A stretch of 43,098 nucleotides of DNA from Desulfonatronovibrio magnus (lineage in GTDB: Bacteria > Desulfobacterota > Desulfovibrionia > Desulfovibrionales > Desulfonatronovibrionaceae). Position 1 is the stretch's first letter, and each line of letters begins with the position of its first letter. The notes under the pieces were generated by a model. That model did not search any database and was not told the origin of the DNA. It worked only from the letters and a program-made list of their open reading frames with translations. The stretch covers positions 1-43,098 of the forward strand of contig NZ_JYNP01000050.1 in assembly GCF_000934755.1 (NCBI RefSeq). The letters are read 5' to 3'. Shown here piece after piece: positions 1 to 43,098 of the stretch. The position numbers and the translations under genes were made by a program.

Positions 1-112
1 ATGGAAGTCATTGTTGTCGAGATCACTGAGAAAACAAGGGAAGCCTTGCTCATGACACTGAAACGTCAGAAAATGGTAAACGACCAGCTAATGAGCAAAA
101 ACAGGAGGGAGC

Positions 113-457
113 ATGAAAGACAAAAAGTCACCTCAGGGCAATTGTATGATTTTAGACGCGCGGACAGATGCTGCCAACTTAGACTGGATAAGGGCTGCAA
201 GGCTGCAGGCCAAAGCAGACCAGGGTGACCAGGATGCAAAAAGCAAACTTGATGAATTGCAGAACACTGAGGTGATCAAGGTGGTGCAATGTCCTTTGTG
301 CGGGTCGCTTAACACAGTGCCGATAGTTTGGGGAATGCCGGATTCAGAGCTGGGAAAACAGGCCGAATCAGGCAAGATTAAGCCAGGTGGATGTCTTCTG
401 GGGGATAATGCCCCGGATAGTTACTGCAGGGACTGCAACAAAAAATTTTTCAAATAG
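113..457 (+). CDS. Small zinc-ribbon hypothetical protein
   Basis: A 114-residue protein with no function I can name. The start is set by a strong AGGAGG-type ribosome site about 5 bases before the ATG. The C-terminal half has two CxxC pairs (CPLCGS near residue 61 and CRDCNKKF near residue 107), the usual arrangement of a four-Cys zinc ribbon. The N-terminal part is hydrophilic, with no signal peptide or membrane segment, so it is probably cytoplasmic. It lies about 50 bases before the next gene on the same strand and may be cotranscribed. A different reading frame is open from position 1 to 228, but it lacks these features and overlaps this gene. Confidence 0.6.
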   Translation: MKDKKSPQGNCMILDARTDAANLDWIRAARLQAKADQGDQDAKSKLDELQNTEVIKVVQCPLCGSLNTVPIVWGMPDSELGKQAESGKIKPGGCLLGDNAPDSYCRDCNKKFFK

Positions 458-505
458 AATCAGTATTACTGAGGTCAGTTCCGGCATTTTGCATGAAACT
501 TCCCG

Positions 506-1303
506 ATGGGATTAAAACCAGAGAAACCAACAGTTATGGATAAGGAAAAGCTGAAAAAACTGGCTCAGAATCCAGGTTTTATCTCCGGCATTTACAACTA
601 TTGTGACCGGTGGTGTGAGAAGTGTGCGTTTACTTCCCGATGCATGAACTTCGCTATGGAAAAAAAGTTTTTTCCTGATCAGGCATCCCGTGACGCCAGA
701 AATGAAGATTTCTGGGAAGCCATGTCCAGGGTCTTTGAGGTCACTATGGAATTGCTCTATGACCTTGCCGAAGAAAAGGGCATTGACCTTGATCTGGCAA
801 TGGACTCTGTGGATATGGAAGAGGAAGAGAAGCAGAGGGACAGAGCTGATAAGAATATTTGTTCCATCCTGTCCAGGAAATACGCAAAGATGGCTGGCGA
901 GTGGCTTGAAGCCAATGAGTCTTTAACAGCATGTCAGGATACGCAGATAAAAATTCCTGGTACTGTCAGCACTCTGCAATCTTTTGATATAAAGGAAGCA
1001 TTGGAAATAGTCTGCTGGTATCAGCATCTGATTTATGTAAAGATAAACAGAGCGCTCTCGGGAATGGAGCAGGCAGGTGAAGACAGCCTGGAAGACGAAG
1101 AATATGATGCCAATGGTTCGGCCAAAGTTGCTCTGATCGGCATTGAAAAGTCCATTGCAGCCTGGGGACTTTTGCAAAGTCTTCATGGCCGGGACAATGC
1201 ACAGTTACAGGAAATACTGTTCTATCTGCAAAGACTTAGAATAAAGATTGAGAATGTTTTCCCTGGTGCTCAGTCTTTCGTCCGGCCCGGCTTTGATGAA
1301 TAA
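506..1303 (+). CDS. Conserved hypothetical protein with N-terminal Cys cluster
   Basis: A 265-residue soluble protein of unknown function. Residues 33-47 carry a compact cluster (CDRWCEKCAFTSRC), a C-x3-C-x2-C-x5-C pattern that could bind zinc or an iron-sulfur cluster. The remainder is acidic and helical, with a Glu-rich stretch (MEEEEK) near residue 104. The start is uncertain: position 536, beginning MDKEKLKK, is an equally good ATG and removes ten residues. Neither start has a strong ribosome site. No enzyme motif is visible. The Cys-rich N-terminus together with the preceding zinc-ribbon gene is the only contextual hint. Confidence 0.6.
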   Translation: MGLKPEKPTVMDKEKLKKLAQNPGFISGIYNYCDRWCEKCAFTSRCMNFAMEKKFFPDQASRDARNEDFWEAMSRVFEVTMELLYDLAEEKGIDLDLAMDSVDMEEEEKQRDRADKNICSILSRKYAKMAGEWLEANESLTACQDTQIKIPGTVSTLQSFDIKEALEIVCWYQHLIYVKINRALSGMEQAGEDSLEDEEYDANGSAKVALIGIEKSIAAWGLLQSLHGRDNAQLQEILFYLQRLRIKIENVFPGAQSFVRPGFDE

Positions 1304-1567
1304 TGAACTACAGATCAATAAGTTGAACATTTAGCGTTTGACGCGATGTGTAAACATGATCCCGGATTACAGGCAGTGGACTCAGCAATAGTGACCTGCC
1401 GGGGATTATATTTGTCGTTGAACTGCAGGGCCTATATACTCATGTACGCAGGCCTTCCTGGCCAGTGGCTCATCCGCAGAACAATCCTTTTTTACCGCTT
1501 TTACGTGTGACGAGAAATAAGAAAGATCTGCCATGGTCTTATAACCTTTCACCACATTAGAACAATT
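1304..1567. other. Intergenic region without recognisable feature
   Basis: 264 bases between the Cys-cluster protein and the RsbW-GNAT gene. I see no convincing open frame, RNA gene or terminator. The following ATG at 1568 has only a weak upstream ribosome site. Confidence 0.4.
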
Positions 1568-3109
1568 ATGGGAAAAGCATTCCACACTCAGCTAAGGGTT
1601 CCAGCAGAAGAACGTTTTCTTCATCTTGCACAGGGACATATTAGAGATTTGGCGCATGCAGCAGGTTTTCCAGACAAGGACGTTCTGGCTCTAGAACTGG
1701 CTGCTGAAGAGGCCTTCCAGAATATTTGCACCCATGCCTATCCAGACGGCACCCCGGGTGACATAGTAGTGAACGGCGAAATGTTAGAGGGCGAACTGCG
1801 CCTGGAATTCATGGATGAAGGACTGCCCTTTGACCCGGCCCTACTTAATAGCCAACCCAAACAGATGAAAAGTGAGACTTTTGGTCTGGGACTTAAGCTC
1901 ATTCACCACTCTGTGGACGAAGTCCGCTGGGTGAACCGCGGCAGACAGGGCAAAGCCATGTGCCTGGTTAAACAAATGCCTGTCCAGGATGCAGCTTATA
2001 ACGACACCCAGACTGCTGCCCTCAGTCCCACAGATGATCACCATTCCAGATCTGAACAGGTCCAGGCGTCCAGGCACCCGGTAACTCAGAAACAATCCTT
2101 TATAATTCGGCCCCTGCAGCCCGAGGATGCCCTGCAGGTAGCCCGGCTGTTCTGGCTTACTTACGGATACTCCTATAAAAACGAGGCATTTTACAGACCA
2201 GAAGGTCTTCTGGATTTAGTCACCAAAGGCGTGCTCATGAGCTATGTAGCTGTAACCCAGGGCGGCGAGGTGGCTGGTCACGCCGGACTCTTACGGCCTG
2301 AACCAGTGCCTATGGCTGAAATGGCATTGCTGGTTGTTTCTCCTCTGTATCGAGGTCAAGGCCTGATGCAGCCGTTTTTTTCTGCCCTCACTACCCAGGC
2401 CAATGAAATGGAGCTGTTCGGCCTTTCCTTTAACTCAGTCACCAGTCACCCCGTAAGCCAGCGCAAAATAATCAAAAGCGGCGGATGCCCCTGTGGCCTG
2501 GACCTGGGCTCATGCCCTCCGCGCCAGTTTAAGGCTATGGCACTGGAAGATGGTCCCCGTCCCCGTGAATCGTTTCTGCACTGCTTTTTATATTTAAAAG
2601 AAGCCCCCCCTGCTGTAGCCTATGTCCCCAAAAGGCACCAGCGCATCATTAGACTTATTTATGAGAATCTGGGCCGTTATCCTGCTTCAGCCAAAGACTT
2701 GACAAGCTCGGATCAGGGGCTTGAACAGAGGCAGGAGGGGTTTTACACTGTATCCTTTGATCGCGGCCTGCTAAAGGGCGTGGTACGGGTCAAGGCGGCA
2801 GATGAGCGGCAATGGCCGGAGATCAGGCGGGCAACTGAAGACCTTCTAAACATTGCCGGTGCTGAAGCAGTTAATCTGGACCTTCCTCTTTCCCAGCCAT
2901 CTACAGCTGATCTTTGTGAGTTGGCTGAAGCTGCTGGTTTCTTTTTTGCCGGAGTGTGGCCCCATGCTGCGGAAGACGGGGACATGCTGCGACTCATCCG
3001 TCTGCCAGCCCCAATGGACATGAACACTCTGCAGCTGCATTCAGACTTTTCAAATGAACTGGCACAGTACGTTGGCAAGGAGATGGACCGGGCAATGGGA
3101 TTAAAATAA
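1568..3109 (+). CDS. RsbW-like ATPase fused to GNAT acetyltransferase domain
   Basis: A 513-residue cytoplasmic protein with two modules. Residues 1-135 are an anti-sigma-factor type GHKL ATPase (HATPase_c_2): the N-box reads EEAFQNICTHAYP near residue 47, followed by DEGLPFDP (G1) and FGLGLKLIHHSVDEV (G2), so ATP-binding residues are present. After a linker, residues about 175-310 look like a GNAT domain, with the acetyl-CoA loop LYRGQGL. A further 200 residues (310-513) have no clear assignment. In the RsbW family the ATPase phosphorylates an STAS anti-anti-sigma partner, but no such partner or sigma factor is encoded nearby. It ends two bases before the convergent AbrB-type fragment. The substrate of the acetyltransferase part is unknown. 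Confidence 0.75.
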   Translation: MGKAFHTQLRVPAEERFLHLAQGHIRDLAHAAGFPDKDVLALELAAEEAFQNICTHAYPDGTPGDIVVNGEMLEGELRLEFMDEGLPFDPALLNSQPKQMKSETFGLGLKLIHHSVDEVRWVNRGRQGKAMCLVKQMPVQDAAYNDTQTAALSPTDDHHSRSEQVQASRHPVTQKQSFIIRPLQPEDALQVARLFWLTYGYSYKNEAFYRPEGLLDLVTKGVLMSYVAVTQGGEVAGHAGLLRPEPVPMAEMALLVVSPLYRGQGLMQPFFSALTTQANEMELFGLSFNSVTSHPVSQRKIIKSGGCPCGLDLGSCPPRQFKAMALEDGPRPRESFLHCFLYLKEAPPAVAYVPKRHQRIIRLIYENLGRYPASAKDLTSSDQGLEQRQEGFYTVSFDRGLLKGVVRVKAADERQWPEIRRATEDLLNIAGAEAVNLDLPLSQPSTADLCELAEAAGFFFAGVWPHAAEDGDMLRLIRLPAPMDMNTLQLHSDFSNELAQYVGKEMDRAMGLK

Positions 3110-3111
3110 GA

Positions 3112-3426
3112 TTAAGATCCAGATTCTTGGACATTGCATCTGCTGATCCGGCAGATCAGCCGGGCAATCACCGGTCCGATGAGCACAACAGCAAACAGGC
3201 GCAAAGTCTGCAGGGAAAGCACAAAAGCAATATCACTGCCACTGTCAGCAGCTATAATTGCCACCGAGTCCAATCCTCCAGGACTGGTAGCGAGGTAGGC
3301 GGTCAAAGGGTCCACACCGGCCCAGACGGTCAGCATCCAGGCTGCTGAGCCGCATAGGGCCATCAGGCTGACAATAGCCAGCAACAATTGGGGCAAGGCC
3401 CTTAGTGCATAGCCAATAAACTCGCA
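3112..3426 (-). pseudogene. C-terminal fragment of AbrB-family membrane protein
   Basis: About 105 codons encode the tail of an AbrB-type (PF05145) integral membrane protein. It has a hydrophobic helix, then the family-typical TAYLATSPGGLDSVAI stretch, then a last membrane helix (TLRLFAVVLIGPVIARLI). Full-length members are about 350 residues, so roughly the first two thirds are missing. Homology-like sequence runs upstream in frame to about 3426 (EFIGYALRALPQ), and a stop follows at 3445-3447. There is no ATG and only a TTG. I read it as a 5'-truncated remnant, not a functional gene. The breakpoint adjoins a 12-base match to a Tn5 mosaic end. Confidence 0.65.
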
Positions 3427-3462
3427 ATATAAGAGACAGACAAACTATGCTTTATTCCGCTA

Positions 3463-3696
3463 AAACATGCGGAAACATGGGCTAACGATGAAGGATGTGT
3501 TATCTCAGTCAGAAACTGTACTAGCCCGATCATTGAACAACAAAAAGTTTATTCTGCACTTGGGATAAGCAGCATTCCAACAAAGCCGAGAAAAAAAATG
3601 ACGTAATAAAAGTAGTGCCGAAAAAATAAGCCGGAAATAAGGTAACATTCTGAAATAACATAGAATTCAGCCTAAACATGCGGAAACTGGGGTTAA
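3463..3696. repeat. Pair of direct repeats, about 210 bp apart
   Basis: A short motif (AAACATGCGGAAAC followed by TGGGNTAA) occurs at 3463-3485 and again at 3674-3696 in the same orientation. The DNA between is AT-rich and non-coding. The pair sits between the AbrB remnant and the Lcl_C gene, in what looks like decayed DNA, and could be scars of an excised element. From 3697 to 3925 I see no reliable gene, only a + strand stretch (about 3750-3879) that resembles the end of a coding sequence. Confidence 0.45.
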
Positions 3697-3928
3697 GAAA
3701 TGTAAAAAACTACTCCCGACCACCTTCATTGCCCTAGCACCGTTGCTAAAGGCAACCCCATCACTACGGTTAAGAATCAGGCTTTGCTGGACGGTGTGCT
3801 GCCTCCGGAAAGGATGAGGGGGGTGGTTTTTGATCTGAGGGTTGGCGGGATGCAGGATAAGAAGGGGTTGGATTTTTGAAAGAGGGTGTGGAAATTTTGG
3901 GCTTAAGGAGCGGCTGAAGAAAAGATAA

Positions 3929-3975
3929 AACAGGCCGTCCATGACGGGTTTACTGGTCATGGGCGGCCTGCTGTT
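3929..3975 (-). terminator. Rho-independent-type terminator of the Lcl_C gene
   Basis: A strong hairpin with arms of about 17 bases (AACAGGCCGTCCATGAC pairing with GTCATGGGCGGCCTGCTGTT, one bulge). Read on the - strand it is followed by TTTTATCTTTTC, as expected for a terminator. It lies about 30 bases past the stop codon of the gene at 4004-4996. Confidence 0.7.
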
Positions 3976-4003
3976 TTGGACAATCAGTTCAGTATGCTGC
4001 TAA

Positions 4004-4996
4004 TTAATTAACAAGTTTCAGCCAGTCATTAACACTTCCAACATCATAAGACGTGGCATAGTTGTCAGTTGTATATCTGAGCCTTCCCTGTTTAGTATAA
4101 ACAATAAAGCCTGTATCAGGATACATTCTTAAGAATGTATCCTCCTCTACCTGGGTTGCCTGAGGTGCAGGAGACATTAATTCTTCCAGGGAGGGCTGAG
4201 ACTCAAGCCAGTTAAAAATTGTCTCTGCTTTGGAATAGCCTACCCAGTACATAAAGCTGCCCAGGTCATGAGATACTCCAAGGTTATCAGTGAAGTATAA
4301 GTTATTGTTAAATGTTTTGATGGATACATCAGCTTCCTGGTAGTATCTGTAAAAATCATCCCCTGCTTCCTGAGTTGGCTGGGGGGCAGTATAAAGGATT
4401 TCAGGAAACATGGCTTCAAGCCAGTCAAATAAAAAGTCTGCTCTTTCACGGGTAGTCGGGTTCTCAGGATGTCCATCCCGAACCAGCCAGGCTGTGCCCA
4501 TTTTCTGGTCTTGCGGTGCCGTCAGGCTGGACATGCCAATGGTGATTCTGGTTGAGTGTTTATCACGCTCTACTGTTAAATTGTATCGATATAGGTAGGC
4601 CTGTTCATGGTTAAAAGCCAGAGTACTTGTCCAGTAACTGCGCGGTTCTGCAGGCAGATCAACAAATGTTTCAGCCATTTGAACAGCTTCCTGCTGATCA
4701 GAAAAAAAAGAAGGAACAAAGGCACTAAATTCTTCCTTGGTGGGCACCCGCCAGTTAGTATGCCCTGCAAGATTGAAAGCTTTTGCCTGGAACATGGCTT
4801 CCTGCCAGTCAAGCTTGCCAAGCCCGGCAAGGGGATCAGCGCTTTTGGTCCAGATAAGTCCGGTTCTTGTGTCGGTGACGGTTTGATCCTTATTGTCAAC
4901 AAACAACTGAGCTTGAACGGTTCCCGCCAGCATGAAAGCTGCAAGTATCATTGTCAGTGCCGTTAAGCCAGCGCTTTTAATAAAGGTCTTTTTCAT
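4004..4996 (-). CDS. Secreted Lcl_C (DUF1566) domain protein
   Basis: A 330-residue exported protein. Residues 1-29 form a Sec signal peptide (MKKTFIKSAGLTALTM..., cleavage after VQAQ). Residues about 30-180 are a Lcl_C/DUF1566 domain, recognisable from DTRTGLIWTKSAD, the WQEA motif and TNWRVPTKEEF. The C-terminal 145 residues contain two copies of a roughly 70-residue unit (about 190-255 and 260-330), each with a short xxFxWLE helix, an aromatic YRYY or RMYP turn, and a closing DLGS/DVGS-x3-W segment. The role is unknown; such domains occur in secreted or surface proteins. A good ribosome site (GGGAGA) precedes the ATG and a terminator follows the gene, so it is probably monocistronic. Confidence 0.75.
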   Translation of the reverse strand: MKKTFIKSAGLTALTMILAAFMLAGTVQAQLFVDNKDQTVTDTRTGLIWTKSADPLAGLGKLDWQEAMFQAKAFNLAGHTNWRVPTKEEFSAFVPSFFSDQQEAVQMAETFVDLPAEPRSYWTSTLAFNHEQAYLYRYNLTVERDKHSTRITIGMSSLTAPQDQKMGTAWLVRDGHPENPTTRERADFLFDWLEAMFPEILYTAPQPTQEAGDDFYRYYQEADVSIKTFNNNLYFTDNLGVSHDLGSFMYWVGYSKAETIFNWLESQPSLEELMSPAPQATQVEEDTFLRMYPDTGFIVYTKQGRLRYTTDNYATSYDVGSVNDWLKLVN

Positions 4997-5458
4997 AGTC
5001 TTTCTCCCTGTGTTTAAAGTTGCTGATAGTGCATGAGATCATACCTTAATATATGATAAGGAGCTACAGTCCACCAGGCTGCTGAAACTCAGCTTCCGCT
5101 AATACTTTGGACAGTCATGATGATGAAAAATTGTAATGTAACTGTTCACCATGTTGTTGACCTTGTTGATCTTGACTCATGTGTACCTCTGAAGTTCCCC
5201 CCAAAAACTGGACAAGGTGCTAAGTGGATTTTATGAATATTCTCAACTCCAAAATGCATAAAAAAAGCCCTCCACATTCGGATAACTTTCTGATAAGATA
5301 AATAACTTAAAATGAGGCCGTACCATCCGTGCCCTTTAAATTGCACGAAACGAGCTAAGTCACTGTTATCTTTACATTGTTTTCAGCAACTCTTTTAACA
5401 CTGCAGCGACACTTTGTGTTAATTATTGCCTCGGTCATCGGGGACAGGCACCCGGCAC
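4997..5458. other. Gene-free region with possible insertion-element scars
   Basis: No supported gene. Near 5195-5215 the - strand reads TTGTCCAGTTTTTGGGG, which resembles the terminal bases of IS3-type elements, followed by a very short frame starting MSQDQQGQ that ends after about 21 codons. At 5439-5460 there is half of a REP-like motif (GGGGACAGGCACCCGGCAC) matching the palindrome at the right end of the window. Both are fragments only. Confidence 0.35.
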
Positions 5459-7039
5459 TCATTTTATCCAGATTGATTCAATATTGTATATTGACTCCAG
5501 CATGGGATTGTAGACAAAGCCCTGGACGCTTTTGTGCATGGCAACAGCAGCCTCAATCTGGTGCAGAAAAATATACGGTGCATCTGAAATGACAATATCC
5601 TGGACCCTGGAGTAAAGTTTGGTCCGACCAGCCACACTTGAACTTTCTGCAGCGTGGCGCAAAAGCTCATCTACGACCACATTTTTGTAAAAACTCCTGT
5701 TTCCCGGCAGACCCCAGTATGTTGAATCAAACCAGAAATTCATGAACATGTAAGGATCAGCAAAGTCTGGACTCCAGACCCCGAGACACAGATCAAAATC
5801 TCCCTTGTCTAATTGTTCCCGCAAGACCGGGTTGGGTACAAATTCAAGTTCCAATATTATTCCTGCCCGGGAAAAACTGGTCTGCAGTTCTTTAGCAATC
5901 TCTTTCCATTCGGAGCGGCGCTCAGAATATTTTAATGTCAGCCTCAAATCTTCAACACCAGCTTCACTGAGCAGGTCAGCAGCTTTTTGTGGGTTGTATT
6001 CATACTGATAAGCATAAGGATTATGTCCCCACATGCCTTGGGGAATGGGGCCTTTCATCTGGACAGCATTGCCGTGAATAACATTTTCAATAATTGCCTG
6101 GTAGTCCACTGCAAAATTTAAGGCGCGGCGTACCCGGGGATCACTGAGATGGGGACGTTGAGTATTGATATAGACATACTCCACCAGCTGGGACGGGTAA
6201 CGGTGCACTTTAATGTCCTGGTTATCCTCTAAACGGATCAACTGCTCCATGAGCAGATTTTCAGCAATATGAATGCGGCCGCTCTCAAGGGCTGCCATTC
6301 GTTCATCAGGGTCCGGGATAAACTTAACAACCACTTGATCCAGCCATGGCGTACCATCCCAATAATCTTTAACGGCCTGCAGAACAGCATACTTCCCAGG
6401 AACCAATTCTTTCAGGGAAAAGGGGCCGCTGCCATCGGTGTTGGTTCTGAGCCAGTCCTGTCCCAGATCGTTGCGGGCATCATGTTCAAGCACTGCTGGA
6501 TTTATTATTGACGCTGCATTGGTGGCCATGGTCTGCAGAAAAGGTCCAAAGGGCCGTGCCAATTTAATCTCCAGAGTTAATGGATCAATGACGCGCATCG
6601 ATTCTATGACATTAAAATTTTGAGCTGGTCCCTTGCCAATGTCCAGGGCTCTCTGCAGGGAAAAACGTACCGCTTCAGCATCAAGAGCTGTACCATCAGC
6701 AAAACTGATTCCAGGACGAATGTAAAAGTTCCAGGTCAAACCGTCTCCTGAGACTGACCATGCTCTGGCTGCAAAGGGCTCCGCCCGGGTTGTGCCCTGG
6801 CCTTTAACCACTTCATATCTGACCAGCCGGTCATAAGCGGGATAAGTTTGCCTCCAGTCGGAATTGTCCATTGAAACTGCAGGGTCCAGGGTATGGATAT
6901 CAGAAGCAGCTCCAATGATCAGTGTTCTTTTGTCTTGGGCCATTACGCACATGGAATAAAGCACAACTAAAACGCAACAACATAATGTAAACAAAGCTTT
7001 CATGAAAACAAAACTTTTCGTGTTGATTAAGTATCTCAT
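5459..7039 (-). CDS. Family-5 extracellular solute-binding protein (DppA/OppA type)
   Basis: A 526-residue periplasmic binding protein of the peptide/nickel/opine ABC transporter class (SBP_bac_5). The N-terminus has a hydrophobic segment with three Cys (FTLCCCVLVVLYSMCVMA) ending near AQDKR. The mature part begins with the class-typical IGAASDIHTLDPAVSMD and continues with TWNFYIRPGISFADGTALDAEAV and DPRVRRALNFAVD. I chose the ATG at 7039 because AGGAG lies ten bases upstream; a TTG nine bases earlier is almost on top of that site. No permease or ATPase genes accompany it, so it either uses transport partners elsewhere or serves as a receptor for the adjacent kinases. Its last codons overlap a REP-like half-site. 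Confidence 0.85.
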   Translation of the reverse strand: MRYLINTKSFVFMKALFTLCCCVLVVLYSMCVMAQDKRTLIIGAASDIHTLDPAVSMDNSDWRQTYPAYDRLVRYEVVKGQGTTRAEPFAARAWSVSGDGLTWNFYIRPGISFADGTALDAEAVRFSLQRALDIGKGPAQNFNVIESMRVIDPLTLEIKLARPFGPFLQTMATNAASIINPAVLEHDARNDLGQDWLRTNTDGSGPFSLKELVPGKYAVLQAVKDYWDGTPWLDQVVVKFIPDPDERMAALESGRIHIAENLLMEQLIRLEDNQDIKVHRYPSQLVEYVYINTQRPHLSDPRVRRALNFAVDYQAIIENVIHGNAVQMKGPIPQGMWGHNPYAYQYEYNPQKAADLLSEAGVEDLRLTLKYSERRSEWKEIAKELQTSFSRAGIILELEFVPNPVLREQLDKGDFDLCLGVWSPDFADPYMFMNFWFDSTYWGLPGNRSFYKNVVVDELLRHAAESSSVAGRTKLYSRVQDIVISDAPYIFLHQIEAAVAMHKSVQGFVYNPMLESIYNIESIWIK

Positions 7040-7167
7040 AGATTTCAATCTCCTTTAACACATTTATTCAGGACGTGCTCTGTTGATTGCCGGCAAACAG
7101 ACAACCCCAAAGCCGGCTTGCGCCCCTTAGGATAGCTACCCAGAATTATCCTGGCTTTAACATTTTC

Positions 7168-7209
7168 AATACAGAATACCCACCACAGACCCGGTCATCA
7201 GGGTGGCCA
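7168..7209 (-). repeat. 42-bp exact copy of the 3' end of the nucleoside transporter gene
   Basis: The sequence from 7168 to 7209 is identical to 12489-12530, which encodes the last codons of the NupC-like protein (ATLMTGSVVGILY and stop). Here it sits in the intergenic space between a kinase and the binding protein and is joined on the right to a REP-like GGGACTGTCCCC motif. It is too short to be a functional gene. Confidence 0.8.
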
Positions 7210-7270
7210 ATGGGACTGTCCCCGCGAGGAACAATCAATAGGTATATGGCACGAAATGCTCCCCTCTTTT

Positions 7271-9685
7271 TCAACGAAGGGTTGGGCGTGGTTGGAATAG
7301 ATTCAACAAAAATGACACTGTAGTTCCTTTTCCGGGTTCACTTTCAATCTTCAGCCTGCTGCCATGCTTTTCAACAAGATCCCGGCACATTACAAGGCCA
7401 AGTCCGGTTCCTTTTTCACCTTCTGTGCCAAAAGTTTTTCTGACTTTGCCAAGAGAAAAAACCTGTTCCAGATGTTCTGGCGCTATTCCCACCCCATCAT
7501 CTTTGACAAATAAAGTACCCTGCTGATCATCATTAATAGAAAATGACACTGCAATGCTTCCGTGACGCTGAGTGAACTTAACAGCATTGGATGCAAGGTT
7601 GCGAATGACAGCCTTCATCATGGATTCATCAGCATAGATCTCAACAGATTCAGGCACATCTATGCTGATTTGAATATCCTTGCGTTCAGCCCAGTCTTTA
7701 ACTGTACTCAAACATGAAACCGCAAGATCAAGCAGATTCAGACGCTCTGGAGCGTACTCCATAAGCCCCTGGCTTAACTGCGACCATTCAAGAAGGTCAT
7801 CCAGCAGTGCATGAATATTGCTCAGGCTTTTATGCATTTCCTTTGCAGCGAACCGGATATCCTTTTCAGACAAATCGTCCACGCTGTCGGACAGCATTTC
7901 TGACAGGCTGATCACCCCTGCCAGAGGTGACCTGAGGTCGTGGGCCAGGATGGAATAGAACCTGTCTTTTTCCTGAGCAGCCTTTTCCAGCTCATGCTTA
8001 GCTTTGCTGATGTTTTCTTCAGCCAGCTTTCGCTCGGTAATATCTCTGGCCAGTTCCATCCTGACCATTCGCCCATCAGTCCATTTGATTGCCCGGTCAT
8101 GGCACTCATACCACTTGTCATTGAACGTGCTTCTGAATTCCCAGCGATATATTCCGGAAGGAGTGCCATCTGCATTGAGAAGCTTCGGGTTTGTGCAGAA
8201 AGAACATGGACCATCCTGTCCCTGCTGAATACTCTGCCAGCACTTTGTACCTTCAATATTTTCTCCCCACACCCTGCACCCATAACTGTTGACAAAAAGA
8301 ATTTCATAAGTCTGAAGATCTGCAATATAAATCATGGCATCCACACTATCCATGACAATAAGCAGCCGGTCATGGGCTTCGCGCAGTGCTGCTTCAATCT
8401 GTCTGCGCTCCATAAGTTCATATTCCATCTTATCCAGACTGACTTGCAGTTTCATGACCATGATGTTGAAAGAAGCTATCAGATTGCTAATCTCCACAAA
8501 ATACGAACTTTCCATAATCCTCTTATGCCCGGCTCCAGAGGCTATCTTTCCTGCTGCCAGATCCAGCATTCTTATAGGCCTTATTATCCCGTGGGTTACT
8601 AGGGCACCGGACATAAGGGCAAGCAGCAGACTCAAGACCATGACCACCTGTGAAAACCTGTTGCCCGCAGTCACGCTGGACATAAAATCCTCTTCAGGAA
8701 CCGCCACCACAATAAGCCAGTCAATGCCCCGCTTATCCTTCAGAGGCAAGACATGCAGAAAAATCTTTTTGCCTTCCAGGTAGAACTCTAAAATTTCTTT
8801 GTGCTCCACAGCCCTGATCTCGCCCTTTTCATCCAGCAGCTTGCCAACAGCACTCTGAATAATCGGATTGGATGACTCCAGCCCATGTATCCTCTGGTAT
8901 ACCTGTTCATCAGACTTTCGTTTAATCATGGGTTCATTTTCAGAAGAAGCAATTAGAAGACCGGAATGTTCCAGAATAAAAGCCTTCCCTGTTTTCCCCA
9001 CCCCAATTTTCTGGAGAAAAACAGAAATATTGGACAGAAAAACATCCACAGCAACAACCCCTGACAGCTCACCTCCTTGATCATATACTGGCTGACTGGC
9101 TGCCAGAGCCATATCCTGACCGGTAAAAAGGATGTACGCATCACTCCACACAGGTCCGCCTGCTGCAACGGCCTTCATAAACCATGGCCTTGTCCGGGCA
9201 TCAAAGCTGGAAATAATCTGAGGTCTTCCAAGGGGTTCGCCTTTGCTGTCCAGCAGATACTTGCGAAACTCACCAGCCTCAAAGCCCTCTGTCATAATCA
9301 TGTATCTCTCATCACCAGGGAATTCTCTGCCGCTGTTGATCAGACCGCCATGAATATTGCCGAAATATACGCTGGAAACTAAGGGAAACATACTGATCTG
9401 CTCAGCAAATCTTCCAGCGAGATAATTCATATCTTCCAAATCTACCCGGCCATCCTGCATGGCTCTGACATTGATGCTGTTAATTTCATGGGGCAGATGC
9501 AGAAAATTACGAATATGTTCTTCAATATGAGAAACAATTTCCAGGCGCAGATGCAGTGCCACCTCATTGACAGAGTTGCGGCTGCTGTAAAAAGAAATGA
9601 CAATGACCACACTCATTATCAGTGCGATAAAGAAAAAAGCAGCCAGCAAAGCGCTTTTGATGGAAAACCTGGCAGGAGTAATCAT
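7271..9685 (-). CDS. Membrane sensor histidine kinase: dCache-HAMP-PAS-HisKA-HATPase
   Basis: An 804-residue transmembrane kinase. TM1 is at about residues 12-33. A roughly 300-residue periplasmic double-Cache ligand-binding domain follows (motifs DARTRPWFMKAV and GVVAVDVFLSNIS), then TM2 near 343-363 and HAMP to about 415. A PAS domain at about 450-555 carries an unusual cysteine pair (GPCSFCTNPKL). The phospho-acceptor box AHDLRSPLAG has His near residue 583. The catalytic domain has N-box ASNAVKFT, G1 DDGVGIAP and G2 GTGLGLVMC. There is no receiver domain and no adjacent response regulator. Downstream on the same strand is the solute-binding protein. Before the insertion of the 155-bp element, its ATG lay only about 7 bases after the stop of the kinase gene at 9877-12135. 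Confidence 0.85.
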   Translation of the reverse strand: MITPARFSIKSALLAAFFFIALIMSVVIVISFYSSRNSVNEVALHLRLEIVSHIEEHIRNFLHLPHEINSINVRAMQDGRVDLEDMNYLAGRFAEQISMFPLVSSVYFGNIHGGLINSGREFPGDERYMIMTEGFEAGEFRKYLLDSKGEPLGRPQIISSFDARTRPWFMKAVAAGGPVWSDAYILFTGQDMALAASQPVYDQGGELSGVVAVDVFLSNISVFLQKIGVGKTGKAFILEHSGLLIASSENEPMIKRKSDEQVYQRIHGLESSNPIIQSAVGKLLDEKGEIRAVEHKEILEFYLEGKKIFLHVLPLKDKRGIDWLIVVAVPEEDFMSSVTAGNRFSQVVMVLSLLLALMSGALVTHGIIRPIRMLDLAAGKIASGAGHKRIMESSYFVEISNLIASFNIMVMKLQVSLDKMEYELMERRQIEAALREAHDRLLIVMDSVDAMIYIADLQTYEILFVNSYGCRVWGENIEGTKCWQSIQQGQDGPCSFCTNPKLLNADGTPSGIYRWEFRSTFNDKWYECHDRAIKWTDGRMVRMELARDITERKLAEENISKAKHELEKAAQEKDRFYSILAHDLRSPLAGVISLSEMLSDSVDDLSEKDIRFAAKEMHKSLSNIHALLDDLLEWSQLSQGLMEYAPERLNLLDLAVSCLSTVKDWAERKDIQISIDVPESVEIYADESMMKAVIRNLASNAVKFTQRHGSIAVSFSINDDQQGTLFVKDDGVGIAPEHLEQVFSLGKVRKTFGTEGEKGTGLGLVMCRDLVEKHGSRLKIESEPGKGTTVSFLLNLFQPRPTLR

Positions 9686-9717
9686 CTTTGGATTAATCTG
9701 TATGTTGAATATTTTGC

Positions 9718-9888
9718 GAAATAAGGTAACTTCTCAAAAACTCCGGCAATCGTAACCCAAGAAAAGACCTGGATTCCTGCTTTCGCCGGAATGACGAATG
9801 AGAACAGATCATAGCATTGTGATGTCATACCGGCAGAAGCCGGTATCCAGGAATACTGCCCGGAGTTTTTTAGAAGTTACGAAATAAG
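9718..9888. mobile_element. 155-bp palindromic element (MITE-like) with 8-bp target duplication
   Basis: The element spans 9726-9880. Its ends are inverted repeats of about 23 bases (GTAACTTCTCAAAAACTCC and the mirror ending GAAGTTAC). Inside lies a second inverted pair of about 28 bases of the CCTGGATTCC...GCCGGAATGAC type, so nearly the whole unit can fold on itself. It is flanked on both sides by GAAATAAG (9718-9725 and 9881-9888), a perfect 8-bp direct repeat expected from transposition. It encodes no protein, so it would need a transposase in trans. The end of the element supplies the TAA stop of the kinase gene on its right. Confidence 0.85.
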
Positions 9889-12135
9889 TTCCTTATCAGC
9901 CTGTTTGGCACTCAAAGGCAGGACAATCTCAAAAACGCTTCCCTGACCAGGAACGCTTTCTACAGAGATGCTGCCCTGCATCAGTTCCACCAGACGGCAA
10001 ACTATGGCCAGGCCCAGACCAGGGCCCTGACTCTTCCTCGTAAACGATGAATCAGCCTGGGCAAAAGGTTTGAACAATTCATCAACTGTTTCTTCATCCA
10101 TACCCATTCCTGTATCACTGACACAAAAATACATGTTCACCAGATTTTTGTCTTTAGACCGAACCATTCCCATCTCTAAGGTAATCCGGCCCTGATCAGA
10201 AAACTTAACAGCATTACTCACAATATTATAAAGTATCTGTCTGACTCTCGCCTCATCACCAATGAGCACATCAGGTACATCTGAACATGGAAGATAATCA
10301 AAAATAATATTTCTTTCCCGGCAGACTGCTGAAAACAGATCAACCATTTCATGCCCAAGACTGCATAAAACAAATTCTTCTTCGAGGATTTCAATTTTTC
10401 CCGACTCAAGAGCTGACATATCCAGAATATCCGACAACAATTTAGTAAGCCTGTCTCCTGATTTTATGCTTAAGTCCACATATTCCTTCTGGTTTTCAGC
10501 CAGCTCCGTCATTTCAAGGAGCTGCATCATACCCATTATGCCGTTGAGTGGAGTCCTGATTTCATGGCTCATATTGGCCATGAATTCATCCTTGGCCTCA
10601 CTGGCTGCCTGGGCTGCATCTCTGGCTTCAATGATATCCTGAACAGAGCGCATCCTGTAAACAGCCGTAGCAAAAAGATCAGCCAGAGCTTCCACCACCC
10701 TCATATCTGCGTCACTATATTCTCGCTCGGCATTGGCAAGGGCAATCTGGCCAAAAAGCTCTCCATTAAAAACTGCCGGTACTGCCAGAAACCTGTTCAC
10801 TGGAACATGTCCGTCAGGAAGGCCTCTTGAAGAGGGATGCTCTGCAGGCTTATTGGTGAAAAAAGGTTTATGAGTATTCAGCGCGTGACCGTGAAGCCCG
10901 TTATATCCATCAGAACCCTTGGGAAAGGAGATGCGCTCACTTTCAACCTGACACAGTTCTTTGCCCATCATAAAGGACAAAGTATGACCAACATTGTCAC
11001 CGCTTTCAGGGTCAATGGAAGATACAAAACCATAAGCACTGGATGTAAGTTTCAAGGCATGCTTGTGTACTTCCTGTGACAGACTGGCAATGGTTGCTTC
11101 CGGCAAAGTAATAGCTCTGGCAATCTCAGCAAGCCCCTGGTTGACATCAGATTCGCGCCTGATATGTTCCTGCGCTTCCTTGCGTGCCGAAATATCCCTC
11201 ACAAATACCAAAGCTCCGTCTAAGCCAGCGCCGGGCAGGGAAGCAGTCCTCATGGCCACACTTATGTCCCGCCCGTCCCTGGTCCGGAGGGTCAGCTCAG
11301 TGTCCTTAGAGCCTGTGGATTTCAGAGAAGCAAAACTTCGGCTGTCATTTTCGCGCGAAGCAGGAGACGGAATAAAATCATTAACACTCATACCCAGCAG
11401 TTGCTGTTTGGAATAGCCCGTCATGCGGCAGGCTGCCGGATTGGCGTCAACACACTGTCCGCTGTCATTGACTATGAAAACTCCGTATGGTGCTTTTTCA
11501 ATATAATTTTTGTATTTTTCCTCAGACTCCTGAAGCTGCTGACTGAATTTTTCCCTGGAAAGCCTCCTGACTATCAAAGTTCCAAGCAATGCTGTTCCGA
11601 GAGGATATATTAACAGCACTGGCAGGGCCACGCTGGAGATGACCACTCCGGAAATACCTCCTGGCAGAGTCAGCATCATGCCCAGCATGACTATATGTAT
11701 GACCAGACCAAAAAAAATCAGTTCTTTGAGAGAAATCAGATGCAGTGCATCTTTGCGCCTGCTCCTCCAGGCGAGACCGATAAGACCGGATGTCATGATG
11801 ACCATCACTCCTGTCCACATCCCGGCACCACTCTGAAAGATCCTGAATAAGGAGGCCATGACCATGGTAATGGCCGTGGGTATTGCCCCAAAAAAAAGAC
11901 CTGACACGCCAATAAGGATGGAACGGGTATCAAATACCACCCCGGGGATTAACGTCCAGGGAGTAAGCATTACCAGAATGCAGATCATGCTTAGAGTAAG
12001 GCCTGCTGCAGCCTGCTGGAAATAGGTTGAATCAGTTCGCCATTTTGTACCGAAAATATCGATAAGCAGTGCAGTTGCCAGAAGCAGAGCCGTATTCTGA
12101 GCCAGCGAAATCAAGGCTGGTAGTATGCTGTCCAT
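9877..12135 (-). CDS. LytS-like 5TMR membrane histidine kinase with PAS and GAF domains
   Basis: A 752-residue kinase. Residues 1-200 contain five to six hydrophobic helices of the 5TMR-LYT type (VFDTRSILIGVSGLFFG motif). A PAS domain follows (about 205-320, KAPYGVFIVNDSGQCVDANPA), then a GAF domain (about 330-495). The H-box is [12 protein letters not shown] with His near 525. The catalytic domain has N-box VSNAVKFS, G1 DTGMGMDE and G2 GPGLGLAIV, in which Pro replaces the usual Thr. No receiver domain is present. The stop codon TAA is contributed by the inserted palindromic element; the uninterrupted frame would have ended six codons later (QNIQHTD). The gene probably formed an operon with the downstream kinase. 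Confidence 0.85.
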   Translation of the reverse strand: MDSILPALISLAQNTALLLATALLIDIFGTKWRTDSTYFQQAAAGLTLSMICILVMLTPWTLIPGVVFDTRSILIGVSGLFFGAIPTAITMVMASLFRIFQSGAGMWTGVMVIMTSGLIGLAWRSRRKDALHLISLKELIFFGLVIHIVMLGMMLTLPGGISGVVISSVALPVLLIYPLGTALLGTLIVRRLSREKFSQQLQESEEKYKNYIEKAPYGVFIVNDSGQCVDANPAACRMTGYSKQQLLGMSVNDFIPSPASRENDSRSFASLKSTGSKDTELTLRTRDGRDISVAMRTASLPGAGLDGALVFVRDISARKEAQEHIRRESDVNQGLAEIARAITLPEATIASLSQEVHKHALKLTSSAYGFVSSIDPESGDNVGHTLSFMMGKELCQVESERISFPKGSDGYNGLHGHALNTHKPFFTNKPAEHPSSRGLPDGHVPVNRFLAVPAVFNGELFGQIALANAEREYSDADMRVVEALADLFATAVYRMRSVQDIIEARDAAQAASEAKDEFMANMSHEIRTPLNGIMGMMQLLEMTELAENQKEYVDLSIKSGDRLTKLLSDILDMSALESGKIEILEEEFVLCSLGHEMVDLFSAVCRERNIIFDYLPCSDVPDVLIGDEARVRQILYNIVSNAVKFSDQGRITLEMGMVRSKDKNLVNMYFCVSDTGMGMDEETVDELFKPFAQADSSFTRKSQGPGLGLAIVCRLVELMQGSISVESVPGQGSVFEIVLPLSAKQADKELIS

Positions 12136-12486
12136 CTATTTTATTCCTTAAGCCAGTCAGGTTCTGATTACTCACAGCAGCAGACATGAATTTCTCTGCG
12201 GCCAGCTTTCATTTTACATTCACGGAAACCCCTCCGTAGCGGCAAAAACCATACCCTGACAACAGCTGGTATTTTAGTACTCCTTTTATGTAAAATTAAC
12301 AACAATTAAGTGACATGCAAAACAAAAGTTTCAGTTCATCAATAAGCGCTTAAACTACAACATGCGGCTGGGACTCCAGGGCCAGCATATAATTTGGATG
12401 GCAGCTCCAGCTGATTATTATCTACCAGGACCGGAAAGAAACAGTGACAAATTATTCTTCATTTGAACATCTACCGGGACAAGAGA
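12136..12486. other. 350-bp spacer upstream of the LytS-like kinase
   Basis: No gene recognised. The stretch separates the nucleoside transporter from the kinase and must hold the kinase promoter if it is not read from nupC. A short hairpin-capable segment (ACGGAAACCCCTCCGT) is visible near 12221-12237. I could not match any riboswitch family. Confidence 0.35.
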
Positions 12487-13737
12487 TTAATACAGAATAC
12501 CCACCACAGACCCGGTCATCAGGGTGGCCAGTACGCCTGAAAGGATGGAGCGTGGCCCCAGAGCTGTGATTTCCCTGCTGCGTTCCGGGGCAATGCTGAT
12601 CAGTCCTCCAATGAGGATGCCGAGACTGCCTATGTTGGCAAATCCGCACATGGCATAGGTCATTATAAGGGTACTGCGCTGGGATAATGTCCCTTCCGGC
12701 AGCGCAGCCATTTCTAAGTATGCCAGGAGTTCGTTTAGAACCACTTTCACGCCCATCAGCCCTCCGGCGGTGTGGGCTTCGTTCCAGGGTATACCGGCCA
12801 GCCAGACCAGAGGCATCATCACGTATCCCATGATACCCTGTAAAGTCAGGGATTCCCCGCGAAAATCAGGCAACGTCCCTAAGCCTGCGTTAAACATACT
12901 GACCAGTGCTACAAGAACAATCAGCAAAGCTACAATGTGCAGGTACATATGCAGTCCGAATCCGGTTCCTTTGACCACTGCATCCATGGATGAAACTGTC
13001 TCCACCGGGGGCACTACTTCGCCCATGGTTTGAGGTTTTGTTTCAGGAATCATGATTCCTGAAATCAGGATTGCGGCTGGAGCACTGATGAGGGATGCAG
13101 CCATAATATGCCCAAGGGCCCCAGGCACAACAGCTCCCACAATCCCGGCATAAAGGACAAGCACGGTTCCGGCAATGGTGGCCATACCGCAGGTCATCAG
13201 GGCAAAAAGCTCACTGCGGGTTAATGATGCAACATATGGCCGGATAAAAAGCGGTGATTCAACCATACCGGCAAAAACATTGGCTGCAGTGCCAACTCCC
13301 AGGGCTCCCCCAATGTTCAGGGTCTTTCTAAGCATGGCAGAAAAGGCCCTGACCAGAACAGGGATGACTTTCCAGTGATAAAGAAGGGCTGTCAAAGCTC
13401 CGGTAACAATAATCACAGGCAGGGCCCGAAAGGCAAAGATATAGGAGGCTCCTCCATATGGCTCTTCAAAAGGCAGATCACCGCCGCCAAGATAACCAAA
13501 GACAAAGGTGGTTCCGGCCCGAGTACCGCTTTCCAGAGCCTCCACTGCCTTGTTTAAAATTAGAAAAAAGTCGGTGAACACTGGAATCTTCAGCAGGATC
13601 AGGGCCAAACCCAGTTGCAGACCAATCCCGGTTGCTATTAGACGAAAACTGACTGCCCGGCGATTTTCAGACAGGGCAAGGGCAATCAGGATAAAAGCCG
13701 GCAGGCCAAGGGCGCTTTGCAGAGTAAGCAGAGTCAC
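12487..13737 (-). CDS. Concentrative nucleoside transporter (NupC/CNT family)
   Basis: A 416-residue inner-membrane protein with about ten helices and the CNT core motif GTAANVFAGMVESPLFIRPY (about residues 150-170), followed by SELFALMTCGMATIAG. The CGFANIGSLGILIGG motif lies near the C-terminus. CNT members use H+ or Na+ gradients to import nucleosides. The start is a GTG at 13737 preceded by AGAGGTGAT, a good ribosome site. It lies downstream of an NCS2 nucleobase permease on the same strand, which suggests a shared theme of nucleoside and base salvage. The last 42 bases recur as a stray copy at 7168-7209. Confidence 0.9.
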   Translation of the reverse strand: MTLLTLQSALGLPAFILIALALSENRRAVSFRLIATGIGLQLGLALILLKIPVFTDFFLILNKAVEALESGTRAGTTFVFGYLGGGDLPFEEPYGGASYIFAFRALPVIIVTGALTALLYHWKVIPVLVRAFSAMLRKTLNIGGALGVGTAANVFAGMVESPLFIRPYVASLTRSELFALMTCGMATIAGTVLVLYAGIVGAVVPGALGHIMAASLISAPAAILISGIMIPETKPQTMGEVVPPVETVSSMDAVVKGTGFGLHMYLHIVALLIVLVALVSMFNAGLGTLPDFRGESLTLQGIMGYVMMPLVWLAGIPWNEAHTAGGLMGVKVVLNELLAYLEMAALPEGTLSQRSTLIMTYAMCGFANIGSLGILIGGLISIAPERSREITALGPRSILSGVLATLMTGSVVGILY

Positions 13738-14119
13738 AGTATCACCTCTGCATGCATTTTTGACTGCCTGTGTTCAAGAACAAAGTTTCTGAGAAAGTAA
13801 AAGTTTATGGTCTTCATGTCTGCTTGACTCCTGAGAATGCAAAGAGTGCTTTAGGCACTTATTGGAAATTTCAAACCAGCATGTTGTTTCATTTTCAAAG
13901 AAAGCCAGGAGCCTTTGCCAACGGAACATACTGAAAGGCACGGAAGGTTTTACAGTGTTGCGAAGCATCGCATATTCCGTTCTTCAGTGTGGAGGCGGCT
14001 TCCAGCCGCCTGGACTTTAATAGCCTGCAGGATGCAGGCTCCACTTTAAATGCAGTTACTCACAGGTTCGGTCCCGGGGCACCCGGGTGGGACGCTTACA
14101 ATTTCCTCCTGCTCAGCAG
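13738..14119. repeat. Gene-free repeat mosaic between the two permease genes
   Basis: Contains a copy of a roughly 50-bp repeat at 13850-13911 (also at 18058-18108 inverted, and at 42944-42983). A segment at 13976-14101 follows, made of two hairpins (GGCGGCTTCCAGCCGCC and AGCCTGCAGGATGCAGGCT) plus a 54-bp quasi-palindrome. The 13976-14101 segment recurs, inverted and collinear, at about 35450-35575. No gene is supported. Confidence 0.75.
14054..14102 (+). repeat. 54-bp quasi-palindromic repeat, copy 1 (right end degraded)
   Basis: The left arm AGTTACTCACAGGTTCGG is intact, and the centre has CCCGGGGCACCCGGG. The right arm has lost the terminal AGTAACT and ends GCTTACAA. Confidence 0.75.
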
Positions 14120-15865
14120 CTATGCTGCATCAAATTCGACAACAAAGGATATATATGTAAATCCAGAAATGTGTATATGCTGAATATCACTGGCTGTTTT
14201 GGATAAAATAAGCAGGCCAAGCTTAGACAACTCATGATTGTTTGCACTCATGACATTAAAAGGTCGCACTGCCTGATCCACATCTTCAACCTCTTCTCCA
14301 TATATGATCTCAACAAAGATACCTTCTTCTTTTTTTCTGATGTTGAACAGACATTTCTTTTGATTCTCATCAACAAAACTTGTCAGATAAATAAAACTTT
14401 CTTCGCATGACAGGCGAAGGCGGTTATAGGTGTTGTCATCAAGTTTCAGTCTGTTTTTAAGCATCTTTACTCTGCTCATCAACTCTTTCATTCGATCTTG
14501 TGTTGGCAGTATCTGAAAAGTAATTCCAGGCTTGGGAAAAAGGTAAAGAATGGTACTGAGAAAAATAGCTGTAAAACCACCCATAGCCACACCATTCTGC
14601 AAAATAGGAGCAAGGTTTACCGGCATAATATCCGGGAAAAAGTTCCTTGTCTCAGCCACAAGACCTGCGCAAAGAGATAGTCCCAGAACCATACCCATTT
14701 GAAAAGTAAGCCCTGAGCGCATGACCAGTTCCAGACCGGAATAAAAAAGCATGGCGCATATTACTACAAGCACGCCGCCTATAACAGCATGGGGAATATC
14801 TAAGAAAAAGCCTGATACCTTGGGCATAAAAGCAAGACAGATCAAAATAGCTGCCCCCATTATCCCAACCCTTGTGGCAGCAACCCTGGTCATTTTTATC
14901 AGGGGCAAATTATCACAAAAAGTGGCCACAGGAGTTCCACCTGCGATTCCTGAAAGGCCTTTGCATAAACCATCGCAGTACAACCCTCCCTGAATTCGGG
15001 AATAGTCAACCTTTCTGAATTTTTTAATGGATAGCTGCTGAAGAAGCATGATATTTCCTGTACCTTCCATGGCACTTACAAGAGCAGCCATGAAAAAAGC
15101 ACCCGCAAGAGGAAGGTATGTCCATTCAAAGTTCAGGGTCAGCCCGGGCCATTCACCTCGGGGAAAACCAAATAAGGGAGAACTGTGAAATTGTTCAAAA
15201 GTAAAAAGTCCCATAAACCATGCTGTCAGGCAACCAGCTCCAATGCCCAGGATGGGAGTCCATAACCTGATGGTGTTATTTCCGAACAACATTAATAAAA
15301 CAAGAACCGCCATGGTAATCAGGCCGGCCAGGTAGTTGCGATAAGTACCGAAATGCGGCATACTTGGACCTCCCCCCTGCCAGAGGTCTATGGCTATGGG
15401 CATCAGGCTTAAGGCAACGAGAATAATCAGCACTCCACCAACTGGGGGTGTTACAATATGGCGCAGAAAACGAAGAAAATAAGAATAAAAGATCACTACT
15501 GGGGCACAAAGAAGGGTCATGGTAGCCATAAGTTCCAGGCCTCCCATTTGAACAGCCATGAGTGTGCAGGCCAGAAAGGCTGAATAAGATCCCATGAACA
15601 ATACAAACCCGCAGCCGATTTTCCCAACTCTTAAAGCCTGAAACAATGTTCCCAGGGCTGCCACTATCAATGTAGCAAAAGTAACAAAGGCCACCTGATC
15701 AGAAGGGGTACTGGTGGCCTTGCCGATCATATTAGGCAGGAAGATTATCCCGTCAAAAATAAGTGAAACATGAGTAAGGCCAAGAATAAAAGACAGCCCC
15801 CATCCTGGCTTATCGTCCGCCGAATACATTGTACTGCGAGAAACCAATTTATCTTCTCCGTTCAT
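14120..15865 (-). CDS. NCS2 xanthine/uracil permease fused to degenerate RsbW-like domain
   Basis: A 581-residue protein. Residues about 20-435 form an NCS2 permease with some 12-14 helices. The family substrate and signature segments are visible as AMEGTGNIML and DNLPLIKMTRVAATRVG (compare the QNxGxxxxTR motif), pointing to nucleobase import, though which base cannot be told. Residues about 440-581 are a cytoplasmic tail resembling an anti-sigma-factor GHKL domain: RLRLSCEESFIYLTSF aligns with ELAAEEAFQNICTHAY of the ATPase at 1568-3109. The N-box Asn is replaced by Tyr and the following His by Phe, so nucleotide binding is doubtful. The gene precedes nupC on the same strand. The upstream region is repeat-laden. 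Confidence 0.8.
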   Translation of the reverse strand: MNGEDKLVSRSTMYSADDKPGWGLSFILGLTHVSLIFDGIIFLPNMIGKATSTPSDQVAFVTFATLIVAALGTLFQALRVGKIGCGFVLFMGSYSAFLACTLMAVQMGGLELMATMTLLCAPVVIFYSYFLRFLRHIVTPPVGGVLIILVALSLMPIAIDLWQGGGPSMPHFGTYRNYLAGLITMAVLVLLMLFGNNTIRLWTPILGIGAGCLTAWFMGLFTFEQFHSSPLFGFPRGEWPGLTLNFEWTYLPLAGAFFMAALVSAMEGTGNIMLLQQLSIKKFRKVDYSRIQGGLYCDGLCKGLSGIAGGTPVATFCDNLPLIKMTRVAATRVGIMGAAILICLAFMPKVSGFFLDIPHAVIGGVLVVICAMLFYSGLELVMRSGLTFQMGMVLGLSLCAGLVAETRNFFPDIMPVNLAPILQNGVAMGGFTAIFLSTILYLFPKPGITFQILPTQDRMKELMSRVKMLKNRLKLDDNTYNRLRLSCEESFIYLTSFVDENQKKCLFNIRKKEEGIFVEIIYGEEVEDVDQAVRPFNVMSANNHELSKLGLLILSKTASDIQHIHISGFTYISFVVEFDAA

Positions 15866-15887
15866 ATGTAAATTGACATAAAATTAT

Positions 15888-15940
15888 AGTTGCTTGTAAG
15901 CTCCTCACCTGGGGGACCGGGACCGAACTTGTGAGTAACT
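15888..15940 (-). repeat. 54-bp quasi-palindromic repeat, copy 2
   Basis: Starts AGTTGCTTGTAAGCTCC and ends GAACTTGTGAGTAACT, with a GGGGGACCGGGACC centre. It lies about 22 bases upstream of the NCS2 permease start, on the promoter side. Confidence 0.8.
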
Positions 15941-16372
15941 AAAAAATCAGCCTCAACACGTTTGAGATTGCCGCGCTCGAAGACTCGCTCGCAATGACAC
16001 ATGAGATGTCAGGAATGTAGTTGCTGAAAACATGTCACCTACGAAGGAGCCTAAGCGACCGAAGCAATCTGTATGGCAAAAGCTTAATGCCCTGATTTTA
16101 TTGTATATACGATTTTAGTTACTTAAAAGGTAGTTCCAGCTGGATGCATTGAAACCTCATGAAAAATTGCATCAAGTTCACCTGTGGGAATATATCTCGG
16201 CATGCTCTTTTCCGTGATGGTAAATTTACTCACAAATCACGATACTTGCAATGGTTTATGTGGCACGATTCATTTTAGCGTCACATAATATGTCACATCC
16301 AGGCTTGCAATCTCCCAAAATGAACAACAGGATGATGCTTAAAGGGAGCATAACGAGTTGATGAAAAAGTAA

Positions 16373-16426
16373 AATTACTCACAAGTTCGGACCTGGTCCG
16401 CCCGGGTGGAGAGATTACAAGCAACT
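16373..16426 (+). repeat. 54-bp quasi-palindromic repeat, copy 3
   Basis: Starts AATTACTCACAAGTTCGG, has centre GGTCCGCCCGGG, and ends ATTACAAGCAACT. It is followed by a 160-base spacer shared (inverted) with the block at 35580-35754. Confidence 0.8.
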
Positions 16427-16708
16427 AAAGTCGTTTTTCAAATAAAATCAAACGGTTACAGTTTTCACATTTTTACGATTTTTGCCTATGATACATGAAC
16501 ATTTGCCAGAAAATTTCTGTCAAAGATGGGAACTTTGCGCCTGGCACAGCTTCCTGCCCGGAGGCTTACAGCCCGGAGGGGGACTGTCCCTCGCTGTGTA
16601 AATTTTATCATTAAATCAAATTTCTACCAGGAACCAATGCAGCATCAGTCTTGTTTGTAGCACCTCGCGGGGACTGTCTCAATTTTCAGAAAAGTGACAG
16701 ACTCGTAA

Positions 16709-16759
16709 AGTTACTCACAAGTTCGGTCCTGGTCCGTCCAGGTGAGGAGCTTCTAAGTA
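16709..16759 (+). repeat. 54-bp quasi-palindromic repeat, copy 4
   Basis: Starts AGTTACTCACAAGTTCGG, with centre GGTCCGTCCAGG. It ends GCTTCTAAGTAA with the final bases diverged. Confidence 0.75.
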
Positions 16760-17082
16760 AAACCCAATTGTGACAGCTTGACACAGAGGATGTCCCTGGC
16801 TTCTGGATTGCCCCAATTTATCTCAGCACATTCCAGGTCCGCTTTTTTGCACATGACTAATGTTTATCAGCTATTGTCTGGCTGCTTCACAGCTGGACCA
16901 AATCCAGGATTAGGATTTTTAAAATGAAAAAGCAGTAATGACTCCCACCACTTGCAAAGCACTCCACTAATCATGTAAATAAAATTTTCTTGTTGAACAA
17001 TACTGATCAGGATATATCGCCATATTACCCTGAGGAAACCAACGGCTCTGATATCGGCCACAAAACTACCTGCAAATAACAT

Positions 17083-17766
17083 ATGCATTGTAATCAAGAC
17101 AATTACACACCTCTTAGACTGAGCCACAAGGCTGACCTTCTGTATCTTCTGAGAGATGTGGATGAAGTGTATCGGCGCAGTTCCGCGGGCGGCAGCAAAA
17201 TGATCCGTTCACACCAGCACCAGGTGCGCAAACGATTATCCAGAATTATTGAAGCAGATGAACATCTTCTTCTTAAAAATCCTGAAAGCAAACCCGTAAC
17301 AATTCATCTGCCTCGCGCTTTAGAGATCGGAGCAAGGGGACCTCTAACCCAAATGGCGCAAACCATCGGACGTGTTGCACCATTGTTCACATGGGAATAT
17401 GGATACGACAAAATTCCTCGCAAGCTGTCTCAATGCTACGCATTTACTGAAATTGTCAGCCCCTCTGGCCCGGTTCCGTCCAGCAACATCATAATTGGAC
17501 TGGTTTTGTTTGCGCCAGGCACGGTCTATCCACAGCATGCCCATCATGAAATTGAAGAAAGTTATATCTCGGTGGCTGGAGCCTGGTCGGAAAACGATGC
17601 AGCTGTTTTTGCGCCAGGCTCACTTATCCTCAACCGCTCAGGCCATCAGCACCGAATCACTGTGGGTGATCGTGAACCCTGTCTTCTTGTCTATGCATGG
17701 CTGGGAAAAGATGAACGATTACTCAAGCCTAACATGAAATTTTCACGCGAGCCCAAAAAATCATAA
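17083..17766 (+). CDS. DMSP-lyase-like cupin protein
   Basis: A 227-residue soluble protein whose C-terminal half is a cupin barrel. Motif 1 is YPQHAHHEIEESYISVAG (about residues 146-163), and the second motif is GSLILNRSGHQHRI. The segments GLVLFAPGTVYP before them and LLVYAWLG after them match the layout of dimethylsulfoniopropionate lyases of the DddL/DddQ/DddW cupin group, where His, Glu and Tyr ligands hold the catalytic metal. DMSP lyases yield dimethylsulfide and acrylate. Substrate specificity cannot be proven from motifs, and other cupins remain possible. The start is uncertain; an in-frame ATG at 17200 (MIRSHQHQ) is an alternative. It stands alone between repeat-rich spacers, with no acrylate-utilisation genes beside it. 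Confidence 0.6.
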   Translation: MHCNQDNYTPLRLSHKADLLYLLRDVDEVYRRSSAGGSKMIRSHQHQVRKRLSRIIEADEHLLLKNPESKPVTIHLPRALEIGARGPLTQMAQTIGRVAPLFTWEYGYDKIPRKLSQCYAFTEIVSPSGPVPSSNIIIGLVLFAPGTVYPQHAHHEIEESYISVAGAWSENDAAVFAPGSLILNRSGHQHRITVGDREPCLLVYAWLGKDERLLKPNMKFSREPKKS

Positions 17767-18203
17767 TACCAGCCCAGGACTCAATCCCGGCCTCATTGAA
17801 TAGCGCCCAGAGTTCAACATTATCCTTTTCGGTCATACAGCTGTAACATGATGTGTATAAATTAGCGGATTGTACCCGCAACCCAGTTTAAACAAGGATC
17901 TTTAAGTTGGGGCGATAACCGTTCTTTTCAGACTGGAGGCTGAAGACTGAAGAATAAGGTTTCCGGGCAAAAGAGACTGCCCACGGAATACTCGGAAAAA
18001 CACTGAATAAAGAAAAGAGACACTTTCCGTGTCCTTCCATGTGTTCCGTGGGCAAAACCTCTTGGCTTTCTTTGAAAATGAAACAACATGTTTGTTTGAA
18101 ATTTCCGCCAAGCCACTAACCGCCCGGAACCGAGACGACAGGAAACTGCTTGAAGCACAAGCATAAGTACAAAGGAATAGTTAACTATTTAACAGGAAAC
18201 AGC
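17767..18203. repeat. Gene-free region with large imperfect palindrome
   Basis: The segment 17978-18054 begins TGCCCACGGAA and ends TTCCGTGGGCA, with further partial pairing inside (CGGAAAAACACTG against the TTCCGTGTCCTTCC side). An inverted copy of the roughly 50-bp repeat also found at 13850-13911 follows at 18058-18108. No gene is supported. Confidence 0.6.
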
Positions 18204-19283
18204 ATGACAGACAATTGCACATTTAAGCATATCGTACAGGAAATTCTTGATAAACAAGAACTTAATAAAAATATCAGGGTAAGACTTGATGACTGCCTTA
18301 TAGAAGTCCAGACCAATTCCGGTCCACTTCTGGAAAAACTGGACCATTACTTTCAGCCATTCTCAAGTCAGGAAAAGACAGCGCCTGATTTTATTGTCAA
18401 GGCTGTTGAATGCCCTTGCGTTGATACCCGGCTCCAGCTTACATTAAAGGAGCCCGAGCCTGGCAAGGAGAAAATCAAGGAAGAGTATTGCCATGTTGGT
18501 AACGGCAGGGTGGTCAGAAAAACAATATCAGGAATGGTTTTCTATTTTAATGACAGGCTAAACCTGGCTCTTGGCCCATGCTCAGTCAATGACAATCAGG
18601 TAATAAACTTTGTCAACAACAGGTTTATCCAATGGAAACTGGATCAGGGCTGTCTGTTGTGTCACGCTGCAGCTGTATGCAAAAATGGAAGCGGACTGAT
18701 TCTGGCGGGGTTTTCAGGCATGGGCAAGTCAACCCTTGCTTTACATCTTATGAATAAAGATTTGACCTTCATAAGCAATGACCGGCTCATGGTAGAAAAA
18801 AAGGGTGCAGAACTAAAAATGTACGGTGTGGCCAAATTGCCAAGAGTCAATCCCGGCACCATCCTCAACAATCCCAGTTTAACCGGCATTTTATCCATTG
18901 AGGAAATAAATCAGTTCCAGAAAATCAAATCTGAAGACATATGGGATCTGGAACAAAAATATGACGTTTTTATTGATCAGTGTTTCGGACCAGATAAGTT
19001 TAATCTGACTTCCAATGTAAAGGCGTTAGTTCTTCTTAACTGGCATCATACTGACGAACCATTCAAGTGTAAAAAAATTGACCTCCGACAAAGACAGGAA
19101 CTTCTAAGTGCTGTAATGAAATCGCCCGGTCTTTTTTATCTGAGTGTAGACCCTGCTGAATATCTCGAACCTGACAGGGAAAAATATCTTGACCTGTTTT
19201 CACATTGTCATGTGTATGAACTCTCCGGCGGAGTAAATTTTTATAAAGCAGCTCAAGAGTGTTATCAAATTCTAAAAGAGTAG
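18204..19283 (+). CDS. HprK-related kinase, type B
   Basis: A 359-residue protein related to HPr kinase/phosphorylase. The P-loop is GFSGMGKSTLALHLM at about residues 169-183, followed by a SNDRLMVEK segment at the place where HprK has its conserved acidic motif. The length and the N-terminal domain before a late P-loop fit the family annotated as HprK-related kinase B. That family is known mainly from clusters with an ATP-grasp enzyme, a CofD-like protein and amphi-Trp or XXXCH proteins; none of those is visible here. I start at 18204 because AGGAAACAGC precedes that ATG; a longer frame begins at 18150. The next gene starts 5 bases after its stop, which implies cotranscription. The phosphorylation target is unknown. 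Confidence 0.65.
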   Translation: MTDNCTFKHIVQEILDKQELNKNIRVRLDDCLIEVQTNSGPLLEKLDHYFQPFSSQEKTAPDFIVKAVECPCVDTRLQLTLKEPEPGKEKIKEEYCHVGNGRVVRKTISGMVFYFNDRLNLALGPCSVNDNQVINFVNNRFIQWKLDQGCLLCHAAAVCKNGSGLILAGFSGMGKSTLALHLMNKDLTFISNDRLMVEKKGAELKMYGVAKLPRVNPGTILNNPSLTGILSIEEINQFQKIKSEDIWDLEQKYDVFIDQCFGPDKFNLTSNVKALVLLNWHHTDEPFKCKKIDLRQRQELLSAVMKSPGLFYLSVDPAEYLEPDREKYLDLFSHCHVYELSGGVNFYKAAQECYQILKE

Positions 19284-19288
19284 TGATC

Positions 19289-19849
19289 ATGACCAGACTA
19301 TCCAACCCTCTGTCAATCAGCAGAATGAAACGAGGAAACAAGTTTCTGCTTTTGGTGATCATTTTGCTCATTGTGGCTTACCTGGCCAAAGGTTTTTTCT
19401 TTTCATCACAACCAGCGAGACAAGACAAAGGCTCACTGCCTTCCTACCTGCTGATAGAAAACTGGCAGGCCCATGTGCAGGAGGTCGTCAATCCCCATAC
19501 TCTGACTGTATTATCACCCCACGGAGAAAAAATAATCATCAGGTTGTATGGAGTTGAAGGTCCACCCGAAAATAATACCTCTTATCGTGAATCCGTCAGG
19601 CTTGTGGCTGAAATGATTAATCAGGACCAGGTGATAATTATTCCTTTCAGGGAAGACCAGCGAGGAAGACTGATTGCCAATGTCCACTCATCTGTTCATG
19701 GACGAAATTTCAGCGAGGAGCTGATCAGAAATGGACTTGCAGCTGTTTCAAGAGACTATTGCCGCCATGAAATATGCATGTACTGGTTCGGTCTTGAAGA
19801 AGATGCCCGAAGAACAAACAGGGGCATGTGGCGTAACAAAGGGAGTTAG
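19289..19849 (+). CDS. Membrane-anchored thermonuclease (SNase-like) domain protein
   Basis: A 186-residue protein with an N-terminal membrane segment (KFLLLVIILLIVAYLAKGFFF, about residues 18-38) and an extracytoplasmic staphylococcal-nuclease fold. IIIRLYGVEGPPENN corresponds to the active-site RL.G.D.PE region, and RGRLIANVHSS followed by ELIRNGLAAVSRDYC matches the second half. The Arg and Glu residues expected for catalysis appear present, but the spacing between them is not verified. It follows the HprK-related kinase by 5 bases. Either secreted DNA/RNA degradation or a non-catalytic binding role is possible. Confidence 0.7.
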   Translation: MTRLSNPLSISRMKRGNKFLLLVIILLIVAYLAKGFFFSSQPARQDKGSLPSYLLIENWQAHVQEVVNPHTLTVLSPHGEKIIIRLYGVEGPPENNTSYRESVRLVAEMINQDQVIIIPFREDQRGRLIANVHSSVHGRNFSEELIRNGLAAVSRDYCRHEICMYWFGLEEDARRTNRGMWRNKGS

Positions 19850-20100
19850 CGCCATGCAACTATCTCCATTCCCTGATGCGTGATACTTCCGCACCCAGCA
19901 TGCAGAAGTACTTTGCTGAAAACCAGGACAGTCCCATTGCCTATCGCTCAGCCTGGATCCTGACCGGAACACTTTCTTTCCAGTTTTTTATGACAGGGTT
20001 TCAGGAGTAAGTTAGTATGCGCCTGACATCAACTCTGAACACCTCATCATTCCCAGTTCATCACCATTCATTCATCACCCTTCGTTGAAAAGACATATTT
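19850..20100. other. Spacer with a possible coding remnant
   Basis: An in-frame stretch at 19861-20010 reads like the end of a protein (SMQKYFAENQDSPIAYRSAW, then ILTGTLSFQFFMTGFQE and stop). It has no convincing start or ribosome site and I cannot assign it. The rest, up to the Pho box, shows nothing recognised. Confidence 0.3.
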
Positions 20101-20135
20101 GTGTCATAAATCTGTAACAGAGGATTTATATACAC
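20101..20135 (+). promoter_or_regulatory. Pho box and -10 element of pstS
   Basis: GTGTCATAAATCTGTAAC at 20101-20118 contains two direct hexamers (TGTCAT and TGTAAC) with an 11-bp period, nearly identical to the enteric PhoB-binding consensus. A -10-like TATACA lies about ten bases downstream at 20129-20134, the arrangement in which PhoB replaces a -35 element. It lies about 65 bases before the pstS start codon. Confidence 0.85.
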
Positions 20136-20199
20136 TGTTCATGTCAACGACAGATATGTTTTGTCATCCAATTAAATCGTTTTAACGGAGGATTTTATT

Positions 20200-21162
20200 A
20201 TGAAAAAGTTTGTTTTTCTCACACTTTTGCTGTCCATGCTTTTCGCAGGCAGCGCCACAGCCCAGGTTGACCCCAAATTGCCTGAATATAAGCCTACAAG
20301 CGGCGTATCCGGAAACTTGGCCAGTATGGGTTCAGACACTTTGAACAACCTTATGACCTTATGGGCTGAAACATTCAGAGGTTTTTATCCTAATGTTAAC
20401 ATTGAAATTCAAGGTGCCGGATCAGGAACTGCACCGCCAGCTTTGACTGAAGCAACTGTAAACTTTGGACCCATGAGCCGTGAAATGAGAGCTTCAGAAA
20501 TTGAAGCCTTTGAAAACCGCTACGGTTACCCTCCCACCATGGTTCCAGTTGGTATTGACACCATTGCTGTATTCGTAAACAGAGACAATCCCATTGAATG
20601 TCTTTCCATTCCTGAAGTTGATGCCATTTTCTCTGATACACGTCGGTGTGGTCTTGGCGAAAGCATCACCCGCTGGGGTCAGGTAGGTCTGACTGGCGCA
20701 TGGGCTAACCGGGACTTTACACTTTACAGCCGTAACGCAGTTTCAGGCACATATGGATTCTTCAGGCAGCACGCTCTTTGTGACGGAGATTTCAGTCCGT
20801 CAATCAATGAGCAGCCAGGTTCTGCTTCTGTTGTTCAGGGTGTTAGCGAATCCATTAATGGCATTGGATACTCTGGAATCGGATACAGAACATCCGGGGT
20901 AAAAGTCGTTGCCCTGGCTCCTGAGCACGGCGGCACCTGCTATGAAGCAACTGGCGAAAATGCAGCTTCAGGCAATTATCCACTGGCCAGATATCTTTTT
21001 GTTTACGTCAACAAGCATCCTGAAAGAGACCTGCCACCTGTTGAGAGAGAGTTTCTGAGGATGGTTCTTTCAAAGCAGGGTCAGGACGTAGTTGTTCGAG
21101 ATGGCTTTCTTCCTCTGCCTGAGTCAGTTGCCAAAAATGTTCGTGAGCAGCTTGGCCTGTAG
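20200..21162 (+). CDS. pstS: Phosphate ABC transporter, periplasmic binding protein PstS
   Basis: A 320-residue secreted protein that captures inorganic phosphate for the PstCAB importer. A clean signal peptide ([22 protein letters not shown]) is followed by the PstS phosphate-binding segments [26 protein letters not shown] and FGPMSREM, and later [12 protein letters not shown]. An excellent ribosome site (GGAGGA) precedes the ATG. It is the first gene of pstSCAB behind a Pho box, so it should be induced by phosphate starvation. A hairpin between pstS and pstC would make pstS transcripts more abundant than those of the downstream genes. Confidence 0.95.
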
Positions 21163-21176
21163 TTTAGACTAAAATT

Positions 21177-21212
21177 ATCAGCAGCAATCCTGACTTATGG
21201 TTTGCTGCTGAT
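21177..21212 (+). terminator. Hairpin after pstS (attenuator or partial terminator)
   Basis: ATCAGCAGCAA pairs with TTTGCTGCTGAT around a 13-base loop, followed by ATTATTTC, which is not a full U-tract. Leaky termination or 3' protection of pstS mRNA is likely, since the pst genes continue downstream. Confidence 0.6.
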
Positions 21213-21249
21213 ATTATTTCAGTTGCAACCACAGGGAGCATTACCCGTT

Positions 21250-21348
21250 TCAACCACAAACGTCACAAAAAGCACAGAAATAGTGACTCCCCTTTTCCCG
21301 ATTATGATCTTCTGTGTTTTCTGTGATCTATGTGGTTAAAGTTATTTT
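21250..21348. repeat. Imperfect inverted repeat in the pstS-pstC gap
   Basis: AACCACAAACGTCACA near 21251 faces the reverse complement of TTCTGTGATCTATGTGGTT ending about 21339. The arms are about 30 bases and A/C-rich, of the AACCACA..CACAGAA..CACAGAA type, also seen at 17978-18054. Confidence 0.5.
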
Positions 21349-21394
21349 AACAGGTAAGGCAACCCTCACGACAAGATATATTCAGGACAATTAA

Positions 21395-23665
21395 ATGACT
21401 GAAAAAAACCATTCCAAAACCTATCTTCCTGGTGAAGAAAGAAGAAACAAACTCCGTAAGTATAGAGCTGTTAAAGATTTTATATCCAAATTTGGAGTCA
21501 GCATCGGCGGTGTAAATGTCATCATTGCCCTGGCCTTAATCTTTATATTCCTGTTCATTGAAGTCCTGCCCATGCTCAAAGGTTCATCGGTTGAACCGGA
21601 AACAAGCTTTTACTCACCAGCAAGAAATAGCCAACTGATGTTTATGGACATGGATCGGTACCATGAAATTGGAGTCAGCTATCACAGCGATGGAAGAGTC
21701 ATTTTTTTCGATCTATGGGATGGAACTCACATCAAAACAGTTTCGCTCAATCTTCCACAGGATGTAACCATCACCAGTCATGCAGCTGGAGAACCCCGGA
21801 CCAACATTAAAGTAATCGGACTAAGTGATGGCACTGCTATGGTTTTGGAGCATGATTTTCAAGCCAGACACTCAGAAGGAATCAGGACCATTACTCCACA
21901 TGTTCTTTTTCCCTACGGTGAGGAACCTTTTGTTGTTGATGAAAACAGAGGACCACTGACATCAATCGGGGTCCAGAGAGGAAGTCGAGGGACTGCAGTG
22001 GCTGCAACCACTGAAGACAACCGGCTGCTGCTCATCAAATTTGCTACGAGAGTGTCTTTCATGACCGGTGAGACTGAAGTTGAAATCCAAAAATTTCCTT
22101 TAGGAAAATCTAAAGAAAACATTGAACATCTTCTGATATCAGCCAATCATTTCAGTCTTTATACCATTGATTCTCGAGGATACATTCACTTTTACAACAT
22201 AACCCGTCCTGCAGACTATAAGCTGGTCCAGTCGCTGCCGGCAGTTCCAGACCAGAGTGTACAAATTACCACCGCTGGCTTTGTCCTTGGTACCACTTCC
22301 ATAATTGTTGGCAGATCTGATGGCACTATAAGTCAGTACTTTGTTGTCAGGGATGATGACAATATAAACAGACTTAAAAGAATCAGAGACTTTGAACCTC
22401 ATCCTTCTGCAGTTACCGCCTTCACTTCAGAATACTATCGCAAGGGTTTTTATACTGCCGATGCAAGTGGTAATCTGGCTGGTCACTATCCAGCCTCCCA
22501 CCGTACTGTATTTATGCAGAATATATCTGACAGCCCCATTACAAACATTGCCCTGTCTCCAGTACAGCGCCTGATTTTTGCAAAAGACAAGAGTGATCAG
22601 ATAAACCTGCTTCACGTGTTTAATGCTCATCCTGAAGTCTCTATGAAGGCCTTGTGGCAGAAAGTATGGTATGAAGGAAGGTCAAAACCTGATTACATCT
22701 GGCAGTCATCATCTGCAACCGATGACTTTGAACCCAAGTTCAGTCAGGTCCCCTTGACGCTGGGGACCATAAAGGCTGCCTTTTATGCCATGCTTCTGGC
22801 CATGCCCCTGGCCATCATGGGGGCAATCTATACAGCTTACTTTATGACCTCCAGAATGAGAAGACTGGTCAAACCATCCATTGAAATCATGGAGGCATTG
22901 CCCACAGTCATTCTGGGATTCCTTGCTGGTCTCTGGCTGGCCCCATTTGTGGAAAATCATCTTCCAGCCATATTTTCAATCATAATTTTCATGCCCCTGG
23001 CCATTCTGGCCTTTGCTTTTCTATGGTCTAAAATACCTGCCCGGATACGTAAAAGAATAACATCAGGCTGGGAAGCAGCATTCCTTATACCAATAATAAT
23101 TTTCATGGGCTGGTTTTGTATATTCATGAGCCCTTATATTGAATTATGGTTTTTCAACGGCAGCGCCAGACAATGGCTGACGGATGTAGGCATAACCTAT
23201 GACCAGCGAAATGCTTTGGTTGTCGGCCTGGCCATGGGTTTCGCAGTCATTCCTACCATCTTTTCCATTGCTGAAGATGCCATATTCAGTGTCCCCAAGC
23301 ATTTGACCGAAGGATCTCTGGCGCTGGGCGCTACTCGCTGGCAAACAGTAACCAAGGTGGTTCTGCTGACTGCCAGCCCAGGTATTTTTTCCGCAGTCAT
23401 GATCGGGTTTGGACGAGCTGTGGGCGAAACCATGATCGTGCTTATGGCCACTGGCAACAGTCCGGTCACAAACTTCAATATTTTCGAAGGTATGCGCACC
23501 CTTTCAGCGAACATTGCTGTGGAACTTACAGAAACAGCTGTGGGCGGGACCCACTACCGCATTCTCTTTTTATCGGCCCTTGTTCTGTTTATTCTGACGT
23601 TTATCCTGAACACTGCTGCGGAGATTGTCAGACAGAGACTTCGAAAAAAATACAGCTCCCTTTAA
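21395..23665 (+). CDS. pstC: Phosphate ABC transporter permease PstC, enlarged form
   Basis: A 756-residue inner-membrane subunit of the PstSCAB phosphate importer, more than twice the E. coli length. TM1 lies at about 38-62. A roughly 380-residue periplasmic insert follows, with repeated beta-rich units (GVSYHSDGRVIFFDLWDG, IIVGRSDGTISQYF, GFYTADASGNLAG) resembling a WD40-like propeller. The permease core starts near 450, with SIEIMEALPTVILGFLAG and the ATPase-contact loop EGSLALGATRWQTV (about 638). Large PstC proteins of this kind are known from Pseudomonas. The ribosome site (AGGA) is weak. pstA starts 14 bases after the stop. Confidence 0.9.
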   Translation: MTEKNHSKTYLPGEERRNKLRKYRAVKDFISKFGVSIGGVNVIIALALIFIFLFIEVLPMLKGSSVEPETSFYSPARNSQLMFMDMDRYHEIGVSYHSDGRVIFFDLWDGTHIKTVSLNLPQDVTITSHAAGEPRTNIKVIGLSDGTAMVLEHDFQARHSEGIRTITPHVLFPYGEEPFVVDENRGPLTSIGVQRGSRGTAVAATTEDNRLLLIKFATRVSFMTGETEVEIQKFPLGKSKENIEHLLISANHFSLYTIDSRGYIHFYNITRPADYKLVQSLPAVPDQSVQITTAGFVLGTTSIIVGRSDGTISQYFVVRDDDNINRLKRIRDFEPHPSAVTAFTSEYYRKGFYTADASGNLAGHYPASHRTVFMQNISDSPITNIALSPVQRLIFAKDKSDQINLLHVFNAHPEVSMKALWQKVWYEGRSKPDYIWQSSSATDDFEPKFSQVPLTLGTIKAAFYAMLLAMPLAIMGAIYTAYFMTSRMRRLVKPSIEIMEALPTVILGFLAGLWLAPFVENHLPAIFSIIIFMPLAILAFAFLWSKIPARIRKRITSGWEAAFLIPIIIFMGWFCIFMSPYIELWFFNGSARQWLTDVGITYDQRNALVVGLAMGFAVIPTIFSIAEDAIFSVPKHLTEGSLALGATRWQTVTKVVLLTASPGIFSAVMIGFGRAVGETMIVLMATGNSPVTNFNIFEGMRTLSANIAVELTETAVGGTHYRILFLSALVLFILTFILNTAAEIVRQRLRKKYSSL

Positions 23666-23679
23666 TCAGGAAATAACTT

Positions 23680-25350
23680 ATGTTTATCAAAGAATGGTTT
23701 AAATCAGGAAATCCCTGGATATGGCTTACCGCAGGAATGGTGTCCATAAGCATGATCATGGTTTTTGGGCTGTTGCTGCTTATAGCCAGCAGAGGCCTTG
23801 GTCACTTCTGGCCCAAGCCTGTAATTGAAGCGTACTACCAGCAAAGTGAAGATGAAAAGATTCGCATTCTTGGCAAGCTCAGAAGATCTGAAACAGTTGC
23901 AGCGCAATTGATGCGCGAAGCAGGCTTCAACATCCCTGAATATCCGGAACTTGCTGAAAGACATCTGTTCAAGGTCGGCAACAGAGACGTGCATGGACGT
24001 GACTTTCAGTGGTTTGCTCAGCCTTTGATGACTGAATGGAAATATCCCAAAAATGTACTTGTTCTTGAAAGACGAGAGTGGGGAGATTTTATCGGTTACC
24101 TGATGAACATCAAGGAAAACGGGAAGGTCATAGCAGAAGGCGAGGATGCCTGGAAAGAGCTGTACCCAAGGGCAGCACGCGCTTCAAGCCTGTTTGATCA
24201 GATTGAGCATATTGAGCGCTTTGAAATAGGAAGAATCAACAGGCTCATGGAAAGGGTCAGGCTGGGAGAACGAAGACTTGAGCTTGATACCTCCATGGAT
24301 GATGAGGCCAGAGAAGAAGCCTGGAATGAGCTGCAGCTGGAAAGAGAAAGATTGTCCCATGAATATGATCAACTGAACTCCAAACGTCTGGAGCTTGCTG
24401 ATCAAATGCGCAGGGATTCCCTTACAGCAGAGACCATGGAAGGCAGAATGGTTGACATTAGCATGTCCTTGATTGTCAGTGCCTTCCGCCCCAACGACAT
24501 GAGCTTTTTGGAAAAGACCAGACACTATATTTCCAATTTCTGGAACTTCATTACGGGATTCCCCAGGGAAGCAAATACTGAAGGGGGGATCTTTCCAGCC
24601 ATTTTCGGCACTGTAATCATGGTTATTATCATGTCCATTGTTGTGACCCCTCTGGGCGTTTTAGCTGCCATTTATCTGCGCGAATACGCCAAACAGGGAA
24701 CATTTGTGAGAATAATCAGGATATCTGTAAACAATCTGGCAGGCGTTCCATCAATAGTTTTCGGTGTTTTCGGACTGGGCTTTTTTATCTACTTCCTTGG
24801 AGGAAATATTGATCAGATATTTTATCCTGAAGCTCTGCCCGCACCTACTTTTGGCACGCCAGGGCTTTTGTGGTCATCCCTGACCCTTGCCCTGCTGACC
24901 CTGCCTGTAGTAATCGTAGCCACTGAGGAAGGATTGACCAGAATACCCAGATCCATTCGTGAAGGCAGCCTGGCTCTCGGGGCTACCAAGGCCGAAACTC
25001 TTTGGAGAACAGTGATTCCCCTGGCAACTCCAGCCATGATGACCGGATTGATCCTTGCTGTTGCCAGGGCTGCCGGAGAAGTAGCTCCACTCATGCTGGT
25101 GGGTGTAGTCAAGCTTGCACCAAGCCTGCCTGTGGATAGTATCTTTCCCTTTATTCACCTTGAAAGAAAATTTATGCACCTGGGTTTTCATATCTTTGAT
25201 GTCGGCTTTCAAAGTCCCAATGTAGAAGCTGCAAGGCCTCTGGTCTATGCAACTTCACTGGTCCTGGTCTTCATAATAGTGGTCCTGAACCTTACTGCCA
25301 TCACCATCAGAAACTATCTGCGGGAAAAATACAAAAGCCAGGGCGATTAG
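23680..25350 (+). CDS. pstA: Phosphate ABC transporter permease PstA, enlarged form
   Basis: A 556-residue partner of PstC. A membrane helix at about 10-37 precedes a large extracytoplasmic region of some 250 residues, with a charged, probably coiled-coil stretch at about 178-245 (RINRLMERVRLGERRLEL...). This fits the DUF3333-type extension found in long PstA proteins. The permease core begins near 305 (VIMVIIMSIVVTPLGVLAAIYL) and the ATPase-contact loop is EGSLALGATKAETLWR (about 427). Both Pst permeases here carry big extracytoplasmic domains, so these probably pack together around PstS. Confidence 0.9.
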   Translation: MFIKEWFKSGNPWIWLTAGMVSISMIMVFGLLLLIASRGLGHFWPKPVIEAYYQQSEDEKIRILGKLRRSETVAAQLMREAGFNIPEYPELAERHLFKVGNRDVHGRDFQWFAQPLMTEWKYPKNVLVLERREWGDFIGYLMNIKENGKVIAEGEDAWKELYPRAARASSLFDQIEHIERFEIGRINRLMERVRLGERRLELDTSMDDEAREEAWNELQLERERLSHEYDQLNSKRLELADQMRRDSLTAETMEGRMVDISMSLIVSAFRPNDMSFLEKTRHYISNFWNFITGFPREANTEGGIFPAIFGTVIMVIIMSIVVTPLGVLAAIYLREYAKQGTFVRIIRISVNNLAGVPSIVFGVFGLGFFIYFLGGNIDQIFYPEALPAPTFGTPGLLWSSLTLALLTLPVVIVATEEGLTRIPRSIREGSLALGATKAETLWRTVIPLATPAMMTGLILAVARAAGEVAPLMLVGVVKLAPSLPVDSIFPFIHLERKFMHLGFHIFDVGFQSPNVEAARPLVYATSLVLVFIIVVLNLTAITIRNYLREKYKSQGD

Positions 25351-25402
25351 TTTAACCTCAAAGTCAGGCACAGCTAAACTGATACAAAATATGGAGATAT
25401 AA

Positions 25403-26248
25403 ATGACCAAAACTTCTATGGCCTCCAATCATGCAGTGACCAACGGCATGTTTGCCCAAAATGATTCCCGCCAGGATATGAACCTTGATAAGGAAAACAT
25501 TTGCATTGAAGTTGAAGACTTGAAACTTTTTTACGGTCAGGAGCAAGCGTTGAAATCTATTCAGATGAAGATTCCTGCCAAAAGAGTTACTGCCTTTATA
25601 GGCCCCAGCGGATGTGGCAAGTCCACACTTTTACGCTGCTTCAACAGACTTAACGACCTCATTGACATCTGCCGGGTTGAAGGAAAAATTCTTCTTGATG
25701 GCAATAATATTTATGACCCCATGGTTGATGTGGCAGAGCTGCGCAGAAGAGTGGGCATGGTATTCCAGAAGCCCAATCCCTTTCCCAAGTCTATATTTGA
25801 AAATATTGCTTATGGACTAAGGCTGCAAGGCGTGAGCAACAAGAAGGTGCTTGCTGAAGTGGTGGAAAAATCTTTGAAAGGTGCAGCATTATGGGATGAA
25901 GTCAAAGACAGGCTAAATCAGAATGCGCTGGGTCTGTCAGGGGGTCAGCAGCAGAGGCTGGTCATTGCCAGAGCCATTGCCATTGAGCCGGAAGTAATCC
26001 TGCTTGATGAACCCTGCTCTGCCCTGGATCCTATTTCCACAGCCAAAATTGAAGAACTGATTTTTCAGCTCAAAGAAAATTACAGCATTGTCATAGTTAC
26101 CCATAACATGCAGCAGGCAGCGCGTGTATCAGATTACACAGCATATATGTATCTGGGCAAGCTTATTGAATACAGGGACACCATAACTTTGTTCACCAAT
26201 CCCGGAGAAAAGGAGACTGAAGACTATATCACTGGAAGATATGGTTGA
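25403..26248 (+). CDS. pstB: Phosphate ABC transporter ATPase PstB
   Basis: A 281-residue ABC ATPase that powers phosphate import. Walker A is [11 protein letters not shown] (about residues 67-77), the Q-loop is [13 protein letters not shown], the signature is [14 protein letters not shown] (about 179), and Walker B is [13 protein letters not shown]. The FQKPNPFP segment is characteristic of PstB. A ribosome site GGAG lies 7 bases before the ATG. About 30 N-terminal residues precede the usual PstB start. The last gene of pstSCAB, it ends 20 bases before the convergent hybrid kinase, with no obvious terminator between them. phoU is on the other side of the kinase block, not directly after pstB. 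Confidence 0.95.
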
Positions 26249-26268
26249 TGCCCTTATGTTGCATGGCT

Positions 26269-30532
<4,264 letters not shown>

Positions 30533-30540
<8 letters not shown>

Positions 30541-30865
30541 AGTTTTCCGGGGGTGGTAATTTGTTGAGCCTCTGGTTAATCTTTCGGCGGCATTGTTTTT
30601 TTATCTCCGCCATACATATTTCAAACTGCCTTTCAAGTTCGGGCATATGTTGCTTCATATGCTTGAGGTTCCCGCTATGACCGGCTTTTTCCAGCATTCC
30701 AGCAATCTCAGCCATGGCCAGACAGCTGACATTACCTGAATTGCCCTTGATGGAATGAGCCTCCCGGGTTGCTCCTTCTTTTTGACCCTGTTCAATAAAT
30801 TTTTTGAGCGCTTCTATGTTTTTGGGTATGGATTCCAGGTAAATGCTCATGATCTCACTGGCCAT
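30533..30865 (-). CDS. HPt domain protein, remnant of an older hybrid kinase
   Basis: A 110-residue histidine phosphotransfer protein with the HPt site [13 protein letters not shown] (His near residue 37) on an all-helical fold. The sequence upstream of the ATG keeps reading like a hybrid kinase, ending a receiver remnant and running in frame through RIGHDSE into the present start, so the gene is probably the tail of a decayed kinase. There is no strong ribosome site. It overlaps the start of the large hybrid kinase by 8 bases, so it may still be expressed and act as a phosphate shuttle for that kinase. Confidence 0.65.
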
Positions 30866-30990
30866 CTCACTGTCATGTCCAATTCTTGTAATGAAATCTT
30901 TACGGCATCAGCACGCAAGCCCATTTTTTTTGAGACTGCCCAGGGCCACCTGCTTGTTTACTATGTTGTCTTCGGCTACCAGATTGCGTG
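30866..30990 (-). pseudogene. Receiver-domain remnant upstream of the HPt gene
   Basis: On the - strand from about 30982 to 30899 a receiver start is legible: LVAEDNIVNKQVALGSLKKN, then GLRADAV only if one extra base is skipped. The rest of the receiver, including the phospho-acceptor region, is missing, and HPt sequence follows immediately. This is an internally deleted, frameshifted hybrid-kinase fragment. Confidence 0.65.
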
Positions 30991-31229
30991 CTTTTGTGCC
31001 ATATCATGCCATTTTTTTCAGCGCAACAACAAGCTGCTAATGGTCATTAGATGACCAATTGACAGGCCTTATCAAACAAAGTTAAATTTTAGTACCTGTT
31101 CACTAAGCTGCACAGACTGTCAGCCTTGAATAGAAAACGTTTTTTTCCATCGTCGGGTGTTGTCAGTTCCCCGGTTTCCGATGAAGATTTTATACAAAAA
31201 GGATAATTTAATTATTGTGAGGCCAAAAC

Positions 31230-31497
31230 ATGAGACTGCAGCTCTCAATTCAAATATGGAAAAAATGACTGGTACCTGGCCAAGTGTCCGGAACTGGACT
31301 TTGTATCCCAAGGCAGGACCAGGCAGGAAGCTCAGGACAACTTAAGGGAGGTTGTTGAAGTTCAGTTTGAAGAAATGAACCGAATGGGCACCCTTGAAGA
31401 TTACCTTGCTGAATGCGGCTATAAACTTATTGAGAATATCGCCATACCTCAAACTGAAATGGTTGGTTTTAAAAAACTGGATATGCAGGTATCTTGA
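31230..31497 (+). pseudogene. hicB-like antitoxin gene with +1 frameshift
   Basis: Beginning at the ATG at 31230 the frame reads MRLQLSIQIWK, then stops at TGA (31266) directly after a run of six A (31260-31265). Removing one A restores about 78 further codons (NDWYLAKCPELDFVSQG..., RTRQEAQDNLREVVEVQFEE, and so on) ending at the TGA at 31495. The restored 88-residue product has the partly degraded RNase-H-like form of HicB antitoxins (the WYLAKCPELDFVSQGRT motif corresponds to the common YYVASVPELPGCHTQG region). A HicA-like start overlaps its stop. Confidence 0.7.
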
Positions 31498-31570
31498 TGG
31501 CCAGGCTTTCACATGTTCACTGGAAAAATTCGATAAAACATTTGAAACTGTTCAGCAAGATCAATAAGAA
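31497..31570 (+). pseudogene. hicA-like toxin fragment
   Basis: The ATG overlaps the hicB stop by one base (TGATG). It reads MARLSHVHWK and then, if one A is added to the A-run, KFDKTFETV, which resembles the start of HicA-type mRNA interferases. It ends after about 25 codons in the adjacent dispersed repeat, so the catalytic region is absent. Confidence 0.5.
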
Positions 31571-31571
31571 A

Positions 31572-31658
31572 ACCTGGACTCCGGGGTGACGGTTAAATCA
31601 GATAGTTGCCCTTTTCCGTCATTTCTGGCGAAGCTTGAAACGGGATCCGGAATCCAGG
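31572..31658 (+). repeat. Dispersed repeat on the 3' side of phoU (inverted partner at 32496-32599)
   Basis: It begins CCTGGACTCCGGGGTGAC and ends CGGGATCCGGAATCCAGG. The inner segment with GACGGTTAAATCAGAT is shared with 32496-32599 in opposite orientation, so the two copies bracket phoU. It belongs to the widespread CTGGATTCCGG..CCGGAATGAC class that also forms the core of the 9726-9880 element. Confidence 0.7.
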
Positions 31659-31728
31659 ATTAATGAACAGGCATATGCCGTATGCAGTAAATAATGACTT
31701 TTATTTACTTATATCTCAATAACATTAA

Positions 31729-32397
31729 TCACACCCGATCATCAAACTGGCATGAATGCTTAAGGCTGGTTCCCTTGACAATAAACATGGTTGTTTCAGC
31801 TATGTTTGTGGCCATGTCAGCAATTCTCTCAAACCGGCGGGCAATATTTATGGTCTGCACGCATGGCTCAATGGTGTCACTTTTCTGAGACATATACTGG
31901 ATAATTTCTTTAAGTACTGCTGAGTTCAGTTCATCCACCTCAAAATCCATCCTGCATACATCTACAGCCCTTTCCACATCAGGTGATGAAAACGCAATAA
32001 TGGCCTCCTGAAGCATATCATAGCTTTTCTGGCCCATAAGCAGAATCTTATCATAAAATTCCATGGGTGGATTAAGGCTGAGATAAATAGTTGCATCAGA
32101 TATGTTGGCTGATTCATCACCAATTCTTTCCAGATCCTGACAAACGCGCATGCAGCCAAGAATAAAACGCAGGTCTTTGGCCACAGGCTGCTCTAAGGCC
32201 AGAAGCCTTAAGCACAAATCATAAACTTGAACTTCCAGTTCATTGATTTTTTTATCATTATCCACAACCTGCTGGGCCATATCAGAATCCATCCGGGAAA
32301 AAGCATTGACGGTTTTGCTAAGGGCCTGTTCTGTCTGAACCACCATTTGCATAATCTTCATGTTCAGCCGATCTAATTCTTCAAGTAAGTGAGCCAT
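31729..32397 (-). CDS. phoU: Phosphate-signalling protein PhoU
   Basis: A 222-residue all-helical cytoplasmic protein with two PhoU repeats. The metal-binding acidic motifs appear as RIGDESANISD in the first repeat and RIADMATNIAE in the second. PhoU links the Pst transporter to the kinase PhoR and holds it inactive when phosphate is plentiful. A good ribosome site (AGGAGA) precedes the ATG. It follows phoR on the same strand but is separated by 250 bases holding a repeat, so it may have its own promoter. It is physically apart from pstB, which is convergent and 5.5 kb away. Confidence 0.9.
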   Translation of the reverse strand: MAHLLEELDRLNMKIMQMVVQTEQALSKTVNAFSRMDSDMAQQVVDNDKKINELEVQVYDLCLRLLALEQPVAKDLRFILGCMRVCQDLERIGDESANISDATIYLSLNPPMEFYDKILLMGQKSYDMLQEAIIAFSSPDVERAVDVCRMDFEVDELNSAVLKEIIQYMSQKSDTIEPCVQTINIARRFERIADMATNIAETTMFIVKGTSLKHSCQFDDRV

Positions 32398-32444
32398 ACT
32401 GTCTCCTGATTATTACCTTGAGAGTTAAGAGTTATCAGTTAATG

Positions 32445-32469
32445 GTTAACATTTGGTAACTGTTAACCA
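32445..32469. other. Small hairpin in the phoR-phoU gap
   Basis: GGTTAAC and GTTAACC separated by 11 bases, followed on the - strand by no clear T-tract. It is possibly an operator or a weak terminator and is otherwise unassigned. Confidence 0.3.
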
Positions 32470-32495
32470 CATTTGCTATAAGGCTATTAAAATAT

Positions 32496-32599
32496 CCTGG
32501 ATTCCGGCTTTCTCCGGAATGACGGAAAGGGGCAAGGATCTGATTTAACCGTCACCCCGGTCCCGGATCGAGTCCGGGATGACGGATCCGGGGTCCAGG
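32496..32599 (-). repeat. Dispersed repeat on the 5' side of phoU (inverted partner at 31572-31658)
   Basis: It starts CCTGGATTCCGGCTTTCTCC and ends GATCCGGGGTCCAGG. It contains its own small palindromes (ATCCGGGATGACGGATCC region). It lies in the phoR-phoU intergenic space. Confidence 0.7.
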
Positions 32600-32647
32600 T
32601 CTTCATATTCTATTTTGCTGAACAGTTACAACAGTTTAATATTTTTT

Positions 32648-34432
32648 TTATACGTCAGCATCGGCCCTGCGCAGGGAAAACCAGATTATGCATCCGGAAT
32701 TGGTTCCCTTAACCGGGCTTTCCACCCATATCTCCCCGCCCAGATTCATTAATATATTCCTGCAGATGGCCAGTCCCAGTCCAGTACCTTTAACCTGGTT
32801 CTTGAATTTTTTAACCCGGTAAAACCGCTCAAAAACCCTCTTCTGCTCATCCCTGGGAATGCCTGGCCCATTATCCTGAACCCCGATGTGGACCATCTTG
32901 TCATGCAAACGGCACAAAACCCTGATTTCTCCCTCATCAGGAACAAACTTAATGCTGTTTTCAAAAAGGTTCTGAAAAACATGCCCCAGATATTCGCTCT
33001 CTCCTTTAACTGTCAGGCAGATGTCCTCAAGCTCCATACTGAAGTTGACCTTTTTATCCTGAATGTAATGACTGCAGTTATACCAGGCCTTTTCAACCAC
33101 CGGGTGCAAAGGGGTATCGCTGACAACAATCTTCTCAGGCTCAGACTCAATCTTGGACAGCTGCAGAATATCATCAAGAAGTCTGATCATGTTGTTGGTA
33201 TTCTTAATGATAACTTCCAGAAAATCCCTGCCCTTTGTTGCCATAAGCTCTTTATTATCAATAAGGGTCTCTGTATAGCCCTTGATGGAAGTCAGGGGAG
33301 TGCGAAGCTCGTGGGAGGCATTGGCCACAAAGTCCTTGCGAATACTTTCCAGCCTTTTAATATTGGTAATATCATGAAACACCAGAACTGCGCCGATACG
33401 TCTGCGGTCCTCCGGAGAAACAATATTTACGTCATAACATCTGTCCTTGAACATAACCTCCAGGCTCTTATTGCGAATAATATCGCTTGAAATGACTTCT
33501 TCAGAATACTCCTGAAGTCTGCTGTCATGAAATACCTCAAGGGGCCTTTTGCCGAAAAAATGACTGAAGTGATTGAAATTATCCTTGAAAGCCTGGTTAA
33601 AACTCATTATCCGTCCAGTATTGTCCAAGGCCACGAGACTGTCTTTAACTCCATTGAGTATGGTTTCCAGCTCAGTCTTCTGTGATGATACAATCTCAAT
33701 ATTATTTTCTATGCTCTGCGCCATTTCATTGATTGCTTCCATTAGAGGATCAAACTCACGTCCCGGAGATGAGGTTATTCTCTTTTCATAGTGGCCTTTC
33801 CCAATAGACTGGGCCAGACTGATCATGGGCTGCAGCTTAAGGGTCAGTCGTCTGACCAGGATAAATACAAGAAGTCCTGTAAAAAGCAGTGACAAAAGCA
33901 TCATCTGCCAGAGGCCGGTACTCACTCTTTCAAAAAATGAATCCATGGTGGCAGAAGGTGTGGCCAGCCGGAGTACTACAGTTCCAAAGGGATCAAGCTC
34001 AATCTTTCGAGCATAGTATATCAGATAGCGATCAACAGTGGAGCTGAGCCTGACGCTATAGCCTGAACCCTCACGCATTGATGCCCTGAACTCCTGCCTT
34101 GAAGCATGATTTTCTACACTGCCCATATCATCAAAATCAACCATGGAGTCCACAAGAACCACACCCTGGCTGTCAATAACTGTTATCCTGTCCTGACCAG
34201 ACTGGGTGACTTCCCTTATGACCCGGTCAAGCTGGCTGAGGTCGTGGTATTCCCTTCCCGATAATGCCCACACAAGAATAGACATTCTGTCCCTGGCACT
34301 TATTATGGTCTCTTTTTTTATTTCCTTTTCAACAGTATTCATGAAATAATAGGATGGAATGGCCAGCGCTATGATCAAGGCCACCCAAAAGGAAATAATA
34401 AGCTTGATTTTAAGGGAATACCTGTTTTTCAT
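32648..34432 (-). CDS. phoR: Phosphate-regulon sensor histidine kinase PhoR
   Basis: A 594-residue membrane kinase. TM1 lies at about 9-30, a periplasmic sensor loop at about 31-165, TM2 at about 172-192, HAMP to about 245, then a PAS domain (ETILNGVKDSLVALDNTGRI) to about 355. The H-box is VANASHELRTPLTSIKGY with His near 374. N-box ENSIKFV, G1 DNGPGIPR and G2 GTGLGLAIC are intact. Unlike E. coli PhoR it has a real periplasmic domain, as in the longer PhoR/ResE-like kinases. The phoB stop lies about 15 bases upstream of its start, so the pair is cotranscribed. Assignment as PhoR rests on domain order plus its position between phoB and phoU. Confidence 0.9.
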   Translation of the reverse strand: MKNRYSLKIKLIISFWVALIIALAIPSYYFMNTVEKEIKKETIISARDRMSILVWALSGREYHDLSQLDRVIREVTQSGQDRITVIDSQGVVLVDSMVDFDDMGSVENHASRQEFRASMREGSGYSVRLSSTVDRYLIYYARKIELDPFGTVVLRLATPSATMDSFFERVSTGLWQMMLLSLLFTGLLVFILVRRLTLKLQPMISLAQSIGKGHYEKRITSSPGREFDPLMEAINEMAQSIENNIEIVSSQKTELETILNGVKDSLVALDNTGRIMSFNQAFKDNFNHFSHFFGKRPLEVFHDSRLQEYSEEVISSDIIRNKSLEVMFKDRCYDVNIVSPEDRRRIGAVLVFHDITNIKRLESIRKDFVANASHELRTPLTSIKGYTETLIDNKELMATKGRDFLEVIIKNTNNMIRLLDDILQLSKIESEPEKIVVSDTPLHPVVEKAWYNCSHYIQDKKVNFSMELEDICLTVKGESEYLGHVFQNLFENSIKFVPDEGEIRVLCRLHDKMVHIGVQDNGPGIPRDEQKRVFERFYRVKKFKNQVKGTGLGLAICRNILMNLGGEIWVESPVKGTNSGCIIWFSLRRADADV

Positions 34433-34447
34433 TTACCACACCAATTA

Positions 34448-35143
34448 TCACGACTCAGGATCAAACTTGTATCCCAACCCTCTGGAGGTGTGGATAATAT
34501 CCGAATACTTTCCAAGCTTGACCCTTAGTCTTCGGATGTGAGTGTCCACTGTTCTGTTGTAACCTTCAAATTCATATCCCCATACATTGTTCAACAGACG
34601 CTCCCTGGATAAAACCTTCCCCTGATTCTGAATAAACTCGGCCAGCAGCTTCAGTTCAGTAGCGGTCAGGTTGATACTCTGTCCGTCAAGCTTGAATTGC
34701 ATGGCTGCAAAGTCAAACTCAAGCCCCTCATGCTTCCAGATTTGTTTACTGGATTTCTCTTCTTCTACCTCATCCCGCCTGATTATGGCCTTGACCCTTA
34801 AAAGCAGTTCCCTGATACTGAACGGCTTAACAACATAATCATCAGCCCCCAGTTCAAAACCGACAATCCTGTCAACTTCCTCACCTTTGGCTGTGACCAT
34901 GATCACCCTGATATGCTTCAGCTTGGCACTGCTCTTGAGCCGACGACAAATCTCAAGACCATCCATATGGGGAAGCATCAGATCCAGCAGAATGACCTGA
35001 GGCATTTCTTCCTGAGCTATCCTCAGGCCGTCGTATCCATTGTCTGTGACAAAGACTTTATACCCTGCTGCCTCAAGATTCAAAAGCAACAGATTTTGAA
35101 TGTCCTCTTCATCCTCTATGACCAGCACTTTGTTTGTTTGCAT
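34448..35143 (-). CDS. phoB: Phosphate-regulon response regulator PhoB
   Basis: A 231-residue OmpR-class regulator. The receiver domain (1-120) has the acidic pair EDEED, the acceptor Asp in VILLDLMLP and Lys in DDYVVKPFS. The winged-helix DNA-binding domain shows SINLTATELKLLAEFI and GYNRTVDTHIRRLRVKLG. The ATG at 35143 is chosen over a GTG six bases earlier because AGGAAG sits 5 bases before it. A PhoB-type binding site lies about 240 bases upstream, suggesting positive autoregulation. The DNA sites at pstS and here share the same hexamer spacing. Confidence 0.95.
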   Translation of the reverse strand: MQTNKVLVIEDEEDIQNLLLLNLEAAGYKVFVTDNGYDGLRIAQEEMPQVILLDLMLPHMDGLEICRRLKSSAKLKHIRVIMVTAKGEEVDRIVGFELGADDYVVKPFSIRELLLRVKAIIRRDEVEEEKSSKQIWKHEGLEFDFAAMQFKLDGQSINLTATELKLLAEFIQNQGKVLSRERLLNNVWGYEFEGYNRTVDTHIRRLRVKLGKYSDIIHTSRGLGYKFDPES

Positions 35144-35278
35144 ATACACTTCCTGATTAAGTCAATGGCATGCTTTGCCGTAATTACTGCCACTACAGCG
35201 ATATTTTTATTACTTATTGCCTCGGCCACTGATAAAAGTCACTTCTGGCGAGCTTAAGCAGTAAAAACCGCCAAGTAA

Positions 35279-35327
35279 AGTTGCTCAAGGGCAAAGTTCC
35301 GGACAACCCAGGTGGAGCTCTTATAAA
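35279..35327 (+). repeat. 54-bp quasi-palindromic repeat, copy 5 (degenerate)
   Basis: AGTTGCTCAAGGGCAAAGTTCC at the left and GGTGGAGCTCTTATAA at the right keep the element's outline, but the centre has drifted (GGACAACCCAGG). It lies between the Pho box and the phoB start, so it would be in the phoB leader RNA. Confidence 0.5.
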
Positions 35328-35377
35328 AATGTTTATATGAGCTATAAACGCGCTTAACAGCTGCAATTTATCAAATA

Positions 35378-35404
35378 TATCAAAAATGTTACAAATCAGT
35401 CACA
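35378..35404 (-). promoter_or_regulatory. Pho box and -10 region upstream of phoB
   Basis: On the - strand TGTGACTGATTTGTAAC (35404-35388) has hexamers TGTGAC and TGTAAC with the same 11-bp period as the pstS site. TATATT follows about eight bases downstream as a -10 candidate. It directs transcription towards phoB. Confidence 0.65.
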
Positions 35405-35442
35405 TCTTTATCAAATTGTAGTGACAGGCAAATAAAAGTTGT

Positions 35443-35496
35443 AGTTACTTGTAAGCTCCTCACCCGGGCGGCCCGGGACCGAACTTGTGAGTAACT
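35443..35496 (-). repeat. 54-bp quasi-palindromic repeat, copy 6 (best conserved)
   Basis: Ends are AGTTACTTGTAAGCTCC and GAACTTGTGAGTAACT. The centre is ACCCGGGCGGCCCGGGA, itself a perfect hairpin (CCCGGG-CGG-CCCGGG type). Confidence 0.85.
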
Positions 35497-35754
35497 GTCT
35501 TTAAAGTGGAGCCTGCATCCTGCAGGCTATGTAATTCCAGGCGGCTGGAAGCCGCCTCCACCTTGAAGAACAGTCCCATATTTGGAAATTGGGACAGTCC
35601 CCCTCCGGGCTGTAAGCCTCCGGGCAGGAAGCTGTGCCAGGCGCAAAGCTCTTATCTTTGACGGAACTTTTCTGGCAAATGTGCATCAATCATAAGCAAA
35701 AATCGTAAAAATATGAAAACTGTAAACGTCTGATTTTGTTGATAATTTTGTTTT

Positions 35755-35808
35755 AGTTACTTAGAAGCTCCTCACCTGGGCGGACCGGGACCTAACCTGT
35801 GAGTAACT
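35755..35808 (-). repeat. 54-bp quasi-palindromic repeat, copy 7
   Basis: Ends are AGTTACTTAGAAGCTCC and CTAACCTGTGAGTAACT, with centre CTGGGCGGACCGGGA. It is preceded by TTTT, as is the half-site at 36140. Confidence 0.8.
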
Positions 35809-35946
35809 TATCCCCCTCGTTCCCAGGCTCCAGCCTGGGATCGTTTAGTTCTTGCGGCTCCAGCCGCTTCTTCAAAGTGTGGCTGAAGCCACAAAAAAAG
35901 GTGTAATAACCTTAACGCGAGATTGCTTGGCCTTGCTCGCAACAAG

Positions 35947-36098
35947 GATTGCCGCGCTCGCCCCAGTTGAATGGCTGCGCCTACACTGCGTATGTTCAAC
36001 GGGGCAAAAAGACTCGCTCGCAATGACACCTGAGATGTCAGGGAAGTGGTTGCTGAAAACCTGTCACCTACAAGGGAGCCTGAGCGACCGAAGCAATC
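35947..36098. repeat. GATTGC...GCAATC element with a nested hairpin
   Basis: Bounded by GATTGCCGCGCTCG and GAGCGACCGAAGCAATC. It matches 15966-16069 over most of its length but contains about 46 extra bases (35960-36005) that form their own inverted repeat (GCCCCAGTTGAA ... TTCAACGGGGC). Confidence 0.7.
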
Positions 36099-36162
36099 AG
36101 CATGGTAAAGCCATAACGCCCTGAATTTATTGTTAATTTTGTTTTAGTTACTTGTAAATCTG

Positions 36163-36190
36163 TTGACAATTTTTCTAAATCGGATAATTT
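36163..36190 (+). promoter_or_regulatory. Sigma-70-like promoter of the MOT1-type transporter
   Basis: A perfect -35 TTGACA (36163-36168), a 16-bp spacer and a -10 TAATTT (36185-36190). The annotated ATG at 36198 is only 7 bases beyond the -10, so the transcript would be leaderless if that start is right. Confidence 0.6.
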
Positions 36191-36197
36191 ACAACCT

Positions 36198-37448
36198 ATG
36201 TCACTTAATGAATCAGTATTACCAGGCAGGGACTCTTTACAAAGCCCTTCTTTACAGCCACATCGGTTCAACCGCATGGAAATGGCAGGTTCTCTTGGCG
36301 ACTTGGGAACTTTACTTCCCCTGGCTATAGGAATGATTCTCATCAACGGCCTTAGTCCTGCTGCAATTTTCTTCTCAGTTGCTTTTTTTTATTTTTTTTC
36401 AGGACTATATTTCCGTCTGACCTGTCCTGTAGAGCCCATGAAAGTCATAGCTGCCTATGCCATAGCTACAGGAGTGACTGCAACTGAAATTCAGGCCTCA
36501 TGCCTGCTGACCTTTGTAATGCTTTTATTTTTTGGCGCCACTGGTCTTATCTCATTAATCAGTAAATATGTTCCCAAGGCAGTCATCAGAGGGGTTCAGC
36601 TTTCCACCGGGCTTTTACTGGTCAGCCAGGGGGTTAAGCTCATGGTGGGCACCAGTGCGTTTCAAGAACTCAGTCAGGCAGCTGAACCATATCTAACCAT
36701 TCAGAATATTGGACCACTACCTCTGGGATTAGCCATTGGCATCATTCTCGGTATATTGACTCTTTTTTTGCTGGATAACAAGCGTTTACCTGCTGCCCTG
36801 GTTGTTCTTGGAACTGGAATTTTGATAGGACTGCTGCTCGGGACCAGACAGGGATTTGCAGAACTTATTCCCGGATTTCATCTACCCGCATTCTTTCCTT
36901 ATGGCCTTCCATCCGGGCCTGACTATTCTTTTGCCCTGCTCATGCTGGTCATGCCTCAGGTGCCCATGACACTCGGCAATGCCGTTATAGCTACCAATGA
37001 TTTATATACGCAGTATTTTCCAAAACAAAGCAATAGAGTTTCTCCTCGCAGCCTGACATTAAGCATGGCATTTGCCAACCTTGCAAGCTTTTTATTCGGA
37101 GGCATGGCCATGTGTCACGGTGCCGGCGGCCTTGCTTCAAGATATCGCTTTGGAGCTCGGACAGGTGGTTCAAATCTGATTATAGGAAGCATATTCCTGA
37201 TTCTTGCTCTTTCTCTTGGATCTGGCATGCTTGCGGTGATAAACTTAATCCCCCTGTCAGTTCTTGGAGTGTTGCTTATTTTTGCCGGCACTCAGCTTGC
37301 CCTGACTATCTTAGACATCAAGACCCGCAAAGAAATGTTTGTTTCCATACTCGTAGTCAGTATTACTCTTGCTTCCAACCTGGCTGTGGGGTTTGTTGCC
37401 GGTATTGTTATTGCCTATATCCTTACCTGGGAAAAGCTGAAAATATAA
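36198..37448 (+). CDS. MOT1-type sulfate/molybdate transporter
   Basis: A 416-residue inner-membrane carrier with about ten helices, related to the SulP superfamily. Family motifs are AGSLGDLGTLLPLAIGM (about residues 30-46), LTCPVEPMKVIAAYAIATG, MPQVPMTLGNAVIATNDLY and MCHGAGGLASRYRFGARTGG. The last of these, with GSLGDLGT and PVxPMK, is diagnostic of MOT1-like proteins. It imports molybdate or sulfate; for a sulfate-reducing organism either is plausible, and molybdate is the better-documented substrate of this group. No ribosome site precedes the ATG. An in-frame ATG at 36276 (MEMAGSLGDLG) is an alternative start. Confidence 0.8.
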   Translation: MSLNESVLPGRDSLQSPSLQPHRFNRMEMAGSLGDLGTLLPLAIGMILINGLSPAAIFFSVAFFYFFSGLYFRLTCPVEPMKVIAAYAIATGVTATEIQASCLLTFVMLLFFGATGLISLISKYVPKAVIRGVQLSTGLLLVSQGVKLMVGTSAFQELSQAAEPYLTIQNIGPLPLGLAIGIILGILTLFLLDNKRLPAALVVLGTGILIGLLLGTRQGFAELIPGFHLPAFFPYGLPSGPDYSFALLMLVMPQVPMTLGNAVIATNDLYTQYFPKQSNRVSPRSLTLSMAFANLASFLFGGMAMCHGAGGLASRYRFGARTGGSNLIIGSIFLILALSLGSGMLAVINLIPLSVLGVLLIFAGTQLALTILDIKTRKEMFVSILVVSITLASNLAVGFVAGIVIAYILTWEKLKI

Positions 37449-37617
37449 CTGCCTTGAGAAATAATTGCCATAAATCCAAGATGTTGCATGATAACTTTTG
37501 ACTGCCCAGTAACAGACAATATTGAACTTATAGGTTAGAACCTAAATCTTAAAACTTAAAACATAAAACTGCACGCATTATTTTCTGCAGGCGCATCTCA
37601 ATTGAGGAGAAAAAAGT

Positions 37618-39474
37618 ATGCATCCGCTGCTGCTGGAACAAGAAAACAAAAAAATGCTCATGCTGGGAAATGAAGCCATAGCCCGTGGTGCCCTGGAAGC
37701 AGGAGTCGCTTTTGCTGCGGCCTATCCAGGCACTCCGTCTTCTGAAATCGCCCTTCAATTTTTCCGGATATCCCTTGAGACTGACCTGTATTTTGAGTAC
37801 AGCGTCAATGAAAAGGTTTCTCTCGAAATGGCTGCTGGAGCTGCCATGTGCGGACTTAAAACCATGGTTTCCATGAAACATGTGGGCCTCAACGTGGCCT
37901 CGGACGCCCTCATGACTCTTGCTTATACCGGAATCACTGGATCACTGGTACTTGTTGTAGCAGATGATCCTTTCATGTTCTCCAGCCAGAATGAGCAGGA
38001 CAGCCGCTTTTATGCTGGCTTGAGTGGGTTGCCCATGCTGGAGCCTTCCACTGTTGCCGAAGCCAAGGAAATGACCAGGTATGCCTTTGGACTGTCTGAA
38101 GATCTCAAGCTGCCGGTAATTTTGCGCACCACAACGAGAATTAATCACAGCAGCGGTGTGGTCACTCTGGGCCCACTCACCAAGCGCGTAACCAGGGGAG
38201 ATTTCAAAAAGGATCCCTTCAACCTGGTATGTATTCCTTCTGTATCGCGCAACCTGCATCCCCGGCTGCTTGAAAAAATGGACAAGGCTGCCTCCATTGC
38301 TGACCAGAGTAGCTGGAACCGAAGCCAGGGCGAAGGAAAATGGGGAATCATCTGTAACGGTGTCAGCTACGGTTATGTAAAAGATGCAGTTGATGAGCTA
38401 AATATTGCAGACAGCGTCCGCATTCTGCGCATTGGATTTTCCCATCCATTTCCTGAATCACTTGTCCAGAGTTTTTTAAACGGGTGCGAAAAAGTTCTGG
38501 TAGCGGAAGAAGGAGAGCCATGGTTGCAACAGGCTGTCCATGCCGCTGCCCAGCGTGCAGGGCTGACAATACCCATCCAGGGCAAAGAGGAAGGCCTTTT
38601 CTCCAGATTGTACGAATTCAACCCCACCATCGTCAAAAAGGCCATTTCCGTATTTTTCGGAATTGATTTCGTACCCAGTACTCCTGTTCAAACTCCTGAC
38701 ATGCCAGAGGTTCCGGCAAGACCACCCAACTTGTGCCCGGGATGCCCTCACCGTGCAACCTATGCAGCAGTAAGGGAGGTCTTTGGAGATGAAGCCATAT
38801 ACCCTACGGACATCGGCTGCTACACATTGGGGCTTCTGCCCCCGCTGAAAATGGGTGATTTTCTCATTGCCATGGGTGCCGGTGTTGGCACAGCCGGCGG
38901 TTTTTCCCAGGCCACGGGCAAAAAAGTTGTTGCCTTTATCGGCGATTCTACCTTTTTTCACAGCGGTCTGTCCCCCCTTGCCAATGCCGTCTACAATAAT
39001 CATGACTTTATGCTGGTGGTCCTTGATAACGGTACCACAGGCATGACCGGTCACCAGCCCCACCCGGGCGTGGATTTAACCCACATGCATCTGCACAAAA
39101 AGACTGTTTCCATTGAGGCTGCAGTGAAAGGCCTTGGGGTGGAAAAGACCATTGCAGTAAATCCGTTCCATTTCCGTAAAACAGTTGATGCCATTCAGGA
39201 ACTTGCTGATTACCGGGGCGTATCAGTTCTGGTGGCCAAGGCAGCCTGTCCTCTTTATGACAAAACCCTGCCCGGATTCAAAAAGAAGCGGCCATTTTTC
39301 GTCAAAACTGAAAAGTGCAGCAAGCATCGTCTATGTACTGAAAAGATCGCCTGCCCGGCATTTCTGCTTGATGGCCAGGAGATTCGCATTGATGCCGACC
39401 GCTGCACAGGTTGCGCCCTATGCGCTCAGATCTGCCCGGAAAACGCAATTTTGCCCATACCGAGAAAGGAGTAA
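37618..39474 (+). CDS. iorA: Indolepyruvate:ferredoxin oxidoreductase, alpha subunit
   Basis: A 618-residue thiamine-diphosphate enzyme that oxidatively decarboxylates aryl 2-oxo acids to aryl-CoA with ferredoxin, usually in amino-acid catabolism. The N-terminal pyrimidine domain starts with LLGNEAIARGALEAGVAFAAAYPGTPSSE. The TDP-binding domain contains CPGCPHRATYAA and GDSTFFHSGLSPLANAVYNN (about 442-461). The C-terminal ferredoxin domain has a normal cluster CTGCALCAQICP (about 596-607). The other site, CSKHRLCTEKIACPA (about 567), has His where the second Cys is expected. A strong ribosome site (GAGGAG) precedes the ATG. iorB follows 5 bases after the stop. Confidence 0.92.
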   Translation: MHPLLLEQENKKMLMLGNEAIARGALEAGVAFAAAYPGTPSSEIALQFFRISLETDLYFEYSVNEKVSLEMAAGAAMCGLKTMVSMKHVGLNVASDALMTLAYTGITGSLVLVVADDPFMFSSQNEQDSRFYAGLSGLPMLEPSTVAEAKEMTRYAFGLSEDLKLPVILRTTTRINHSSGVVTLGPLTKRVTRGDFKKDPFNLVCIPSVSRNLHPRLLEKMDKAASIADQSSWNRSQGEGKWGIICNGVSYGYVKDAVDELNIADSVRILRIGFSHPFPESLVQSFLNGCEKVLVAEEGEPWLQQAVHAAAQRAGLTIPIQGKEEGLFSRLYEFNPTIVKKAISVFFGIDFVPSTPVQTPDMPEVPARPPNLCPGCPHRATYAAVREVFGDEAIYPTDIGCYTLGLLPPLKMGDFLIAMGAGVGTAGGFSQATGKKVVAFIGDSTFFHSGLSPLANAVYNNHDFMLVVLDNGTTGMTGHQPHPGVDLTHMHLHKKTVSIEAAVKGLGVEKTIAVNPFHFRKTVDAIQELADYRGVSVLVAKAACPLYDKTLPGFKKKRPFFVKTEKCSKHRLCTEKIACPAFLLDGQEIRIDADRCTGCALCAQICPENAILPIPRKE

Positions 39475-39479
39475 GCCTG

Positions 39480-40079
39480 ATGAAAACCATTCGTGTCATG
39501 ATTGTAGCCGTTGGTGGACAGGGTAACATACTGGCAGCCAGGGTGTTGGGAGAAACAGCTGTTGCTGCCGGTATTGACGTGCGTATGTCGGAATTTCACG
39601 GCATGGCCCAACGCGGCGGAGTAGTTGAATCCATGGTACTTCTCGGAGACGGAACCGGCTATTGCATTGCAGACGGAGAAGCTGATGTGCTTCTGGGGTT
39701 CGAACCATCAGAGACCATCCGGGCTGCTGCAAAATGCAGCTCCAGCAGTATAGTCATAACCAATACAGTACCGCTGCCGCCTTTTACTGTTGCCATGGGA
39801 CAGGCTCAGTATCCGCAAATGCCTGAATCCTTAAAAAAGCTGGCCAGCCGGGTCCAAAATCTTATAATGCTCGACGCCCTGAAGATTGCCACCGAGGCAG
39901 GCTCCCCCCTTGCAGTGAACATGGCCATGCTGGGGGCACTTGCCGGAACAGGAATTCTGCCTATGGAACCTGATCTGTTCTGTCGTATTATTGAAGAAAA
40001 GACAAAAAAACGGTTTGTAGAAATAAATCTCAAAGCTTTTCAGGCAGGAATGATGCAAGCTGATAACACAAGATCATAG
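39480..40079 (+). CDS. iorB: Indolepyruvate:ferredoxin oxidoreductase, beta subunit
   Basis: A 199-residue gamma-type domain of 2-oxoacid:ferredoxin oxidoreductases that pairs with IorA and contacts the CoA/TDP site. It starts MKTIRVMIVAVGGQGNILAA with the glycine-rich motif, followed by SEFHGMAQRGGVVESMV, typical for IorB. I use the ATG at 39480 because GGAG lies 9 bases upstream and the protein then begins at the conserved beta strand; a longer frame from 39411 overlaps iorA. The C-terminus converges with the GH8 gene 24 bases away, without a visible terminator. Confidence 0.92.
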   Translation: MKTIRVMIVAVGGQGNILAARVLGETAVAAGIDVRMSEFHGMAQRGGVVESMVLLGDGTGYCIADGEADVLLGFEPSETIRAAAKCSSSSIVITNTVPLPPFTVAMGQAQYPQMPESLKKLASRVQNLIMLDALKIATEAGSPLAVNMAMLGALAGTGILPMEPDLFCRIIEEKTKKRFVEINLKAFQAGMMQADNTRS

Positions 40080-40103
40080 GGGCTTAGCGCGAAATAATAA
40101 TTA

Positions 40104-41272
40104 TCAGTTATGGACCACAGCCTGACGGACCCATTGCGGGTCTGGAGTCATGTCTTTAATCAGACCATTGTCTGCTGCCAGGCCAAACCATATCCAGTTC
40201 AAGTCATAGTATCTGTCAGGATCGTTGAGGATGGGACTAATTCTTTCCATGGAAAGCTCTGAGTTGAGTATGGACTCAGCCAGTACCGGATGATGCAGTC
40301 TCATCCCTGGCAGAAAGCTGCCGTAAAAGCTAAGTGAAACTAGATCATTTAGAGGCTCTCCTGTAAAAATATCATATCTGGAGAAAACCTGCCCATGTTC
40401 AGCAATGATATCATGGATAGTGCTTATCCTGGCCGAATCAGAGCAGGCTCTAAGATGAGGGCTGAGAATACAGTCCAAAGCAACTCTCCAGTATATGCGC
40501 ATGGCATCAAAGGAAAAGTCACTGTCAAGACCATCTAAATCTATTATTGGACTGACGTGCCCATTTTTATCAATAAAATTAAAGTCAGGAAAAAGATTTG
40601 AGGGAGACATCCTGAGCAGGGCAGATAATATTTCATACCCTGTACTCCTGACTTCCAACCAGTTGCCCGAAGGATCAAGTTCATGAAACAGGGGATATGA
40701 ATAAGGCATGAAATAGGATATATTCATGATACGCTGGTCATTGGCCCAGTTGCCGGCTGACAGAAACCAGCTGTCTCCAACTTTTATTCCTGTACCTGTG
40801 CGAATAGCTGTAATTATTTGTGCTGCTCTTGAAAGAAGCTCGGGCCTGTCGAATGCTCTGGCAGCTATTATCAGGGCCAGCGCAATATCCTGGTCCGCAT
40901 CTGTAGCTGTATTCTCATCAACAATCCACCCTGGACGGCTTTCATCACCTGGATGCCAGCGCCAGGAATACATGCCGTCATCTCTGAGCAGATTATTTTC
41001 TGTCCAGTTGAATATACGGTCGAAAGCATTCTCATCCTCTAACAGTGCAGCCCTCAATAATGCATATGACTGCCCTTCACTGGTAACTTCTCCCCATCAC
41101 GGAAGCGATCCCACACATAACCATCTTCATGAATAAAGGTATCTTTGTAGGTGGTCCAGGATTCCTGCAGAAATGATGAACGGACTTCAGGCTTATTGCC
41201 TGAACCGCAGCCCTGGATTATAAGTAACAGCACCAACCCCAGGACAGACACAATTATTTTATTGAACATCAC
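40104..41272 (-). pseudogene. GH8 family glycosidase lipoprotein, frameshifted
   Basis: Two overlapping frames together encode a glycoside-hydrolase family 8 protein (endoglucanase/BcsZ class) of about 390 residues. The N-terminal part (41272-41054) has a lipoprotein signal (VLLLIIQGC) and reaches YVWDRFRDGEKLP. The C-terminal part (from about 41088 in the other frame) continues VTSEGQSYALLRAALLEDEN and FDRIFNWTENNLL through NWANDQRIMNISYFMPYSYP to the end. The break is at about 41087-41093 (+2 or -1 base), right before the SEGQSY motif that holds the catalytic acid Glu. It is probably a pseudogene; a sequencing error or recoding is possible. The neighbouring outer-membrane gene suggests a polysaccharide-export locus. 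Confidence 0.8.
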
Positions 41273-41374
41273 TATAATCTGCTCCAGCGTTCAATTGTTG
41301 TAGATTTTTACAAAAAACTCTTTCGGCTGCTGAATATGGCATTCGGGACCAGGTATCTGTCCAAAAGGTAATCA

Positions 41375-42970
41375 TTAAAAAACATACCGAACAAACATAA
41401 TACCCCTGGCCAACCAGTAATCGTCAGTATCAGCGTAGCCAAAACCTGAAAGACCAAGGCTTAAATCATCTGTCACAAAAAAGGAAATTCTAAGCAGACC
41501 ATGTATACCAGCTTCTGTGGATCTGTCTTTGTCTTCATCTTTAGTCCAGAGAAGCTGCGGATTAATTTCCGCCTCCACTTCAAATCTTTCATACTGGTGA
41601 ATGGCATGAAGCATGATCCCGGCTGTCACGTGCGAACGCGGAGAAAAATAGGCCTCATTGTCTTTTCTTACCCTTTCAAGATAAATATTTGGCCTGATTA
41701 CCGCCCAGCGAGCATCTCTGCTTCCTGGAAAAGGAAGCTGGTAATGGGCATAGCCCCAAACCCTGGAGTTATTATCGCTGTAATCGGCAAACCCTGCTTC
41801 TGCCCGCAGGCGATGTTCAGGACGAGTAACCAGATCAGCAAATGCGCTGAACTGGTTTAAAATCAGATCCGGATGCATTTGAGAAAGGTCGGTAATTCTG
41901 TTAAAAAGCCTGGGGTTTGTCAGATCATGTTCAGCCCATATACTTTGCCTGCTTCCTTCAATGCCAAGCTCTGATCCGCCTTCAAATACATATTTGCCGC
42001 CAATATGCCCCCCTGCGACATAATCTTTATCCAGACCCAGCCGACTGCCCTCAGGCGCATTACCATGGTCGCGCATGTTAAATGACTCCAGCATGGCTGA
42101 AGCCCAAACTATAAGCTCAGGAGTAAGAAAGTAATCATTTATACCCAGCATAAAACTGCTGCGTCGCAGCCGGGTTCTGGGGCGCTGCCCGTCACTGCTC
42201 TGGCTGATCATGCCAGTCATAACCCGGGCCGTAAAATCAAGACCGTCAAACACAACAACTCTTCCAAATGCCCCCCCATGCATAACTGACAGATCATTTT
42301 TGTCAGTAAAGTAACCGCCCAGCAATCCGGCATAGGGACGCTTCCTGCGAGTAAGATCGTCACGGGCCCTGTAAAGCTCTGCCATGAAAAAATCATCCGC
42401 GCTCAATGTAGAACTTGTCTGCGCTGGTAACTGGCCATGATTATCTGCCTGTGCAAAATCTAAATCGCTTATTGCCCTGGCAGGCTGCTTCTGATATTCA
42501 GGCGCATCTGACGTCACTGAAAGCTTACTTTCATGTATCTCATTAACTCTGGCAGAAGCCATAATGATGCGCTCCTGGATAAGTGCACACCTTATAAGTA
42601 TTGCCTGTGGAAAAAAAGGTTGCACCTTTTCCGCCAGGCCCTGCAGGGTGGATTCTTTCTTTTCAAAACCCATCCTTAGACTGTAGTAAGGGTCTATGAA
42701 CTCTAAACGAAGCTCATCCACCAGATCATCTGGAAGCTTCTGCTCAAGGTCTTGATAGTAACTCACAGCCTTTTCCCTGTCACTTAACGATGCAATCTGC
42801 ATACTATAGCTCAACATATCAGGATGAAAATGGTCAACAGCTGTCTTTGCATCTACTGGAAAAAGCAAAAAAAACGCCATGAGACCAACAACATTCCGCC
42901 ATCTTCTAAAAATATTAAAATATAACAATTTGTAATCCTTTATTAGGCGCTTAGTGGAAATTTCAAACAA
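41375..42970 (-). CDS. Putative outer-membrane beta-barrel protein
   Basis: A 531-residue exported protein. A hydrophobic segment ending FFLLFPVDA (about residues 30-41) looks like a signal peptide. A helical region to about 200 could contain TPR-like units (VSYYQDLEQKLPDDL, STLQGLAEKVQPFFPQA). From about 205 the sequence turns into alternating amphipathic strands with many Gly and aromatic residues, ending in ARGIMFVRYVF, a terminal Phe as in outer-membrane barrels. The layout (helical periplasmic part plus barrel) recalls secretin-like exporters such as BcsC or PgaA, but I cannot name it. The start is unclear: the longest frame begins at a TTG inside a dispersed repeat. The GH8 gene lies 100 bases downstream. 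Confidence 0.6.
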   Translation of the reverse strand: MFEISTKRLIKDYKLLYFNIFRRWRNVVGLMAFFLLFPVDAKTAVDHFHPDMLSYSMQIASLSDREKAVSYYQDLEQKLPDDLVDELRLEFIDPYYSLRMGFEKKESTLQGLAEKVQPFFPQAILIRCALIQERIIMASARVNEIHESKLSVTSDAPEYQKQPARAISDLDFAQADNHGQLPAQTSSTLSADDFFMAELYRARDDLTRRKRPYAGLLGGYFTDKNDLSVMHGGAFGRVVVFDGLDFTARVMTGMISQSSDGQRPRTRLRRSSFMLGINDYFLTPELIVWASAMLESFNMRDHGNAPEGSRLGLDKDYVAGGHIGGKYVFEGGSELGIEGSRQSIWAEHDLTNPRLFNRITDLSQMHPDLILNQFSAFADLVTRPEHRLRAEAGFADYSDNNSRVWGYAHYQLPFPGSRDARWAVIRPNIYLERVRKDNEAYFSPRSHVTAGIMLHAIHQYERFEVEAEINPQLLWTKDEDKDRSTEAGIHGLLRISFFVTDDLSLGLSGFGYADTDDYWLARGIMFVRYVF

Positions 42971-42983
42971 ACATGTTGGTTGT
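42944..42983 (+). repeat. Copy of the roughly 50-bp TTAGGC..GGAAATTTCAAAC repeat
   Basis: Matches 13850-13911 and (inverted) 18058-18108 over TTAGGCnCTTAnTGGAAA and CAAACAAACATGTT. It overlaps the putative 5' end of the barrel-protein gene. Confidence 0.65.
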
Positions 42984-43016
42984 TAAAAATCCTTGCTTTC
43001 ATGTTTGTGGGGACAG

Positions 43017-43088
43017 GCACCCCGGCACTTATTTTTTATTGAGCAAGAAACAAATTAGAAAAATAAATGCCGGGAGAGCCAGTCCCCG
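43017..43088. repeat. REP-like palindrome at the window edge
   Basis: GGGGACAGGCACCCCGGCAC at the left is mirrored by TGCCGGGAGAGCCAGTCCCC at the right, around an AT-rich core (TTATTTTTTATT ... AAAAATAA). A half copy lies at 5439-5460. This resembles paired REP units (BIME) mobilised by REP-associated transposases; no such gene is in the window. Confidence 0.65.
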
Positions 43089-43098
43089 TGCTCAATCC

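Follow-up and report, generated by a model that had tools for sequence, protein, structure and literature searches.

The window analysed here, a 43,098-nt stretch of the genome of Desulfonatronovibrio magnus, contains two sensor kinase genes on the minus strand. Kinase 1 (9877..12135; 752 aa) has 5TMR-LYT, PAS, GAF, HisKA and HATPase_c domains, and kinase 2 (7271..9685; 804 aa) has dCache, HisKA and HATPase_c domains. Within the last codons of kinase 1 and before kinase 2 lies a 155-bp MITE (9726..9880) with no ORF of 80 aa or longer inside. Its terminal inverted repeats of 21 nt match at 20 of 21 positions; the left one (GTAACTTCTCAAAAACTCCGG, 9726..9746, plus strand) is an IS66-type end, and the right one occupies 9860..9880 on the minus strand. 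Both flanks carry an exact 8-bp target-site duplication, GAAATAAG (9718..9725 and 9881..9888), as an earlier sequence-only reading of the locus had stated. That reading had also called the element a fully palindromic one of 155 bp, which is right for the coordinates and the length but not for ‘fully’: the inner arms (28 nt, 82% match) enclose a 28-nt centre, and outer and inner arms are 21 nt apart on the left side but only 8 nt apart on the right. The predicted fold is very stable (-67 kcal/mol, z = -8.85, with none of 200 shuffles as stable), and no Rfam family reached its gathering threshold anywhere in the window. The element combines the terminal inverted repeats, the length below about 600 bp and the lack of coding sequence that characterise MITEs.

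REPs are widespread bacterial repeats, and the core of the MITE consists of two of them, of the CGTC type, with their tags facing each other (a head-to-head dimer). Unit 1 (9769..9796, minus strand) has the tag CGTC, the stem ATTCCGGC/GCAGGAAT with one mispair, the loop GAAA and the tail CCA; unit 2 (9823..9850, plus strand) has the tag TGTC, the stem ATACCGGC/GCCGGTAT, the loop AGAA and again the tail CCA. The identity of the core as a REP dimer had been overlooked before. Both units fit the definition of CGTC-1 REPs, unit 1 with its one mispair: the available text of Di Nocera et al. (2013, PMC3733652) describes a CGTC or TGTC tag, an 8-bp stem starting from AT, a 4-nt loop, a CCA tail and head-to-head dimers. 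The window dimer differs from the REPs described there in being enclosed by inverted repeats of the IS66 type that are flanked by 8-bp duplications.

The insertion can be read directly from the sequence. Kinase 1 now stops at a TAA within the right inverted repeat (9877-9879, minus strand), and its protein ends ...KELIS, in agreement with the earlier claim that the inserted element truncated this gene and supplied its stop. Joining the flanks in silico (...KELISQNIQHTD) lengthens kinase 1 from 752 to 759 aa by the C-terminal residues QNIQHTD, which are seven codons and not six as previously counted, and places its stop 7 nt before the kinase 2 ATG, the distance that had been proposed. The gap between the two genes has accordingly grown from 7 nt to 191 nt, while the 40 nt ahead of the kinase 2 ATG (9686-9725) are host sequence unaltered by the insertion. 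Functional harm to the operon finds no support: the ATPase domain match stops at residue 742 of the present 752, short of the missing residues. Kinase 1 probably suffers little from the shortened tail, and the effect on the kinases looks small. Translational coupling of kinase 1 to kinase 2 was probably lost, and the likely outcome would be a pair of kinases with intact domains, without coupling and with a hairpin in the transcript between them. An empty-site ortholog was sought and none was found among the 41 genomes searched. Kinase 2 had matches at 1e-60 in 13 of these genomes (own included), the best outside the window reaching 46% over 454 aa, and among 16 kinase 2 loci (one of them the window) with 1.5-kb flanks none but the window has kinase 1 upstream of kinase 2. 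A paralog cluster in the same genome (C34) contains similar kinases in a different order.

With at most 3 mismatches, the inverted-repeat pattern has 9 matches in the window's genome (G000), one of which, within coding DNA on contig C116, looks fortuitous. A related Desulfonatronospira genome (G006) has 48, and a reversed control pattern gave 0 matches in both. The window's genome has a second full copy on C6, 96% identical to the window copy and flanked by an 8/8 duplication, TTTCTTTG, as well as a diverged 158-bp copy on C33 (72%, without duplication) and partial copies on C114, C1 and C115. When 61 genomes were searched (own included, with up to 13 candidates scored in each), at least 29 had a match, many to the REP part alone, and the matches listed include full-length ones in G000, G006, G015 and G029. 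An exact scan of named genomes yielded 6 stretches, from Desulfonatronospira CSSed11_143, Desulfovibrionales GEM2.Bin26 (two), Deltaproteobacterium HyVt-30, Desulfobacterium TRIP and an Accumulibacter. In the distant bacterium Candidatus Accumulibacter aalborgensis, the inverted repeat occurs letter for letter at L050 4532-4552, unpaired in the examined stretch. Viral contigs gave 0 matches to the element, and plasmid records a single one, from Neisseria gonorrhoeae, that spans query positions 46-82 and hence the REP part.

The sequence-only reading had proposed a search for other copies with 8-bp duplications, and such copies are indeed present, the one on C6 among them. Duplications were scored at 27 distinct inverted-repeat pairs, a set that leaves out L051, L052 and L053 (same places as L073, L074 and L063), single unpaired repeats, G020 loci without a pair, the later-found G345, G161 and G033 elements and those with other ends. 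They are 8/8 in 15 pairs, 7/8 in 6 and at most 6/8 in 6, so that multiple copies, 21 of 27, have target-site duplications of at least 7/8; among mismatched pairings of left and right flanks, 0 of 702 reached this level. One of the six low-scoring pairs, on C114 of G006, has a 9-nt repeat out of register. The 21 duplications have an A+T content of 64%, against 54% in the flanks. No ORF of 90 aa or longer is overlapped by 17 of the 19 other copies, which makes the position of the window copy in a gene end unusual.

A search with PF03050 found matches in 6 of 16 related genomes and led to a full insertion sequence on contig C430 of G006 (L096 315-2936), 2622 bp long, with identical 22-nt ends, GTAACTTCTCAATAGTTCTGGG, and an 8/8 duplication, CAAAAACA. 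It encodes an IS66-type transposase of 539 aa and a DruA protein (DUF4338, PF14236) of 285 aa. The transposase scores 56.8 bits against PF03050 (cut-off 23.1), with only profile positions 147-282 of 284 covered, and 124 bits against the NCBIfam IS66 equivalog NF033517, whose cut-off is 180; as it misses this cut-off and belongs to a divergent branch, we refer to the partner as IS66-like. Elements of the IS66 family have 8-bp duplications and ends beginning GTAA, and in the G009 genome 5 of 9 strong IS66 loci have GTAAGCGTCC ends and exact 8-bp duplications. The partner shares both traits with the family (PF03050), as seen in L096, G264 and G045, but differs from it in having one transposase gene, often together with a DruA (DUF4338) gene, and in falling under the NCBIfam IS66 cut-off.

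The L096 element is also found in G002, a genome of the window's genus, with identity at 2611 of 2621 aligned bases (99.6%) and no duplication found. Near-identity of a full element in two genera (G002 and G006; L095 and L096) suggests recent horizontal transfer. Among 395 genomes of the phylum, the transposase had a match at 1e-20 in 7, including G264, G284, G345 and G161. The G264 element (1916 bp) lacks DruA and has similar ends, GTAACTTCTCAAAAAGTCMGGG, with an 8/8 duplication, the G284 element (2825 bp) includes DruA and has GTATCATCTCAA ends, also with an 8/8 duplication, and at the full G345 element, with identical 22-nt ends and a transposase interrupted by two stops, no duplication was found. 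In G161, the transposase has a DruA gene next to it.

The ends of the MITE match those of an autonomous element, a multicopy insertion sequence in a genome of the same order (G045) that is broken at contig ends. Its left end encloses the transposase start (55% over aa 7-73) and its right end the DruA end (74% over 93 aa). Four left ends, without a fifth (L237), were compared with four right ends, and the outer 8-mers of two of the former recur at two of the latter. Against a MITE on C66 of G006, the left end agrees at 24 of 24 nt and the right end at 25 of 26; matching left with left and right with right gives 49 of 52 positions, and swapping them gives 46. For the window copy the corresponding values are 44 and 41, with 38 of 42 positions of the ends matching, including 20 of 21 nt at the left one. 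A transposase with matching ends, which the sequence-only reading had suggested to search for, exists in related genomes; the assembly of the window's genome (134 contigs, 97.5% complete) yielded no relative of the partner transposase at E ≤ 1e-5. The sole IS66 transposase of the window's genome (C48, L018), near a contig end, showed no matching ends, and no transposase was found among the ORFs around one unpaired repeat on C48 of G006 or the L050 and L054 matches.

The DruA family owes its name to the Druantia defence system. We located genes of this family (DUF4338, PF14236) at L096 2035-2892, L128 4135-4980, L244 1-282 and L018 2714-3586. Those of L096, L128 and, across contigs, G045 reside within IS66-like elements with inverted repeats and 8-bp duplications, and in G000, G009, G012 and G161 such genes stand beside IS66 transposases. 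A search of the open-access literature found three papers that mention DUF4338 and no link of it with IS66; it is possible that the IS-borne genes are a relative or the origin of the Druantia DruA.

We believe that the window element is a non-autonomous MITE of an IS66-like insertion sequence, moved in trans and with the REP dimer as cargo, and we put the probability of this reading at roughly 0.92. Its anatomy, its duplications, its further copies and full elements with ends of the same type in related genomes were all observed, and from them we infer that a transposase of the IS66-like kind moved the window copy. The IS66-type DDE transposase would be supplied in trans by a full element that shares the ends of the MITE, and would recognise the 21-24 bp inverted repeats of the latter. 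Insertion within the final codons of kinase 1 would then have made the 8-bp duplication, brought in the head-to-head CGTC REP dimer and, through the inverted repeat, given the gene its stop after 752 codons instead of the earlier 759. The previous description of the element as MITE-like and transposase-borrowing is in this respect correct as far as can be told at the sequence level, with both copies and matching ends found. Running counter to this reading are the failure to find the partner transposase in the window's assembly, the score of that transposase under the NCBIfam IS66 cut-off, the empty-site ortholog that was sought in vain, the 6 of 27 pairs below 7/8 and the full elements of G002 and G345 and a 75-bp G161 element, which have no duplication.

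Several MITEs with a recognisable parent have been described, among them MITEAba12 with ISAba12 ends and 9-bp duplications (PMC6382973), MITECca01 of the IS982 family, which is mostly intergenic (PMC9769881), and MITEPsy1 with 4-nt duplications, probably derived from ISPsy2 (PMC3189936). According to the available text of these reports, all three resemble the window MITE in being short and non-coding and in having ends, and where given a duplication length, that match an insertion sequence, but neither a REP dimer core nor an IS66 parent is described there for them. No CGTC-REP MITE of the IS66 type was found among the matches listed in the open-access literature.

The age and present mobility of the insertion are a separate matter. 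Compatible with an IS66-like MITE is the view that the element, inserted long ago and without harm, is a stranded relic immobile in this host, to which we assign a little under an even chance. The partner transposase is absent from the window's assembly, so that the copies in this genome may be stranded; the right repeat of the window copy has one change absent from all other aligned copies, and the two full copies are 96% identical, the same value as the average over 15 aligned G006 copies. With such identities and no partner at home, the suggestion that the insertion is recent lacks support. On the other hand, both full copies keep exact 8/8 duplications, and the nearly identical insertion sequence in the same genus (G002) indicates that the partner can be present or arrive.

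It is considerably less likely that the palindrome was selected as a regulatory hairpin between the kinases, be it a terminator, an attenuator or a processing site, without any selfish insertion. The stability of the fold would suit such a role, as would some covariation: in 22 aligned copies each REP hairpin has one compensatory pair (59:66 in 4 sequences, 109:124 in 1), and the covariation score of the whole structure was reached by 1 of 500 shuffles. The excess at the local REP hairpins is weak. The number of further pair types was not raised (422 of 500 shuffles reach the value), and covariation was not in excess for long-range pairing of the REP units, where two of the scores were reached by 141 and 122 of 500 shuffles; the compensatory cells are few and may reflect two inherited events. 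A weak promoter-like match runs from the inverted repeat into the flank, but a count of 1 is at chance (mean 0.9), and a terminator scan found none at the MITE, its sole terminator-like match lying elsewhere. Moreover, 17 of the 19 other copies sit at different places, outside ORFs of at least 90 aa.

A reading of the whole element as a common REP/BIME repeat of intergenic DNA, propagated by a REP-associated tyrosine transposase (RAYT) and flanked by its octamer by coincidence, is ruled out by the excess of duplications over mismatched flank pairings and is highly improbable also in view of the IS66-like elements that end in the same kind of repeats, even though the core of the element is built of CGTC REP units, most of the 105 units in the genome lie outside MITEs and one of 10 Y1_Tnp matches there (C116, with an internal stop, L201) has a REP unit by our detector and a REP-like match about 300 bp away (C116:103314-103350), the other 9 loci having none by the detector's definition within the up to 1.5 kb examined on each side. 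A RAYT may nonetheless account for free REP units. The available text of Di Nocera et al. (2013, PMC3733652) states that CGTC REPs have no dedicated transposase and reports no RAYT linked to them; it describes the CGTC-1 dimers of Halothiobacillus neapolitanus as always lying within a 41-bp palindrome, which has other ends.

CGTC REP units numbered 105 in G000, 57 in G006, 3 in G015 and 2 in G009, counts that are biased towards units like the two of the window MITE, from which the search pattern was built. Our REP detector misses some units visible by eye (L074, L251). In G006, 47 of the 57 lie at most 160 bp from an inverted repeat, 2 in a degenerate copy and 8 elsewhere; in the window's genome, the 105 units compare with 9 inverted-repeat matches, and most therefore lie outside MITEs. 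By visual inspection, about 16 of 20 free units fetched from this genome (L149-L168) are part of a larger mosaic repeat, in which palindromes are nested and the flanks conserved. Conversely, there are relatives without REPs, of 75 bp in HyVt-30 (8/8), 278 bp in Desulfobacterium TRIP (7/8) and 217 bp in G345 (8/8), and a 103-bp G161 element (8/8) has, by eye, a REP-like palindrome without a tag. As both shorter and longer relatives have such ends and duplications without the core, the REP dimer seems not to be needed for movement.

A scan of 263 stretches for GTAAC...GTTAC pairs (60-350 bp long, duplication at least 7/8, repeat match at least 9/14) found 26 distinct elements, a number enriched by the centring of these stretches on the MITE and its partners; 150 random 5-mers gave 3 in all. 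With other ends, a 154-bp G029 element (8/8) and a 180-bp G033 element (7/8) each contain a head-to-head REP dimer by eye, of which the detector finds both units in the former and one in the latter. G006 has a second MITE family of 176-187 bp with GTAACCATTCA ends (L064 67-242, L078 526-701, L082 8935-9110, L080 1223-1399, L088 2169-2355), in which duplications are 8/8 in three copies and 7/8 in two and no REP units were found. A second CGTC-REP dimer in the window (32456-32629) lies, by eye, between GTAACTGTT and AACAGTTAC with flanks that agree at 6/8, and may be a further MITE of greater age.

We tentatively propose, while holding the odds to be somewhat against it, that CGTC REPs spread as paired cargo of IS66-type MITEs, that GTAAC ends, 8-bp duplications and dimer form a recurrent unit with several origins or episodes of divergence within Desulfovibrionales, and that many free REPs are its debris or source. 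A MITE with a REP dimer, exact target duplications and an identified IS66-like partner makes the spread of CGTC REPs directly testable, and the window MITE shows one route by which hairpin repeats can spread. It also illustrates how a small element can end a gene through its own inverted repeat, and draws attention to a lineage of insertion sequences that often bears a DruA-family gene.
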